64,000 nt of DNA. It comes from Phycisphaerales bacterium (GTDB taxonomy: Bacteria > Bacteroidota > Bacteroidia > Chitinophagales > Chitinophagaceae). Where the stretch lies: NCBI GenBank assembly GCA_030054025.1, contig JASGCQ010000002.1, positions 1-64,000 on the forward strand, written 5' to 3'. The position numbers and the translations under genes were made by a program. The notes under the pieces are model-generated. The model ran no database searches. It was not told where the DNA came from and was given only the letters and a program-made list of their open reading frames with translations. The first letter of the stretch is position 1. Each line of letters starts with the position of its first letter. This document shows positions 1 through 64,000 of the stretch, one piece after another.

Positions 1-381
1 CATACCGCTAAGGTAAGTAATTTTGTTTACAATTACGGACAGTCATTTAAAATAAAGTTCTTTTTTACAAGCATAATAACAATTATTTTTTTTAATGAAG
101 TTAGTGATTTGAATTACAGAATGAATTATTAGAATTCCATGATTTTGAACCTTTAGATTTGCTACCATTTAACGGCAAAAAACATAGTTTAATGACAATT
201 AATTTTAGAATTTATTTTTCTTTACCCACAAATCCAAAACAATAAAGAATTACGAATTGATATTGCATATTAATTTTCTGTCATTGAAATTTACAATTAC
301 AAATTTCAAGGTATCAAACTACTTTGTTGTATCTTGACCACCAAAATATAGAATGAAAAATAATCATAAAATGTATTTCAT
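1..381 (-). pseudogene. possible decayed immunity-like ORF downstream of the last RHS toxin segment
   Basis: Reverse strand from ATG at 381 reads MKYIL*LFFILYFGGQDTTK*FDTLKFVIVNFNDRKLICNINS*..., a signal-peptide-like start (compare MKYILSLIVILFLY of ORF 5820..6323) broken by in-frame stops; AT-rich, no intact ORF. Confidence 0.3.
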
Positions 382-502
382 TGTAAAGTATTTTTATTAT
401 TTGAAAACTTCGAAGCGTATTTATATAAATAATTTAGTGGTTTTTTGAATTGTCTCACAATCTTATAGGTTTTGATATAAATTTACTATTTTAGTAAAAC
501 AT

Positions 503-2077
503 TTAGGAAAGGCGGATACAAGTTTTTGGCGTCCTGGGCTTAGATTCACTTCCACTAGGCTTCTTATTCCCACCAGATCCCCCGCCTTTATTCCCACCAG
601 ATCCCCCGCCTTTATTCCCACCAGATCCCCCGCCTTTATTCCCGCCATATTTCGCAGGCTTATCTTTTTTGTCATCATATCTTAATCTGACAGGAGATTT
701 TTGTTTGTTTGAAGGAACTAAAGGTGATGATCCACTTTCATCTGTAGGGTCATCCAACACAACCATACTACCAGCAATTCTTTTCTCTTCTACCTTTTCA
801 GCCATTTCATCTGGTGTTGCATTGGGATTCTCAATACCTATTTGTTGACCAACAAAATTGTTATGAAGATCCATGTTCATTTGATTTTGTTTAATTTTAT
901 CTTCATCATCAAGTGCTTCGTGTGCTTTACCAAGCTTATTAGCTAAAACAAATCCAAAAGACTGAGTATTTAATGCATTAAAATAAGCATGTCTAAAGGC
1001 ATCAGCTTCATCATTATAAAAATTTGTTTTTTCGCTTTCGGTACCTGTAAATAATTCAGCAGTTTTTTGAAACGCTAAATCTCTGTTTTTTTGAAGTTGG
1101 TTGATAATATGAAAGTTGGTTGATATTACCTTCTTTTCCTCAAATGTTAGTTTTTGCCACTGGTCATATTTAGTACCTTCTAAGCCATCCATATCAACCA
1201 TCCAAATTGGATTGTTACTTGCAAATTGATAAGGCGTGAGCATTGGGAATTTACTAGTCAGAGGGTCAACAGAAAGGAAGCGCCCAAGCCTTGTGTCTTG
1301 TATTCGTGCTTCATAATTTATTGAGTTTCCAATTCCCTTCGCTTCATTATCTTTCTCTTGTCCATTAAACCCAAAACGATAATTATCTTTTTCGTCGCAG
1401 ATGGTAACGAGTACATCGCGTGGGGTGTATTCACTCAGAATATGTAGTGTCGCTCCGTAAGTAACTGCTGATAAGGGTACAAATGCCCCTGCGCCCACGG
1501 GGCTAGTGCGGTACTCTAAAAGGGTGGCGCCGCCTGCTGCTATGGCGGCGTGGTCTGTACTAAAATCTATAGAGTAGGGCTGCCCACTCGGTATCGTTTG
1601 CCAATCTTGCGGGGTGCTGTAGCGGCTAAGCCCTGCCCCTGCATATTGGCGGATACGGGCTTCTACCATCACGCCGGGGCTATGGCTGATGCTGATGCTC
1701 AGACCTTGGATGGCCTGGGCGGTATCGGGGTGCAGGTGTAGATAGCTATACACGGGCGCGGGCTCGCCTGCTAGGTCTATGCGGTATTCGGCGGCAGAGT
1801 CGGGCCCTGCGGCTGCGGTCAGTACTTTGCCCCCTATATGCTGGCTGGCTGGCAATAGGTGATAGACGTAGGGTTTTTCGGCCGCAACAGTAGCTGCTTT
1901 GGGCAGCTCATGCACATCGGGTATGCTGGGGTCGCCGTAGTGTAATACATGCCCAGTTAAAGAGCCCCAAGGAAGCGGGAAAAACTTAATAGGTAATAAG
2001 CTAAGTACATTAATACGCTTGCTGATGGTAATGCAATGTTTGGCTGTATCGCTAATATAGCGGCCGGGCATGTACAT
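503..2077 (-). CDS. RHS repeat-associated core fragment with DUF6973-like C-terminal toxin domain and Gly-rich tail
   Basis: RHS core signature YRFGFNGQEKDNE...YEARIQDTRLGRFLSVDPL; variable domain with DEADAFRHAYFNAL...HE...MDLHNNFVGQQIG; tail (GGGSGGNK)n...PKTCIRLS. The reading frame continues upstream of the called Met (…SAQDYFPFGMYMPGRY), so it is a 5'-truncated RHS gene. Confidence 0.8.
   Translation of the reverse strand: MYMPGRYISDTAKHCITISKRINVLSLLPIKFFPLPWGSLTGHVLHYGDPSIPDVHELPKAATVAAEKPYVYHLLPASQHIGGKVLTAAAGPDSAAEYRIDLAGEPAPVYSYLHLHPDTAQAIQGLSISISHSPGVMVEARIRQYAGAGLSRYSTPQDWQTIPSGQPYSIDFSTDHAAIAAGGATLLEYRTSPVGAGAFVPLSAVTYGATLHILSEYTPRDVLVTICDEKDNYRFGFNGQEKDNEAKGIGNSINYEARIQDTRLGRFLSVDPLTSKFPMLTPYQFASNNPIWMVDMDGLEGTKYDQWQKLTFEEKKVISTNFHIINQLQKNRDLAFQKTAELFTGTESEKTNFYNDEADAFRHAYFNALNTQSFGFVLANKLGKAHEALDDEDKIKQNQMNMDLHNNFVGQQIGIENPNATPDEMAEKVEEKRIAGSMVVLDDPTDESGSSPLVPSNKQKSPVRLRYDDKKDKPAKYGGNKGGGSGGNKGGGSGGNKGGGSGGNKKPSGSESKPRTPKTCIRLS
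567..646. repeat. 24-bp in-frame tandem repeat (ttcccaccagatcccccgccttta) x3 plus partial, encoding GGNKGGGS
   Basis: Three perfect consecutive copies at 567-590, 591-614 and 615-638 plus a partial copy. Confidence 0.95.
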
Positions 2078-2323
2078 ACCAAAGGGGAAATAATCTTGTG
2101 CGCTTGCTATATTGGCATTGTAGCCGAATGTGCGGAAGCCCTGTGCGCTAGCCGTCTGTCCCTTGTCTCTTTTTTTTATTTTCGTTTGGGTTTTGAAGGT
2201 TAGCTAATATAAAAAGGACACCTAATGCCACTTTCTATTTTTTCTCTAGTTTGTTTTTTTACCATCACTAACTCTGATACACTACCAAATCTGATACACT
2301 ACCCCCACTACCCACCAAGGCGA

Positions 2324-2833
2324 CTACCTCACAATTATTGTTAAAGCTCCTATCTCATTTTTATTTTTACAATCTACAAATACCATTTTTACTGTATCAT
2401 TTGTTTTGGTATAGAATTGACCGCAACACCCAATAATTTCTTTATTATAAGGGTACAAATAACAGCATGACTCTTTTAAAATTCTATTTACTTTAGGTTT
2501 GAATTCAACATTAAGGTACCTATCCCCCTCATAATAGTTTGTGTAATGAAATACAAATCCAAAATAGTGTATTGTATATCTTTTATTAGTCCAAATCTCA
2601 AAATTTTCTTCCCAATTTTCTAACGACTTACCTGAAGGTATAACCACTAAATCGTTGGAAACAAAAATGTTTCTTTTCTTACTTTCCTGAATTGTACCAC
2701 TATTAAAACTAGTAGTATATGTAAATCTCCCATCCAATAATAATATGCTAAGAATATAATAAGAAAGTAAAAAAACAAAAAGAAAAATTAAAACAATATT
2801 GATTTTCATAAAAAAGTTGGGATTTAAATACAA
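2324..2833 (-). CDS. membrane-anchored candidate immunity protein (paralogue of 4429..4920)
   Basis: N-terminal hydrophobic segment; LLLDGRFTYTTSFNSGTIQESKKRNIFVSNDLVVIPSG...DTVKMVFVDCKN aligns throughout with ORF 4429..4920; immediately downstream of toxin ORF 2921..4288. Confidence 0.6.
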   Translation of the reverse strand: MYLNPNFFMKINIVLIFLFVFLLSYYILSILLLDGRFTYTTSFNSGTIQESKKRNIFVSNDLVVIPSGKSLENWEENFEIWTNKRYTIHYFGFVFHYTNYYEGDRYLNVEFKPKVNRILKESCCYLYPYNKEIIGCCGQFYTKTNDTVKMVFVDCKNKNEIGALTIIVR

Positions 2834-2920
2834 ATTAATAATTATTCGATAGTATTAGACATTCATATCCAATTTTATTTTTATTCGCAATCAAATTTAA
2901 AGCACAATTACAAATTTAAA

Positions 2921-4288
2921 TTATTTTTGTATGACGTTTAAAGTTCCTGGTTCAAAAGTACTTTCAGTAACCTTACCAGAAACATCGCCTTTACTTGAAC
3001 CTTTGCTTGACCCTTTGCTTGACCCTTTTTTTGTATCTCCACCATTAGACCTTATAAGCTGATCACTTATATCAACTCCTGAATTTTTCTTTTTTATTGC
3101 ACTTTGTTTCCCTTGTGGTAGAAAATGATGTATGGTTTCACCCATAACTCCAGCTGTATATTCCCCATCATATAAGCCTCCGGCATTTAATGCTGCTTTC
3201 GGAACTGTTGTACATTGATAACCACTTAAAATTGAATAGTCTGACTTAAATACTCCTGAAGCAGCTTCCCTCATTTTGTCATCAGTAATTTTACTTGTAG
3301 CAATTTGGTAACCCTCATCATATCTTTGAATGATTTTACCATTTTTGTCTTTGTGTGAGGTTGACAGTCCCTTACCATCGTCATAGTCGTCTTTGAAAGT
3401 GTTGTATTCTGAATTTCTAAAGTCTTCAATTGTATTAAAGGGCACACCATTTGTATAATTATCATTTTTAGTTTTTTCGTCTTTAAAATCATTGTCGAAA
3501 GAATAATAACGCCACCCATGTACATCATTACCAATTAAGGCAGCTTGGTGACCTGTCGGATGAAATCCTTCCGGATCGCTTCTAAATGAATGAGAACATA
3601 AAACTATGATGTCTCTTCCATCACCATCTTTACTATAAATGGGCGAATTATCAACAAAATTATAGGGTGATAAATATGGATACTTAAACGCTAAAGGATC
3701 AACAGAAAACCATCTAGCTACTCGGCTATCATAGTAGCGTGCGCCAAAATCGAGATGTGTCCCTCTGCCAAATATATCATTATTCTTTTCTTGTCCGTTA
3801 AACCCAAAACGGTAATAATCGTTTGGGTTTTTCACAAGTTTCACTAGGCGCCAGCGGGTAATTTTTTCTTCGGTGCCAATATGCCCTGTAAATATTATTT
3901 TGCTAAAACCTCGGCCCGCAGGGCTACTGCCTGTTCCACCTGCTCCTGAACTAGCGGCCGTAGTACCGTCTTGCCCAGTGGCATGGTAGGCTAGCTTTAG
4001 ATACACAGTGCTGGTAGTAGGGGTAAAGTCTAATACATAAGTGCCTTCTATACTCATTATGCTACTGGCTATCTCGCGGGGGCGCAGCACTTGGTTGCTA
4101 TCGTGAATAATAAAAAGGACGAGTGACGCCGCTTTCTTTTTTACTATGCTAAGATACAATTCTATTCTAAAATAAACAAATAAAATACCATTATTTTTAA
4201 AACATTTTTTTACCCTAAAACCCTTACCAGTAAAGACTTTCAAGCCACCACCAACAACTTTGATACGCGTGGAGAGTTTTGAATGCAT
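2921..4288 (-). CDS. displaced RHS C-terminal cassette with putative permuted papain-like (H...C) toxin domain
   Basis: RHS core homology from HDSNQVLRP through YYRFGFNGQEK...GRGTHLDFGARYYDSRVARWFSVDPL; toxin domain with FHPTGHQAALIG and QCTTVPKAAL; SSKG repeat tail. The first ~60 residues of the ORF lie upstream of the homology and are probably not native coding sequence. Confidence 0.75.
   Translation of the reverse strand: MHSKLSTRIKVVGGGLKVFTGKGFRVKKCFKNNGILFVYFRIELYLSIVKKKAASLVLFIIHDSNQVLRPREIASSIMSIEGTYVLDFTPTTSTVYLKLAYHATGQDGTTAASSGAGGTGSSPAGRGFSKIIFTGHIGTEEKITRWRLVKLVKNPNDYYRFGFNGQEKNNDIFGRGTHLDFGARYYDSRVARWFSVDPLAFKYPYLSPYNFVDNSPIYSKDGDGRDIIVLCSHSFRSDPEGFHPTGHQAALIGNDVHGWRYYSFDNDFKDEKTKNDNYTNGVPFNTIEDFRNSEYNTFKDDYDDGKGLSTSHKDKNGKIIQRYDEGYQIATSKITDDKMREAASGVFKSDYSILSGYQCTTVPKAALNAGGLYDGEYTAGVMGETIHHFLPQGKQSAIKKKNSGVDISDQLIRSNGGDTKKGSSKGSSKGSSKGDVSGKVTESTFEPGTLNVIQK
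3790..4105. repeat. RHS-core DNA repeat copy 1 (direct repeat of 7385..7708)
   Basis: By eye nearly identical DNA ('tttttcacaagtttcactaggcgccagcgggtaattttttcttcggtgcc...gcagcacttggttgctatcgtg') ending abruptly at 4105. Confidence 0.85.
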
Positions 4289-4428
4289 TAGAGGGTGTTT
4301 TTAGAGCCAAAAATAAAGCGAGAGAGACATTTGCCCCACTCGCTCTGATTATTCTTTCGTAAATTATTGTTGATTTTTATGCTGTTATACTTGCAAAACT
4401 AGCCACCAACAAGATTGATACATTACCT

Positions 4429-4920
4429 CTATCTAATTACAATAGATAATGATCCAATTACATTATCATTTTGACAATCTAAAAATACCATTTTTACAGT
4501 ATCACCAACTTTTCCATCATATTCGTTGCTTAATTTCATAATTTCATCCTTACGAGAATCCCAATAAAAGCATAAGTCTTGAAATATGCTATTGGTTCTT
4601 TTGGGTTTTAAAACAATATTGAGATGCCTGCATCCATCATAATATCTAGTATAGTGAAATAGAAACCCATAGTAGTAAACAAAAGGGTTTCTATTTGTCC
4701 AAATCTCTAAGTCGTTTTCCCAATTTTCAAATGCCTCTCCCGACGGTATCACCACTAAATCTTTTGTTACAAAAATGTTTTTTTCTTTGCTCTCTAAAAT
4801 CGTACTAGCATTGAAACTTGTTTTATACGTAAATTTTCCATCCAATAACATTATGCTAGATACATAATATGCAGATGCTAAAAAGAAAAAGAAAACTATT
4901 ATGCCTAAACGTTTATTCAT
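4429..4920 (-). CDS. membrane-anchored candidate immunity protein (paralogue of 2324..2833)
   Basis: MLLDGKFTYKTSFNASTILESKEKNIFVTKDLVVIPSG...DTVKMVFLDCQN; directly downstream of RHS-toxin ORF 4945..5814. Confidence 0.6.
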   Translation of the reverse strand: MNKRLGIIVFFFFLASAYYVSSIMLLDGKFTYKTSFNASTILESKEKNIFVTKDLVVIPSGEAFENWENDLEIWTNRNPFVYYYGFLFHYTRYYDGCRHLNIVLKPKRTNSIFQDLCFYWDSRKDEIMKLSNEYDGKVGDTVKMVFLDCQNDNVIGSLSIVIR

Positions 4921-4944
4921 AATTATGCTTTTTGAGTATAAAGT

Positions 4945-5814
4945 TTAAAAACGTGGACAGTGCACATTGTTCTTAGGTGTGTGGGGTGTGTGCTTCTTTT
5001 TCTTGTCCTTGTCACCCTTATTATTAGACTTTTTGTCAAATCTTTTAAAGCTATTATCAGATCTATTCAACTGATTGCTTATGTCAACGCCAGAGTTTCT
5101 TGCGTCAATAAGCTTTTGTTTGTGCGAGGGTAATTTATACGTTGCCCCTCTTCCAGATAGAAACAACAACTCTACTGTTGAAACTTCTCCATCCTCCAAA
5201 CCAGCAGCATTCAAAGCTGCTCTTGGCACAGCTGTGCATTGATTTCCTGTAAAAATTGAATAGGAAGATTTAAATACATTTGCAGCAGCTTCCTTCATCT
5301 TTTTGTCTGTGACCGCACTGGTAGCAATTTGATATCCAATGTCATATCGTTGTATAATTTTACCATCTTTGTCTCTATTCGAAGTTGCTAAATTCATACC
5401 ATCATCATAATCTTTTTTAAAGGTGTTATGTGCAGAGTTTTTAAAATCTTCTATACTATTAAAATGTAATGACTTCGAATAATTATTATTACCATTATCA
5501 TCTTTAAAATCATTATCGTAAGAATAATAATCCCAACCTTGTACAGCATTACCTATTAATACAGCCTGATGACCGGTTGGGTGAAACGTTTCTGGATCTG
5601 GTTTAAATGGAGAGGAGCATAAAACTATAATGTCCCTTCCATCCCCATCTTTGCTATAAATTGGAGAATTATCAACAAAATTGTATGGCGATAAATAAGT
5701 ATATTTTAAGGCGAATGGATCAACACTAAACCATCTACCAATTCTACTATCATAATACCTGGCCCCGAAATCATAATGAGTTCCACGCCCATAAATCTCA
5801 ATAAATTGATACAT
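4945..5814 (-). CDS. displaced RHS C-terminal cassette with putative permuted papain-like toxin domain (paralogue of 2921..4288)
   Basis: Starts within the RHS core motif (EIYGRGTHYDFGARYYDSRIGRWFSVDPF); toxin domain FHPTGHQAVLIG...NQCTAVPRAALNAAG parallels ORF 2921..4288. Confidence 0.75.
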   Translation of the reverse strand: MYQFIEIYGRGTHYDFGARYYDSRIGRWFSVDPFALKYTYLSPYNFVDNSPIYSKDGDGRDIIVLCSSPFKPDPETFHPTGHQAVLIGNAVQGWDYYSYDNDFKDDNGNNNYSKSLHFNSIEDFKNSAHNTFKKDYDDGMNLATSNRDKDGKIIQRYDIGYQIATSAVTDKKMKEAAANVFKSSYSIFTGNQCTAVPRAALNAAGLEDGEVSTVELLFLSGRGATYKLPSHKQKLIDARNSGVDISNQLNRSDNSFKRFDKKSNNKGDKDKKKKHTPHTPKNNVHCPRF

Positions 5815-5819
5815 TACCC

Positions 5820-6323
5820 CTACCTTATTGATGAGTTAGTATATTGGCAAACAACTTTTCTATTCATATTATCATACATTACAATAATTCTAACATAATA
5901 ATTTTCGTACCTTAAAGAATAAAAGGAATAAGTAATGTTTTTTATAATTATTGGTTTTAAAATATTTAGGAACAATATGTTTTTTATATCTTTTTTTATT
6001 AATACATCTGATATATATTTTTTGTCGTATTTTATAACGAAATCTTTATTCATTTCAAGACATAGTATATTACTATCAATTGCTTTATAAACATCTTTGT
6101 AGTAGTGTTTAGGAAACATCCCAAACAATTTTATTGAATCAATTTCTGTTCTAGAAATTTTAAGAGTATATGACAAAGGATTAATTACAAAATATTCTTT
6201 GTAGATCTCAATATTATTTAGAACAAAAGAATCACTACAGCTAAATTTATATGTGTCTTTGTTTTTGCTATACGTGTTGATATAAAGAAATAAAATTACA
6301 ATTAATGATAGTATGTATTTCAT
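5820..6323 (-). CDS. candidate immunity protein with N-terminal signal/hydrophobic segment
   Basis: MKYILSLIVILFLYINTYS start; small AT-rich ORF directly downstream of the RHS-metallopeptidase ORF; no recognised family. Confidence 0.5.
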   Translation of the reverse strand: MKYILSLIVILFLYINTYSKNKDTYKFSCSDSFVLNNIEIYKEYFVINPLSYTLKISRTEIDSIKLFGMFPKHYYKDVYKAIDSNILCLEMNKDFVIKYDKKYISDVLIKKDIKNILFLNILKPIIIKNITYSFYSLRYENYYVRIIVMYDNMNRKVVCQYTNSSIR

Positions 6324-6465
6324 AATATATTATTTTTATATTTAAAATTGAATAAATTTTTATATAATAATATAAAATATTTTATTTATTTGAATATTAT
6401 TTAACTTAGGCGAATACAAGTTTTTGGCGCTTTGGGCTTAGATCCACCTCCGCTAGGCTTTTTAT

Positions 6466-6542
6466 TGCCACCAGATCCTCCTCCTTTCCCTCCACCAGAT
6501 CATCCTCCTTTCCATCCACCAGATCCTCCTCCTTTCCCTCCA
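6466..6542. repeat. imperfect 24-bp in-frame tandem repeat encoding GGGSGG(N/W/G)K-type linker
   Basis: ccaccagatcctcctcctttccct-type units, same module as 567..646; one unit carries TGA. Confidence 0.9.
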
Positions 6543-8203
6543 AGCTGATTCTTATGCAACCTTTGTGGTTCTATGGGATCTCCATCATGATTTTTACGCC
6601 CATAACCTTCTTTTTCAAATGCTGTACCTACCTCATCATTTGGCGAATCTTCTTTATCTCTTGTAGCCCATCCTTTCTTTAAACGTCCATAATGAACAGA
6701 TTCATGAAATACAGTTGAAAATAAAGCCATTACTGCTTCAGCTTTATCGTTGTTATTAGCAATAATACCGCCAAAACCAGGAAAATCACCAGCAAGTTCA
6801 AATTCCGCAACTTTCATTATATCGTCATCAATCCAGAAAAAACCTTCTCGACCGTCATCATCAAAAAAGTTCGTTACTCCATCTCTGGATTTATGCATAG
6901 TTTGAGTTTCCCCGTTAATTAATTGAGGAGATCCATCGTCATTCGTATCCCAACCGTCAAGTTCTTGTGCATCAATAAGTGGTCCTTTGTGTGGTGTGAC
7001 CATTTCCTTTATCTGATCTTTACTCAAATGGCTATATTTTTCAAAAGATTTTTGAACAATATTATTAAACATTTCATCAACATTAACCCCATCCAAAAGT
7101 TTCATAACGTCAGGAGGTAGTGGTTGCTTGTAGTATAATTTATCTGCATTCAAAAGCAATATAGCTACATTAGGATATTTTGCAGATAAAGCTGGCGTAA
7201 CTTCAAATTTACCATCCACATCTCTAAAGAATATGGGGCTATTAAAACCAAATCTAAATGTAGTTTGATCTGGAGCTTTAGCTGCTAGTGGGTCAACACT
7301 AAAGTATCTAGCGACTCTCGAGTCATAATACCTTGCACCAAAATCATAATGTGTACCACGTCCATAAATTTCATTCACTTTCTCCTGCCCATTAAAGCCA
7401 AAGCGGTAATAATCGTTAGGGTTTTTCACAAGTTTCACTAGGCGCCAGCGGGTAATTTTTTCTTCGGTGCCTATATGCCCTGTAAGTACTATTTTGCTAA
7501 AGCCTCGGCCCGTAGGGCTGCTGCCCGCTCTGCCTGCTCTGCCTGCTCCTGCACTAGCGGCCGTAGTACCGTCTTGCCCAGTGGCATGGTAGGCTAGGCG
7601 TAAGTATACGGTGCTGGTAGTAGGGGTAAAGTCTAATATATAAGTGCCTTCTATACTCATTATACTGCTAGCTATCTCGCAGGGGCGCAGCACTTGGTTG
7701 CTATCGTGCACTAGCTCATACACAGATGCACGCATTGGGTCGCCCAAGAGCATACTGGCATCTAGCTGTAGCTCGGTATATTGGTTGGCCGTTACGGCTA
7801 TTGGTCGCTCCATGCCATCGCCTATGGTATCGGCCTGTACTTGCAAGGCATCGCCAGGCAAGGTAGTGAGGCTGCCGCCACCCAAGGGGCTTGCCCCTGT
7901 GGGCATCGCCATAAAGGAGAGGGAAGATACACCTGCATCGTGCTCTGCAAGGATGTCCACCCATTGGGTAATGGTATCGGCGGCTAGGTATCGGCCGGGC
8001 ATGAGCATCCCAAAGGGGTAATAATCGTAAGATGCGGTAATGGCAGGGGCAAATACCTTGATGGTATCGAGGCTAGGGCCGCTACCGGTGCCTAACTTTT
8101 TATCGTAACGGTTGTCGCTAATGGTGCTGAGTACATTGCCTAGGTGATTGGTCATCTCGTAGTATCTACGCCCTAAGATAGGGGAAACTGTTCGCTCGTC
8201 CAA
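6500..8203 (-). CDS. RHS repeat-associated core protein (5'-truncated) with putative HExxH metallopeptidase toxin domain
   Basis: RHS core YYEMTNHLGNVLSTISDNR...YDYYPFGMLMPGRY...YYRFGFNGQEK...GRGTHYDFGARYYDSRVARYFSVDPL; toxin region has FHESVHYGR at 6692-6706. Frame is open further upstream to ~8293 (AYRQLPHYAYADLILPDKTETYATDGNSYLDERTVSP). Tail truncated by TGA at 6500-6502. Confidence 0.8.
   Translation of the reverse strand: MDERTVSPILGRRYYEMTNHLGNVLSTISDNRYDKKLGTGSGPSLDTIKVFAPAITASYDYYPFGMLMPGRYLAADTITQWVDILAEHDAGVSSLSFMAMPTGASPLGGGSLTTLPGDALQVQADTIGDGMERPIAVTANQYTELQLDASMLLGDPMRASVYELVHDSNQVLRPCEIASSIMSIEGTYILDFTPTTSTVYLRLAYHATGQDGTTAASAGAGRAGRAGSSPTGRGFSKIVLTGHIGTEEKITRWRLVKLVKNPNDYYRFGFNGQEKVNEIYGRGTHYDFGARYYDSRVARYFSVDPLAAKAPDQTTFRFGFNSPIFFRDVDGKFEVTPALSAKYPNVAILLLNADKLYYKQPLPPDVMKLLDGVNVDEMFNNIVQKSFEKYSHLSKDQIKEMVTPHKGPLIDAQELDGWDTNDDGSPQLINGETQTMHKSRDGVTNFFDDDGREGFFWIDDDIMKVAEFELAGDFPGFGGIIANNNDKAEAVMALFSTVFHESVHYGRLKKGWATRDKEDSPNDEVGTAFEKEGYGRKNHDGDPIEPQRLHKNQLGGKGGGSGGWKGG
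7385..7708. repeat. RHS-core DNA repeat copy 2 (direct repeat of 3790..4105)
   Basis: See 3790..4105; here the homologous segment is internal to the longer RHS core. Confidence 0.85.
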
Positions 8204-8293
8204 ATAGCTATTGCCATCGGTGGCATAGGTTTCGGTTTTGTCGGGGAGGATGAGGTCGGCATAGGCATAGTGCGGTAGTTGTCGGTAGGCTGC

Positions 8294-8530
8294 TCAGGCT
8301 GGAGGTCGCCGCCCCCAAAAGGGATTGATTAAGTTAAACTGCTTGCGCTCGGCACGCATTATCGCTTCCAAACTTAGTTTTAAAATACTTTGATAGCCGT
8401 TTTTTTGATTTGCTATTTCATCAAATATAAGTGAAATTTGCTCTTGTGTAAAGTCCATAAATAGCTGAGTTTTTTTGCTCAAACACAAAATTCAGACTTT
8501 TTGGCTTTACACACTTTTTGGGACAGTACC
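8294..8530 (-). mobile_element. IS256-family (mutator-type) insertion sequence remnant: terminal inverted-repeat-like end plus truncated transposase N-terminus
   Basis: ORF MDFTQEQISLIFDEIANQKNGYQSILKLSLEAIMRAERKQFN resembles IS256-family transposase N-termini; outer end TGTCCCAAAAAGTGTGTAAAGCC (minus strand) resembles IS256-type ends. The ORF runs into RHS sequence at a TGA at 8294-8296. Confidence 0.65.
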
Positions 8531-8578
8531 TGAAATTTTCCCAAAAACTGTCAATAGATACCTACTGCAAAATCTGGG

Positions 8579-8623
8579 TTAAAAAAAGCACCCATTCCGC
8601 TATCGAAATGGGTGCTTTTTTTA
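8579..8623 (-). terminator. rho-independent terminator of rpiB
   Basis: aaaaaagcacccatt...aatgggtgcttttttt perfect stem with T tract. Confidence 0.8.
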
Positions 8624-8637
8624 ATGTTATAATCGTA

Positions 8638-9093
8638 TTAAGTGCCGCTAATTTTGTTGACTCTGTTTTCGTGGCGGCCACCTTCGAATGCGGTTTGTAT
8701 AAACGATTGGAGCATTTCTTTGGCAGCATCTATGCTCACAAAGCGCGCAGGCAAGCAAATAACATTGGCATTGTTGTGTTGGCGGGTCAGTTGAGCTACT
8801 TCATTGTTCCAGCAGAGTGCTGCACGCACTCTAGCGTGTTTGTTGGCGGTGATGCATACTCCCTCGCCACTGCCGCATATCAATACCCCAAAAGCAGCTT
8901 TCCCTTGCTCTACATCAGCAGCTACGGGGTGTGCAAAATCGGGATAATCTACACTATCCAAGCTATGCGTTCCTTTGTCGCTTAGTTGCCAGCCTTCGGC
9001 TTGCAAAAGGGCTTTCAAGAGTTCTTTGTATTCATATCCAGCATGATCGGCACCCAATGCTACAGGAAGGCTTTTGTCGAATGTAGTAGTCAT
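8638..9093 (-). CDS. rpiB: ribose-5-phosphate isomerase B
   Basis: LGADHAGYEYK, CGSGEGVCITANKHARVRAALCWN, LTRQHNNANVICLPARF typical of RpiB. Confidence 0.93.
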   Translation of the reverse strand: MTTTFDKSLPVALGADHAGYEYKELLKALLQAEGWQLSDKGTHSLDSVDYPDFAHPVAADVEQGKAAFGVLICGSGEGVCITANKHARVRAALCWNNEVAQLTRQHNNANVICLPARFVSIDAAKEMLQSFIQTAFEGGRHENRVNKISGT

Positions 9094-9101
9094 ATCCTAT
9101 T

Positions 9102-9959
9102 TTAGAGATTATCGTATTTGGTGTTTCTTAATTGTTTTGATTTGAGTACTCTGCTCGCTATGATAATGCTTCCTTCGTAGAGCATTACCAAGGGTATTGC
9201 CACCATCCATATACTAAACCAATCGGGCGGGGTGATGACTGCGGCTACCACAAAAATAATAACGATGGCAAAGCGTCTCTGCGCTCGCATGATGTTGGGG
9301 CTAAGGATGCCCACTTTTGCCAAAAAATAAACGACTATGGGTACCTCAAAAACGACACCCATTCCGAGTACCAAATCGTTGAGCGTATCGTAATAACTAC
9401 CGATGGTAATGATGTTTTGGAAAGAGGGACTCAACTGATAATTGCCAAAAAAATTGACGGTAAAGGGCACGATGATAAAGTAGGCAAATAAAACTCCGGT
9501 CAAAAACAAGAGGGACGACCAAAACACAATACCCCCAGCGTATTTGAGTTCTTGCTCCTTGAGTGCAGGCTTGATGAATCGCCAAAACTCCCAAAACACA
9601 TAAGGGAAAGCGATGATAAAGCCGAGCATAAAGGAAACGGAAAAGCTCATGGTAAACTGCCCCGCCAAATCGGTGTTCTGAAATTTGATTTTCAGGTCTT
9701 GGAGACAGAGCCCATCAAGCTTCAATTCATTGCCCAACCAACAAAGCCATCGGTAGGAGATAAAATCGGCATGTGCGGGACCGAGTAGTATTTTGTCGAA
9801 TATCCATTCAATATTGAACCACATCAGCACCGAAACGACAATGACGGCAATGAGCGCACGTACAATATGCCATCTCAGCTCCTCAATATGATCGGTGAAG
9901 TGCATATCGGCAGTGGGGCTGCTTTGTCGCTTTTTGAAGAAAGAATCTAAAATACTCAA
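9102..9959 (-). CDS. tatC: Sec-independent protein translocase TatC
   Basis: HFTDHIEELRWHIVRALIAV, MSFSVSFMLGFIIAFPYVFWEFWRFIKPALKEQE, ITPPDWFSIWMVAIPLVMLYE. Confidence 0.95.
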   Translation of the reverse strand: MSILDSFFKKRQSSPTADMHFTDHIEELRWHIVRALIAVIVVSVLMWFNIEWIFDKILLGPAHADFISYRWLCWLGNELKLDGLCLQDLKIKFQNTDLAGQFTMSFSVSFMLGFIIAFPYVFWEFWRFIKPALKEQELKYAGGIVFWSSLLFLTGVLFAYFIIVPFTVNFFGNYQLSPSFQNIITIGSYYDTLNDLVLGMGVVFEVPIVVYFLAKVGILSPNIMRAQRRFAIVIIFVVAAVITPPDWFSIWMVAIPLVMLYEGSIIIASRVLKSKQLRNTKYDNL

Positions 9960-10025
9960 GTGTATCTAAAAAAATGGGTTGATTTAAGGGCGTAAAGTTA
10001 TAGCGTTTCGTGTTGGGAACGAAAG

Positions 10026-10757
10026 CTATTTTTCCACTATTTCATAAGGCAGTTTGAACATGCGCAGGCTATCGGTTTGTTTCATAAAATCTTTGAAGTT
10101 ATAGCGTACCCACATTTTAAGCTCGAGAGCAGTAGCCGTACGTACATAATCGTAGGGTACTGGGTATTTTCGCATAAAGTAAGCTAAGGTATCGCCACCG
10201 AGATTGGTGAGTGTATTCACCATTTCAGGCGAGTAACGGCTATCGGCAAATTGCTCCTTCTCCATTTTGGCAAAATTCTTCTGAAAACGGAATATGGCGC
10301 GTTGCTTTGGGGAGAGTCGCTCTGCCAAAAAACTGAAGGTGCAGGGCATATTTGATTTTTGACGTGCCAATATCCTACTCTGTTCGGCATGGCGTTCGGC
10401 AGAGTCTATCTGATACTTGGTCTTATATTTTTGGGTAATGATGACTTCTTTGAGCTCGCGGCTCATCAATCGCATCGAAAAGTTTAAGCGGATGCCTTCG
10501 ATACCAGGAATGATGATATGCGTTTCGCTGCGGTAGCCAGGGCGGGTGAAACTTACTATATCGTTGACATTACCATCTATACTGAATTGCCCTCGCTCAT
10601 CGGTGAGGACAAAAAATTGACTGGCGGTATTGGTAATAATAACTCCCTGTATGGGTTGTTTACTGTCTGCATCGGTAATGGTACCACTCCACTGCAAAGC
10701 ATAAGCTTGTATGCTCATCAATACCAATAAAAATGTACCCAAATATCGCATCAACAA
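10026..10757 (-). CDS. secreted carboxypeptidase-regulatory-like (CarboxypepD_reg-like) domain protein
   Basis: Signal peptide then GTITDADSKQPIQGVIITNTASQFFVLTDERGQFSI...F.RPGYRSE. Confidence 0.7.
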   Translation of the reverse strand: MLMRYLGTFLLVLMSIQAYALQWSGTITDADSKQPIQGVIITNTASQFFVLTDERGQFSIDGNVNDIVSFTRPGYRSETHIIIPGIEGIRLNFSMRLMSRELKEVIITQKYKTKYQIDSAERHAEQSRILARQKSNMPCTFSFLAERLSPKQRAIFRFQKNFAKMEKEQFADSRYSPEMVNTLTNLGGDTLAYFMRKYPVPYDYVRTATALELKMWVRYNFKDFMKQTDSLRMFKLPYEIVEK

Positions 10758-10777
10758 TGATTCATAAAATATATGAG

Positions 10778-10785
10778 CAAATATA
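10778..10785 (-). promoter_or_regulatory. Bacteroidetes-type -7 element TATATTTG
   Basis: TAnnTTTG ~20 nt upstream of ATG at 10757. Confidence 0.45.
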
Positions 10786-10854
10786 CATTGCCCACATTGC
10801 CAATATGAATATGATGACCTAAATAAACGTTATAAAAAGTATACGGGTCAAAAA

Positions 10855-10887
10855 AAATACCGACGATAGCATGGCTATCGTCGGTAC
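10855..10887 (-). terminator. terminator of the pit gene
   Basis: taccgacgatagc-cat-gctatcgtcggta stem followed by T tract on the minus strand. Confidence 0.8.
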
Positions 10888-10909
10888 CCTATAATATAAA
10901 ACAATACGC

Positions 10910-12628
10910 TTAGATAAAGAACGAGACTATCCAATAAACCAATGCGGCTACGAGTGCACTCACGGGTATGGTGAGTATCCAAGCCCACAGTAGATTGATG
11001 GTTACCCCCCAACGTACTGCCGAGAGGCGTTTGGTAGCTCCTGCACCAATGATAGAACCAGTGATGGTATGTGTGGTGCTGACGGGGATACCCATTTGCT
11101 CAGTAAGGAACAAAGTGGTTGCACCTGCGGTTTCGGCAGCCACACCTTCCAGCGGTGTTACCTTAGTGATTTTAGAACCCATTGTTTTGACAATTTTCCA
11201 ACCGCCACTCAAGGTACCTAAGCCAATAGCCACATAGCAGGCAATGGGTATCCAAACGGCTTCGCTCATGGCAGATCCTACGTCGTTGTAACTACCGTTG
11301 GCAACCATTGCCGCAGAGATAATACCCATTACTTTTTGTGCATCGTTGCCTCCATGACCGATGCTGAAACCGGCACTGCTTAATAATTGCAGGCGTTTGA
11401 ACACATTGGCGGTACGTCCGGAAGAGGGTTCTTTTATTTTTTCGCTGTAGAGGAAGCTGATGATAAAGATGAGTAAACCTCCGATAATGAAATACCTTAA
11501 AGTACGGTTATTGGCTTTGCCTATCTCTTTCATCAAATCTTTTTTGACATCCATTTTCATTTTTTCTTTGAACTTGATGGCATCATAAGGACTGATGTTT
11601 TGCTTGGCAACCATCAAAGCAAGCATAGAATCATAACCGATTTCGTAGTATTTCTTAGCAATAGGTTTCAAACTGTCCACACTGGCTTTTGCCAAATTAT
11701 AATCTTCCTTTTTTGTAGCGTCTCTTTGCGATAATGCTTTCAGCTGGTCTGTTTTATAATAGGCATTCAGTTTGTCTCCAAAACGGCTGATAACCGTTGT
11801 TTTGATATCTACATTGTCCAAGATTTGAGTAACCACCCATTCGGCATCTTTATCTTCGTATTGATGGAGAAAGGGTTTGGATTTTTCTAATGCCAGTTTG
11901 GCTTTATCTACTTTTGCTTGTGCTTCTTCTATTTTTTTGTGACTTTCGGCAATCTTTTCAGCATCTTTTTCTTTTTTCAGTTTGAGGTTCTCGTCTTCTA
12001 CTATCTTACTGTTTTTATCTATACGGTAAAATTTGGTGACATTTTCAATGATTTTTCCTTCTTGAAAATACTGAAACATAAACCACATACCCACTGCCGT
12101 CAGTGCCAGAATACCGCATTTCCACCAAGTATTTCTATGAATCATCACAAAGGTGTAAAACATAGAAATCAACATCCCGATTAAGGGGGCTAAAAAGATA
12201 AAGGCAACGGTTTTCCAAATTTTACCACTGTCAATCACTTGATTTACCTCCAGAGAGGAATCTTTCATAAATGCCGCAGTCAGTGCCGCTCCTGCAAAAC
12301 CGCCAATCAAAGTATGCGATGAAGAAGAAGGAATACCATACCACCAAGTCAGCAGATTCCAAAAGATAGCCGCAAGCAGACCAGAGAAAATAACGGGTAG
12401 GGTTATAAAATCCTTAAACACCGTCTTTCCAATGGTATTGGCTACGGCATGGTCTTTGAAAATAAAATAGGCAACAACATTGAAAAAAGCTGCCCACAAA
12501 ACCGCTTGAAAGGGAGAAAGTACTTTGGTAGAAACGACTGTTGCAATAGAATTCGCAGCATCATGGAATCCATTGATGTAATCGAATATAAGTGCAAGCG
12601 CAATAATTACGATGAGAAATGTCGTCAT
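10910..12628 (-). CDS. pit: inorganic phosphate transporter, PiT family
   Basis: DYINGFHDAANSIATVVSTKVLSP..., GIPSSSSHTLIGGFAGAAL, GHGGNDAQKVMGII, GIPVSTTHTITGSIIGAG. Confidence 0.93.
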   Translation of the reverse strand: MTTFLIVIIALALIFDYINGFHDAANSIATVVSTKVLSPFQAVLWAAFFNVVAYFIFKDHAVANTIGKTVFKDFITLPVIFSGLLAAIFWNLLTWWYGIPSSSSHTLIGGFAGAALTAAFMKDSSLEVNQVIDSGKIWKTVAFIFLAPLIGMLISMFYTFVMIHRNTWWKCGILALTAVGMWFMFQYFQEGKIIENVTKFYRIDKNSKIVEDENLKLKKEKDAEKIAESHKKIEEAQAKVDKAKLALEKSKPFLHQYEDKDAEWVVTQILDNVDIKTTVISRFGDKLNAYYKTDQLKALSQRDATKKEDYNLAKASVDSLKPIAKKYYEIGYDSMLALMVAKQNISPYDAIKFKEKMKMDVKKDLMKEIGKANNRTLRYFIIGGLLIFIISFLYSEKIKEPSSGRTANVFKRLQLLSSAGFSIGHGGNDAQKVMGIISAAMVANGSYNDVGSAMSEAVWIPIACYVAIGLGTLSGGWKIVKTMGSKITKVTPLEGVAAETAGATTLFLTEQMGIPVSTTHTITGSIIGAGATKRLSAVRWGVTINLLWAWILTIPVSALVAALVYWIVSFFI

Positions 12629-12660
12629 AAGATTAATTTTAACCTAAGCGTTTATTAAGA

Positions 12661-13308
12661 TTAAGAGTATTTGATAATGATGGACTCAATGACATTGGCT
12701 ACGTCTTCGCATTTGTCGGTAACGATTTCCATATCTTGGTACAACTCTTTTTTCTTTATTAATTCTATGGCATTGGTTTCTATCAAAAATAATTGCTTCA
12801 AGGCATTGTCTAAAATTTCATCAGCTTCATTTTCTAAGCTATTCACTTTGACGCAAGCATCTGTAATAGACTTGATATCTTTCATGTTGCGCAAGTTGGT
12901 AATGGCAACCTGTAGATGTTGTACTGATTGGTCAATGACTTTGGTTAATGAACGCATGGTGTCGTTAACATCTTCAATACCATAATTGATGATACTCTTA
13001 GACGAAGCCCAAATATAATCGGCCACATCATCTAATGTAGTGGCGAGATAGTGAATGTCTTCACGATCGAAAGGAGTAATGAAATTTCTGCCTAATTCTA
13101 TAAATAAGCGATGGGTAATGTCATCGTTTTTATGTTCAAAATCTTCAAGTGTGCGCAGCATTTGCTCACGTTTACCTTTATCTTCTTCATTCATTGCCGT
13201 CTTGAACACATTGCTCATCTGAACAAGATTTACCGATACTTCTTCAAACAATCCGTAAAAAACTCTGTCTTTGGGGGTGAAGAACTTAACTATTGAATTT
13301 AGACCCAT
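12661..13308 (-). CDS. DUF47 / PhoU-like Pit accessory protein
   Basis: FFTPKDRVFYGLFEE...NFITPFDREDIHYLATTLDDVADYI...KCEDVANVIESIIIKYS typical of DUF47; adjacent to pit. Confidence 0.92.
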   Translation of the reverse strand: MGLNSIVKFFTPKDRVFYGLFEEVSVNLVQMSNVFKTAMNEEDKGKREQMLRTLEDFEHKNDDITHRLFIELGRNFITPFDREDIHYLATTLDDVADYIWASSKSIINYGIEDVNDTMRSLTKVIDQSVQHLQVAITNLRNMKDIKSITDACVKVNSLENEADEILDNALKQLFLIETNAIELIKKKELYQDMEIVTDKCEDVANVIESIIIKYS

Positions 13309-13332
13309 GATATTTTTGTTTTATTTTTTTTG

Positions 13333-13340
13333 CAAAAGTA
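13333..13340 (-). promoter_or_regulatory. Bacteroidetes-type -7 element TACTTTTG upstream of DUF47/pit
   Basis: caaaagta on plus strand, ~25 nt upstream of ATG at 13308. Confidence 0.5.
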
Positions 13341-13408
13341 ATTTTAATAAAAAGTTATTATTGGCATAAGGAAAGACTTAATAATTTAATAATATCGATT
13401 CCTTATGT

Positions 13409-14644
13409 TTAGAAATTAAGTTGAGCTTGGAGCCTTAATAAATTACCTTTCTGAAGGTTATCTTGTTTCGCAAAGTCTTCATAGCGTCTTTCAGAAATAG
13501 TGTACATAGCTACTAATTCAAAATTTTTAACGGGCTGCCATTCCAAGCCTATTTCCAATTCCTTTATATCATAGCTTCGAGCATCTTTTTCATGTTTTTT
13601 ACCTCCTTTGTATTGATGGTAGCGAACAAAAGGATAAAACAGATGGTTTTTGTATTCTGTTTTGAAATTGAAGGTGACATAACCACCCGACAAATCGCGG
13701 GTTTCGATAGAATCGGTTGCTTTATTAAACTCAGGACCTTTACCAATATTATATTCTGCCTGGATACCAAAAGGCTGAGGATACCATATGAGTGATGCGG
13801 CTACACGCTGATCTAAATAATTCAAATTCTGAGCATATTTGACACTGGTGCTTAAATTAGCCTTTGTCAATACAAATTGCCCTGTATATCCTTGTATGCT
13901 GGCCTCAATAATTTGTTTTTTAACCATAAACGGATACGAAACACGAGCTACATAGTGAGGTTCGTTATTCAGTTCGGGGTTATTGGCGGTTTGACCATTA
14001 TAAGCTCCTAATGCAAAAACGCCATAATCTCCGCTACCTTTTAAGCCCGAGCTTACTAAGTAGGCAAAACGTTCTCTAATATTTTTGGGCGCATAGTAAA
14101 AGAAAACACCCAAATCGCGCTCATTAGACACGGCACTATTCAGGGCATCGTTTCGATCGAGTGGCAGTCGGTTTTGGCTTGACTGCATATTTTCGAAACC
14201 AAATGGCACTTTACTCTGCCCTATTCTGAAACGGAATTCATTTTTCTTATCTGCACCTATATCCATATAGGCATCTCTTAATTGTGCAAAATGCAGCTTA
14301 TCTGAACTGGGACTACTAGCAAAATCGGGCTGGATATAAAAATACACTTGCTTGCTCAATTGCCCATATAATATGACACGCATACGACGAATAAAAAAGC
14401 CGCCGTCTTTGCCCCAAGATTTATCTCCTTGTTCGTTACCAAGATTCTCGTTTGTTTCCAACAATCGGTTATAACGCACTTGCATATATCCTCTGATAGA
14501 AAAGTTTTGATACCATTTTTTTTCTGCTGCTTTTGCAGGAGAATCGGGATGCACTTTGGGAGCATCTAAAATAGAATTATGCTGAGCATTGGCTCCGATG
14601 GCGGTTAATACTAATAAAACCGTAAAAAGAAAAATTCTGCGCAT
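13409..14644 (-). CDS. phosphate-selective porin O/P family outer membrane protein
   Basis: YMQVRYNRL...FFIRRMRVILYGQLSKQVYFYIQPDF...RIGQSKVPFGFENMQSSQNR; start at the second Met (MRRIFLFTVLLVL) because TACTTTTG at 14666-14673 overlaps the longer ORF start at 14668. Confidence 0.85.
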   Translation of the reverse strand: MRRIFLFTVLLVLTAIGANAQHNSILDAPKVHPDSPAKAAEKKWYQNFSIRGYMQVRYNRLLETNENLGNEQGDKSWGKDGGFFIRRMRVILYGQLSKQVYFYIQPDFASSPSSDKLHFAQLRDAYMDIGADKKNEFRFRIGQSKVPFGFENMQSSQNRLPLDRNDALNSAVSNERDLGVFFYYAPKNIRERFAYLVSSGLKGSGDYGVFALGAYNGQTANNPELNNEPHYVARVSYPFMVKKQIIEASIQGYTGQFVLTKANLSTSVKYAQNLNYLDQRVAASLIWYPQPFGIQAEYNIGKGPEFNKATDSIETRDLSGGYVTFNFKTEYKNHLFYPFVRYHQYKGGKKHEKDARSYDIKELEIGLEWQPVKNFELVAMYTISERRYEDFAKQDNLQKGNLLRLQAQLNF

Positions 14645-14760
14645 TATGTTTAGATTAATTTTGCGCAAAAGTATCCTGACGGTTTATAACTAAAAAGAAA
14701 TAACCAAGACTTAATAATTCCTTAATATTGGAGCTAAAGTAGTTTCGTATTGAGCGCATA

Positions 14761-14787
14761 AAAAACCACCTCAATTGAGGTGGTTTT
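14761..14787 (-). terminator. terminator downstream of PhaE-like gene
   Basis: AAAACCACCTCAATTGAGGTGGTTTT palindrome. Confidence 0.75.
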
Positions 14788-14818
14788 CTACTAAAAATTA
14801 AAAAAACAATTAACTTGA

Positions 14819-16321
14819 TTACTTCTTAGTAGTTGATTTTTTAGCAGTAGCTTTTTTAGGTGTTTCTGCAACCTCTGCTTCTTCTGTTTCCATTTCGAGC
14901 ATTTTCTCCAATTGGCGAACTTGCTTTTTCAAATCGTAAACAGCCTTTTGCATTTCTTCCAATTCGCTACGTGTAGCAACAGGAACGTTTGCTAAAGATT
15001 TTTCTAATTTCTGATCAATTTCCTTGCGCAATTTCATTTGCAATGAAGCAGTTTCAGCCATTATTTTAGAATAATCATCGCTTTCGAATAACTTCACAAA
15101 TTCAGCATCGCTGATGTTCAACCACTCTTGATACAAAGCCATGATGCTCTTCACTTCTTCACCATTCTCCAATTTGTGAGCGATAGACTCAGCCACTTTA
15201 TCCATGATTTTGGTGCCTTTTTCGTATATCATATATTGCATTTCTGCATTTTTGATATTGTAAATCACCATTTTGTCTGCGATTTCGTTCCACTCGGCCA
15301 TATTCTTGGTATGCTCGTTTGGTGTAATCATTTTTGAGATCGGAGCAAAAATGCTGTTCATGGAATTGTGCATAGATTGGTAGCCATTCAACATACCGTT
15401 CATCATATCTTGGCTGTTGAATTCGGGCATCATATTACCCATCATAGATTTCATTTGGTTGTAATTACCAAATCCACCCATTTGCTTCATATTATCTTGC
15501 ATCATTTTGCTGAAGTTTTGGAAGTATTGGGTAGTGTGCTCGGGCATAAAACCAAACATTTTATCCATTACGTCTTTATACATAGCAGGCTCTACCATTT
15601 TCTTAAACGCATCCATATTGAACGTTTTATCTTGAATAGAGTTCCACATTGGCGACCACATTTCATAGAAGCGAACAAAACCTTCATTCACATTCATCAT
15701 ATTGCGAAAAGCTTCTTGAGGAGTACCGCCTTGCATTGTTTTTTGCATGGACGCAAAGTTGTAATTCAACATTTCGAAATATTGATTGAACAAATTGGTC
15801 ATGCTATCAGTACTCGATTTGATGCTATCCATAGAGAATGGATTTTGATTCATCATTCCTTTGCTCCAATTCTGGAAATTGTTCATCCAATTTTGATTGT
15901 TCATAGCGCCCATCATATTGTTCATTTGGCTGTTCCAGTTATTGAACTGTGCCATTGGGTTGCTCATATCAAAACTTTTAGTTTGATCGGCAGTAGCTTT
16001 GAACCAGTTTTGGTTCATGTCCCACATTTGTTTAGCAGCCGCTGCTTGTTGAGTTTGCCAATTTTGAAAAAACTCATTCATTTTTCCAGCATTTTCTTGA
16101 GTCTTAGCACCCAAACCTTCTGATTTTTCTGTAGCTGTACTCATTGCCTTTTTTTGAGTTTCAAGCCAGTTGTTGTACCACTCACTGCCCTTGTTAATAG
16201 TTTCATTCACCAAGTTATTGCCATTAGACAATTTTTTAGTGCTTTCTACCATTTTGTCCACCATGCTTTTTTGCGTTTCTAGCACACTTTCCATCAAGTT
16301 GCTACCGTTAAGCTTAGCCAT
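14819..16321 (-). CDS. PhaE-like poly(3-hydroxyalkanoate) synthase subunit / phasin-like protein (Met/Asn/Gln-rich)
   Basis: C-terminal YQEWLNISDAEFVKLFESDDYSKIMAETASLQMKLRKEIDQKLEKSLANVPVATRSELEEMQKAVYDLKKQVRQLEKML matches PhaE-type architecture; N-terminal half rich in M/N/Q/W; lysine-rich ATAKKSTTKK tail. Confidence 0.7.
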   Translation of the reverse strand: MAKLNGSNLMESVLETQKSMVDKMVESTKKLSNGNNLVNETINKGSEWYNNWLETQKKAMSTATEKSEGLGAKTQENAGKMNEFFQNWQTQQAAAAKQMWDMNQNWFKATADQTKSFDMSNPMAQFNNWNSQMNNMMGAMNNQNWMNNFQNWSKGMMNQNPFSMDSIKSSTDSMTNLFNQYFEMLNYNFASMQKTMQGGTPQEAFRNMMNVNEGFVRFYEMWSPMWNSIQDKTFNMDAFKKMVEPAMYKDVMDKMFGFMPEHTTQYFQNFSKMMQDNMKQMGGFGNYNQMKSMMGNMMPEFNSQDMMNGMLNGYQSMHNSMNSIFAPISKMITPNEHTKNMAEWNEIADKMVIYNIKNAEMQYMIYEKGTKIMDKVAESIAHKLENGEEVKSIMALYQEWLNISDAEFVKLFESDDYSKIMAETASLQMKLRKEIDQKLEKSLANVPVATRSELEEMQKAVYDLKKQVRQLEKMLEMETEEAEVAETPKKATAKKSTTKK

Positions 16322-16418
16322 AATTGTTTGTTTTTATTTTATGAAAAAAATTAAGTTTAAAATTTGATTTTGACAACGAAAAGCAGAATATATTAATAAA
16401 ATTTTCTTTTAGTCGCCG

Positions 16419-16426
16419 CAAAGGTA
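16419..16426 (-). promoter_or_regulatory. Bacteroidetes-type -7 element TACCTTTG for the PhaE-like gene
   Basis: caaaggta on plus strand, ~98 nt upstream of ATG at 16321. Confidence 0.4.
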
Positions 16427-16572
16427 AAGGGCTCTTGCAATAAAAATTGTTAATAATCTAAAGTATTTAATAGGTCTAACAATTATTTAACCTTTCTATT
16501 CTTTTCCAAAATTGCGTTCAAACAATAAAAATTCGTTTAAAAACTTCTATTTTCGCTGCAAAACAATTCCTT

Positions 16573-16983
16573 ATGCTACAAGTAGGCGATTCTTTCCGAC
16601 ACAAATTCTCATATACTCAAGTAGATGTCGACACTTATGCAAAAGTAAGTGGCGACAACAATCCTTTACATATTGACGAAGTGGCAGGTGCTGCAAGTAT
16701 GTTTGGTCGTAGAATAATACATGGTTTTTTAGGTGCTAGCGTTTTTACCAAGATATTTGGTGCTTTGTGGTATGCCGACGGACATGTATATATGAGCCAA
16801 AGCATGAAATGGATGAAACCAATGTTTACCGATGCTGAATACGAAGCCATAATCACGGTAAAAGAGATATTCCCTGAGAAAAACAGAATACTATACGACT
16901 GTGCGGTATTCGAACTAGCCTCAGGCGATAAAACAATTGCTGGAGAAGCCATGTTGCTCAACAAAAAACAATACGTTTGGTAG
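16573..16983 (+). CDS. MaoC-like (R)-specific enoyl-CoA hydratase (PhaJ-like)
   Basis: Hot-dog fold motif YAKVSGDNNPLHIDEVAGAASMFGRRIIHGFL. Confidence 0.85.
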   Translation: MLQVGDSFRHKFSYTQVDVDTYAKVSGDNNPLHIDEVAGAASMFGRRIIHGFLGASVFTKIFGALWYADGHVYMSQSMKWMKPMFTDAEYEAIITVKEIFPEKNRILYDCAVFELASGDKTIAGEAMLLNKKQYVW

Positions 16984-17648
16984 ATTATTCAATGCCTACC
17001 TCACAAATCATAAACCTTATTCGTAAAGATGCCACCATAGAGTGGCGTCAGAAGCATACTTTGTTTGGTGTACTGCTTTATGTAGGCTCTACCGTATTTG
17101 CAGTGTATATGATGAACGGACAACCCGAACCTAAGGTTTGGAATGCCTTATTTTGGTTGATACAGTTATTTGTGACGGTGAATTCTATTGCCAAAAGTTT
17201 TTTGCAAGAATCTCAAGCCCGCTACCGATATTATTTCAGCATAGTGTCGCCAGGTGTCTTCATGGCTTCAAAGCTCATCTACAATCTGGCACTGCAACTT
17301 TTGATCAGCTTAGTGAGTCTAGCTTTATTTTGGCTCATGCTGGGCAGTCCAATCATTCAAATAGGCTTATTCCTTTCTGTTACACTGTTGGGTGGTATGG
17401 CTTTATCTACAGTCTTTACCTTCTTGTCTGCCATTGCCGCCAAAGCAAACCAAAATGCTGCATTAATGGCCGTATTGGGATTCCCAATCATTACACCCGT
17501 ATTGATGATTTTGAGCAAATTGGCTACTAAAGCAATTCTCCCTGTATATCAAGAAGGCTGGTGGCAATTAGCCTCCGTCTTGTGCCTTCTGAGCTTATTG
17601 GTGGTGATACTCAGCCTCATTCTTTTCCCTTTTTTATGGAAAGAATAA
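16977..17648 (+). CDS. ccmB: heme exporter protein CcmB (ABC transporter permease); start may be at 16992
   Basis: IRKDATIEWRQKHTLFGVLLYV..., SIVSPGVFMASKLIYNLALQLLISL typical of CcmB. Confidence 0.85.
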   Translation: MVDYSMPTSQIINLIRKDATIEWRQKHTLFGVLLYVGSTVFAVYMMNGQPEPKVWNALFWLIQLFVTVNSIAKSFLQESQARYRYYFSIVSPGVFMASKLIYNLALQLLISLVSLALFWLMLGSPIIQIGLFLSVTLLGGMALSTVFTFLSAIAAKANQNAALMAVLGFPIITPVLMILSKLATKAILPVYQEGWWQLASVLCLLSLLVVILSLILFPFLWKE

Positions 17649-17735
17649 GTGCCTTGTCGTTCAGAAGCAAGAGGAAGAATGTAATGACATAGCCTTTGCT
17701 CTATATAAAATATATTCATCACAATTAAAATTTTC

Positions 17736-18024
17736 AAAAATGAGCCGAAGACAACAAACCTGAGGAAATCTTTTTTGATAAAATAAAAAGTACTTTTAAT
17801 ATCTTGAAAGACAAGACTGAAGATGTGCTTTTGAACAATTAGAAGATAAAGCTGAAGAACTGACACAAAAGGCGTAAGGAGTATTGGGTGAATCGAAAGA
17901 AAAAGCAAGTGAAGTTTGGGATGCTGCGAAAGACAAAGCAGAAGATGTATGGAATACTACCAAGAAAAAAGCATCCGAAATTGTGAATAAAGTACAACGC
18001 ACATCAGACGAAACAAAAGCTTAA
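17736..18024 (+). pseudogene. decayed YtxH/LEA/apolipoprotein-like amphipathic helical protein gene
   Basis: AEDNKPEEIFFDKIKSTFNILKDKTEDV / (frameshift) FEQLEDKAEELTQKA*GVLGESKEKASEVWDAAKDKAEDVWNTTKKKASEIVNKVQRTSDETKA*; repeated K/E/A amphipathic segments broken by a frameshift and an in-frame TAA. Confidence 0.65.
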
Positions 18025-18136
18025 TACAAGCTACAAAAAACACTATAAAACCCGACGAAATATGTGCTTCCTTCAGATTTTACGTTTTTAAATTGGGTAG
18101 GTAAAAATTTGCGCAACAAATCATGGTCATGATAAT

Positions 18137-18144
18137 TACCTTTG
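18137..18144 (+). promoter_or_regulatory. Bacteroidetes-type -7 element TACCTTTG
   Basis: TACCTTTG-N6-ATG immediately before the aminotransferase start at 18151. Confidence 0.5.
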
Positions 18145-18150
18145 TGAGCA

Positions 18151-19326
18151 ATGAACTCCAGACAACAATTTCAGCAATACCTTGCCCAAACATCGCCTGC
18201 GCCTGTGGGGCTTCATATTGCTAGCGCAAAAGGCAATTATTTAATTGATGTAGATGGCAAAGAATATATTGACTTAATTGGGGGCATTAGCGTTTGTAAT
18301 GTCGGTCATGGGCATCCTAGGGTGGTAGAGGCCATAAAAAAACAAGCCGATCAATACCTGCATATAATGGTCTATGGCGAATTGATACAAACACCGCAAA
18401 TTGAATTTGCAAAAAAAATTACAGAACACCTACCGAGCACTTTAAACAGTATTTATTTTACCAACTCTGGAAGCGAAGCTTGCGAAGCCGCCATCAAACT
18501 AAGCCATAGAATCACGGGAAGGCCCCATATCATCGCCGCCAATAACAGTTACCACGGACACTCGATGGGCGCACTGAGTGTGATGGGGAGCGAATATTGG
18601 CGCAATGCGTTTCGCCCCTTATTACCCGGTGTTTTTCATTACGATTACAACAGTCGGGCAATGATTGATGCAATCAATCAAGATACCGCTTGTGTGATTA
18701 TAGAAACCGTACAAAGTGAAGCAGGAATCATCTGCCCAGAGCTAGAATGGCTAAAAGAACTACGCCAAAAATGCACAGACAATTGCACCCTACTGATTAT
18801 GGATGAAATACAAACAGGTTTTGGACGCACCGGAAAACTGTGGGGATTTGAGCATTTCGGTATTGTACCAGATGTAATATTGCTCGGCAAAGCACTTGGC
18901 GGCGGCATGCCTATGGGAGCTCTTGTGGCAGCTCATCAAATGATGAATGCTTTTACACACAATCCTGTATTAGGTCACATGACTACTTTTGGCGGACACC
19001 CACTTTGTTGTGCGGCAGGGCTTGCCTCGATGGAGGTATTACTCGACGAACAACTCATAAGGCAAGTTGAGGGCAAAGAAAAGCTATTTCATGAATTGCT
19101 GACTCACCCCCGTATCAAAGCACTACGCAGCAAAGGCTTGCTGATGGCGATAGAATTGGATGACAACAAAACGGTTTTGCAAACCTTAGAAAAATGTATG
19201 CAAGAAGGTGTATTTTCCGATTGGTTTTTATTTGCAGAAAATTGCATACGAATAGCACCACCCTTGAGTATTCAAGCTCACGAAATCGAAAAAGCGTGTA
19301 ATATTATATTGAATTGTTTGACTTAG
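18151..19326 (+). CDS. class III (acetylornithine/4-aminobutyrate-type) aminotransferase
   Basis: NSGSEACEAAIKLS, NSYHGHSMGALS, LLIMDEIQTGFGRTGKLWGFEHFGIVPDVILLGKALGGGMPMGA. Confidence 0.9.
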   Translation: MNSRQQFQQYLAQTSPAPVGLHIASAKGNYLIDVDGKEYIDLIGGISVCNVGHGHPRVVEAIKKQADQYLHIMVYGELIQTPQIEFAKKITEHLPSTLNSIYFTNSGSEACEAAIKLSHRITGRPHIIAANNSYHGHSMGALSVMGSEYWRNAFRPLLPGVFHYDYNSRAMIDAINQDTACVIIETVQSEAGIICPELEWLKELRQKCTDNCTLLIMDEIQTGFGRTGKLWGFEHFGIVPDVILLGKALGGGMPMGALVAAHQMMNAFTHNPVLGHMTTFGGHPLCCAAGLASMEVLLDEQLIRQVEGKEKLFHELLTHPRIKALRSKGLLMAIELDDNKTVLQTLEKCMQEGVFSDWFLFAENCIRIAPPLSIQAHEIEKACNIILNCLT

Positions 19327-19402
19327 CATTTCAAGCAATGTAATTACTGTTACAATATTTGTAATATCTGTAGCAACATTTTTTCACAATCATACATAAA
19401 AC

Positions 19403-20224
19403 ATGATACTATTACAAATTAATCAACAAGTAGAAAAAAGTCTCAGCTATCTCGACAAACTCAAAAACGAACTGATTGTTTTCGCACCAAAATTGATAGG
19501 TGCAATTATCTTTTTTATTATCGGCAGATGGCTTATTGGCAAACTATGCAATGCTATTACGGTTATCTTCAACAAACGTAGTTTCGAGCCGTCTTTACAA
19601 TCATTTTTAAGTTCATTAATTCGCATTAGCTTAATGATAGTTTTGCTCTTCAGCATTGCGGGCATCATAGGAATCAATATCACAGGATTTGCCGCATTAT
19701 TAGCAGGTGCAGGTATTGCTATCGGATCTGCACTGAATGGCTCATTAGGAAACCTTGCAGGTGGCGTAATGATACTTATCTTCAAACCCTTCAAAGTAAA
19801 AGATTTTATTGAAGCACAGGGCAATATGGGTGAGGTGACAGAAATTGGCATATTCAATACTTTTATGACCACTCCCGAACGCAAAACAGTTATCTTACCC
19901 AATGGAGCTTTGTCAACGGGTGTTATCATCAACTATACAACTAGCGGCAGCCTCAGAGTAGATATACCCATCGCCATTGCACCAAGCACCTCTATAGAAC
20001 AAGCGCGTCAAGTAGCTATCACAACTATGTTACACCACCCGCTAGTATTGAAAGACCCCGCACCGCAAGTCGTGGTTACAAAAATTGGCGATGGTATGGT
20101 AACGCTCAGTATGCGCCCTTCGGCTCAACAAGCCGACTACCCTACCGTTTTTGTAGAAATTCAGGAGATGGTGAAAAATGCTTTTGATACGAATGGCATT
20201 AAAGTAGCAACGCCTCATTCATAG
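19403..20224 (+). CDS. MscS-family small-conductance mechanosensitive channel
   Basis: GFAALLAGAGIAIGSALNGSLGNLAGGVMILIFKPFKVKDFIEAQGNMGEVTEIGIFNTFMTTPERKTVILPNG. Confidence 0.95.
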   Translation: MILLQINQQVEKSLSYLDKLKNELIVFAPKLIGAIIFFIIGRWLIGKLCNAITVIFNKRSFEPSLQSFLSSLIRISLMIVLLFSIAGIIGINITGFAALLAGAGIAIGSALNGSLGNLAGGVMILIFKPFKVKDFIEAQGNMGEVTEIGIFNTFMTTPERKTVILPNGALSTGVIINYTTSGSLRVDIPIAIAPSTSIEQARQVAITTMLHHPLVLKDPAPQVVVTKIGDGMVTLSMRPSAQQADYPTVFVEIQEMVKNAFDTNGIKVATPHS

Positions 20225-20270
20225 AGGTCATTATTAATAAAGGTTAATCCCTAATCAACGCAGTTGTAAA

Positions 20271-20301
20271 ATGCCTATGCAGAAATTTGCATAGGCATTT
20301 C
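20271..20301 (+). terminator. terminator downstream of mscS
   Basis: aatgcctatgca...tgcataggcattt hairpin. Confidence 0.7.
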
Positions 20302-20366
20302 TGTACGCAATTGGCTTGTCAAAAAAAAAGAAGAATACTATTTGTTCTTTGATGTAGTCAATTCGC

Positions 20367-20374
20367 TACTTTTG
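20367..20374 (+). promoter_or_regulatory. Bacteroidetes-type -7 element TACTTTTG upstream of ugd
   Basis: TACTTTTG ~28 nt before ATG at 20403. Confidence 0.5.
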
Positions 20375-20402
20375 CAGCACCTTTTTTAGAATATAACGAA
20401 AT

Positions 20403-21716
20403 ATGAATATAGCAATCATTGGCACCGGATATGTAGGTTTAGTAAGTGGCACTTGCTTTGCCGAAACGGGCAATAATGTAGTATGTATAGATATTAACGA
20501 AGATAAAATTAATCAACTGCGAAAAGGCGAAACACCTATATATGAGCCTGGTTTAGATGTACTTTTAGAACGAAATATCAAGGAAAAACGCATCAGTTTT
20601 ACCACATCGCTCGACGAGGGCATCAAAGGTGCTCAAATTATTTTTCTAGCCTTACCGACCCCTCCCGGCAAAGACGGCGCTGCAGATTTGCAATATGTAT
20701 TGGGCGTAGCCAAAGACCTCAGCAAAATCATTACGAGTTACACAGTAATCGTCAACAAAAGTACCGTACCTGTAGGCACTGCCGAAAAAACCGCCTCAGT
20801 GATGACGGAGCTTTTAGATAGATCCCTGTTTGATGTAGTGAGTAATCCTGAATTCTTGCGCGAAGGCGTAGCTGTTGAAGATTTTTTGAAACCAGACCGA
20901 GTTGTTATTGGCACCTCAAGTGAAAAAGCAAAAAAACTGATGGACGAATTGTATCAACCATTCGTTCGCCAAGGAAACCCTATTTATTATATGGACGAGC
21001 GCAGCTCCGAAATGACTAAATACGCTGCTAATTCATACTTAGCTATGCGCATTTCGTTTATGAATGAAATGGCAAATTTGTGCGAACGCGCAGGAGCTAA
21101 CGTAGACTGGGTGCGCATGGGCATGGGTAGCGATGGGCGTATTGGCAAACGCTTTCTCTTCCCCGGAGTTGGCTATGGAGGAAGTTGCTTCCCAAAAGAC
21201 GTACAAGCATTGGCTCGTACTGCCAACGAACACAACTATAATTTCCAGATTGTAAAATCGGTGATGGAAGTGAACAATCGTCAAAAACTAATCTTGGGCG
21301 ACAAAATAAAAACTTATTTTAAAGGCGATTTGAAAGGCAAAACTTTCGCTGTTTGGGGCTTGGCTTTCAAACCCGAAACCGATGACATACGCGAAGCTCC
21401 AGCTCTTTATTTAATTGATACCCTATTGGCCGAAGGCGCTATTATAAAAGCATTTGACCCCGAAGCCATGCCCAATGTAAAAGTAATTTATGGCGATAAA
21501 GTCAGCTTTATGGAAGGGCAATACGAGGCGGTAGCAGATGCAGACGCATTGGTGATAGTAACAGAGTGGAGCGAATTCCGCAATCCAGATTTCAACCGCT
21601 TAAAATCAAGCTTGAAAAATCCTGTAATCTTTGACGGTCGTAATGTATATACACTCGAAAAAATGAAAGAACTAGGATTTTATTACGAGAGTATGGGACG
21701 CAATATTATTCAATAG
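20403..21716 (+). CDS. ugd: UDP-glucose 6-dehydrogenase
   Basis: MNIAIIGTGYVGLVSGTCFAETGNNVVCIDI..., VGYGGSCFPKDVQAL, AFKPETDDIREAPA. Confidence 0.95.
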   Translation: MNIAIIGTGYVGLVSGTCFAETGNNVVCIDINEDKINQLRKGETPIYEPGLDVLLERNIKEKRISFTTSLDEGIKGAQIIFLALPTPPGKDGAADLQYVLGVAKDLSKIITSYTVIVNKSTVPVGTAEKTASVMTELLDRSLFDVVSNPEFLREGVAVEDFLKPDRVVIGTSSEKAKKLMDELYQPFVRQGNPIYYMDERSSEMTKYAANSYLAMRISFMNEMANLCERAGANVDWVRMGMGSDGRIGKRFLFPGVGYGGSCFPKDVQALARTANEHNYNFQIVKSVMEVNNRQKLILGDKIKTYFKGDLKGKTFAVWGLAFKPETDDIREAPALYLIDTLLAEGAIIKAFDPEAMPNVKVIYGDKVSFMEGQYEAVADADALVIVTEWSEFRNPDFNRLKSSLKNPVIFDGRNVYTLEKMKELGFYYESMGRNIIQ

Positions 21717-21759
21717 GACGATTAAAAAACAATATTCAACGCTTTAATTACATTGATCA

Positions 21760-22698
21760 ATGTCTAAAAAAAGAATTTTAGTTACCGGAGCAGCAGGCTT
21801 TTTGGGTTCTCATCTGTGCGACCGTTTTATTGCCGAAGGTTACGAAGTGGTAGGCATGGACAATTTGCTCACTGGCAACATCCGAAATATTGAGCATTTA
21901 TTCCCTAATCCGGATTTCACCTTTTACCACCACGATGTTACCAAGTTTGTACATATACCAGGGCATATAGATTATATACTTCACTTCGCATCGCCAGCCA
22001 GCCCTATAGATTATCTTAAAATGCCCATTCAAACATTGAAAGTAGGCGCATTAGGTACACACAATCTACTTGGATTGGCAAAAGCAAAGAATGCTCGTAT
22101 TCTTGTAGCCTCCACATCAGAAGTTTATGGCGACCCTTTGATTCATCCTCAAGTAGAAGAATATTGGGGAAATGTAAACCCTATCGGTCCACGCGGTGTA
22201 TATGACGAGGCTAAACGATTTATGGAAAGTATTACAATGGCTTATCATAATTTTCATGGCGTAGAAACCCGCATCATCCGTATATTCAACACCTACGGCC
22301 CCCGTATGCGACTGGACGATGGACGTGCACTGCCCACCTTTATGAATCAGGCTTTACAAGGTAAGGACATTACTGTATATGGCGATGGTTCGCAAACCCG
22401 CTCATTTTGTTATGTGAGCGACTTGGTAGATGGTATTTATCGTTTGCTGCACTCCGACTATCATTTGCCTGTAAATATTGGCAACCCCTCGGAAATATCG
22501 CTTAAAGATTTTGCTGAGGAAGTATTAAAACTAACCAGAGCGCAAGTAAAAATTGTGTATGAACCGCTGCCTCAAGATGACCCCAAACAACGCAAACCGG
22601 ATATCAGCAAAGCGCAAGAATTATTGGGTTGGATACCCAAGGTTGGTCGAGAAGAAGGCTTGAAGGCTACTTGGGATTATTTCAAGAAGGTCTTTTAA
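21760..22698 (+). CDS. uxs: UDP-glucuronate decarboxylase (UDP-xylose synthase), SDR family
   Basis: [20 protein letters not shown]...[42 protein letters not shown]...[19 protein letters not shown]. Confidence 0.93.
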
Positions 22699-22759
22699 GA
22701 CTCATTAGTTTGAATTTATCTAATGATAGCATATTGTTAAAAATACAGTACCCTTTTTG

Positions 22760-22793
22760 TAAGCACCGACTTGGATGAAAATGTCGGTGCTTA
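22760..22793 (+). terminator. hairpin downstream of uxs
   Basis: taagcaccgac...gtcggtgctta stem-loop. Confidence 0.65.
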
Positions 22794-22799
22794 TCTTTG
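22792..22799 (+). promoter_or_regulatory. Bacteroidetes-type -7 element TATCTTTG upstream of the YceI gene
   Basis: TATCTTTG ~20 nt before ATG at 22820. Confidence 0.5.
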
Positions 22800-22819
22800 C
22801 CACCTAAAAAAAATTCATT

Positions 22820-23485
22820 ATGAAAAAAATATTTTTATCTATCCTTGCAGCATCTGCAATATTTGCGTCTTGCCAAGATGCGCCCAAAGCCGACACTGCT
22901 ACTGTGGGTGAGGCACAAAAAGTTGATTCTGCAATAAGCGGATCTACTGAATACAAAATAGATTTAGCTCAAACTAAAGTAGAATTCGTAGCAACCAAAC
23001 CTGTAGCTAAGCACCACGGCACTATAGACATTAAAGAAGGTAAGTTGATGATAGAAGCCAGTGCGATTAAAGGTGGTAATTTCGTAATTGATTTAGGAAC
23101 ATTAAAAACAAACGATCAAGACAGCATTGGTAATGCTAAATTAGGCGGACACTTAATGAGTCCCGACTTTTTTGATGTAACCAAATACCCAACTGCAAGT
23201 TTCGAAATTAGCAGTGTTGCCTCTGGTGTAGATTCTTCTATCAAAGAAGTTATCATGAAAGATGCTACGCATACTATTACTGGCAACCTTACTTTGAAAG
23301 GTGTAACTAAAAGCATTTCATTCCCTGCAAAAGTGTCTATGAATGGTGCTGTAGTCAGTGCAGATGCCAATTTTAATATTGACCGCACACAATGGAATTT
23401 GAGCTATGGTAATGATAAATCTTTGAAAGACAAATTCATTAGCCCAATCGTTAATATTGGATTGCACTTGGTTGCCAACAAATAA
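22820..23485 (+). CDS. YceI-family lipoprotein
   Basis: Lipobox IFASC; YKIDLAQTKVEFVATKP...HHGTIDIKEGKL...GGHLMSPDFFDVTKYPTASFEI...TGNLTLKGVTKSISFPAKV. Confidence 0.93.
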   Translation: MKKIFLSILAASAIFASCQDAPKADTATVGEAQKVDSAISGSTEYKIDLAQTKVEFVATKPVAKHHGTIDIKEGKLMIEASAIKGGNFVIDLGTLKTNDQDSIGNAKLGGHLMSPDFFDVTKYPTASFEISSVASGVDSSIKEVIMKDATHTITGNLTLKGVTKSISFPAKVSMNGAVVSADANFNIDRTQWNLSYGNDKSLKDKFISPIVNIGLHLVANK

Positions 23486-23508
23486 TATCGACTCATAAAA
23501 GTTTAATA

Positions 23509-23546
23509 AAAAACAATCCCTTGCAAATCCTTCTGCAAGGGATTTT
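23509..23546 (+). terminator. terminator downstream of the YceI gene
   Basis: aatcccttgcaaatccttctgcaagggattttt hairpin. Confidence 0.75.
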
Positions 23547-23554
23547 TACTTTTG
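23547..23554 (+). promoter_or_regulatory. Bacteroidetes-type -7 element TACTTTTG upstream of the FUSC gene
   Basis: TACTTTTG about 10 nt before ATG at 23565. Confidence 0.45.
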
Positions 23555-23564
23555 CACCTCATAC

Positions 23565-25757
23565 ATGTCATTTATCAAATCATTTTTTTCATACAAGTCA
23601 TTAAATAAGCTAGTAGAAAACGAAAGCTACGAGCCTATGCTCTCTTGGGGCATCAGAATGACCTTTGCCGTCATTGTACCCCTATTTTATGCTTTATATA
23701 GTCATAAAATGAACGAGGCAATGTGGACAATAGCGGCAGCAGAAAGTATTGGCTGGGTAGAATTGAAAGGTTCCTTTGCCCAGCGAGTACGCGTGCTACT
23801 AGGAGGAGTATTTTTGTCAATCCTATTTGGCTTTGCAGGCAGTGTCAGCAGCAATAGTTTAAACTTGAGTGTCTTGCTCATGCTACTTGTGGTATTTATC
23901 GCCACCTTATTCAAAAACTTGGGCGAAAGAGGCAGTGGATTGTCATTGACGGTATATGTTATGTTTATCATTGGAAATGCCTTCCCCGTAACTAATTTTC
24001 AAGAAGTCATTCTGCGCAGCGAATATATTGCTATTGGTGGCGCGTGGACATTTTTAGTAGGCACAGTAGCCAGCCTTTTTATTTCCGTACAAACTCCGTA
24101 CAAACGCTCAATTGCCTTCATCTGGAAATCTACGGCATCATTAGCTGCTGCAATAGACCAAGGGTGGGATGGTCGTTCGGTCAAAACGAGTACACGAGAA
24201 ATCTATCTGAAAGAAAAAGAGGTAAATGCAGCAATTGATAGATCTTTAGAATTATACGAAAAAAGAGCTTATCAAAATAACCACGAGAATGAGAACTCCA
24301 AGCAAATGGCACAATTGCGCAAATCTGCCTACCTCACCAGTGCTACTTTAATGGCACTAGCAGAAGAATTGGAAAGAATTGATATGAACTTGCTCAGTGG
24401 CGGGCAAAAACAATCCATACATGCCTTGCTCAAATCAATCGAAATTATTTGCGAACGAATGACCATCTACACGGTAACAGGCAAATCGGAAGAAGAAATG
24501 CTCTTGCAGTCTCGCATTATTCGTTTGCAAAACATGTGCGCACTCCTCTGCGAAAGCAAGATTGAAGATAGCCAACGTGATGCTATTGATAAAATATTAC
24601 GCTTTGTAGAGCGGTTAATAAAACTTGTAGAAAATTCTATGGGGCATATTAATTCCGTATCGGGTGACCGCAAAGTATATCGTTCTTACTCGCTGATGAA
24701 AACACTGCTCATCTTGCATCACAAGCACTGGATAGATAGTATCCGAAGATTGGCAAATATCAATACCCATTCATTCAGATATGCCTTACGAACATCTATT
24801 ATAGCTACTCTTGCCCTATTTATATATAAATGGTTCAATATTCCTCACGGATATTGGCTGCCTTTCACGGTCATGATTGTGGTACAACCTTACTTTGGGG
24901 CTACGCTCAAAAAGGCATTCGATAGAGTACTGGGTACCGTATTAGGTGTTATTGCAGGCGGCTTGTTATTAGCCTTACCCACAGACTTGCATATAAAAAC
25001 AATACTCCTGGTTATCTGTCCTATTCTGATGGTCTATTTTTTAAGAACCGGCTACGGTGTCGCTACTTTCTTTATCAGCATCTTTTTGGTTGCCCTTTTC
25101 GCCGCAGAAAACAATCTAGATAATAACGTAATTGTCATTAGAGCATTAAGTACTATAGCAGGGGCAGTATTGGCTGTCGTGGGCGAATTTGCATTATTGC
25201 CAACATGGGATAAAAAATGGCTGCCTCGACATATCACTGCTGCCATACATACCAATTACAATTACTTCTTATTTTCCTATTTCCCCAATTTGTTTACTTC
25301 TGCCCACCAATGGACATCTTACCGAAGGTTGGCAGAATCGAAAAACAGTAATGCCTTTGATTCTTTCAACAGATACTTGCAAGAACCCACCACAAAAGAC
25401 AAAGATTACATCTTGTATTATCAATTGATTTCTCATTGCATTCGTATCACCAGAGAATTGAATAATTACCATTTAGAAGCAGAGTCCAATAAATATAATT
25501 TTGATAGCAAAGGCTTTTTGGCACGAAAATTGGTTATTAAAGACTGCTTGGTTCAGTTTAATCGTATTGAATATGATCTCAAGAAAATGACGGTGGGATT
25601 GGATAAAGAAATTCCCCAACAAATTTTTGAAGACATTGAACCAAGCACAATTCCTATCAACGACATTCAGTCTATCTATATAGACAAACTCAACGTAGAG
25701 CTGAATGCCTTTGTAAGGGATATGAGCAAATGGTCGGGAAAACAATTTAACGAATAA
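23565..25757 (+). CDS. FUSC-family (YccS/YhfK-like) inner-membrane protein
   Basis: Two membrane blocks; second block HGYWLPFTVMIVVQPYFGATLKKAFDRVLGTVLGVIAGGLLLAL is characteristic. Confidence 0.88.
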   Translation: MSFIKSFFSYKSLNKLVENESYEPMLSWGIRMTFAVIVPLFYALYSHKMNEAMWTIAAAESIGWVELKGSFAQRVRVLLGGVFLSILFGFAGSVSSNSLNLSVLLMLLVVFIATLFKNLGERGSGLSLTVYVMFIIGNAFPVTNFQEVILRSEYIAIGGAWTFLVGTVASLFISVQTPYKRSIAFIWKSTASLAAAIDQGWDGRSVKTSTREIYLKEKEVNAAIDRSLELYEKRAYQNNHENENSKQMAQLRKSAYLTSATLMALAEELERIDMNLLSGGQKQSIHALLKSIEIICERMTIYTVTGKSEEEMLLQSRIIRLQNMCALLCESKIEDSQRDAIDKILRFVERLIKLVENSMGHINSVSGDRKVYRSYSLMKTLLILHHKHWIDSIRRLANINTHSFRYALRTSIIATLALFIYKWFNIPHGYWLPFTVMIVVQPYFGATLKKAFDRVLGTVLGVIAGGLLLALPTDLHIKTILLVICPILMVYFLRTGYGVATFFISIFLVALFAAENNLDNNVIVIRALSTIAGAVLAVVGEFALLPTWDKKWLPRHITAAIHTNYNYFLFSYFPNLFTSAHQWTSYRRLAESKNSNAFDSFNRYLQEPTTKDKDYILYYQLISHCIRITRELNNYHLEAESNKYNFDSKGFLARKLVIKDCLVQFNRIEYDLKKMTVGLDKEIPQQIFEDIEPSTIPINDIQSIYIDKLNVELNAFVRDMSKWSGKQFNE

Positions 25758-25772
25758 GATTTATTATCCTAA

Positions 25773-26690
25773 ATGGCAAGAATTGCGACCTCAATCTTTT
25801 TGGTTTTACTTTCTAGTTTTTCAGCTTCGGCTCAAGATATAGATACCACCATTATGGGCATGCACTTCACCATGGATGAAGTGGTGATAAAAGCAGCAAA
25901 AAAAGGTTGGGATGTAGACGGGTTTATTCGCAGAATGAAAACAGACACTACATTTTATAAGGCTTTTCTCGGACTCAAAGTAGTGCCTTACACTTCGGAC
26001 AATGAAATTACTTTTTATGATGAAGTGGGCAAAAATATTGCCCATCTCGAAAACAGAACAGAACAAACGGTAAAAGCCAATTGCAAAACAGTTCGAATTT
26101 CAAATGAAAAAGTAAGTGGCAATTATTTTGACAGAAAAAAACAGCCAAGATATTATACCTCTCAACTCTTGCACAACCTCTTTACGAAGCCTTGCGAAAA
26201 CGAATGCGGAATATCCGATTTGATTGCCCAAAATAAAGTTGAAAAACCCAGAATGGATAAAAATATTGAGCAATTAAAACAATTGGTCTTTAATCCTGGT
26301 AGCAAAATATCAGGAGTGCCACTTGCTGGCAACAAAGTTTCCATTTTCGAAGAAAAAATTTCCACCAAATACGAGTTCAAATTAAAGTTTGTAAGCTTCA
26401 ACGGTGACGAATGCTATTTGTTTCAAGCCATTCCCAAAGAAGCTTATAAAGACGATGTCGTATTCAATCAATTAGACACTTGGTTTCGGATAGATGATTT
26501 TGCAATTGTAGCCAGAGATTATGCACTTTCTTATCACACCCTTTTGTTCGACTTTGATGTCAAAATGAAAGTGCGCTTGGAAAAAGTGGGCAAACGTCTA
26601 TTGCCCTCTACGATAGATTATAGCGGCAATTGGCATGTGCTGTCGCAAAAACGAGAGCGCGCTAAATTCAGAATTTTATTCGATTATTAG
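25773..26690 (+). CDS. hypothetical secreted protein
   Basis: Signal peptide MARIATSIFLVLLSSFSASAQD; intact ORF following the FUSC gene; no family recognised with certainty. Confidence 0.6.
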   Translation: MARIATSIFLVLLSSFSASAQDIDTTIMGMHFTMDEVVIKAAKKGWDVDGFIRRMKTDTTFYKAFLGLKVVPYTSDNEITFYDEVGKNIAHLENRTEQTVKANCKTVRISNEKVSGNYFDRKKQPRYYTSQLLHNLFTKPCENECGISDLIAQNKVEKPRMDKNIEQLKQLVFNPGSKISGVPLAGNKVSIFEEKISTKYEFKLKFVSFNGDECYLFQAIPKEAYKDDVVFNQLDTWFRIDDFAIVARDYALSYHTLLFDFDVKMKVRLEKVGKRLLPSTIDYSGNWHVLSQKRERAKFRILFDY

Positions 26691-26699
26691 GTGCAAAGA

Positions 26700-27311
26700 T
26701 TAATGAATCCTATCCCCTCTTACTTCTAGATTTTTCATAATTTCGGCTTCATAATCCAAAAATTCTTGCCATCGTCTTTCTGTCCGCTCTTGAGACGTGT
26801 ACTGAGAAGCTAAATTTATCAGCAAACGATAATGACCTGCCTCTGCAACCATAAATTTATGATAGAATTGTTTGAGTTTATTGTCATTGATATACAAAGA
26901 CAGCAACCTGAATCGCTCACAACTTCTGGCTTCTATCAAGGCAAAGGAAATGAGCCTTTCCGCCAATCTTTCTAAACGCGCTCCGGGCTTTTGTTCAAAT
27001 TTTCTCAACTCATTGACATACACATCCTTTCTTTGAATGCCTAAAGCCAAGCCTCTTTTATCCAATTCGGCAAGAACTGTTCTGAAATGTCCCCACTCTT
27101 CGGTAACAATTGGAGATAGTTCTCGCACCAAATCATGGCATTCCGAATAGGTTTGTATTAATGAGATACAAGACAGGGCTGCTTTCTGTTCGCAATAAGC
27201 ATGGTCGGTCAAAATATCTGCGATATTCATTTCAGCCATATTAGCCCAACGGGGGTCTGTGGGCAAAATCAAACCTAATACATGTTTATGCTCTTCGGGT
27301 ACTATTCTCAT
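26700..27311 (-). CDS. miaE: tRNA-(ms[2]io[6]A)-hydroxylase
   Basis: DHAYCEQKAA, EEWGHFRTVLAELDKRGLALG, LIEARSCERFRLLS, VAEAGHYRLLINLA di-iron motif pattern of MiaE. Confidence 0.9.
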   Translation of the reverse strand: MRIVPEEHKHVLGLILPTDPRWANMAEMNIADILTDHAYCEQKAALSCISLIQTYSECHDLVRELSPIVTEEWGHFRTVLAELDKRGLALGIQRKDVYVNELRKFEQKPGARLERLAERLISFALIEARSCERFRLLSLYINDNKLKQFYHKFMVAEAGHYRLLINLASQYTSQERTERRWQEFLDYEAEIMKNLEVRGDRIH

Positions 27312-27337
27312 TGTATTATTGACTCATTAAGGGCGAA

Positions 27338-27345
27338 CAAAAGTA
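27338..27345 (-). promoter_or_regulatory. Bacteroidetes-type -7 element TACTTTTG upstream of miaE
   Basis: caaaagta on plus strand ~27 nt before ATG at 27311. Confidence 0.5.
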
Positions 27346-27370
27346 ATCAAGAATATTTTTGTGTACAAAA

Positions 27371-27402
27371 CAAAGGCTATCATTCGTACAAATGATAGCC
27401 TT
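27371..27402 (-). terminator. terminator of the FadL-like gene
   Basis: aaggctatcatt...aatgatagcctt hairpin. Confidence 0.7.
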
Positions 27403-27426
27403 GACAATATTTTATCTTTTTAGTTT

Positions 27427-28911
27427 TTAGAATTTCCAACCTACTGTGAGTACACCGCTGGTCAAGCTATTTTTTGTTGTAGCAATTGTTGGTTGGCTAT
27501 AACCCATAGAGCCATCCAATACGTAAGGTTGCTCTTGAGTAGTATAAGCACTATTAACGATACCAAAGTCAACATAAGCGTCTTCGAAACGATATCCAAA
27601 GCCAAAGGAGATGTCGGTGCGATTGGTTTGATAATCGCCGGATTTGTAGGGAGAGCCGTAATAACCCATTCCACCGCGCACCCTAAACTGATCGAACCGA
27701 AGCTCTACTCCGCCCCTGATATTAGAAGCTGACCCATAAATATTTTTAATACTGGCATTATATGAATTTTGTGTCGTTTTATTATCCATATTATAGCGCA
27801 TGGTTGCATAATTGACATATTCGTAATCTACCGACACAAAACCATATTTGCCCAACATACCCGTTGCACTGAGAATGGCTTTGAAGGGTGTTGTGAGATG
27901 ATAATCATTTTGATTGCTGGGCGAAACAATTTTATTGCTTCCGTATAATTTGCTCACTACATTAATATCATTGCCCGAAGTTTCGGTCATCGAATAGAAA
28001 GTAGGAGTATGAAAGGCAATTCCCGCACGGAAATAATCATTAAATTTATAAATAGCCCCTAATTTTAGATTGACACCTGTACCTGTTGTTTTGTAACTTT
28101 CATTATAAGTAAAACGGTCAAAACTATCACTGGCATTAGCATCATGGGTCTTCTCTACATAAGATGTGTTGACTTTATGATTGAGCATCGTAATACCCAA
28201 TGTAGCTCCTAATAAAAATTTTTCTTGATAATTGCCCCCCAAGGATAATGCAAATTCATTTACCCCCCCCTTTTCTTGCACAGATTTGAACTGATCAAGA
28301 CCCTTGGCTATGGGCACCAATGAGAGTCGATTGCTAGACAACAAGTAGGATTGATAACCTAAATAGGCAGGAGTACCTTGATCGTCTGTTGTACTTGATG
28401 GATAATTAAGTGCGTCTGCTTCAAAATATTGACTACCTGAGTTTTTGTTATTAGTACCTCTGTAATTATAATCTCTGCTAAAGTCGGCAGTATGATTAAC
28501 CCCTATCCCAAAAGAAACTGATTTCCAATCTGCATTTTCATAATCCCTACCTGAAGCTTTGGATGTAAAAACAGTACCTATATTATTAAAGCCAAAACGG
28601 GTACCGTTATCACTTGAAGAAGTGCCGGTATATTCGCTATTCGTACCATTAAATCTCAAACCCGGTGTTAGCATAAACTCAGAAGTACGATACATTCCCA
28701 ATCCAGCAGGGTTTACATTTACTGTGCTAAAGTCGCCCCCAACAGAACCTAATGCGCCGCCAAAACCTATGGAGCGTGCTGTTCCATAAGAAGCTGTTTG
28801 ACCATATTTGCCCGCATCAATAACACTTTGAGCATTACCTACTTGGGTTAAAAACACACTAGAAAGGGAGAGACTAAGAATTTTGCAAACACCTGAGTTC
28901 ATAATTGTCAT
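27427..28911 (-). CDS. OmpP1/FadL/TodX-like outer membrane beta-barrel protein
   Basis: GTARSIGFGGALGSVGGDFSTVNVNPAGLGMYRTSEFMLTPGL; repeated beta-strand pattern ending in ...GWKF. Confidence 0.8.
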   Translation of the reverse strand: MTIMNSGVCKILSLSLSSVFLTQVGNAQSVIDAGKYGQTASYGTARSIGFGGALGSVGGDFSTVNVNPAGLGMYRTSEFMLTPGLRFNGTNSEYTGTSSSDNGTRFGFNNIGTVFTSKASGRDYENADWKSVSFGIGVNHTADFSRDYNYRGTNNKNSGSQYFEADALNYPSSTTDDQGTPAYLGYQSYLLSSNRLSLVPIAKGLDQFKSVQEKGGVNEFALSLGGNYQEKFLLGATLGITMLNHKVNTSYVEKTHDANASDSFDRFTYNESYKTTGTGVNLKLGAIYKFNDYFRAGIAFHTPTFYSMTETSGNDINVVSKLYGSNKIVSPSNQNDYHLTTPFKAILSATGMLGKYGFVSVDYEYVNYATMRYNMDNKTTQNSYNASIKNIYGSASNIRGGVELRFDQFRVRGGMGYYGSPYKSGDYQTNRTDISFGFGYRFEDAYVDFGIVNSAYTTQEQPYVLDGSMGYSQPTIATTKNSLTSGVLTVGWKF

Positions 28912-29020
28912 TTTTATAAAGCTTTTGAATAAAGTATAGAGTTAAGGCATAAGGCTATACGCCAAATAGTTTAGCCATTTTTTTAAATAGATACGTTGAA
29001 ATTGAGTTTAATTGAAAGGG

Positions 29021-30163
29021 CTAGCGTCTGCCGCCGCCAAATCCGCCGCCACCTCCACGGGAGCCACCACCGCCTCCATTGAATACAGGGGCAGAGCGTT
29101 GTTGCTGAGGAACCGATTGCTGTTGCATAGGCACTGATTGCTGATAATCCCTTCTATTCATCTGAATATTACCATTGTTGCGCATCGGAACAGATTGCTG
29201 TGTATTTTCACGATTCATTTGTTGGTAATTTCTATCCCCACCTCTATATCCTTCATGTGCCCTTCTATCACTTGTACTTGCATTATCCATTTGCCTACTT
29301 TCGTAATTAGGACGATTGTTCATCTGTTGGCTATTATCAAAACGACCTTCGCGTTTACGAGATTCTGAGTTGAAGCCTCTTTGCTGAGAATATTGATTAT
29401 TCATACGTTCTTCTCGTCCTCCACCCATATTTGATTGTTGTGTTTGTCTGAATCCACCACCTCTAAAACCACCATTATTGGGGTAGTTAGTTATAGAACG
29501 TGCATTATTGTTAGTAATGTTATTCATAGAGTATCGTGGACCATAAGTTACATTATTGTACCTTGATGCATACCCGCCATTGTAATATCCATTACCATAT
29601 CCATACATACCAGCATAATAGCCATTCCAGTAATTGTTGTAGTAGCCACAGCCTCCATAGCCCCATCCGTTACCCCAACCGAAAGAATAAACAGGTGAAT
29701 AATAATAACTGTTAAAACCACCATATCCATACCAAGACTGCCATCCCCAATAGGAGTTCCAGTAAGGACTACCGCCAAATCCAATACTGATAGACGAACG
29801 ATACCATGGACTCCAACCCCAATAAGGATCTACCCAATAGGGATTGTACCAATAAGGATTATTGAAGGAACTAAAATAAGGACGATAGTAAAAACTACGA
29901 CTACCGAAACGATTGAAGTATGTAGAATAATAATAGTCATTATCATCTGTAGTCGAATAACGATTTTGGTCGTCATCTTCGTACTGGTCATTATTTTGGT
30001 TGTCGTTGCGATGCGCCCAATCATACTTAGCTTGTTCTCTTGCCTCTTTTTGTGCATCCGAACCGCTATAATAAATATCATCTTGATAGGTGTTTTTACT
30101 CTGTGCATCAGCTATGCCAATTGCAACGAGACTAAATAACCCCAAAAAAATTAAGTTTTTCAT
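29021..30163 (-). CDS. secreted low-complexity protein rich in Tyr/Gly/Asn/Trp/Gln
   Basis: Signal peptide MKNLIFLGLFSLVAIGIADAQ starting at 30163; YYNNYWNGYYAGMYGYGNGYYNGG..., QQSVPMQQQSVPQQQ, GGGGGSRGGGGGFGGGRR. Confidence 0.7.
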   Translation of the reverse strand: MKNLIFLGLFSLVAIGIADAQSKNTYQDDIYYSGSDAQKEAREQAKYDWAHRNDNQNNDQYEDDDQNRYSTTDDNDYYYSTYFNRFGSRSFYYRPYFSSFNNPYWYNPYWVDPYWGWSPWYRSSISIGFGGSPYWNSYWGWQSWYGYGGFNSYYYSPVYSFGWGNGWGYGGCGYYNNYWNGYYAGMYGYGNGYYNGGYASRYNNVTYGPRYSMNNITNNNARSITNYPNNGGFRGGGFRQTQQSNMGGGREERMNNQYSQQRGFNSESRKREGRFDNSQQMNNRPNYESRQMDNASTSDRRAHEGYRGGDRNYQQMNRENTQQSVPMRNNGNIQMNRRDYQQSVPMQQQSVPQQQRSAPVFNGGGGGSRGGGGGFGGGRR

Positions 30164-30219
30164 TGTACTTATTTTATAATGTCTTAAAAACAGCTTCTTA
30201 AAAACTATACCGAATGTAC

Positions 30220-30227
30220 TACATTTG
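30220..30227 (+). promoter_or_regulatory. Bacteroidetes-type -7 element TACATTTG upstream of proS
   Basis: TACATTTG ~50 nt upstream of ATG at 30277. Confidence 0.45.
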
Positions 30228-30276
30228 CGAGCAGTAATTCTAAAATAAGACTTAAAATAAAAAGCATCGTTTAAAC

Positions 30277-31758
30277 ATGAGCAGCATATTAACAAATCGT
30301 TCACAAGATTATTCTCAATGGTACAATGACTTGGTTCTCAAGGGGGGGCTGGCAGATTATTCAGCAGTACGTGGTTGTATGGTTATCAAACCTTATGGTT
30401 ATGGGCTTTGGGAAAATATGCGGGATGTGTTGGACAAAAAATTTAAAGAAACAGGGCATCAAAATGCTTATTTCCCCTTATTTGTTCCTAAAAGTTTGTT
30501 TGAGGCTGAGGAAAAGAATGCCGAAGGTTTTGCAAAAGAATGTGCCATTGTTACGCACTACCGCCTGAAGGCCGACCCTAACAACAAGGGCAAATTAATT
30601 GTGGACCCTAACGCCAAATTGGAAGAAGAATTGGTGGTGCGCCCTACTTCAGAGGCCATCATCTGGAATACATACAAAAACTGGATTCAGAGTTATCGCG
30701 ACCTACCTATTCTCATCAATCAATGGGCTAATGTGGTACGTTGGGAAATGCGTACCCGCCTCTTTCTTCGCACCGCAGAATTTTTGTGGCAAGAAGGCCA
30801 TACTGCTCATGCTACTAAAGAAGAAGCCATTGCAGAAACCAAACAAATGATTGAAGTCTATGCTCAATTTGCGGAAGAGTATATGGCTATGCCCGTATTG
30901 CGTGGTGTAAAGTCTGCCAACGAACGTTTTGCAGGAGCCGAAGAAACTTATTGCATTGAGGCTTTGATGCAGGATGGGAAAGCCTTACAAGCAGGCACCT
31001 CGCATTTTTTAGGGCAAAATTTTGCCAAAGCATTTGACGTAAAATTTTCGGACAAAAACAACCAATTAGATTATGTATGGGCTACCTCTTGGGGCGTTTC
31101 TACACGATTGATTGGTGCATTGGTAATGGCACACAGTGATGATGAAGGTTTGGTATTGCCACCCAAATTGGCACCGCTGCAAGTAGTGATTGTACCTATT
31201 TACAATAAAGATGAAGCGATTCGTCAACGACTAGACGACAAGGCAAATGAGTTGATAAAAGAGTTGCGTGCAAAAAATATCAGTGTAAAATATGATAATG
31301 ATGACAGCACACGCCCAGGTTGGAAATTTGCCGAACATGAGCTTAAAGGAGTGCCTGTTCGTGTAGCGCTTGGTCCTCGCGATTTAGACAACAATGTAGC
31401 AGAAGTAGCACGCCGAGATACTAAAGAAAAACAAAGCATTTCGATTGATAGTTTAGTGCCGCATATCGAGCAATTATTGACAGACATTCAGCAAAATATG
31501 TACAATCGTGCTTTACAATTGAGAGCCGACAAAAGCAGCAAAGCCGATACATGGGATGAGTTTGTACGATTGCTCGACGAAAAGACAGGCTTCATTTATG
31601 CACATTGGGATGGCACGCCGGAGACTGAAGAAAAAATCAAAGAATTGACCAAAGCTACGATTCGTTGCATACCGTTAGACAATCCTCTGGAAGAAGGCAA
31701 ATGTATTTTAACCGGAAATCCTTCTACCCAAAGAGTAGTGTTTGCAAGAGCTTATTAA
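30277..31758 (+). CDS. proS: proline--tRNA ligase (archaeal/eukaryal-type)
   Basis: [100 protein letters not shown]. Confidence 0.96.
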
Positions 31759-31769
31759 TAGGGTAAGAG

Positions 31770-32000
31770 TTGATGAACTTATACAGAATAGGTACAACGC
31801 TGATTCTATTGCTTTTTGTCCAATTGAACGCTGTGGCAGTACAATATTTGAGTTTTGAATTTGCAACTACTAAACCATTGGTTCATGCAGTAGGTTCAGT
31901 TTCTGTCATTGACAAGAGAGCGGATACCAATGCTACTTTGGGCAGAGGGAACACAAAAGTAATGAGTCCTTTTACTAATCTCTTGAGTCAAAATCAATAG
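31770..32000 (+). CDS. small hypothetical secreted protein
   Basis: 76-aa ORF with hydrophobic N-terminus, 11 bp after proS. Confidence 0.3.
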   Translation: MMNLYRIGTTLILLLFVQLNAVAVQYLSFEFATTKPLVHAVGSVSVIDKRADTNATLGRGNTKVMSPFTNLLSQNQ

Positions 32001-32041
32001 AGTTTTTGAAAGCTTAATAGCAGATAAATATTTCCATCCCC

Positions 32042-33349
32042 CTAGTCCATCCTCCTAATGTCTGCACCTAGGGCATTTAAGCGCACATCAATGGCTTCGT
32101 AGCCACGGTCTATTTGCTCAATGTTTTGGATAACACTTTTGCCTTCTGCCGAGAGCGCTGCTATGAGCAAAGCTACACCCGCACGGATATCAGGCGACAC
32201 CATGGTAATACCCCGCAATTGCATGGTGCGATTGAGCCCAATAACAACCGCACGATGTGGGTCGCAGAGTACAATTTGTGCGCCCATCTCTATCAATTTA
32301 TCAACAAAGAACAAACGGCTTTCGAACATTTTTTGATGTACTAGTACAGTGCCTTTGCTTTGAGTAGCAGTAACCAATACAATGCTCAACAAATCGGGAG
32401 TAAATCCGGGCCAGGGATGGTCGTAAACAGTAAGGATAGATCCATCAATGAATCGTTTGATTTGATAATTTTCTTGTGCAGGGATATAAATATCATTCCC
32501 CTTTATTTCGAGTTGTATCCCCAGTTGTTGGAAGGTTTCAGGGATATTTCCGAGATGCGCCACATCGGCGTCTTTAATCGTGATTTCGCTTTGTGTCATC
32601 GCTGCAAGTCCAATAAATGAACCTACTTCAATCATGTCGGCCAACAGACGATGTTCGCAGCCATTCAGTACTTTCACCCCTTCTATGGTCAATAGATTAG
32701 AACCTATACCGGTAATTTTTGCGCCCATATTATTGAGCATTCTACACAGTTGTTGCAAATAAGGTTCGCAGGCGGCATTATATATTTGAGTTGTCCCTTC
32801 CGCCAATACTGCAGCCATCAAGACATTTGCAGTACCTGTTACAGAGGGTTCGTCCATTTGTATAAAGGTACCTTTGAGCTGCGAACAACTCAGCGTAAAA
32901 CGGTTTCTATCTGCATCAAATTCGAATGCAGCACCCAATTTTTCGAATCCTCGAATATGGGTATCTAATCTTCTTCTGCCTATTTTATCGCCTCCGGGTT
33001 GCGGAATCATTGCACTACCGTAACGTGCGAGCAAAGGTCCTGCAAGCATTACAGCACCTCTTAGCTTTCCCGATTTGTGTTGAAAAGTTTGTCCTGCAAA
33101 ATAATCGAGATTCACCTTGTCGGCCTGCAAAATAACCGTATTGGCAGAAGGACGTTGCACGCTTACATTCATATCAGCGAGCAACTCTATCAGCATGTTC
33201 ACATCAAGTATGTTGGGGACATTGGTAAAGATGACAGGCTTGTTAGTTAGCAAAACCGCACAAAGCACTTGTAATGCTTCATTTTTGGCTCCTTGTGGTG
33301 TAATTGTTCCTTTTAGTTGACGACCTCCACGAATTTCGAATGAACTCAT
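32042..33349 (-). CDS. murA: UDP-N-acetylglucosamine 1-carboxyvinyltransferase
   Basis: EIRGGRQLKGTITPQGAKNEALQVLCAVLLT, MAGPLLARYGSAMIPQPGGDKIGRRRLDTHIRGFEKLGA, HPWPGFTPDLLSI. Confidence 0.95.
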   Translation of the reverse strand: MSSFEIRGGRQLKGTITPQGAKNEALQVLCAVLLTNKPVIFTNVPNILDVNMLIELLADMNVSVQRPSANTVILQADKVNLDYFAGQTFQHKSGKLRGAVMLAGPLLARYGSAMIPQPGGDKIGRRRLDTHIRGFEKLGAAFEFDADRNRFTLSCSQLKGTFIQMDEPSVTGTANVLMAAVLAEGTTQIYNAACEPYLQQLCRMLNNMGAKITGIGSNLLTIEGVKVLNGCEHRLLADMIEVGSFIGLAAMTQSEITIKDADVAHLGNIPETFQQLGIQLEIKGNDIYIPAQENYQIKRFIDGSILTVYDHPWPGFTPDLLSIVLVTATQSKGTVLVHQKMFESRLFFVDKLIEMGAQIVLCDPHRAVVIGLNRTMQLRGITMVSPDIRAGVALLIAALSAEGKSVIQNIEQIDRGYEAIDVRLNALGADIRRMD

Positions 33350-33382
33350 AAAAATAGCTTTGGTTAAATATACAATAGGGCT

Positions 33383-34069
33383 TTATTTATTTTTAAAATT
33401 TCGGCTTTTATTATTGTTATTCTTATTGCCGCCACCATTGTTATTATTACCACCGCCACCTTTACGATTATTTTTATTCTTGAAATTATTGCGTCCACCA
33501 CCTCCGTTATTGTTTTTGAAATTGGCACGCGGGTCGAATGGAATTTTATATCCACCACCTTCAAATTTCATTTCACCTCCGGTAATGATACTCAATTCGT
33601 TTTTGACCATGTCATCATGTACAGGCTCATTGTGCCAATTGGTGTAGGCAAGCTTCATATAGTAGCCTACAGACTGGGTATAGCCTTGTTTTTTATCTTG
33701 TTCATCCGCCAATCCTTTGGCAATTAAGGTCTGCAAATTGCGTCCAAGATGCCTATGCTTAATGGGTGATTGTGGATATGGCAAAGGATCGGGTTTTTTG
33801 GTCAGTTGTTCTTCTGTTGGCGCAGGGAATGGTCCATCTACGTCCAATCTAAAGCCTGTCATCTGATGCAAGTGATCCCAAAGCTTATGTTCGTAATCTT
33901 CCAATGTTTTGAGATGCGGTGTCAATAAGCTCATCAATTGTATGACAAGATTGGCTTGTTGTAATCTCTTTTCTCGGTCTTCGATGGAGAGCAAGTATTC
34001 TACCATCTTTTGTACGTTACGCCCGTATTGGGGCATGAGCAGTTTGCCACGCGAACTATTATATTCCAT
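33383..34069 (-). CDS. DUF4290 domain protein with Asn/Gly/Lys low-complexity C-terminus
   Basis: MEYNSSRGKLLMPQYGRNVQKMVEYLLSIEDREKRLQQA...HLKTLEDYEHKLWDHLHQMTGF; tail NNNGGGGRNNFKNKNNRKGGGGNNNNGGGNKNNNNK. Confidence 0.85.
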   Translation of the reverse strand: MEYNSSRGKLLMPQYGRNVQKMVEYLLSIEDREKRLQQANLVIQLMSLLTPHLKTLEDYEHKLWDHLHQMTGFRLDVDGPFPAPTEEQLTKKPDPLPYPQSPIKHRHLGRNLQTLIAKGLADEQDKKQGYTQSVGYYMKLAYTNWHNEPVHDDMVKNELSIITGGEMKFEGGGYKIPFDPRANFKNNNGGGGRNNFKNKNNRKGGGGNNNNGGGNKNNNNKSRNFKNK

Positions 34070-34217
34070 TAAAGAATGTTGTTTTATATTGTTGAATAAT
34101 ATTCGGCAGACGTTTCAGCAAGAGAGGGGGACTGAGTAAAATAAAAAGGGGATTTATTTTGGATGTCTTTATTCCGATACAGCAAATGTAATCAAAAGGA
34201 GCAATTATACAACTGCT

Positions 34218-34991
34218 TTACAATTTTATCTTTCCTTCATACACCAATGTCGCAGGTCCTGTAAGAACTACATCAACTGCACTGGAAGGACTATCTTTTC
34301 GAAAAGAAACTTTCAATACACCTCCAGGAGTCTTTATATGATTTTCGAAAAAACCCAATCTATCCTGCGAAGCAGCAATAGCAGATGCAGTAACACCAGT
34401 ACCACAACTTAATGTTTCGTCTTCTACACCTCGCTCATAGGTACGCACATAAAGCTGCGCTTCTTGTATTTCTACAAAATTGACATTGATACCTCTGGGA
34501 GCAAATTGTGTTTGATTGCGAATAGCTCTTCCTTGTTCAAATACATTTATCTGCGCTACATCATTTACCCAAAGAACATAGTGTGGCGAACCTGTGTTTA
34601 AAATAGCATATCCATCGTAACGATGCACCTCAGTAACATTATTCATTTCTAATGCTACTATATTTTCGACTGTAATATCAGCATGATGCTCTCCGTCTAT
34701 GGCAATAAAATGAGCTTTTTGCTCTATCAACTTGAGTTCACGTGCGAAAGCGGTAATACATCTTCCACCATTACCACACATAGTGCTTTCGTTACCATCA
34801 GCATTGTAATAAACCATTGTGAAATCAAAGCCAACAGCCTCTTCAAGTAGCATTAATCCATCTGCCCCCACACCCATTCTTCGATTACAGAGAAAAGCAA
34901 TTTGTTCTTGACTAAGTTCTATTTTCTGGGTACGATTGTCTATCAATACAAAATCGTTTCCTGTTCCTTGGTATTTATAAAAATGAATCAT
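34218..34991 (-). CDS. dapF: diaminopimelate epimerase
   Basis: FYKYQGTGNDFVLIDNR, NADGNESTMCGNGGRCITAFA, YERGVEDETLSCGTGVTASAIA. Confidence 0.96.
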   Translation of the reverse strand: MIHFYKYQGTGNDFVLIDNRTQKIELSQEQIAFLCNRRMGVGADGLMLLEEAVGFDFTMVYYNADGNESTMCGNGGRCITAFARELKLIEQKAHFIAIDGEHHADITVENIVALEMNNVTEVHRYDGYAILNTGSPHYVLWVNDVAQINVFEQGRAIRNQTQFAPRGINVNFVEIQEAQLYVRTYERGVEDETLSCGTGVTASAIAASQDRLGFFENHIKTPGGVLKVSFRKDSPSSAVDVVLTGPATLVYEGKIKL

Positions 34992-34997
34992 TGTCTG

Positions 34998-36530
34998 TTA
35001 CCTATTTTTGACATACTGCTCTGCTTGCGAATCAGGATCTAATGCCCCGGAACCATTGACGATATTACTGTAGAGCAATGTACGCCAATTACTGTTTCTG
35101 CGCTCTCCTGTGAGTGTAGCATGCAACAAAACGTAGCCTCCTAAAGATTGTGCAGGATTGTAAAATAGGAATACACCTTCTTGACCTTGCTTTTCTGTGC
35201 TATAATATTGCCATATTTCATAGGGCAAAGCACCAGATTCGTTGTTGACGATGATACGTTCATTCGGCTTGCCGTATTGGATATAAACTCTTCCTCTATC
35301 TGTTTCATAACCACTCTGCCCTGCACCTTTAAACAATCGGTTTACCTCTTTGATACGCTCCGTATATTCAAGCCATGCTTTGTTGGGATCGAATTTATTT
35401 CGTTTTTCCCAAAAATTATAGATAAAAAACTTACTATAGAGTTCATCTGGTTTTTTCAAAAAACCATTGATAGCGATTCCTTCATTTGGTTCGCAAATCA
35501 ATAGGAGCATCTTGAGTATAGAACGTACTTGGCTCGCTGTGTACTTGCCCACGAAGGTATTGCTCAAGTCCAATATATGTGTAGTTGCAGTATCATCTTT
35601 GTTTTTCAAACTATCGTTATAGATTTTGGGTTGGGCAGCAGCCACAACATTCTTGTTGTAACGCTGAAAGAATAAAGTTTTTTGCTCCAAGACAGTATTA
35701 TTCTTATCGCTCAAAACAATATTCAAATAATAATTTCCCGATTTCAATTCCTCAAGCGGAAATACTTTGTGAAAGCTCTGTATATACTGACAAGGCTGAA
35801 TTGTATCCACCTTTTCGAATAAGGGTACAGGAGCAGCATAAGGCTTCCAAGAAATATAAGAGCTAATCTTGAGGGGGGCTGAATTTTTTACACTTTTGTG
35901 GGCATTATAGAGTTCGTAATAGTAACAAATGACATATCTATTTTCGCCCAAATAATTATTGGTCAAAGGGATGTCTATGTAGCCCTTTCTATCATAGATG
36001 GTTGGAGCAGATGTTGCTCTTACAAATGTGTCCAAAAGTTGAATGCCAGACAAAAATGGTGCCGCCATTTTTGGCGCTGCTACCGTCACTGTATCCACAT
36101 ATTGATAGAGTTGCTCTTTGTAGTCTTTCTCGAATAAGGCAAATTCGAGCTCGTAATACCCTTCGGGAAAATTATATTCGTACTGATCGGCAATCGCTTC
36201 GTCAATAGCTTCTTGCAAGCTAGCCTTAGGGTTCGATTTGATGATAAAGGTTTCTTGTTTTACAATAGCTGTATCGTTACTCCATCGGAGGAAGCAAATA
36301 ACTTCTCCTTCAAATTTGTTGTCTGCATTTTTTTTGAAGTGCATAGAAGAATTCTCTATGCGCCATGTCAGTAGTATATTGGCATGATATTGGTTGCTGT
36401 CATTATTGTCTTTTTTATAAAATACAGTGTAGGCAGTAGTGGCTTTGATGCTCCACGCATGAGAACTGCTACTCAACAATATAAAACTCAGCAAGAATAC
36501 CCTTAGGGTCATTGTTTTTATTTTTTGCAA
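34998..36530 (-). CDS. GWxTD domain-containing protein
   Basis: ETDRGRVYIQYGKPNERIIVNNESGALPYEIWQYYS...FLFYNPAQSLGGYVLLHATLTGERRNSNWR. Confidence 0.85.
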   Translation of the reverse strand: MQKIKTMTLRVFLLSFILLSSSSHAWSIKATTAYTVFYKKDNNDSNQYHANILLTWRIENSSMHFKKNADNKFEGEVICFLRWSNDTAIVKQETFIIKSNPKASLQEAIDEAIADQYEYNFPEGYYELEFALFEKDYKEQLYQYVDTVTVAAPKMAAPFLSGIQLLDTFVRATSAPTIYDRKGYIDIPLTNNYLGENRYVICYYYELYNAHKSVKNSAPLKISSYISWKPYAAPVPLFEKVDTIQPCQYIQSFHKVFPLEELKSGNYYLNIVLSDKNNTVLEQKTLFFQRYNKNVVAAAQPKIYNDSLKNKDDTATTHILDLSNTFVGKYTASQVRSILKMLLLICEPNEGIAINGFLKKPDELYSKFFIYNFWEKRNKFDPNKAWLEYTERIKEVNRLFKGAGQSGYETDRGRVYIQYGKPNERIIVNNESGALPYEIWQYYSTEKQGQEGVFLFYNPAQSLGGYVLLHATLTGERRNSNWRTLLYSNIVNGSGALDPDSQAEQYVKNR

Positions 36531-36546
36531 GGTACTAAATCCAATT

Positions 36547-36554
36547 TATCTTTG
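36547..36554 (+). promoter_or_regulatory. Bacteroidetes-type -7 element TATCTTTG upstream of the WbqC-like gene
   Basis: TATCTTTG-N6-ATG at 36561. Confidence 0.45.
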
Positions 36555-36560
36555 GTTTTT

Positions 36561-37178
36561 ATGAATTCTGTTGTCTGTCCTGTTTTACCCTTTCCTAATA
36601 TTTATTGGTGGTCTCATGTGTTATCTGCGGAGCAAATCATTCTTGACCAATGGGAGCATTTCGAGAAAATGAGTTTTCGAAATCGCTATATGGTTGCGGG
36701 TTCTGGTGGCATCATTACTTTAAGCATACCTATTGCCGAAGGTCGCCAACAACGCAAAGCCATGCGCGACATTCGTATTGACGCTAAAACCCAATGGCAA
36801 AATCAGCATTGGCGAACCTTACAAAGTGCCTATAATCGTTCCCCTTATTTCGAATTTTTCGAATCGGAACTTGCGAAACTCTACCAACAAGAGTTTGAGC
36901 ATTTAGTGGCTTTCAGCAAAGCTAGTATTGATGTAATCAACCAATTACTGAAACAAAAATTAAACTTCACAGAAAGCAGTGATTTTATAAAATTGTATCC
37001 CGAGAAGACGGTTGATATTCGTTCGCATTTCAGGAGTAACCGTTACTTGCATGAATCTAAAAAGTACACTCCATATACGCAACTATTTCAAGACCGATTG
37101 GGATTCCAAGCCAATTTGTCCCTACTGGATTTGTTGTTTATGGAAGGTAATTTTTGTATGGATTTTATAGGCTTGTAA
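36561..37178 (+). CDS. WbqC-like family protein
   Basis: MNSVVCPVLPFPNIYWWSHVLSAEQIILDQWEHFEKMSFRNRYMVAGSGGIITLSIPI; start chosen after TATCTTTG. Confidence 0.8.
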   Translation: MNSVVCPVLPFPNIYWWSHVLSAEQIILDQWEHFEKMSFRNRYMVAGSGGIITLSIPIAEGRQQRKAMRDIRIDAKTQWQNQHWRTLQSAYNRSPYFEFFESELAKLYQQEFEHLVAFSKASIDVINQLLKQKLNFTESSDFIKLYPEKTVDIRSHFRSNRYLHESKKYTPYTQLFQDRLGFQANLSLLDLLFMEGNFCMDFIGL

Positions 37179-37188
37179 CTGCACTTGC

Positions 37189-38955
37189 TTACCAGTCTTT
37201 TTCCATTTTCACCGGAGTGCCGTGTTGTTTTTTATTTTTTTCTTGTAATTTTTTTTCCTCTTGCTGCAAAGCATTGAGCAACTGATCGGCTTGTTTTTCG
37301 GTCAGCTTACTGGGTTGGGCCTGCCCTTCATTTTCTTTTTGTTGCTCGCCTTTCTTGTCTCCGTCTTTGGATTGTTCTTCCTTTTTGTCTTTATCTCCTT
37401 CTTTCTTCTGTTCGTCTTTTTTCTGTTCGTCCTTCTTATTATCTTCTTTACCCTTGTCGTTCTTTTTATCTTTTCCTCCTCCACCCTCTTTTTTCAACAT
37501 GGCTTGGGCATAGGCTAAGTTATATTTTGCATCTTCGTCTTGCGGATTATGGCGCAATGCTTTTTTGTAGGCACCAATGGCTTCTTCCCATTTTTTTTCA
37601 TTCATGTAGGTATTACCGATATTGTAATTAGCTCCCGCATAAGCTTTTTTATCTTTTGATTTTTGTGCCGCAGCTTCGTATGCCTTTCGAGCCGGCTCTA
37701 CTTGCTTTTGTTGATAAAGGGCATTACCCAAATTATAGGCACTCTTAACTATATTGGCAGTGTCTGCTTGTAACGCTTTGTTATATTGATTGGCAGCATC
37801 TTTGTATTTTCCTTGGGCATATAGTTTATTGCCTTTGGCAATAAACTTTTTAGAACTCTGCGCTTGAGCTTTAGAAAAAGCAATACAACTCAATGAAATC
37901 AATAATAAAAGGCTTTTGGCAATAGCTTTAAGTGCTGTCTTTTTGCGTTGTTCAGGCTTTTTATTTTTAGCACCTGGCACTAGCCATTCAATCAATAAAA
38001 GCAGTAAAGCAGCCAATAGGAAGTATTGAAAATAACTGATATAATTGGCATAGACTAGTGCACCCAAATTGCGCTGCTCCATGCCATCTATTTCATTGAT
38101 GATTTTATCGGCAGCCACGTCGGTATTGCCCAGCAAGGTATAGGTACCATTTCCTGCCGCCGCAATGTTTTTCAATTCTGTTTCATTGAGCTTACTTATC
38201 ACCTGATTACCTTGTTCGTCTAATTTTACGGCATTGGTTGCCAGGTCGAAAAGTGGGGCTCCTTGAGGAGAACCTATACCAATGGTATGTACAATTGCTC
38301 CGTTTTCAGTTGCTTTTTTCACCTTTTCTATAGCCGTTTCATCATGGTCTTCACCATCCGATATCACTACAATAGATTTGTATTTACGTTCTTTACTACT
38401 AAAGGAATTATCTGCCATTTCTATGGCATTTCCGATTACAGTACCTTGAGTGGGCACCATATCGGGGCTCACGGTTTGCAGCAAGAGTTTCATCGCACTA
38501 TAATCAACTGTCAATGGAACTTGCAGATAACTTCTTCCTGCAAAAATGACTAACCCTACTCGGTCGCTACTCATCTTATCACTCAAGCGAGCAATAAATT
38601 GTTTGGCTCTTGTGAGTCTATCGGGCTGAATATCTTTTGCGAGCATACTTTTACTGACATCCAAAGCAATCATGACATCTACGCCTTTTCTTTGCACTGT
38701 CTCTGTAGTACCGCCTTTTTGCAAATTGGCGCAGCCAATAATCAGTAATAACAACGCAACTGCTGATAAAACAAATTTGAGTGTCGAGCGTGCAGGGATA
38801 AAGCCCAATATTTGTTGTTGTACTAATTGGCGGGTGCCTACTTGTTCTATTTTTTTGCGCCGCCAATAAAGCATGGCTACAAACAGAGCTACCAATAGCG
38901 GTATAATAACCAAAGCACCTAAGTAAGTAGAATATTGAAAACGAAGCATAAGCAA
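37189..38955 (-). CDS. VWA + TPR fusion protein (BatB/BatC-like aerotolerance protein)
   Basis: VMIALDVSKSMLAKDIQPDRLTRAKQFI, VVISDGEDHDE (VWA/MIDAS), followed by TPRs (NIGNTYMNEKKWEEAIGAYKKALRHNPQDEDAKYNLAYA) and a charged KDKKNDKGKEDNKKDEQKK segment. Confidence 0.85.
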   Translation of the reverse strand: MLMLRFQYSTYLGALVIIPLLVALFVAMLYWRRKKIEQVGTRQLVQQQILGFIPARSTLKFVLSAVALLLLIIGCANLQKGGTTETVQRKGVDVMIALDVSKSMLAKDIQPDRLTRAKQFIARLSDKMSSDRVGLVIFAGRSYLQVPLTVDYSAMKLLLQTVSPDMVPTQGTVIGNAIEMADNSFSSKERKYKSIVVISDGEDHDETAIEKVKKATENGAIVHTIGIGSPQGAPLFDLATNAVKLDEQGNQVISKLNETELKNIAAAGNGTYTLLGNTDVAADKIINEIDGMEQRNLGALVYANYISYFQYFLLAALLLLLIEWLVPGAKNKKPEQRKKTALKAIAKSLLLLISLSCIAFSKAQAQSSKKFIAKGNKLYAQGKYKDAANQYNKALQADTANIVKSAYNLGNALYQQKQVEPARKAYEAAAQKSKDKKAYAGANYNIGNTYMNEKKWEEAIGAYKKALRHNPQDEDAKYNLAYAQAMLKKEGGGGKDKKNDKGKEDNKKDEQKKDEQKKEGDKDKKEEQSKDGDKKGEQQKENEGQAQPSKLTEKQADQLLNALQQEEKKLQEKNKKQHGTPVKMEKDW

Positions 38956-38966
38956 AATTATCCTTG

Positions 38967-38974
38967 CAAAAATA
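38967..38974 (-). promoter_or_regulatory. Bacteroidetes-type -7 element TATTTTTG
   Basis: caaaaata on plus strand ~12 nt before ATG at 38955. Confidence 0.35.
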
Positions 38975-39050
38975 ACCGCCTTTTCTTCATATCAATTTTC
39001 AGAATCAAGTTTTGAAATTTTTTTAACAAGCTAAAGGAGAAATGATTGTT

Positions 39051-39935
39051 TTAGTAGATGGCTTCAACAGTGAACCCCTCGGCTCTCAACAACTCAATCA
39101 AACCGGATATATGACCTGCCCCAACAGCGAAGAAGGTGGGTTGGCTATCCATCATTTTCTTCATAGGGGCAACCCATTTTTGGTTTCGTTCATCAATAAA
39201 GCTTTTGCTATTCATCCCCATTTGTGCAGACTCGACAATAAATTTATTGAGTGTGAGCAAATCTTGTTTCTTGTAGGCATCGACTAATTGTTGCACTTCG
39301 GAGCTTTCATTCTTCTCGCCCTTGGCAATACCAATCATCTGATTGATAATGGTATCAGTGGGTATTTTTTCAAGTACTGTCATTTGTTCGGCAAAAGTTT
39401 CTAAGCCTATAATTTCCTTCTTAGCTGACTTGCTCTTTTCTACCAATTGCAGCTCATACGAGAGGCTTTCTTTGCATGGACCTTTAGCCAATAGGGTGTT
39501 GTAAAGAAAATAAAGCGTAATGGGTTTCATCCTATTAGCCATTTCAATGTTTTGTTTCATTGAATCTTGGATGAATTTAGCAACAATGTTATAATCTTCT
39601 TCTTTGCTAAAATAATCTCTGAGTGTGCCGCCTGTCATATCAAACATCAAAGCTGCAAGTTCGGATGTCATTTGACTTTGATCGCTGATATTTACCTCCA
39701 AACACAATTGATTGCATTGGTCGTAGCAAGATTGCATTGGTTTTGTCCAAAAATAATCTTCTTTACAAATGACATGAATGGTGCCAAATAGATACGAAAC
39801 TTCTTTTTGACCTTTTTGGGATATTTTCCACAGCAAGGAGTTTTTTTGACCCTCCCCCTTCTGAGCAAAGGCTGTGATAGATAATAGCAGCACAAGAATG
39901 CTGAGTATATTGATTTTCAAAAATATCCTTGTCAT
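39051..39935 (-). CDS. TraB/GumN family protein
   Basis: LLWKISQKGQKEVSYLFGTIHVICKEDY...CLEVNISD...PTFFAVGAGHISGLIELLRAEGFTVE; start at MTRIFLKINIL. Confidence 0.88.
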   Translation of the reverse strand: MTRIFLKINILSILVLLLSITAFAQKGEGQKNSLLWKISQKGQKEVSYLFGTIHVICKEDYFWTKPMQSCYDQCNQLCLEVNISDQSQMTSELAALMFDMTGGTLRDYFSKEEDYNIVAKFIQDSMKQNIEMANRMKPITLYFLYNTLLAKGPCKESLSYELQLVEKSKSAKKEIIGLETFAEQMTVLEKIPTDTIINQMIGIAKGEKNESSEVQQLVDAYKKQDLLTLNKFIVESAQMGMNSKSFIDERNQKWVAPMKKMMDSQPTFFAVGAGHISGLIELLRAEGFTVEAIY

Positions 39936-39945
39936 ATTTATGGGT

Positions 39946-40677
39946 TTAGTGTAGCAATAAGGTGCTGGCACTCAAAGCCACGCCCAACAATATCGCTAAT
40001 ATTTTTTGAGTAGTAAGTGCATGATGTTTGGTTCCGCTTTCGAAAAAAATGGTTGTGGCAATATGGATAAAAGCCCCTGCTACAATAGTGATAACTACGC
40101 CTAAGAATTCGGATATGGCAAAATATCTTGCGCCAAAAATAGAGGCTAGACTACTGGCTATAGGTGTCAATAGAGAAAATAGAAATAATAAGCCCACTGC
40201 TTCCGCTCCTTTCCCTTTCACACTTTTAATCATGGTAGCCACAATAATAATTTCAGGCAATTTGTGTGTTGCTACTGCCAGATATAATGCGGCATCGGTA
40301 GCAGGCATTCTGTAATTAAAACCTAAAGGAACTCCATCCATAATTGCATGGATGCCCAAACCTGCCAAAATAGAAAACAAGGGTATTGCATGTGCTGTGT
40401 TGTGAAAATGATTGTGCCCATGCTCTACGCCATGTGTGATACGCTGAATCAGTAATTGCAAAAAGAATCCAATCAATAAATATATGCCAGCACTGCTTCC
40501 TTGATCTTGCATCGTTTCCGGGATGAGGTACAGAAATGTAATACTCAACAAAAACGAACCCGAAAAAGCAAGCAGGATATTCATCTTTTTTTCATCTACC
40601 CATTTCAAATGAATGGTCAATAAACCTGTGCCAAAAGTGACGAGGAGTAGTAAAATATTTGGATAAAGATGTAGCAA
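39946..40677 (-). CDS. ZIP family metal transporter
   Basis: LGIHAIMDGVPLGF, VATHKLPEIIIVATMI, HIATTIFFESGTKHH. Confidence 0.85.
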   Translation of the reverse strand: MLHLYPNILLLLVTFGTGLLTIHLKWVDEKKMNILLAFSGSFLLSITFLYLIPETMQDQGSSAGIYLLIGFFLQLLIQRITHGVEHGHNHFHNTAHAIPLFSILAGLGIHAIMDGVPLGFNYRMPATDAALYLAVATHKLPEIIIVATMIKSVKGKGAEAVGLLFLFSLLTPIASSLASIFGARYFAISEFLGVVITIVAGAFIHIATTIFFESGTKHHALTTQKILAILLGVALSASTLLLH

Positions 40678-40740
40678 TGCTAATATTGATTAATAGAACA
40701 ATCGAATGGGCGAAGGTAAATGAAAGTAATAGATTTTAAC

Positions 40741-40780
40741 ACAAAAAAAAGATACTACCCACAGGCAGTACCTTTTTTTT
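40741..40780 (-). terminator. terminator of mdh
   Basis: aaaaaaagatactacccacaggcagtacctttttttt imperfect hairpin with T tract. Confidence 0.65.
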
Positions 40781-40794
40781 GCGAAACGGCATGA

Positions 40795-41724
40795 TTACAA
40801 TGTCGACAATACAGCGTTCATATTACGAACGGCTTCGGCAGATTTATTAAATTCTGCTTGTTCTGCTTCATTCAATTTATAGTCAATGATTTTTTCCCAA
40901 CCCTTGCTGCCTATTACCACAGGTACACCTAGGCAAATATCTTTTTGTCCATACTCGCCATCAAGTGCTACACAGCAAGGGAATACTTTCTTCTGATTGC
41001 GTACAATACTCTCTACCAAAGCTGCTCCAGCTGCACCAGGTGCATACCAAGCGGAAGTACCCAATAATTTGGTCAATGTAGCACCACCAACCATTGTATC
41101 AGCGGCAATTTGTTTCAATTCGTCTTCGCTCAAAAAATTTGACACCGGAGTACCATTCAATGTTGCCAAACGCGTCAAAGGAATCATAGTAGTATCTCCA
41201 TGACCACCGATTACGGTAGCATGTAAATCGCCTTGAGAGCAATTCAATGCTTTTTGAAGATAAGTTTTGAAACGTGCGCTATCCAAAATGCCACCCATAC
41301 CTATCACTCTATTTTTAGGCAAGCCTGTTGCTTTCAGTGCCAAATAGGTCATTGTATCCATTGGGTTTGAAATCACCACTATAATCGCATTGGGTGAATG
41401 TGCCAATAAATTTTTGGCTACTTCCTCCACAATTTTTGCATTGGTGCCAATAAGCTCTTCACGCGTCATACCTGGCTTACGAGGAATACCCGAAGTGATT
41501 ACGCATACCGCAGAACCTGCTGTTTTGCTGTAATCTCCCGTTACTCCTGTGATACGAGTATTGAAACCCAAAAGTGAAGATGTTTGTGTCAAATCAAGAG
41601 CTTTGCCTTCTGCAAATCCTTCTTTAATATCAACCAAGACCAACTCTTCAGCGATGTCGCGTCTTACGATATCATCGGCACAAGTAGCGCCTACTGCGCC
41701 CGCACCTACTACGGTTACTTTCAT
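40795..41724 (-). CDS. mdh: malate dehydrogenase
   Basis: MKVTVVGAGAVGATCADDIVRR, VCVITSGIPRKPGMTREELIGTNAKIV, GMGGILDSARFKTYL, VIGGHGDTTMIPL. Confidence 0.95.
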   Translation of the reverse strand: MKVTVVGAGAVGATCADDIVRRDIAEELVLVDIKEGFAEGKALDLTQTSSLLGFNTRITGVTGDYSKTAGSAVCVITSGIPRKPGMTREELIGTNAKIVEEVAKNLLAHSPNAIIVVISNPMDTMTYLALKATGLPKNRVIGMGGILDSARFKTYLQKALNCSQGDLHATVIGGHGDTTMIPLTRLATLNGTPVSNFLSEDELKQIAADTMVGGATLTKLLGTSAWYAPGAAGAALVESIVRNQKKVFPCCVALDGEYGQKDICLGVPVVIGSKGWEKIIDYKLNEAEQAEFNKSAEAVRNMNAVLSTL

Positions 41725-41777
41725 TGAATGTATTTTTATTTTTTAATAACAGGGGATAAATGATATTTTTTACGGAG

Positions 41778-41785
41778 CAAATGTA
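41778..41785 (-). promoter_or_regulatory. Bacteroidetes-type -7 element TACATTTG upstream of mdh
   Basis: caaatgta on plus strand ~54 nt upstream of ATG at 41724. Confidence 0.45.
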
Positions 41786-41879
41786 GGGAATTTGCACAAG
41801 GCATCATGAGAAATTCAACTTTTTGCAAGATGATTTTTATCACTTTTTGTGCAACTATTACACATTAAACTATTTTCGA

Positions 41880-44800
41880 CTAAAAAATAGCCCTTATACT
41901 CATCCTGCCGGTATTAATCACCTTATCTGTTCCTGCTTTTCGACCTTCGTATTCAATATAGAGTTCAATGCCTTTCCCCAAGCGTCTTTGCCAATTCAAG
42001 TACCAGAGCAAATTGTCGCCCTGCTTCAATCCATCAAGCATAGCATAACTTATAGGGGCGGAAAGCAAACCATTGTAGGCGATATTACTGATAGTAAATC
42101 GAGCTTGTATCACCCCAACAGTAGTCTGGCTATATCGTGCATCAATATTGGCAGATTGTATTTTCGCCCTTTCACCTCCATATACCTCTTCGTTTTTTCT
42201 ATCTTCATAACGCAATGATGTGGTAATGCGCAAAACTGAACGACTAAGCCATATCAATGCCGGTTCTACAGCCCAATATTTTTGTTGGTAAGAGCTTCCG
42301 TCTGCAATACCAGAACGATTACTACGCAAACCCATTCGTGTACTGAGATTGGTAGTTATCGTCTTAGTCAAGGCTGTTCTGATCTTTATAAGGTGTTGTT
42401 GATTTTTGTTATTGCTCAAACCATAGGTAAGTAATTGCTGGCTATTATTATTCAGATAGTTATAGTCAATACCCCAATGCGAACTATTTCGGTTGTAATA
42501 AAATGTATTGTTGACCGATGTATTGGCAATAATAATAGAACTATCGTTGTATAATTGAGCGATTGGATTAAATGAACTCAATCCTGCGCTATTCAAGATT
42601 TTGTTGCTTACTTGTATGGCAAATTGATTGGATGAATTGCTGCATATTATTGCCCAGATAGATTTTCGGAATGACGTAAAAAAATTAATCGGATCAAAAT
42701 TGATGCTCTGATTCCAACTGATATTATTCACTTTCACGTATTCATCGCTTGGGGTAAATATCTTGATAAAAAGTTTTTGGTCGGGGTACAATGCCAATAC
42801 AAATTCATTCAGTTGTTGCACACCATCTCCATTATAATCTATCCAATTGTACATCCCCTGCCCTGCCGGTACTAGAACAAAGGTAAAGGTTCGTTTTTGC
42901 TCCTGACCCGTACCAAACTCATAAAGGCTGGCAAAGGACAATGCCCTTTTAATAATAGCACCATTATATTGTATTCGTCCGAGCAAAGTTTGTTCAGGCT
43001 TTATATTGATTACTGTGGTATTGTCTAAAAACAATTGACGATAAGAACCCGTAAGATTGAGTTGATGGTTACTACCGTCGCCCAGAGCAAATTGCAGGGC
43101 AACGTTATCGCTATGATTTTGTAATTGAAATTGATTTTGGTACGGTAAAAAATCGCGACGGCGAAAGTAGGTGGTGGACAGGTTATATTTTTTTTGTGAT
43201 TGACTACGCCAAGAAGCGGTAGTAATATCAAAATAAAAAGAAGAAGATTGTAGGCTATCCTTGTGCAAATACCTTGCCTCGTTATGCTCTGCATAATAGC
43301 TGGCACCTAAGGTACTATGCAATAAGTGTGGCAAAGTATAATCTGCAAAAATTAAGGGCTTAAAAAATTGGGTGCCAATGATGGTGTCTTCTGCTTTCAT
43401 GAGGCTGAGGTTAAAACCCACATTCAGATTAACCTTACTGATTTTATAACCGACCGTATGCTTTAATCCTTTATAATCAGCCCCTCTGGCATAGTAACTG
43501 AGCGAATAATCGATGCTACCCATGCGCCTATTCGTCAATTGTGTGGCTATACTTGCCCAATCTTCATCTGGGCTGTCACCCGATAAGGGTACATTCCAAT
43601 CACGACCAAATTCTACAGCACGGTAGGGAGCTATGGCTCTAAACTTACTCTGCACATGCTCATATTGAACATTAGTTTTAAGCTGCCAATCACTGATGTT
43701 AAGGGTATCCTTTTTGCCCATAAAACGCTGCTCTTCGTAGATAACTTTGGACGCATAGCCTTGATGATTTTGGTTGTCTTTGGCAGAAAAAGTATTGACA
43801 TCCTTGTTGCTGGCTGCCAACTCTATACTTATTTTCTTAAAAGAGTCAATTTGGTATTGCGCTCCCAGTGTTATTACTTGGTGTGCTTTAGGGGTAATCA
43901 ATACGGATACGGCACTATAATCTCCCTGCTTTTGTCCGGCGATTGGAGGCAGCCACTGATAAACTCGTCCATTGGCATTTGCGCCTGCTACCGCATAATC
44001 TCCTTTCCCTTTTCCGGCAAAAGAAAAACTGACAGAGTACAATGCGAGAGAGGCATTCGTGCTATACTCATATACAGAGTCGTATTGAGTACCCAAAACT
44101 ATTGTGTCTTTGATTCTATAGAGTATTTTATTGGCTGCAAATGTATCTCGACTGATATTGGGACTAATCGCATATTGAAGGCTATCGCCTATAGCGGCTA
44201 AGAGCCGTTTTTGTTCGGGTGTTAAATTTTGCTGAAAAGGTTGATTCTTTGCATCTTGATTGGCATAAGCGTTCATTTTGACAATCCATTTTTTACCCAT
44301 ACTGAGTTCGTCATAAGCGTATAAAAGTGAATTGAGGTAGTTGTTGTTTCTATATTCAAATTCTACTTGTATGCGCGAGAACTGATTAATGGGCCGCCTT
44401 GGCATGAAACGTACTTCATTGGTATTATAGTTGATAACATAGTCGGCATTCTCTCCTCTTTGTTGTAATACATTATCTACATATACCTTTTCGGTAGCTG
44501 CCAATACCACAAATAATTGTTCTCCATTATTACCTACCAATCTATACGGTCCTTGATTACCCTCGGCTCCTGAAAAAATATTTCGTGCAAATTCACCTTT
44601 GGCAACTGAGGCGCTGAATCCAGCATTATTGTTGAGGTGCTTACCCAACTTATCTTCCGACTGAAAGAATAACCCCTGAACCCTTTTGGTATAGTTTAAA
44701 AAATATGCATTGGGCTTGTTGAGGTTATAATCACCCAATTGAAGGCTATGTTTGTTTTTGCTGAGTCTTATAGAGATGAGGTCAAACTCCTGCAAATTGC

Positions 44801-45362
44801 TCGTATTACCTTCGGGCTGAAAAGGTATCGTGTTATCTGTAATTGCGGCTTCTACTTTGATGCTATCTACCAAGTAGCCATTCATTTGCAAATTGAAATT
44901 CGAATTAGAGACCACATCTTGATTATTACCCAATGAGATACTTCTGCCATAGCTACCGATGAGGTCTATCTGGTTGTAATCCACAAATTTTCCATTATCT
45001 TTTTTGACATTATACTCTATTGCCGAAAAGGCGTAATTGGAATCAACTATAGACCTGTTTTTATGGCTATATCTTTTATTAAAATTGATGGGCAGCACAC
45101 GGTAAACTATGTGTACAGAATCTACTAATGGCTTGCGATGCCAACGCAATACAGAATGTACAGATGAGTATTCATACTCTGCACTATCTATACCTACAAC
45201 CCTAAGACCGCCTATGGACATAGAGTCTATGGTAAGCGAATCTTTTACTGGAATTGTTTTAGATCTAAGGTTCGAAAACTCTTGTGCAAGATTTTGCGCA
45301 CGCAAAAACGGCGTGTGAAGGAGCAAAACGACAATCGCTATGAGGAGTTTTTTGAAATACAC
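41880..45362 (-). CDS. large outer-membrane beta-barrel protein with SprA/T9SS-like segments
   Basis: Signal peptide; GSYGRSISLGNNQDVVSNSNFNLQMNGYLVDSIKVEAAITDNTIPFQPEGNTSNLQEFDLISIRL is SprA-like; repetitive beta-strand pattern through the C-terminus. Confidence 0.6.
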   Translation of the reverse strand: MYFKKLLIAIVVLLLHTPFLRAQNLAQEFSNLRSKTIPVKDSLTIDSMSIGGLRVVGIDSAEYEYSSVHSVLRWHRKPLVDSVHIVYRVLPINFNKRYSHKNRSIVDSNYAFSAIEYNVKKDNGKFVDYNQIDLIGSYGRSISLGNNQDVVSNSNFNLQMNGYLVDSIKVEAAITDNTIPFQPEGNTSNLQEFDLISIRLSKNKHSLQLGDYNLNKPNAYFLNYTKRVQGLFFQSEDKLGKHLNNNAGFSASVAKGEFARNIFSGAEGNQGPYRLVGNNGEQLFVVLAATEKVYVDNVLQQRGENADYVINYNTNEVRFMPRRPINQFSRIQVEFEYRNNNYLNSLLYAYDELSMGKKWIVKMNAYANQDAKNQPFQQNLTPEQKRLLAAIGDSLQYAISPNISRDTFAANKILYRIKDTIVLGTQYDSVYEYSTNASLALYSVSFSFAGKGKGDYAVAGANANGRVYQWLPPIAGQKQGDYSAVSVLITPKAHQVITLGAQYQIDSFKKISIELAASNKDVNTFSAKDNQNHQGYASKVIYEEQRFMGKKDTLNISDWQLKTNVQYEHVQSKFRAIAPYRAVEFGRDWNVPLSGDSPDEDWASIATQLTNRRMGSIDYSLSYYARGADYKGLKHTVGYKISKVNLNVGFNLSLMKAEDTIIGTQFFKPLIFADYTLPHLLHSTLGASYYAEHNEARYLHKDSLQSSSFYFDITTASWRSQSQKKYNLSTTYFRRRDFLPYQNQFQLQNHSDNVALQFALGDGSNHQLNLTGSYRQLFLDNTTVINIKPEQTLLGRIQYNGAIIKRALSFASLYEFGTGQEQKRTFTFVLVPAGQGMYNWIDYNGDGVQQLNEFVLALYPDQKLFIKIFTPSDEYVKVNNISWNQSINFDPINFFTSFRKSIWAIICSNSSNQFAIQVSNKILNSAGLSSFNPIAQLYNDSSIIIANTSVNNTFYYNRNSSHWGIDYNYLNNNSQQLLTYGLSNNKNQQHLIKIRTALTKTITTNLSTRMGLRSNRSGIADGSSYQQKYWAVEPALIWLSRSVLRITTSLRYEDRKNEEVYGGERAKIQSANIDARYSQTTVGVIQARFTISNIAYNGLLSAPISYAMLDGLKQGDNLLWYLNWQRRLGKGIELYIEYEGRKAGTDKVINTGRMSIRAIF

Positions 45363-45433
45363 AATAATGAATAGACGCTTACAAGTCTAAAATTATTGCA
45401 ATATACATTTTAGTACTTTCGGAATGATTCGAG

Positions 45434-46120
45434 TTAGTATGAATTTGCTTTTTTATTTCTAAAGTCCCCCCGCTTCCAAGCTTCAATAAACTGCCCCCAT
45501 TTGATAGGGCTCAAAATATTCATGGGCTGTTGTTGAGCACTATAAGCAGCTCTATAGGCGGCATTTTGTTGTGCGAATTGCTGATTTTCTCTACCACTAG
45601 GTAAAGTCGTCATAGACAACATTCTGATGAGTGCCAAATCGGTATTCTTGCGTGCCACTTCGTATTTATCATCATCTATAATCAGATTTTGGAAGGCAAA
45701 ATTAAAATGCTCTTTAGAAGGCAGGGCGTGTATAATTGTTTCGTTTAAGAAAAAAGTATCTTGACTTAGCATCTGTACTAATGACAAGGAATTCCCTTTA
45801 ATGTTTTGGGGTATTACATAATCCTTTGGTGTATAACCCAGCGATCGAAATTGCAATGTATCTCCTTTAAAACAAACCAAAGCAAAAACACCCAACTCGC
45901 TGGTATAAGTACCTTTATTTTGATTTTTCACACTCACAACCACATCTGGAACTCCATAGAGGCTGTCTGAGGTCATTACCACACCATTTATTTGGACAAT
46001 TTTGTCATAAGACAGTTGGCTAAAAACGATAACTGGTTTCGTTGCACACGCAAGAAAAAATAGAGATATACGGGTAAAGTATTTCAAGCGCATAACATAA
46101 TTTAAGGAACATCTAAGCAA
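45434..46120 (-). CDS. secreted carboxypeptidase-regulatory-like domain protein
   Basis: VQINGVVMTSDSLYGVPDVVVSVKNQNKGTYTSELGVFALVCFKGDTLQFRSLGYTPKDYVIP. Confidence 0.75.
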   Translation of the reverse strand: MLRCSLNYVMRLKYFTRISLFFLACATKPVIVFSQLSYDKIVQINGVVMTSDSLYGVPDVVVSVKNQNKGTYTSELGVFALVCFKGDTLQFRSLGYTPKDYVIPQNIKGNSLSLVQMLSQDTFFLNETIIHALPSKEHFNFAFQNLIIDDDKYEVARKNTDLALIRMLSMTTLPSGRENQQFAQQNAAYRAAYSAQQQPMNILSPIKWGQFIEAWKRGDFRNKKANSY

Positions 46121-46137
46121 TGTTCATAGTGCAATAA

Positions 46138-46167
46138 TAAAAAACACCACGTGAAAGTGGTGTTATA
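46138..46167 (-). terminator. terminator of ssb
   Basis: aaaaaacaccac-gtgaaa-gtggtgtt hairpin. Confidence 0.7.
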
Positions 46168-46178
46168 ATTCTGCTATT

Positions 46179-46589
46179 TTAAAAATTCAGTCCTTCATCT
46201 ATTTTATGGAAAGATTCATCTGCGGCTATTTCTGGCAATTCTCGCCCGTCTGCCTCTTTTCTTTTGTCTAACATTACAAAATTATCCGCCACAATCTCGG
46301 TGCTGCTGCGTTTTATTTTATCTTTATCTTCCCAGTTTCGATATCGAATACGACCTTCTACATAAATCATACTTCCTTTGTGCAGAAATTTTTGAGCCAA
46401 TTCTGCCAATCCTCTCCACAATACTATGGTATGCCATTCGGTATGAGATACTGTGGCTCCGCTTTTATCTTTATGATTTTCTGTGGTTGCCAAAGGGAAC
46501 TTAGCAACCACTAGGTTGCCTTCTAGATTTTGTATCTCGGGGTCTTTGCCCACATTACCAATGAGCACTACTTTGTTTACTCCTCTCAT
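46179..46589 (-). CDS. ssb: single-stranded DNA-binding protein
   Basis: MRGVNKVVLIGNVGKDPEIQNLEGNLVVAKFPLATTE...TEWHTIVLWRGLAELAQKFLHKGSMIYVEGRIRYRNW. Confidence 0.95.
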   Translation of the reverse strand: MRGVNKVVLIGNVGKDPEIQNLEGNLVVAKFPLATTENHKDKSGATVSHTEWHTIVLWRGLAELAQKFLHKGSMIYVEGRIRYRNWEDKDKIKRSSTEIVADNFVMLDKRKEADGRELPEIAADESFHKIDEGLNF

Positions 46590-46636
46590 AATTTGCAGCT
46601 GTTACTAAAAATATTCCTTTAAAAGTATAAAATATT

Positions 46637-47266
46637 TTGAATATTACTATAGCTTTTCCAAATATTTTATCTGCAAAACGCTGTAATAAGATACGGATGT
46701 GCATGCCCAAAATAAATTGTAATTTGCAGCCAATCAAAAACATTATCTCGGTGCAAGAAGCTACAATATTGGATTTGCCTGCATTTGCAGACCCTAGAGG
46801 TTCTTTTATCAAAACATTTAATGATAGCCTTTTCCAATCTTGGGGCATACATTTTCAGCCCAAAGAAAGTTACTATTCTATCTCCAATCAAGGTGTCATT
46901 AGGGGTATGCATTTCCAGTTGCCTCCTCATCAACATGCCAAAATCGTTTTTTGCCCGGTCGGAGCCATATTGGACGTGGCAGTTGATTTGCGCAAAACAT
47001 CCCCCAAATACGGTCATTGCTTTGCCCAAATACTTTCTGCTGAAAATAATAAAGCATTTTATATACCCGAAGGATTTGCTCACGGTTTCAAATCATTAAC
47101 AGATGGTGCTTTGACTTATTATTTAGTGTCTTCTGAATATCATCCTGCCAGTGATAGTGGTATTGCCTACGATAGCATAGATTTCGACTGGGCTTGCGAT
47201 AAGCCTACTTTGTCCAAACGCGACAAAAATTTTATATGCTTTGCAGATTTTCAAAGCCCTTTTTAA
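46637..47266 (+). CDS. rfbC: dTDP-4-dehydrorhamnose 3,5-epimerase (start probably internal, near 46697)
   Basis: FADPRGSFIKTFND...SISNQGVIRGMHFQLPPHQHAKIVFCPVGAILDVAVDLRKTSPKYG...FYIPEGFAHGFKSLTD. Confidence 0.9.
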   Translation: MNITIAFPNILSAKRCNKIRMCMPKINCNLQPIKNIISVQEATILDLPAFADPRGSFIKTFNDSLFQSWGIHFQPKESYYSISNQGVIRGMHFQLPPHQHAKIVFCPVGAILDVAVDLRKTSPKYGHCFAQILSAENNKAFYIPEGFAHGFKSLTDGALTYYLVSSEYHPASDSGIAYDSIDFDWACDKPTLSKRDKNFICFADFQSPF

Positions 47267-47282
47267 AAATAAGATAAAAGTA

Positions 47283-47321
47283 AAAGCCCCTTGTATGAAA
47301 AGGATACAAAGGGCTTTTTGT
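47283..47321 (+). terminator. terminator after rfbC
   Basis: aaaagccccttgtat...atacaaagggctttttgt hairpin. Confidence 0.75.
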
Positions 47322-47339
47322 GTAAATGTTCAATGGTTA

Positions 47340-48611
47340 TTATTGATCCAATTCTTTTATTTTTTTCGACATTTCTGATCCTTTTTCTCCTTGTCCTAAA
47401 GCTTCGTATATATTTTGTAAAGCAACGAGAGAATTGCGATAGGTTGTTTTGTCATCAGCATTTAGTTTAGCCACATTTGGACTTAACAAATCGTATGATT
47501 TTTGGAAATAAGGTAGGCTCTTTGCAAATAGTGTATTACGTGTTAGTTTGAACGCATCGTACTTCTTGTTATCAGCATCTGTGGTACCCAATTTATTCAT
47601 TTGGTGTATAATGTCTGCCGCATTATTGAAATAAAGGGCGCCCAAATTGTAATGGTATTCGGACTTGTTGGGGTCTGCATCTATTGCTAGTTTGTAAGCC
47701 ATCTCGGCTTTTGTTTCATAATCTTTTGCATTGGCAGGTCTTTTCAACTCTCCTTTATCGTCTATTGGGTTGGCTAATGCACCATACAATACACCCAGAT
47801 TATATTGCAACAAAGGATTATCAGGATCTGTTTTTACAGCCTCTTCCATTTTGGTCACCAACACATCAATTTTGCCTACTCTGGAATAATAATTCATTTC
47901 TTGGCGAGAGATTTCGGCATTTTTAGGATAAGCTACTTTTGCTTCATCCAAAATTTTCTCGACAGATGCGTCATCCTTTTTTTCGGTATAGATGTCAATC
48001 AATGTTGAATAAATAAAAGGATCACGGGCTATGAGATTAGCTTTTGCTTTATTCAAGACACTCATTACTACGTCATTTTTTTTACCATAGAAGGCACTCA
48101 ATGCTTGAAATTTAAGTGCTTGAGCAGCTATAGTATCAAATTTTTTATCCGCAGCAAAATGCTTTCCTGCATTAACATTGCGGATGTCCACTACTTGCTG
48201 AAAAGATTTATATGCGGCTTCATAATCGCTTTTCGCACTGTTAGCAACATCTCCAGAATAGGCAGAAACTCCTGCATTGTAGGCTTTGAAAGCAATACGC
48301 TTCAATTTGTAATCAATTGCTTCTTTGTCGTAAGAGGGTTTTACTTCCAGCACTTTCATGAAGGATTGCGCACTTTCGTCCACCGCACTTGGGTCATTTT
48401 CGGAAAGTTTTTCGTACACTTCGCCTCGTGTAAACCAAGCATCACCATCAGCTTTTGTACTTTCGCTAGTTGTTGCTTCGTTGATGGAGATGACCGCTTT
48501 TTTCATATCGCCATTGCGCATATACTCCTTTGCAGTATATATTTTCGACTTTTGTGCAAAAGCATCAGTTGCCATTGTACATACTGCTATGATAATTACT
48601 CCTTTTTTCAT
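47340..48611 (-). CDS. tetratricopeptide repeat protein
   Basis: NPLLQYNLGVLYGALAN..., AYKLAIDADPNKSEYHYNLGALYFNNA repeats; signal peptide. Confidence 0.8.
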   Translation of the reverse strand: MKKGVIIIAVCTMATDAFAQKSKIYTAKEYMRNGDMKKAVISINEATTSESTKADGDAWFTRGEVYEKLSENDPSAVDESAQSFMKVLEVKPSYDKEAIDYKLKRIAFKAYNAGVSAYSGDVANSAKSDYEAAYKSFQQVVDIRNVNAGKHFAADKKFDTIAAQALKFQALSAFYGKKNDVVMSVLNKAKANLIARDPFIYSTLIDIYTEKKDDASVEKILDEAKVAYPKNAEISRQEMNYYSRVGKIDVLVTKMEEAVKTDPDNPLLQYNLGVLYGALANPIDDKGELKRPANAKDYETKAEMAYKLAIDADPNKSEYHYNLGALYFNNAADIIHQMNKLGTTDADNKKYDAFKLTRNTLFAKSLPYFQKSYDLLSPNVAKLNADDKTTYRNSLVALQNIYEALGQGEKGSEMSKKIKELDQ

Positions 48612-48760
48612 ATCTCGTTTTTAAAAAAATAAATCTTTGTTTATTTACTAGAGCAAACCTAAAATAATAATCCCAAATATAGTTGGCAAGTTTTGTTTGA
48701 ACGATTATTTTGTTGTGAAACTTCGGTTAAACTATTTCTGAATTGGAGTCCTCCAACAAA

Positions 48761-48798
48761 ATTGCCAACCCAAAAATAATTTAGGTTGGCAATTTTTA
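48761..48798 (-). terminator. terminator of rpoC
   Basis: attgccaacc...ggttggcaattttt hairpin. Confidence 0.8.
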
Positions 48799-48816
48799 TT
48801 TATGAAGGCGATTCAA

Positions 48817-51800
48817 TTATTCTTCGTCGTCGAACTCAAGAACGTCTTTATTCGCCATCAACAATTCGTATTCGTCTTTAGAACCTACAATGATTCCGTC
48901 GAAATCACGATTACCAGTACCGGCAGGTATCAAGTTGCCCGTAATAACGTTTTCTTTCAATCCTTGTAAGGTATCTGATTTACCATTGATTGCTGCTGTG
49001 GACAATACTTTAGTTGTTTCTTGGAACGAAGCCGCAGAAATCCAACTGCGTGTGCCTAAAGAAGCCTTAGTAATACCCAATAACAAAGGCATTGAGGTTG
49101 CGGGCTCTGCATCGCGGTATTCTACCAATTTTCTATCGGCACGGCGCAAAGCAGAGTTTTCTTCACGAATCTCACGCAATGTAGCAATTTGACCTGGATG
49201 CAATACTTCTGAACCACCATTTTCAGTAACGACTTTCTTATCAAAAATCCAATCGTTTTCTGTCATGAAGTCGAATTTATCTTCCGTATCGTTTTCCAAG
49301 AATTTGGTATCTCCTGGATCTACAATGGTTACCTTACGCATCATCTGACGCACAATTACTTCAATGTGCTTGTCGTTGATTTTCACCCCTTGCAAACGAT
49401 ATACCTCTTGAATTTCATTCACCAAGTATTCTTGTACTGCAAATGGACCTTTAATAGCCAAGATATCGCTTGGTGTTGTAGCACCATCAGACAATGAATT
49501 ACCCGCTTTGATAAAGTCACCGTCTTGCACCGTAATTTGACGTGTCAAAGGCACAAGATATTTTTTCACCATTCCGTCTTTAGACTCAACGGTGATTTCA
49601 CGGTTACCGCGTTTGATATTACCAAAAGCAACCACACCATCAATCTCCGCAACTACAGCAGGATTGCTTGGGTTACGCGCTTCGAACAATTCAGTTACTC
49701 GTGGAAGACCTCCCGTGATATCTCTGCTACGCCCCATCACTCGTGGTATCTTAGCGATTACTTGTCCGTTGTGTACTTTCTCATTTTCACTTACAATGAT
49801 ATGAGAACCTACGGGTAAGTTGTATGATTTATCATCCTTACCATCAATCAAAATAGCAGGTATTTTTGTTTTATCTTTGGTTTCGATAACCACTTTCTCG
49901 CGGTGGCCGGTTTGTTCATCGGCTTCTTCGCGGAAGGTAACCCCTTCTACGATGCCTTCGAAACGTACTTTACCGGTTACTTCCGAAATGATTACCGCAT
50001 TAAATGGATCCCATGCACAAATCGGTTGTCCTTTGGTAATCTTTTGACCATTCTTGATTTTAAGAATAGAACCATAAGGAATATTGTGTGTAGTGAGTAA
50101 ACGGTCGTTGGTTACATCCACTAAGCGCAATTCGCCCGTACGTCCGATAACCACCACTTGATCTTCACCTTCTTCACTTTTGTATGTAGTAGTACGCAAT
50201 CCGTCAAATTGTGCGGTACCATCAAAACGAGACAACAATTGAGAATCGGTTGCAGAGCTACTCGCTACCCCACCAACGTGGAAGGTGCGAAGCGTCAGCT
50301 GTGTACCTGGTTCACCAATGCTTTGTGCGGCGATAATACCAACAGAATCTCCTTTTTGCGCCATGTAGCCTGTTGCCAAATTTTTACCATAACATTTAGA
50401 GCAAACCCCTTTCTTAGCCTCGCAAGTCAATACCGAACGAATTTCAACGATATCAATTGCAGTATCTTCAATAGCTTTTGCAATATCTTCTGTGATTTCT
50501 CCACCCGCCTCAACGATTAGTTCATTAGACAATGGGTCAATGACATCGTGCAATGAGGTACGACCTAAGATACGGTCATACAATGATTCGATAATTTCTT
50601 CGTTGTCTTTCAAGGCTGAAGTAGCAATACCACGTAGTGTACCACAATCTTCTTCATTGATTACAACGTCTTGAGCCACGTCAACCAAACGACGGGTCAA
50701 ATAACCCGCATCCGCTGTTTTAAGGGCGGTATCCGCTAGACCTTTACGAGCACCATGGGTAGAGATAAAGTACTCCAATACCGACAAACCTACTTTGAAG
50801 TTCGACAAGATTGGGTTTTCGATAATCTCTGAACCTGATGAACCCGAACGACGAGGTTTCGCCATCAATCCACGAAGACCAGCCAACTGTTTTACTTGTT
50901 GCTTACTACCACGAGCTCCGGAATCCAACATCATATATACGGAGTTGAAGCCTTGCTTGTCGGTAGCCATTTCCTTAATCAATGTTTCGGTAACACGTGT
51001 ATCCACACGACTCCAAATATCAATGATTTGGTTATAACGCTCGTTGTTGGTAATGAGACCCATATTGTAGTTTTCCCACACTTCATCTACATCGCCATGA
51101 GCTTTGTTTACTAATTCTTCTTTGATTTCCGGAACAGTCAAATCTTTGATGTTGAACGACAATCCACCACGGAAGGCCGTACGGAATCCGAGTGTTTTGA
51201 TGTCATCCAAGAATTGAACGGTTTGCGGAATGTTGGTATTTTTCAAGATGTCACCGATGATTTCTCTCAATGATTTCTTGGTCAATAGTGCATTTACAAA
51301 TCCGTTTGATTTTGGTACAAACTGATTGAAGATAACACGACCTACGGTAGTCTCTATCAATTCGGTTTTCAAGCTCGCATCTTTCTGACGAACGCTGGCT
51401 CTTACCTTAATCCAAGCGTGCAAATCGGCACGTCCTTCATTGTTGGCAATCACTACTTCTTCAGCAGAATAGAAGGTTTTTCCTTCACCTTTTACAAGCT
51501 CAGCATCGGTAGTTTTTTTACCTTTTGTGAGGTAGTACAAACCAAGAACCATGTCCTGAGAAGGGAGGGTGATGGGTGTACCATTTTGAGGGTTCAAGAT
51601 GTTATGAGAAGCCAACATCAACAATTGAGCTTCGAGAATAGCAGCATGGCTCAATGGAACGTGAACCGCCATTTGGTCACCATCGAAATCCGCATTGAAC
51701 GCCGAACACACCAATGGATGGAGCTGTATCGCTTTACCTTCAATCAACTTGGGTTGGAAGGCTTGGATAGACAATCTATGGAGCGTTGGGGCACGGTTGA

Positions 51801-53139
51801 GCAAGATAGGATGTCCTTTCAAAACATTTTCCAAGATATCCCAAACCACCGCTTCTTTGCGCTCTACTAATTTCTTAGCACTCTTAACGGTCTTTACAAT
51901 ACCACGCTCAATCAATTTGCGAATGATAAATGGTTTGAACAATTCCGCAGCCATATCTTTAGGAATACCGCACTCGTGTAGTTTCATCTCTGGTCCTACC
52001 ACGATTACCGAACGTCCGGAATAATCCACACGTTTACCCAACAAGTTTTGACGGAAACGACCTTGTTTACCTTTCAATACATCTGAAAGTGATTTCAAAG
52101 CACGTCCACCTTCTGCTTTTACGGCATTGGATTTACGGCTATTATCAAATAATGAATCCACGGCTTCTTGAAGCATACGTTTTTCATTACGCAAGATGAC
52201 TTCGGGTGCTTTAATCTCCAACAAACGCTTTAAACGGTTGTTGCGGATAATCACACGACGATAAAGGTCATTCAAATCAGAAGATGCAAAACGACCACCA
52301 TCTAAGGGTACCAATGGGCGCAATTCGGGTGGTATGATGGGCAAATATTGCATCACCATCCACTCCAATTTATTTTCTACTCTGGTATTGGCTTCACGGA
52401 AAGCTTCAACTACGCTCAAGCGTTTCAAGGCTTCTTGTTTACGTTGTTGCGAGGTTTCGTTGGCGGCAGCATTACGCAATTCGTAACTCAAGGTATCGAG
52501 GTCGATACGAGACAACAAATCGTGTACCGCTTCGGCCCCCATCTTAGCGATGAATTTATTCGGGTCTTCGTCGGGCAAATAATGATTGTCTTTAGAAATC
52601 GCTTCTTGAATCTCCAGATATTCATCTTCGCTCAACAATTGTTGATGTACGTTTTCAGAATCTTTCAAATTCAATTTTTGGCGAATCAAATCTTCTGCTT
52701 CACCCGCTTGTACTACTACATAACGCTCGTAATACACGATGCTTTCCATTTTTTTGGAAGAGCAACCCAAGAGGTAACCAATTTTATTGGGCAAGCTTTT
52801 GAAATACCAAATATGCACTACAGGCACCACCAATTTAAGATGCCCCATGCGCTCACGACGTACTTTCTTTTCCGTAACTTCCACACCACAACGGTCGCAC
52901 ACGATGCCTTTATAACGAATACGCTTGTATTTACCACAATAGCATTCGTAATCTTTTACAGGACCAAATATCTTTTCGCAAAACAAGCCATCACGCTCGG
53001 GTTTGTAGGTACGATAGTTAATCGTTTCGGGTTTCAATACCTCGCCGTAAGAACGATCGAGTATCACATCGGGTGATGCAAGACTGATGGTGATTTTGTC
53101 AAACCCAGCCTTCGGACGATTTTCTTTTTTAATTGCCAT
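48817..53139 (-). CDS. rpoC: DNA-directed RNA polymerase subunit beta'
   Basis: [59 protein letters not shown]. Confidence 0.98.
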
Positions 53140-53164
53140 ATTATTGAGAGTGTATTTTTAAAGA

Positions 53165-54586
53165 TTATTTTTTAATATACCTATTTGTGTCAGAAAAAAT
53201 AAAATATTTACTATTTAATTCATTGTAATTGAATGCCCCCCACTTAGTAATAAAGGATTTATTCTTATCAATTGCCCAAGCAAACTCATCTTTGTTTTCT
53301 TCAATTATAATACTGCGTGCTTGTCCATATTCCATGGAAGATAAAAGCCAAAATTCATATGAACTTCCCCATGTCATTAAAAGAGTTTGAAGGGGTACAG
53401 CTTTTGAAGTTAACACGATTTTTTTCTGAGGTAATGAATTTGTATCATGTAAAAAATGCCTATACCATTCTAAACGGTGAGTATAAAAATGATGCGTATG
53501 AAAAATTCTGACAATTCCAACAAAACTAATAACGCCAATTAAAACAACTGGGACAGTTAGATTCTTAATTGATGGTAAAAAATCAAAAGCAAAGGGTATA
53601 GCAACAAAACTAGAAATAAGCAAGTATTGATTTTCGAGATAAAATTGATCCGCACCCTGAGGATAAGAGGTATTGACGATAAATATATAAATAAAAGAGT
53701 AAAAAAACATGAGGAAGATCTTAGCATAAAGTTTGCACCTAATATAGTAGATTCCGACGATGCTCATAATAATTGGAATGAAAAAATAATCTTTTAGAAA
53801 ATAGTGCAAAAAATTTTTATTAGACTGAATATTAAAATAATGAGGGAAAAGTTGAAAAATATTTTTCAGCCCTCCTATCGCTTGGCTGTCGTATGCTGTT
53901 TTAAAAAAGATACTTTTTATAAGCAGGAAAGTTGCATATATTAAAAATTGAAATAAAATAAATTTTCTTTTATCGGGATAATTAAGGTACAGAAACGAAA
54001 AAGAAAAGAGAGCTACAAACAAAAGAAGCGGATGAGTAAAACAAATAATAAACAGTAAAGAGGGAGATAACCAACTAAAATAGAGAGGAACTACATTTTT
54101 ATTGAGAATATTATCAAATAGGGATAAGAAAATAAACAAAAAAGCGACACCTTGAGGTAATTCAGACTGAATCCAAAAAAAAGTATGTGTCGTCATTAAA
54201 ATACTAAATAATAAAAAAGCGATTCCAAATTTTGTATTCTTAATCACTTGAAAAATAATAATGAAGGCACTTGCATAAAAGACCACAAAACTCATCGAAT
54301 AGATCAAAGCTATATTGCTAATTGACAATCCCATTTTTGAGCCTAGAAGTGGGAATGCTTGAGTAACAGCCGCACCAAATCTATTATTTTGAATAGCAAA
54401 TGTGCCGTCTTTTAATATACAGAATAAATGATAGGATATATCTAAAAATACCGTTCTCTCTTTATAAAAAAGAACAGATAATGAGAGTAAAATTAAATAC
54501 AGCACAGCACCAATACAAAATATCCACTTTGATTGAATTTGTTTTGACATTAAATATTTTTTTTGCCTATCAAAATTGGTACTCAT
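53165..54586 (-). CDS. multi-pass membrane protein, possibly GT-C-like
   Basis: Many hydrophobic helices across 473 aa; start overlaps the stop of the GT2 ORF (ATGA). Confidence 0.6.
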   Translation of the reverse strand: MSTNFDRQKKYLMSKQIQSKWIFCIGAVLYLILLSLSVLFYKERTVFLDISYHLFCILKDGTFAIQNNRFGAAVTQAFPLLGSKMGLSISNIALIYSMSFVVFYASAFIIIFQVIKNTKFGIAFLLFSILMTTHTFFWIQSELPQGVAFLFIFLSLFDNILNKNVVPLYFSWLSPSLLFIICFTHPLLLFVALFSFSFLYLNYPDKRKFILFQFLIYATFLLIKSIFFKTAYDSQAIGGLKNIFQLFPHYFNIQSNKNFLHYFLKDYFFIPIIMSIVGIYYIRCKLYAKIFLMFFYSFIYIFIVNTSYPQGADQFYLENQYLLISSFVAIPFAFDFLPSIKNLTVPVVLIGVISFVGIVRIFHTHHFYTHRLEWYRHFLHDTNSLPQKKIVLTSKAVPLQTLLMTWGSSYEFWLLSSMEYGQARSIIIEENKDEFAWAIDKNKSFITKWGAFNYNELNSKYFIFSDTNRYIKK

Positions 54587-55470
54587 TTCTTCAAAATATA
54601 ATTTTCGTAACTCAGGTTATATCCTATTTTATTTTGTACAAAATTTTTCAACTTTTGCTTAAAAGTCAATTTGTTAAAGGATAAGTCGTAATCAAATTTC
54701 CAATTCTTTTGTTCTATTCGTTTTTTCATCGCCTCAGGGTGTGTTCCGGTAAAGAGTTCGAGGGCATCTATATGACTGGCATAATCAAATTGCTCGGCTT
54801 GCCTTACGTTTTTCTTCACCCATTCATCGTCGTGCCATAGTTTGTTAAAAGTCTCCTGCTTGCGTTGCATTGCTTTAGGCTCTTTTACCCATCCGTAGTG
54901 ATATACAAAAGCTTCTACGGCTGCTACGCTGAGTTTCTCACCCTTATTCTTCCGAAAGCCCTGAGCGTCTCTGTAAGAATAAATGTGAGGATTTCTCCGC
55001 ACGATTCTTATTTCGTTCCGATACCATCCCGGAGCAATACCCACATAATCGTAAGAACCATAAAAGTGAAGGTACTTGAACAACAAGCCATCCACTGTTT
55101 TGTCTTCTTGGTATCGCTGCATTGCCTCTTGTATAGCAGGGTGATATTGTTCGTGTACCACTTCATCTCCTTGAATATAAAAGCACCAATCTGTATCTTC
55201 ACCTATTGCTGCAAAAGCCTTGTCTGTTTCTACAGCCAATACTTTGCCGCCTTCTCTCAAACTATCATCCCAAACTGTTTCTACAATTCTAATTTTTTCA
55301 GGATTTATATTTTTTATTAAAGCCAGCGTTTCATCTTCTGATTGCCCCACTGCCACTACAAAATCATCACAAAGTGGTAATATGGACTGTATCGCTTCGA
55401 CTATTGGGTAGTCAAATTTTATAGCATTTCTAATAAACGTAAATCCTGTAACCTTCATCATTATATTCAA
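54583..55470 (-). CDS. family 2 glycosyltransferase
   Basis: VTGFTFIRNAIKFDYPIVEAIQSILPLCDDFVVAVGQSEDETLALI...DTDWCFYIQGDEVVHE. Confidence 0.85.
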   Translation of the reverse strand: MNIMMKVTGFTFIRNAIKFDYPIVEAIQSILPLCDDFVVAVGQSEDETLALIKNINPEKIRIVETVWDDSLREGGKVLAVETDKAFAAIGEDTDWCFYIQGDEVVHEQYHPAIQEAMQRYQEDKTVDGLLFKYLHFYGSYDYVGIAPGWYRNEIRIVRRNPHIYSYRDAQGFRKNKGEKLSVAAVEAFVYHYGWVKEPKAMQRKQETFNKLWHDDEWVKKNVRQAEQFDYASHIDALELFTGTHPEAMKKRIEQKNWKFDYDLSFNKLTFKQKLKNFVQNKIGYNLSYENYILKK

Positions 55471-55482
55471 CCATCATCTAAT

Positions 55483-55950
55483 TTACTTCTTTGCATTTAA
55501 ATAATCTTGTTCTGTAAAAGTGTATGTAAAGTACCCCTTTAAGAATTTCTTATTTTCTTCAACAATTGTTTTTACATAGTTTTCACTATTAGATATATTT
55601 CTATTATTCTCAAATTTTATGCATTCATCACAAGTAATCGTTGAATTAAATTTTAAATGAATTACTTTAATTGAATCATCAAATAATATTACTATAGAAT
55701 CATAAGGTTTTAACAAAGTTCCATAATCAGGACTAAGTGTTTTACCATGTACATTTGATTCAAATACTTGCAAATTTCCAAGGGGTTTTATAAGAAATAT
55801 CCCAAATGAATCAACGGAACCCATTGTATATGGATAGATTCGAATACTATGTTTTGACTCATTTTTCAAATATGACCTTGTATTACTTTTATAATCTTTA
55901 ATGCAACTCAAAAAAAAGAAAAAAACAATTACTGTTAGAATGATTTTCAT
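55483..55950 (-). CDS. small hypothetical lipoprotein
   Basis: Lipobox-like VFFFFLSC at N-terminus; intact AT-rich ORF. Confidence 0.5.
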   Translation of the reverse strand: MKIILTVIVFFFFLSCIKDYKSNTRSYLKNESKHSIRIYPYTMGSVDSFGIFLIKPLGNLQVFESNVHGKTLSPDYGTLLKPYDSIVILFDDSIKVIHLKFNSTITCDECIKFENNRNISNSENYVKTIVEENKKFLKGYFTYTFTEQDYLNAKK

Positions 55951-55958
55951 AATTATTT

Positions 55959-57566
55959 TTAATATGCTGCTAAAAGTGTGTCTATTTGACCATCCGTAAC
56001 ACCTGATGGTTTGAAAGCTTTCAATCTTGTAGATAGACTACTTATACCATACACATGTTTTAGAATATTTGCTTCAATATTAGCAAAAGTATATCCTTGA
56101 ACTCGGTCTTTTGTGGATCCAAATAAAAAAAAGTCATTTACATTATCATACAAATTAATATATAAATTTGTATAATCATGAGAGTGTGTAGCTTTACTCC
56201 AATACTGATATGCTTGATTGTTAGGATGTTGAACAGTTACTGTATAATTCCAGTCTCCATAATTAGCGACACTTCTTGTCGTTTTGTACTCTAATTTTGT
56301 CAACCACCATTCCACTGCTACAGGCCAACTTTCTTGTAGTTGTGAGCTTACTTGTAAATATTGTATAAGTCCTGCATTCATTTTAACAATATGACTTGTA
56401 TGTGCTAATTCGTGGCAAGTTGTTGAAAAAATTTCATCCGAAGCATACTCACCGCTAGAACTATTTCGTGCAATTTTTAAAATAGGAAAAATCCCATAAT
56501 TTACACCTGACCAATCTCTAGTGCCATTTTTGGCTAGAAACAATGTTCGATTACCAGAAGGTCTAAATGGTCTTTGTAAGCCATCAATAAAGCTATAGTG
56601 ATATCGAAATGCTCCCCTGAAGATATGACCAACAAATCTGAGATAACCACCACTTATTACATAATTCCAATCACCCCCCTTTTTAGGACCATCAATCCAA
56701 GTAGTTGAACCAAAAAAATGTTCTCTTACAGAAAAACGCAGTGTAGTAAACCAAAGTGAATAGTTACAATCCCTTTCGAAACGACCGCTCATACGATAAT
56801 TACCATTAAAATCTGTAGTAGCACTATAAGTAGTAAACCATCTTCTTGCTCTCATTTCTACCCCTTCTAAACCAATGTTTCTTCCTAAACGTGTATCAAA
56901 TATTTCAATTTTACCACCTGGGTTGTACTTAGCTCTTGTTACCTTAGCTGTAGAAGATGTAGCTCCAAGCGTGTCTGAAAAGTTACCTGTTTGTACATAA
57001 GCTCTGTCTAATAATTTGTTCAAAAACGTTTCCTGTTCTGGTATTTCATCATTTATACGACTATCTTCTTCAGGGATGTACATTTCAGCCAAAACTTGGT
57101 GGGTAATGTTTTGAGGGAAAACATAATTAGTTTTTACAGCAGCATATTGATAAGTAGGCGTAGATGCAGGTAAACTTGGGTCATGATAACGATTTCCAGC
57201 TTGAGTTATCTCATAATCTAATGGATAGTCGTAAACCTTTAAATTTGAGTCTGCACTTAATTGCTCATATTGAGCAGAATCGGATGGGCTGAACTTCACA
57301 TAATAATGAGTTGCGCTTATTTGATTCGGCAATAAATAAGTATATCCTTGTTGCTGAATTGCAGTCGCAGCAGCTACCATATTAGCTACAGTGTAAGGGT
57401 TCTGTAATTGTGCGCCTAATACCAAATCTCCTTCACTATCTTGAGGAATAATTTTAGCTATATTTTGTGATTTTGTATCTCCTTTATTCTCTATTACAAC
57501 ATTTTCTTTTTTACAACTAAAGATAGGCAAACAGAATAATAGACTTATATATTTTTTCATTCGCAT
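55959..57566 (-). CDS. lipoprotein with HExxH (putative zinc metallopeptidase)
   Basis: Lipobox LPIFSC; TTCHELAHTSHI (HExxH at 56400-56414) followed by QESWPVAVEWWLT; regulatory-like NGNYRMSG segment. Confidence 0.65.
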   Translation of the reverse strand: MRMKKYISLLFCLPIFSCKKENVVIENKGDTKSQNIAKIIPQDSEGDLVLGAQLQNPYTVANMVAAATAIQQQGYTYLLPNQISATHYYVKFSPSDSAQYEQLSADSNLKVYDYPLDYEITQAGNRYHDPSLPASTPTYQYAAVKTNYVFPQNITHQVLAEMYIPEEDSRINDEIPEQETFLNKLLDRAYVQTGNFSDTLGATSSTAKVTRAKYNPGGKIEIFDTRLGRNIGLEGVEMRARRWFTTYSATTDFNGNYRMSGRFERDCNYSLWFTTLRFSVREHFFGSTTWIDGPKKGGDWNYVISGGYLRFVGHIFRGAFRYHYSFIDGLQRPFRPSGNRTLFLAKNGTRDWSGVNYGIFPILKIARNSSSGEYASDEIFSTTCHELAHTSHIVKMNAGLIQYLQVSSQLQESWPVAVEWWLTKLEYKTTRSVANYGDWNYTVTVQHPNNQAYQYWSKATHSHDYTNLYINLYDNVNDFFLFGSTKDRVQGYTFANIEANILKHVYGISSLSTRLKAFKPSGVTDGQIDTLLAAY

Positions 57567-57595
57567 TAATTATTGTTTTATTAATAGTTTTAGAT

Positions 57596-57623
57596 GGATA
57601 CGATGCTTCTACGCACCGTATCC
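57596..57623 (-). terminator. hairpin immediately 3' of rpoB
   Basis: GGATACGgTGC-gtagaa-GCAtCGTATCC on minus strand 15 nt after the rpoB stop; weak T tract. Confidence 0.5.
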
Positions 57624-57637
57624 TTATTAATTATCGT

Positions 57638-60600
57638 CTATTCAAATTTCAATTCAAGTCCCAAACCGCGCAACTCATTTACCAATACGTTGAACGATTC
57701 TGGAATACCTGCTTTCGGTACGTTGTCTCCTTTTACTATTGATTCATAAGTCTTCGCACGACCAGAGATGTCATCTGATTTTAACGTCAACAATTCTTGT
57801 AAAATATTAGCTGCACCATAAGCCTCGAGTGCCCAAACCTCCATCTCACCAAAACGCTGACCACCAAACTGAGCTTTACCACCCAATGGTTGTTGTGTAA
57901 TCAACGAGTATGGACCGATAGAACGTGCGTGCATCTTATCATCCACCATGTGGTGTAGTTTAATCATATAGATGATACCTACTGTTGCTTTTTGGTGGAA
58001 GCGTTCTCCTGTTTCTCCGTCATACAAATAAGTATGACCAAATTCTGGTAATTGTGCTTCTTCGATTAACTCTTCTATTTCAGGAACAGAAGCTCCATCA
58101 AAGATGGGTGTTGCAAAACGCAAGCCTAATTTCTCTCCTGTCCATCCAAGAATGGTTTCGTAAATCTGACCCAAGTTCATCCTTGAAGGTACACCCAGTG
58201 GGTTCAATACGATATCTACAGGAGTTCCGTCTTCGAGGAAAGGCATATCTTCTGCACGAACAATACGCGCAACAATACCTTTGTTACCATGGCGACCCGC
58301 CATTTTATCCCCTACTTTCAATTTACGCTTAGCAGCCAAGTACACTTTAGCCAATTTCAACACACCGGCAGGCAATTCATCGCCGATAGACAAGTTGAAT
58401 TTTTCACGTTTGTAACGACCTAATTCTTCGTTGTATTTGATATTGTAATTGTGCAGCAATTGGTTGATTGAACCGTCGGTTTCTTTATCTCCAGTCCATC
58501 CCAATGGGTTCACATTGGCATAATCAATTGTTGCCAACATTTTAGGATTAAATTTACCGCCTTTGCTCAATAGCATTTCGCCAAAGTTGTTGGTAATACC
58601 CATTGATGTTTTGTCTTTCAACAAAGTCATCAACTTATCCATCAACAAGTTCTTCAAATCAGACAAGACTGTTTCGTGAACTTTTTCGATTTTCTCTAAT
58701 TGAGTTTTATCTTTTAGTTTATCCTTCTTGTCTTTTTTAGCACGTTGGAACAATTGCTTGTGTATTACCGTTCCTTCGATACCGGATGGTGCTTTCAAAG
58801 AAGCGTCTTTTGCATCACCAGCTTTATCGCCAAAGATGGCACGCAATAGTTTTTCTTCAGGCGTTGGGTCGGTTTCTCCTTTTGGTGTGATTTTACCAAT
58901 CAAAATATCGCCTTCACCTACATGAGCACCAATACGGATGATACCATTTTCGTCCAAGTCTTTAGTAGCCTCTTCAGAGATGTTGGGTATGTCTGGAGTC
59001 AATTCTTCTTCACCCAATTTAGTATCGCGTACTTCTAATTCGTACTCGTCAATATGGATAGATGTAAACAAGTCGTCGCGTACTACTTTTTCGTTGATTA
59101 CAATTGCATCCTCGAAGTTGTACCCTTTCCAAGGCATGAATGCCACTTTCAAGTTGCGACCCAAAGCCAATTCGCCGCCTTGTGTTGCATAACCTTCAGT
59201 CAAGAAATCGCCTACTTTTACCTTTTGCCCTTTACGAACGGCGGGCTTCAAAGTGATACTGGTACTTTGGTTGGTTTTCTTGTATTTGGTAAGGATATAT
59301 TTTTTCAAATCGTCTTCGAAAGAAACCAAGCGGTCTTTCTCGCTACGATCGTAACGTACATGAATTTCATTTGCATCTACATACTCTACCACACCACTAC
59401 CATCTGCATGAATTTGGATACGTGCATCGCGAGCGGCTTTGCCTTCCAAACCTGTACCCACGATAGGTACTTGAGGGCGAATCAAAGGCACGGCTTGACG
59501 TTGCATGTTCGAACCCATCAAGGCACGGTTGGCATCATCATGCTCCAAGAAGGGAATCAAAGAAGCAGACAAACCAACGATTTGGTTGGGTGCCACATCC
59601 ATGAATTCTACTTCATTAGGGTCTAATATCGGGAAATCGCCTGTTTGGCGTGAGATAATTTTTTCGTCGGTAAAATGTCCTTTTTCATCCAAAGGCATAT
59701 TCGCTTGCGCAATTTTTGCCAAATCTTCTTCTTCTGCACTCAAGAACTGGTAGCTCTTCATATCTACTTTACCTTCTTTTACCTTGCGGTAAGGTGTTTC
59801 GATAAAGCCCATATCATTGATTTTTGCATGAACGCAAAGCGTAGAAATCAATCCGATATTTGGACCTTCAGGCGTTTCGATGGTACACAAACGACCATAG
59901 TGAGAATAGTGAACGTCACGAACCTCAAAGCCCGCACGCTCTCTGCTCAAACCACCTGGACCGAGTGCTGAGATACGACGTTTGTGCGTAATCTCCGACA
60001 ATGGGTTGGTTTGGTCAAGGAATTGTGATAATTGTGAAGTACCAAAGAAAGAATTAATTACAGAAGAAAGGGTACGTGCATTGATCAAATCAATTGGCGT
60101 AAACACCTCGTTGTCGCGCACATTCATGCGCTCACGGATGGTACGAGCCATACGGGCAAGACCAACACCGAACTGAGCAAACAATTGCTCGCCCACGGTA
60201 CGTACACGACGATTGCTCAAATGGTCAATATCATCCACTTCGGCTTTACCATTGGTCAAGCGCACCAAATATTTGATGATGGTAATGATATCTTCTTTGC
60301 TCAATACTTTTTTATTGCCGCTGATGTCTAAACCTAAGCGACGGTTGATTTTGTAACGACCAACTTCGCCTAAATCGTAACGTTTGTCGGAGAAGAATAA
60401 TTTTTCGATAATTCCGCGCGCAGTTTCGTCATCCGGAGCATCGCTACCACGCAATTGGCGATAGATATGCTGCACCGCTTCTAGTTCTGAGTTGGAGGTA
60501 TCTTTATTAAGGGTATTATAGATAATAGAATAATCGCCGCTCACTTCTTCTTTTTGAACAAAAACAGTAGCGATTTTCATTTCTAAAATCAAATCAATAC

Positions 60601-61450
60601 TATCTTCGCTCAATACGTTGTCGCGCTCCAAAATAACTTCGTTACGCTCAATAGAAACTACTTCACCAGTGTCTTCATCCACGAAATCTTCTGTCCAACT
60701 ACGCAATACACGAGCAGCCAAACGACGACCTAAGTTAGCCTCCAAAGATTTACGATCTGCTTTCACCTCGTCTGCCATTCCAAACAGTTGAAGGATATCT
60801 TTATCAGTTTCATAACCAATAGAGCGAAGCAAGGTGGTAACAGGGAATTTTTTCTTACGGTCAATGTATGCGTACATCACATTGTTGATGTCGGTAGCAA
60901 ATTCCATCCATGCTCCTTTGAAAGGAATAACACGGGCAGAATAGATTTTAGTTCCGTTAGGGTGCGTACTTTGACCAAAGAATACACCCGGAGAACGATG
61001 CAATTGAGAAACGACTACGCGCTCTGCACCGTTAATCACGAAGGTGCCACGAGGAGTCATGTATGGGATATTTCCCAAAAATACGTCCTGAACAATGGTT
61101 TCGAAATCAACGTGCTCCTCGTCATTACAACTCAATTTCAATTTCGCTTTAAGCGGCACTGAATAGGTAAGACCACGCTCCATACACTCTTCGATGGTGT
61201 AACGAGGCGGATCAATAAAATAATCTAAGAATTCAAGTACGAAAATATTACGGGTATCGGTGATGGGAAAATTCTCCTTAAATACTCGGAACAATCCCTC
61301 ATTGTCACGCTTATCGGGCGTAGTTTCGAGCTGAAAAAAGTCCTGAAACGATTGAAGTTGAATACCGAGTAGGTCTGGTGTGTCTGCCACGTCGTGGATT
61401 TTACCGAAATTGACACGACCAGTTGCCGTTCTTTTTTTTGTAGTAGCCAT
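57638..61450 (-). CDS. rpoB: DNA-directed RNA polymerase subunit beta
   Basis: [104 protein letters not shown]. Confidence 0.98.
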
Positions 61451-61497
61451 AGTATATAAAAACTCCTTTTTACGATATAGTATAAAGACAGAAATAG

Positions 61498-61528
61498 CCT
61501 ACCAGATAGGGTTTCCCTACCAGACAGG
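61498..61528. repeat. 13-bp near-identical direct repeat in rpoB leader
   Basis: CCTACCAGATAGG (61498-61510) and CCTACCAGACAGG (61516-61528). Confidence 0.6.
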
Positions 61529-61599
61529 ACATCTGAGATTAACAATAATTTCTTCTAAAAATAATGAACACGCGCGTTGTAATTCCCAGAAAGGGATTG

Positions 61600-61607
61600 C
61601 AAATGTA
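61600..61607 (-). promoter_or_regulatory. Bacteroidetes-type -7 element TACATTTG upstream of rpoB
   Basis: caaatgta on plus strand; implies ~140-nt leader to ATG at 61450. Confidence 0.4.
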
Positions 61608-61948
61608 TAGAATATGGATTAAATCAGCAAATTTTATTCAAAAAAGACTAATAAGAATGTTTGTTAAATTTTCACCAAAAAGGTGACCATGCTGAATTCA
61701 CGTTTGAAATGCAACAGGTTTTAAAAATAGTTTAATTGGCGAAAAGTGGTTTAGGTTTTTCTAGTCCTGGCGTTTATTTTGGTTTGAATAGTTAAGATTT
61801 CTTTATTTGAGTAACCGTTCAGGTCTGTTTTGCTGGTCAAGTATTGCCTAATGAGTCCGATTTGTTTTCGGTAGCGCTTATTTTATGGACTGTCATCTTG
61901 CTAATGACCGCTTCGTCAAATTGAATTATATTGTTCTAATCATGTTAT

Positions 61949-63352
61949 TTATCCAATGCCTATCTCTTGGTGTTGTGCTGGGATTTCTACGTCACGGAAA
62001 CCTTTTCGGATCAGGCGTGCTTTGAAATGTTGTTGCACATTGTATTCGCCATGCACCAAAAATAATTTTTCTACTTCTCTAGCATCTTGACATGCCAACC
62101 ATTGGCACATATCATCGTAATCGCCATGAGCACTCATGCTTTTTATGGAGCCTACTTCTGCATTCACCATAAAATGTTTGCCGAAAATAGACACTTCGGC
62201 TGCGCCAGAAGCGAGTCGTGCGCCCAATGATTGCGGCTCACAATAACCTACGATGAGTATGGTGTTTTTTGCATTTTCAATATTGTGCAAGATGTGATGT
62301 TTTACTCGTCCGGCCTCTGCCATACCCGAAGCGGAGATAATGACACAAGGTTCTTTGTTTTCATTGAGGGCAATGGATTCGTTGGCGTTTTCTATAAAAG
62401 ATAGTCCTGTAAAATCAAAAACATCTTCATCTCTTTTGAGCATGTTTTGTACCGAAGTATTGAAACATTCGGGATGTTCTTTGATAATATTCGTTGCTTT
62501 GATAGAAAGTGGGCTGTCCACATAATAGTTGAGTTTGGGCAGACGATTTTCTAGTTCTAATCGGTTGAGTGCGTACAAAAGTTCTTGTGTTCGCCCTACG
62601 CTGAATGCAGGAATGATGAGTTTGCCTTTTTTATCAATACAAGTATGTTTGATGTATTGCAGTAAGTCGTCTATCATCGGTTTGGCATCTTCGTGCAATT
62701 TGTCGCCATAAGTGCTTTCCATGATAATGACATCGGCTTGTGGAAATAGCTGCGGAGAGCGCAATATTACATCTCTGTATCGTCCCAAATCGCCGCTAAA
62801 AGTGATTCGTTTTGTTTTGCCCTCTTCTTTTATTTTTAGATTTACTGCTGCACTCCCCAAGATGTGACCAGTATCGGTATAAAGCAATTCGATGTCGGGG
62901 TCTATCTGTTTGGCTTGGTTGTAAGGCACGGTTTGGAATAAGGGCAGCACATTATTGGCATCTTCCAAATTATACAAAGGTTCTATGAGTTCCCTCCCGT
63001 CTCTTTGCCTTTGTTTGTTGATGTGCTCTACATCCGATACTTGTATGCGTGCAGAATCTAACAACATGATTTTGGCTAAATCTTCTGTAGCGTCGGTACA
63101 ATAAATAGGACCATTATAACCTTCGGCAACCAAGCGCGGCAGCAAACCGATATGGTCTATATGTGCGTGAGAAATAATGACGTAGCTCAACCCTGAGGGT
63201 TCGAAACCAAAATTCTTATTCATATCTAAGGTTTCTTTACCCATTCCTTGAAACAAACCGCAATCGAGTAATACTTTTTTGCCGTTTTTGAGATGAATAA
63301 TATGTTTGGAACCGGTAACTGTGCGTGCTGCACCGTGAAATGAGATTTTCAT
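61949..63352 (-). CDS. MBL-fold metallo-hydrolase, beta-CASP RNase-like
   Basis: ISHAHIDHIGLLPRLV, LLYTDTGHILGSAAVNLKI, FSGDLGR, IIMESTYGDKLHE, VIISASGMAEAGRVKHHILHNIEN, MSAHGDYDDM. Confidence 0.93.
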   Translation of the reverse strand: MKISFHGAARTVTGSKHIIHLKNGKKVLLDCGLFQGMGKETLDMNKNFGFEPSGLSYVIISHAHIDHIGLLPRLVAEGYNGPIYCTDATEDLAKIMLLDSARIQVSDVEHINKQRQRDGRELIEPLYNLEDANNVLPLFQTVPYNQAKQIDPDIELLYTDTGHILGSAAVNLKIKEEGKTKRITFSGDLGRYRDVILRSPQLFPQADVIIMESTYGDKLHEDAKPMIDDLLQYIKHTCIDKKGKLIIPAFSVGRTQELLYALNRLELENRLPKLNYYVDSPLSIKATNIIKEHPECFNTSVQNMLKRDEDVFDFTGLSFIENANESIALNENKEPCVIISASGMAEAGRVKHHILHNIENAKNTILIVGYCEPQSLGARLASGAAEVSIFGKHFMVNAEVGSIKSMSAHGDYDDMCQWLACQDAREVEKLFLVHGEYNVQQHFKARLIRKGFRDVEIPAQHQEIGIG

Positions 63353-63526
63353 CTGCTATTATTTATTTTTAGTTGATTGTTATTCGATACTATGAATGCT
63401 TGAAGGTAAAATTTCTTTGTTCAAAAAGCTCTGTTCATCTGTTATTTTTGCTTTTTAGTGTACAAATACACAAAACCTTGTATTAGCTTAGGTATAAAAA
63501 AGAAATTTTTTGAAGCATCAATTAAA

Positions 63527-63534
63527 TATATTTG
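63527..63534 (+). promoter_or_regulatory. Bacteroidetes-type -7 element TATATTTG upstream of exbB-like gene
   Basis: TATATTTG ~26 nt before ATG at 63561. Confidence 0.45.
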
Positions 63535-63560
63535 CGGAATACTATACTAATAGCTCGGAA

Positions 63561-64000
63561 ATGATTTTAAACACCATATTGCTTCAAACCGATACAATAA
63601 CACAAGCCATAGCAGAAACTGCGACATCGGCAAAACAAAAATTATCCCTTTTTTCTTTGCTCAAAGAAGGAGGGATTTTGATGATTCCTTTGTTGCTCTG
63701 TTCTGTAGCAATGGTATATATTTTTTGGGAGCGATTTACAGCGATTCGTAAGGCTTCTGTTTGGGATGCCAATTTTATTGCTCGTATCAGAGAGCAGATT
63801 GTTTCGGACAATCTACAGGGTGCTAAATCGCAATGCAAAAGTACCAACTCTCCTATTGCTCGCATGATTGAGAAAGGGGTCAATCGAATAGGTAAACCAG
63901 TGGATAGTATAGAAAAAGCAATGGAGACTGTAGGGAAATTAGAAGTTTATCAGTTAGAAAAGAATATGTCAGCTTTGCACACGATTTCGCGTATTGCACC
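63561..64000 (+). CDS. MotA/TolQ/ExbB proton channel family protein (partial, runs off the window)
   Basis: Own translation: MILNTILLQTDTITQAIAETATSAKQKLSLFSLLKEGGILMIPLLLCSVAMVYIFWERFTAIRKA...NSPIARMIEKGVNRIGKPVDSIEKAMETVGKLEVYQLEKNMSALHTISRIA; not in the supplied ORF track because it is open at the window end. Confidence 0.85.
   Translation, partial: MILNTILLQTDTITQAIAETATSAKQKLSLFSLLKEGGILMIPLLLCSVAMVYIFWERFTAIRKASVWDANFIARIREQIVSDNLQGAKSQCKSTNSPIARMIEKGVNRIGKPVDSIEKAMETVGKLEVYQLEKNMSALHTISRIA

Follow-up and report, generated by a model that had tools for sequence, protein, structure and literature searches.

The adjacency of rpoB and rpoC is often treated as fixed in bacteria and as necessary for a balanced assembly of RNA polymerase. 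The closest described cases of intrusion come from the secE-rpoBC-str cluster of Gammaproteobacteria and Bacilli where, in the part of the source drawn on here, tusDCB lies between rpoBC and str and nrdHEF between rplL and rsmC, and where, after a small insertion, some descendant lineages became fully disconnected, with more than 10 kb in between (PMC8046335). The rpoB-rpoC locus of the 64,000-nt stretch of DNA analysed here (hereafter, the window) resembles these cases, as far as that part of the source covers them, in having a small set of genes inside a conserved cluster; however, the insertions presented there affect the borders of operons or the region preceding rpoB, whereas in the window the rpoB-rpoC junction itself is invaded (PMC8046335). 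Searches of the open-licence literature gave no description of rpoB and rpoC lying apart, whether in Chitinophaga, in Chitinophagaceae or in general, which is weak evidence of absence.

When compared with the ordinary rpoB-rpoC operon of Bacteroidia, the window shows the same strand and gene order and, as is usual there where spacer length allows, a hairpin without U-tract; the ordinary spacer, however, usually measures ~25-250 nt and is gene-free, while that of the window extends for 4.5 kb and holds four genes. Non-adjacency is shared with those Chitinophagaceae in which the two genes are split (e.g. Hydrotalea, Flavihumibacter and Pollutibacter), but in these they lie from 4 kb to Mb apart, nearly all with a U-tract terminator and a TAnnTTTG of their own, whereas the window genus has neither and keeps its genes in line.

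Passenger genes between rpoB and rpoC

The window corresponds to contig G000:C31 of a 2.49-Mb genome in 127 contigs. Coordinates, strands and identities (the last by Pfam) of rpoB (RNA polymerase beta subunit, nt 57638-61450) and rpoC (beta' subunit, nt 48817-53139), both on the minus strand, ~4.5 kb apart and in single copy in the genome, were confirmed as first given by the sequence-only reading. Thus, rpoC does not directly follow rpoB as in an intact unit, since four ORFs, all of cell-envelope type and on the rpoB/rpoC strand, occupy the gap (nt 53140-57637). Proceeding from rpoB to rpoC, the spacings are 71, 8, ~21-24, -4 (ATGA overlap) and 25 nt, which is tight enough for an operon; the last value agrees with the ~25 nt reported earlier.

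The passenger next to rpoB codes for a 535-aa zincin-like lipoprotein (nt 55959-57566, minus strand) with a lipobox-like FSC and a HELAH motif, and forms a two-gene module with the following gene for a 155-aa small lipoprotein (nt 55483-55950, minus strand). A glycosyltransferase-like (GT) gene (nt 54583-55458, minus strand), located at the same site in the congeners G005 and G001, comes next; comparison with its orthologues places the start at the ATG 55458/55461 and not at the TTG 55470. The stop of the GT gene is overlapped by the start of the last passenger (nt 53165-54586, minus strand), predicted to code for a 473-aa membrane protein, judged by eye to be multi-pass. Between this gene and rpoC lies a short rpoC leader (nt 53140-53164, minus strand), which ends in TTTAAAAATACACTCTCAATAAT and is common to the congeners G005 and G002. 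The gene identities proposed from the letters alone were retained for the two lipoproteins and the membrane protein, while the GT2 label is to be read as GT2-like only, the match to PF13704 reaching 20 bits, under the curated cut-off of 27.5. The earlier judgement that the passengers are unrelated to transcription holds. No solved-structure relatives of the membrane protein or of the HExxH lipoprotein were found, and the Rfam search of the 45-64 kb region matched no element.

The GC content was 0.289 for the membrane protein gene, 0.246 for the small lipoprotein, 0.344 for the HExxH lipoprotein and 0.378 for the GT gene, compared with 0.396 +/- 0.043 for the remaining genes of the window. Two of the four values are thus clearly outlying, whereas that of the GT gene is ordinary; the AT-richness proposed for the block is only partly right, not being uniform. 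Two more strongly AT-rich ORFs were observed elsewhere in the window (nt 5820-6323 and 4429-4920, GC 0.21 and 0.30), possibly representing further recent acquisitions.

Within the genus, the content of the gap is variable. In G005 and G001 the GT gene alone separates rpoB from rpoC (gaps of ~1.0 kb), and these two form with the window species a clade of GT carriers in the rpoC DNA tree (support 89/96). The 2.1-kb gap of G004 holds two related lipoprotein genes, other than the pair of the window, and an ORF similar to these ends shortly upstream of rpoC in G002. Homologues of the remaining passengers are found elsewhere: that of the HExxH lipoprotein on another contig of G001, with a small-lipoprotein gene directly behind, and those of the membrane protein at other genomic places in G004 and G003. 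Such nested, genus-variable content is most simply read as three modules added stepwise, the GT gene probably being the oldest, while the pair of lipoprotein genes, towards rpoB, and the membrane protein gene, towards rpoC, would be later additions. For the sequence-only reading, a survey finding the separation common in the lineage would have spoken against it; non-adjacency in general did prove common there (see below), while the complete four-gene block was seen in the window genome only. The specific block is an ordinary gene insertion in an unusual place.

In the 4-9 kb around rpoB/rpoC of G004 and G005, no match to the window was found except for rpoC and for rpoB, the latter together with a leader stretch of ~190-230 nt; having no further flanks in common, the pair has stayed in line while its neighbours were reshuffled. 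Within the genus, loci L031 and L032 share no flanking gene with the 48-62 kb region of the window, gene order being highly scrambled. Upstream of rpoB the window carries a beta-CASP nuclease gene (nt 61949-63352). The rplL gene is located away from rpoB, on another contig (G000:C80:35421); many other loci of the Chitinophagaceae also lack it upstream of rpoB.

Separation of rpoB and rpoC in Chitinophagaceae

The family was surveyed with one genome per genus, at least 95% complete, the two genes being considered split when found on different contigs or from 4 kb to Mb apart. By this definition, rpoB and rpoC are split in 29 of the 69 determinable Chitinophagaceae genera (~40%), including two single-contig genomes (G024 and G203) with distances of 1.6 Mb and 0.8 Mb, respectively. 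Outside the family, the split state was found in 4/21 genomes of the same order and in 3/~120 of the other orders of the class, all three belonging to one family (f58). The comparison of family and class gives p ~1.5e-11 (29/69 vs 3/112, with table counts taken by eye and nine further adjacent genomes added later), a value to be taken only as a guide, since members of one clade do not count as independent data. On the RpoB tree, obtained by a quick method and with several weak branches, the split state requires at least 10 changes. The split genomes make up several groups differing in the genes upstream of rpoC, which is consistent with several independent separations. Among 80 GTDB loci, Hydrotalea (e.g. 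L044), Flavihumibacter (L069/L072) and Pollutibacter were split, Chitinophaga and one Sediminibacterium MAG were adjacent, and no split case was present in Flavobacteriales or Sphingobacterium, as far as their loci extended sufficiently far downstream.

The two states differ in their transcription signals. A run of at least five T, located no more than 110 nt from the rpoB stop and typically right behind a hairpin, was detected in 27/28 split genomes of the family and in 9/37 adjacent ones, so that the U-tract is an imperfect marker. A TAnnTTTG within 250 nt upstream of rpoC was present in 26/28 split vs 4/37 adjacent genomes, and TACCTTTG in 21/28 (shuffle mean 0.2) vs 0/37. Adjacent spacers of at least 85 nt contain a strong hairpin in 23 cases out of 27 (z < -2), usually without U-tract. 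The window genus belongs by its signals to the adjacent state, having a hairpin without U-tract and no excess of TAnnTTTG in the gap. Because split genomes nearly always carry both signals and the window genus neither, the window looks like an early, still-coupled stage. G194, with a gap of 4.2 kb, has a U-tract terminator after rpoB and TACTTTTG 149 nt upstream of rpoC, and thus looks already decoupled.

In many split genomes (L158-L185) a palindromic leader, AAAATTGCAATTTTTAAAT, was observed directly 5' of the rpoC ATG, the whole 5' leader measuring ~150-200 nt. A word like ACAAGTGTGCGACGCAAC or AGTGAGTGACACAAC also recurs beside rpoC in several genera, in the spacers of L012, L048, L050, L122, L142 and L152 and in the rpoC leaders of L169 and L172, and has the look of a repeat dispersed in these genomes.

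In every insertion case seen (the window genus, L038, L048, L074, L076/L077, G149 and G194) the likely passengers lie on the same strand as rpoB-rpoC, counting the shorter antisense ORFs of the same spacers as spurious (two-sided p = 0.008 for ~8 independent events, the number of events being our own judgement). Same-strand passengers are expected if the polymerase has to read through to rpoC. By eye, the passenger of L038 was recognised as four-helix-bundle-like and that of L048 as ORF6N-like. The same-strand insertions of Saprospirales consist of two genes, alike in L076 and L077, and of one gene in L074.

Transcription of rpoC in the window

A putative rpoB promoter (nt 61600-61631, minus strand) is made up of TTTG (nt 61628-61631), which we take to be the -33 element, 20 nt, and TACATTTG (nt 61600-61607). 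The latter fits the TAnnTTTG -7 consensus (PMC9723704), and the candidate lies within the leader stretch of ~190-230 nt that rpoB has in common with its counterparts in G004 and G005. Between promoter and gene, the rpoB leader (nt 61460-61600) shows a repeated CTGGTAGG pattern (TCTGGTAGGG...CCCTATCTGGTAGG) with no Rfam match, which could be a regulatory leader. Just past the rpoB stop an 11-bp stem-loop is found (nt 57596-57623, minus strand; z -4.8, equalled by 0/200 shuffles), followed by ATCTAAAACTAT; a strong stem at this place is kept in G005, G001 and G004, though its sequence differs.

The best reading of these features is that rpoB, passengers and rpoC would still form one transcription unit from the rpoB promoter, and the rpoB-rpoC junction is probably a tolerated and repeatedly used landing site inside this otherwise intact unit. 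A GT-like gene would have entered just past the post-rpoB stem-loop in the common ancestor of G005, G001 and the window species; later, in the window lineage, the two-lipoprotein module may have been added on the rpoB side and the membrane protein gene on the rpoC side. Starting at the rpoB promoter, the polymerase would pass the stem-loop, transcribe the passengers and then rpoC, with a single ~13-kb message as the predicted product. The stem-loop could cause partial termination or processing.

Conversely, rpoC might already be decoupled, with an internal promoter in the GT or membrane protein gene and with rpoB transcripts stopping at the stem-loop. The strength of this stem-loop would fit such an arrangement, as would the decoupling that occurred in many related genera and a TTG at about the right upstream distance in 3 of the 5 TAnnTTTG matches of the 4.5-kb gap. 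These five matches, however, equal the number expected from shuffles (4.1), and the one closest to rpoC is ~380 nt away, within a coding region. Moreover, no U-tract terminator follows rpoB in the window, and no TAnnTTTG is present 80-250 nt upstream of rpoC, in a scan that would miss promoters departing from this consensus; G005, G004 and G001 do not show a nearby promoter upstream of rpoC either. We therefore regard an already decoupled rpoC as rather unlikely. The sequence-only reading had left open co-transcription of rpoC with the block or a promoter inside ORF 53165-54586: the former is likely, whereas the promoter signals inside this ORF did not exceed chance.

The same reading had taken the block for an insertion, which holds, although not as a single event. 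Acquisition of one island or mobile element between rpoB and rpoC would account for the two AT-rich outliers and for the patchy distribution of GT homologues across the order, the nearest one outside the genus being in another family (60%). On the other hand, neither a transposase nor an integrase was found among the four genes, the window is free of tRNA genes, the block boundaries show no direct repeats and PADLOC gave no match, and both a mobile element and a defence cargo were rejected on these grounds. Since the GT gene is common to three species and the flanking gap genes are not, stepwise entry is indicated; the single island, contradicted by G005 and G001, was also rejected and retains very little probability. 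Misjoins are possible in principle in a genome of 127 contigs, but a chimeric assembly at the gap would have to be reconciled with independent congeners showing the same junction architecture (the GT site in G005 and G001, the rpoC leader in G005 and G002), with rpoB and rpoC in single copy and with conserved sequence reaching both boundaries, so that its chance is close to nil.

Meaning of a labile rpoB-rpoC junction

With the landing-site reading preferred for the window, its genus would represent the first stage, and many split genera the last, of a series leading from insertion to disconnection. Chitinophagaceae may have lost the near-universal rpoB-rpoC coupling by a repeatable route, consisting of insertion at the junction, then gain of a U-tract terminator and of an rpoC promoter with long leader, then drift; we put this forward tentatively, as somewhat less than an even chance. 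The family-wide lability of the pair, with its matched terminator and promoter changes, is a more valuable lead than the block itself. With its repeated invasion and break-up of the pair, one family offers a natural experiment that bears on the importance of transcribing beta and beta' together and on the stepwise dissolution of operons, a process of which the window genus would be a rare intermediate stage. If the proposed route is true, many Chitinophagaceae would balance beta and beta' from two promoters, possibly via the AAAATTGCAATTTTTAAAT element of the rpoC leader.
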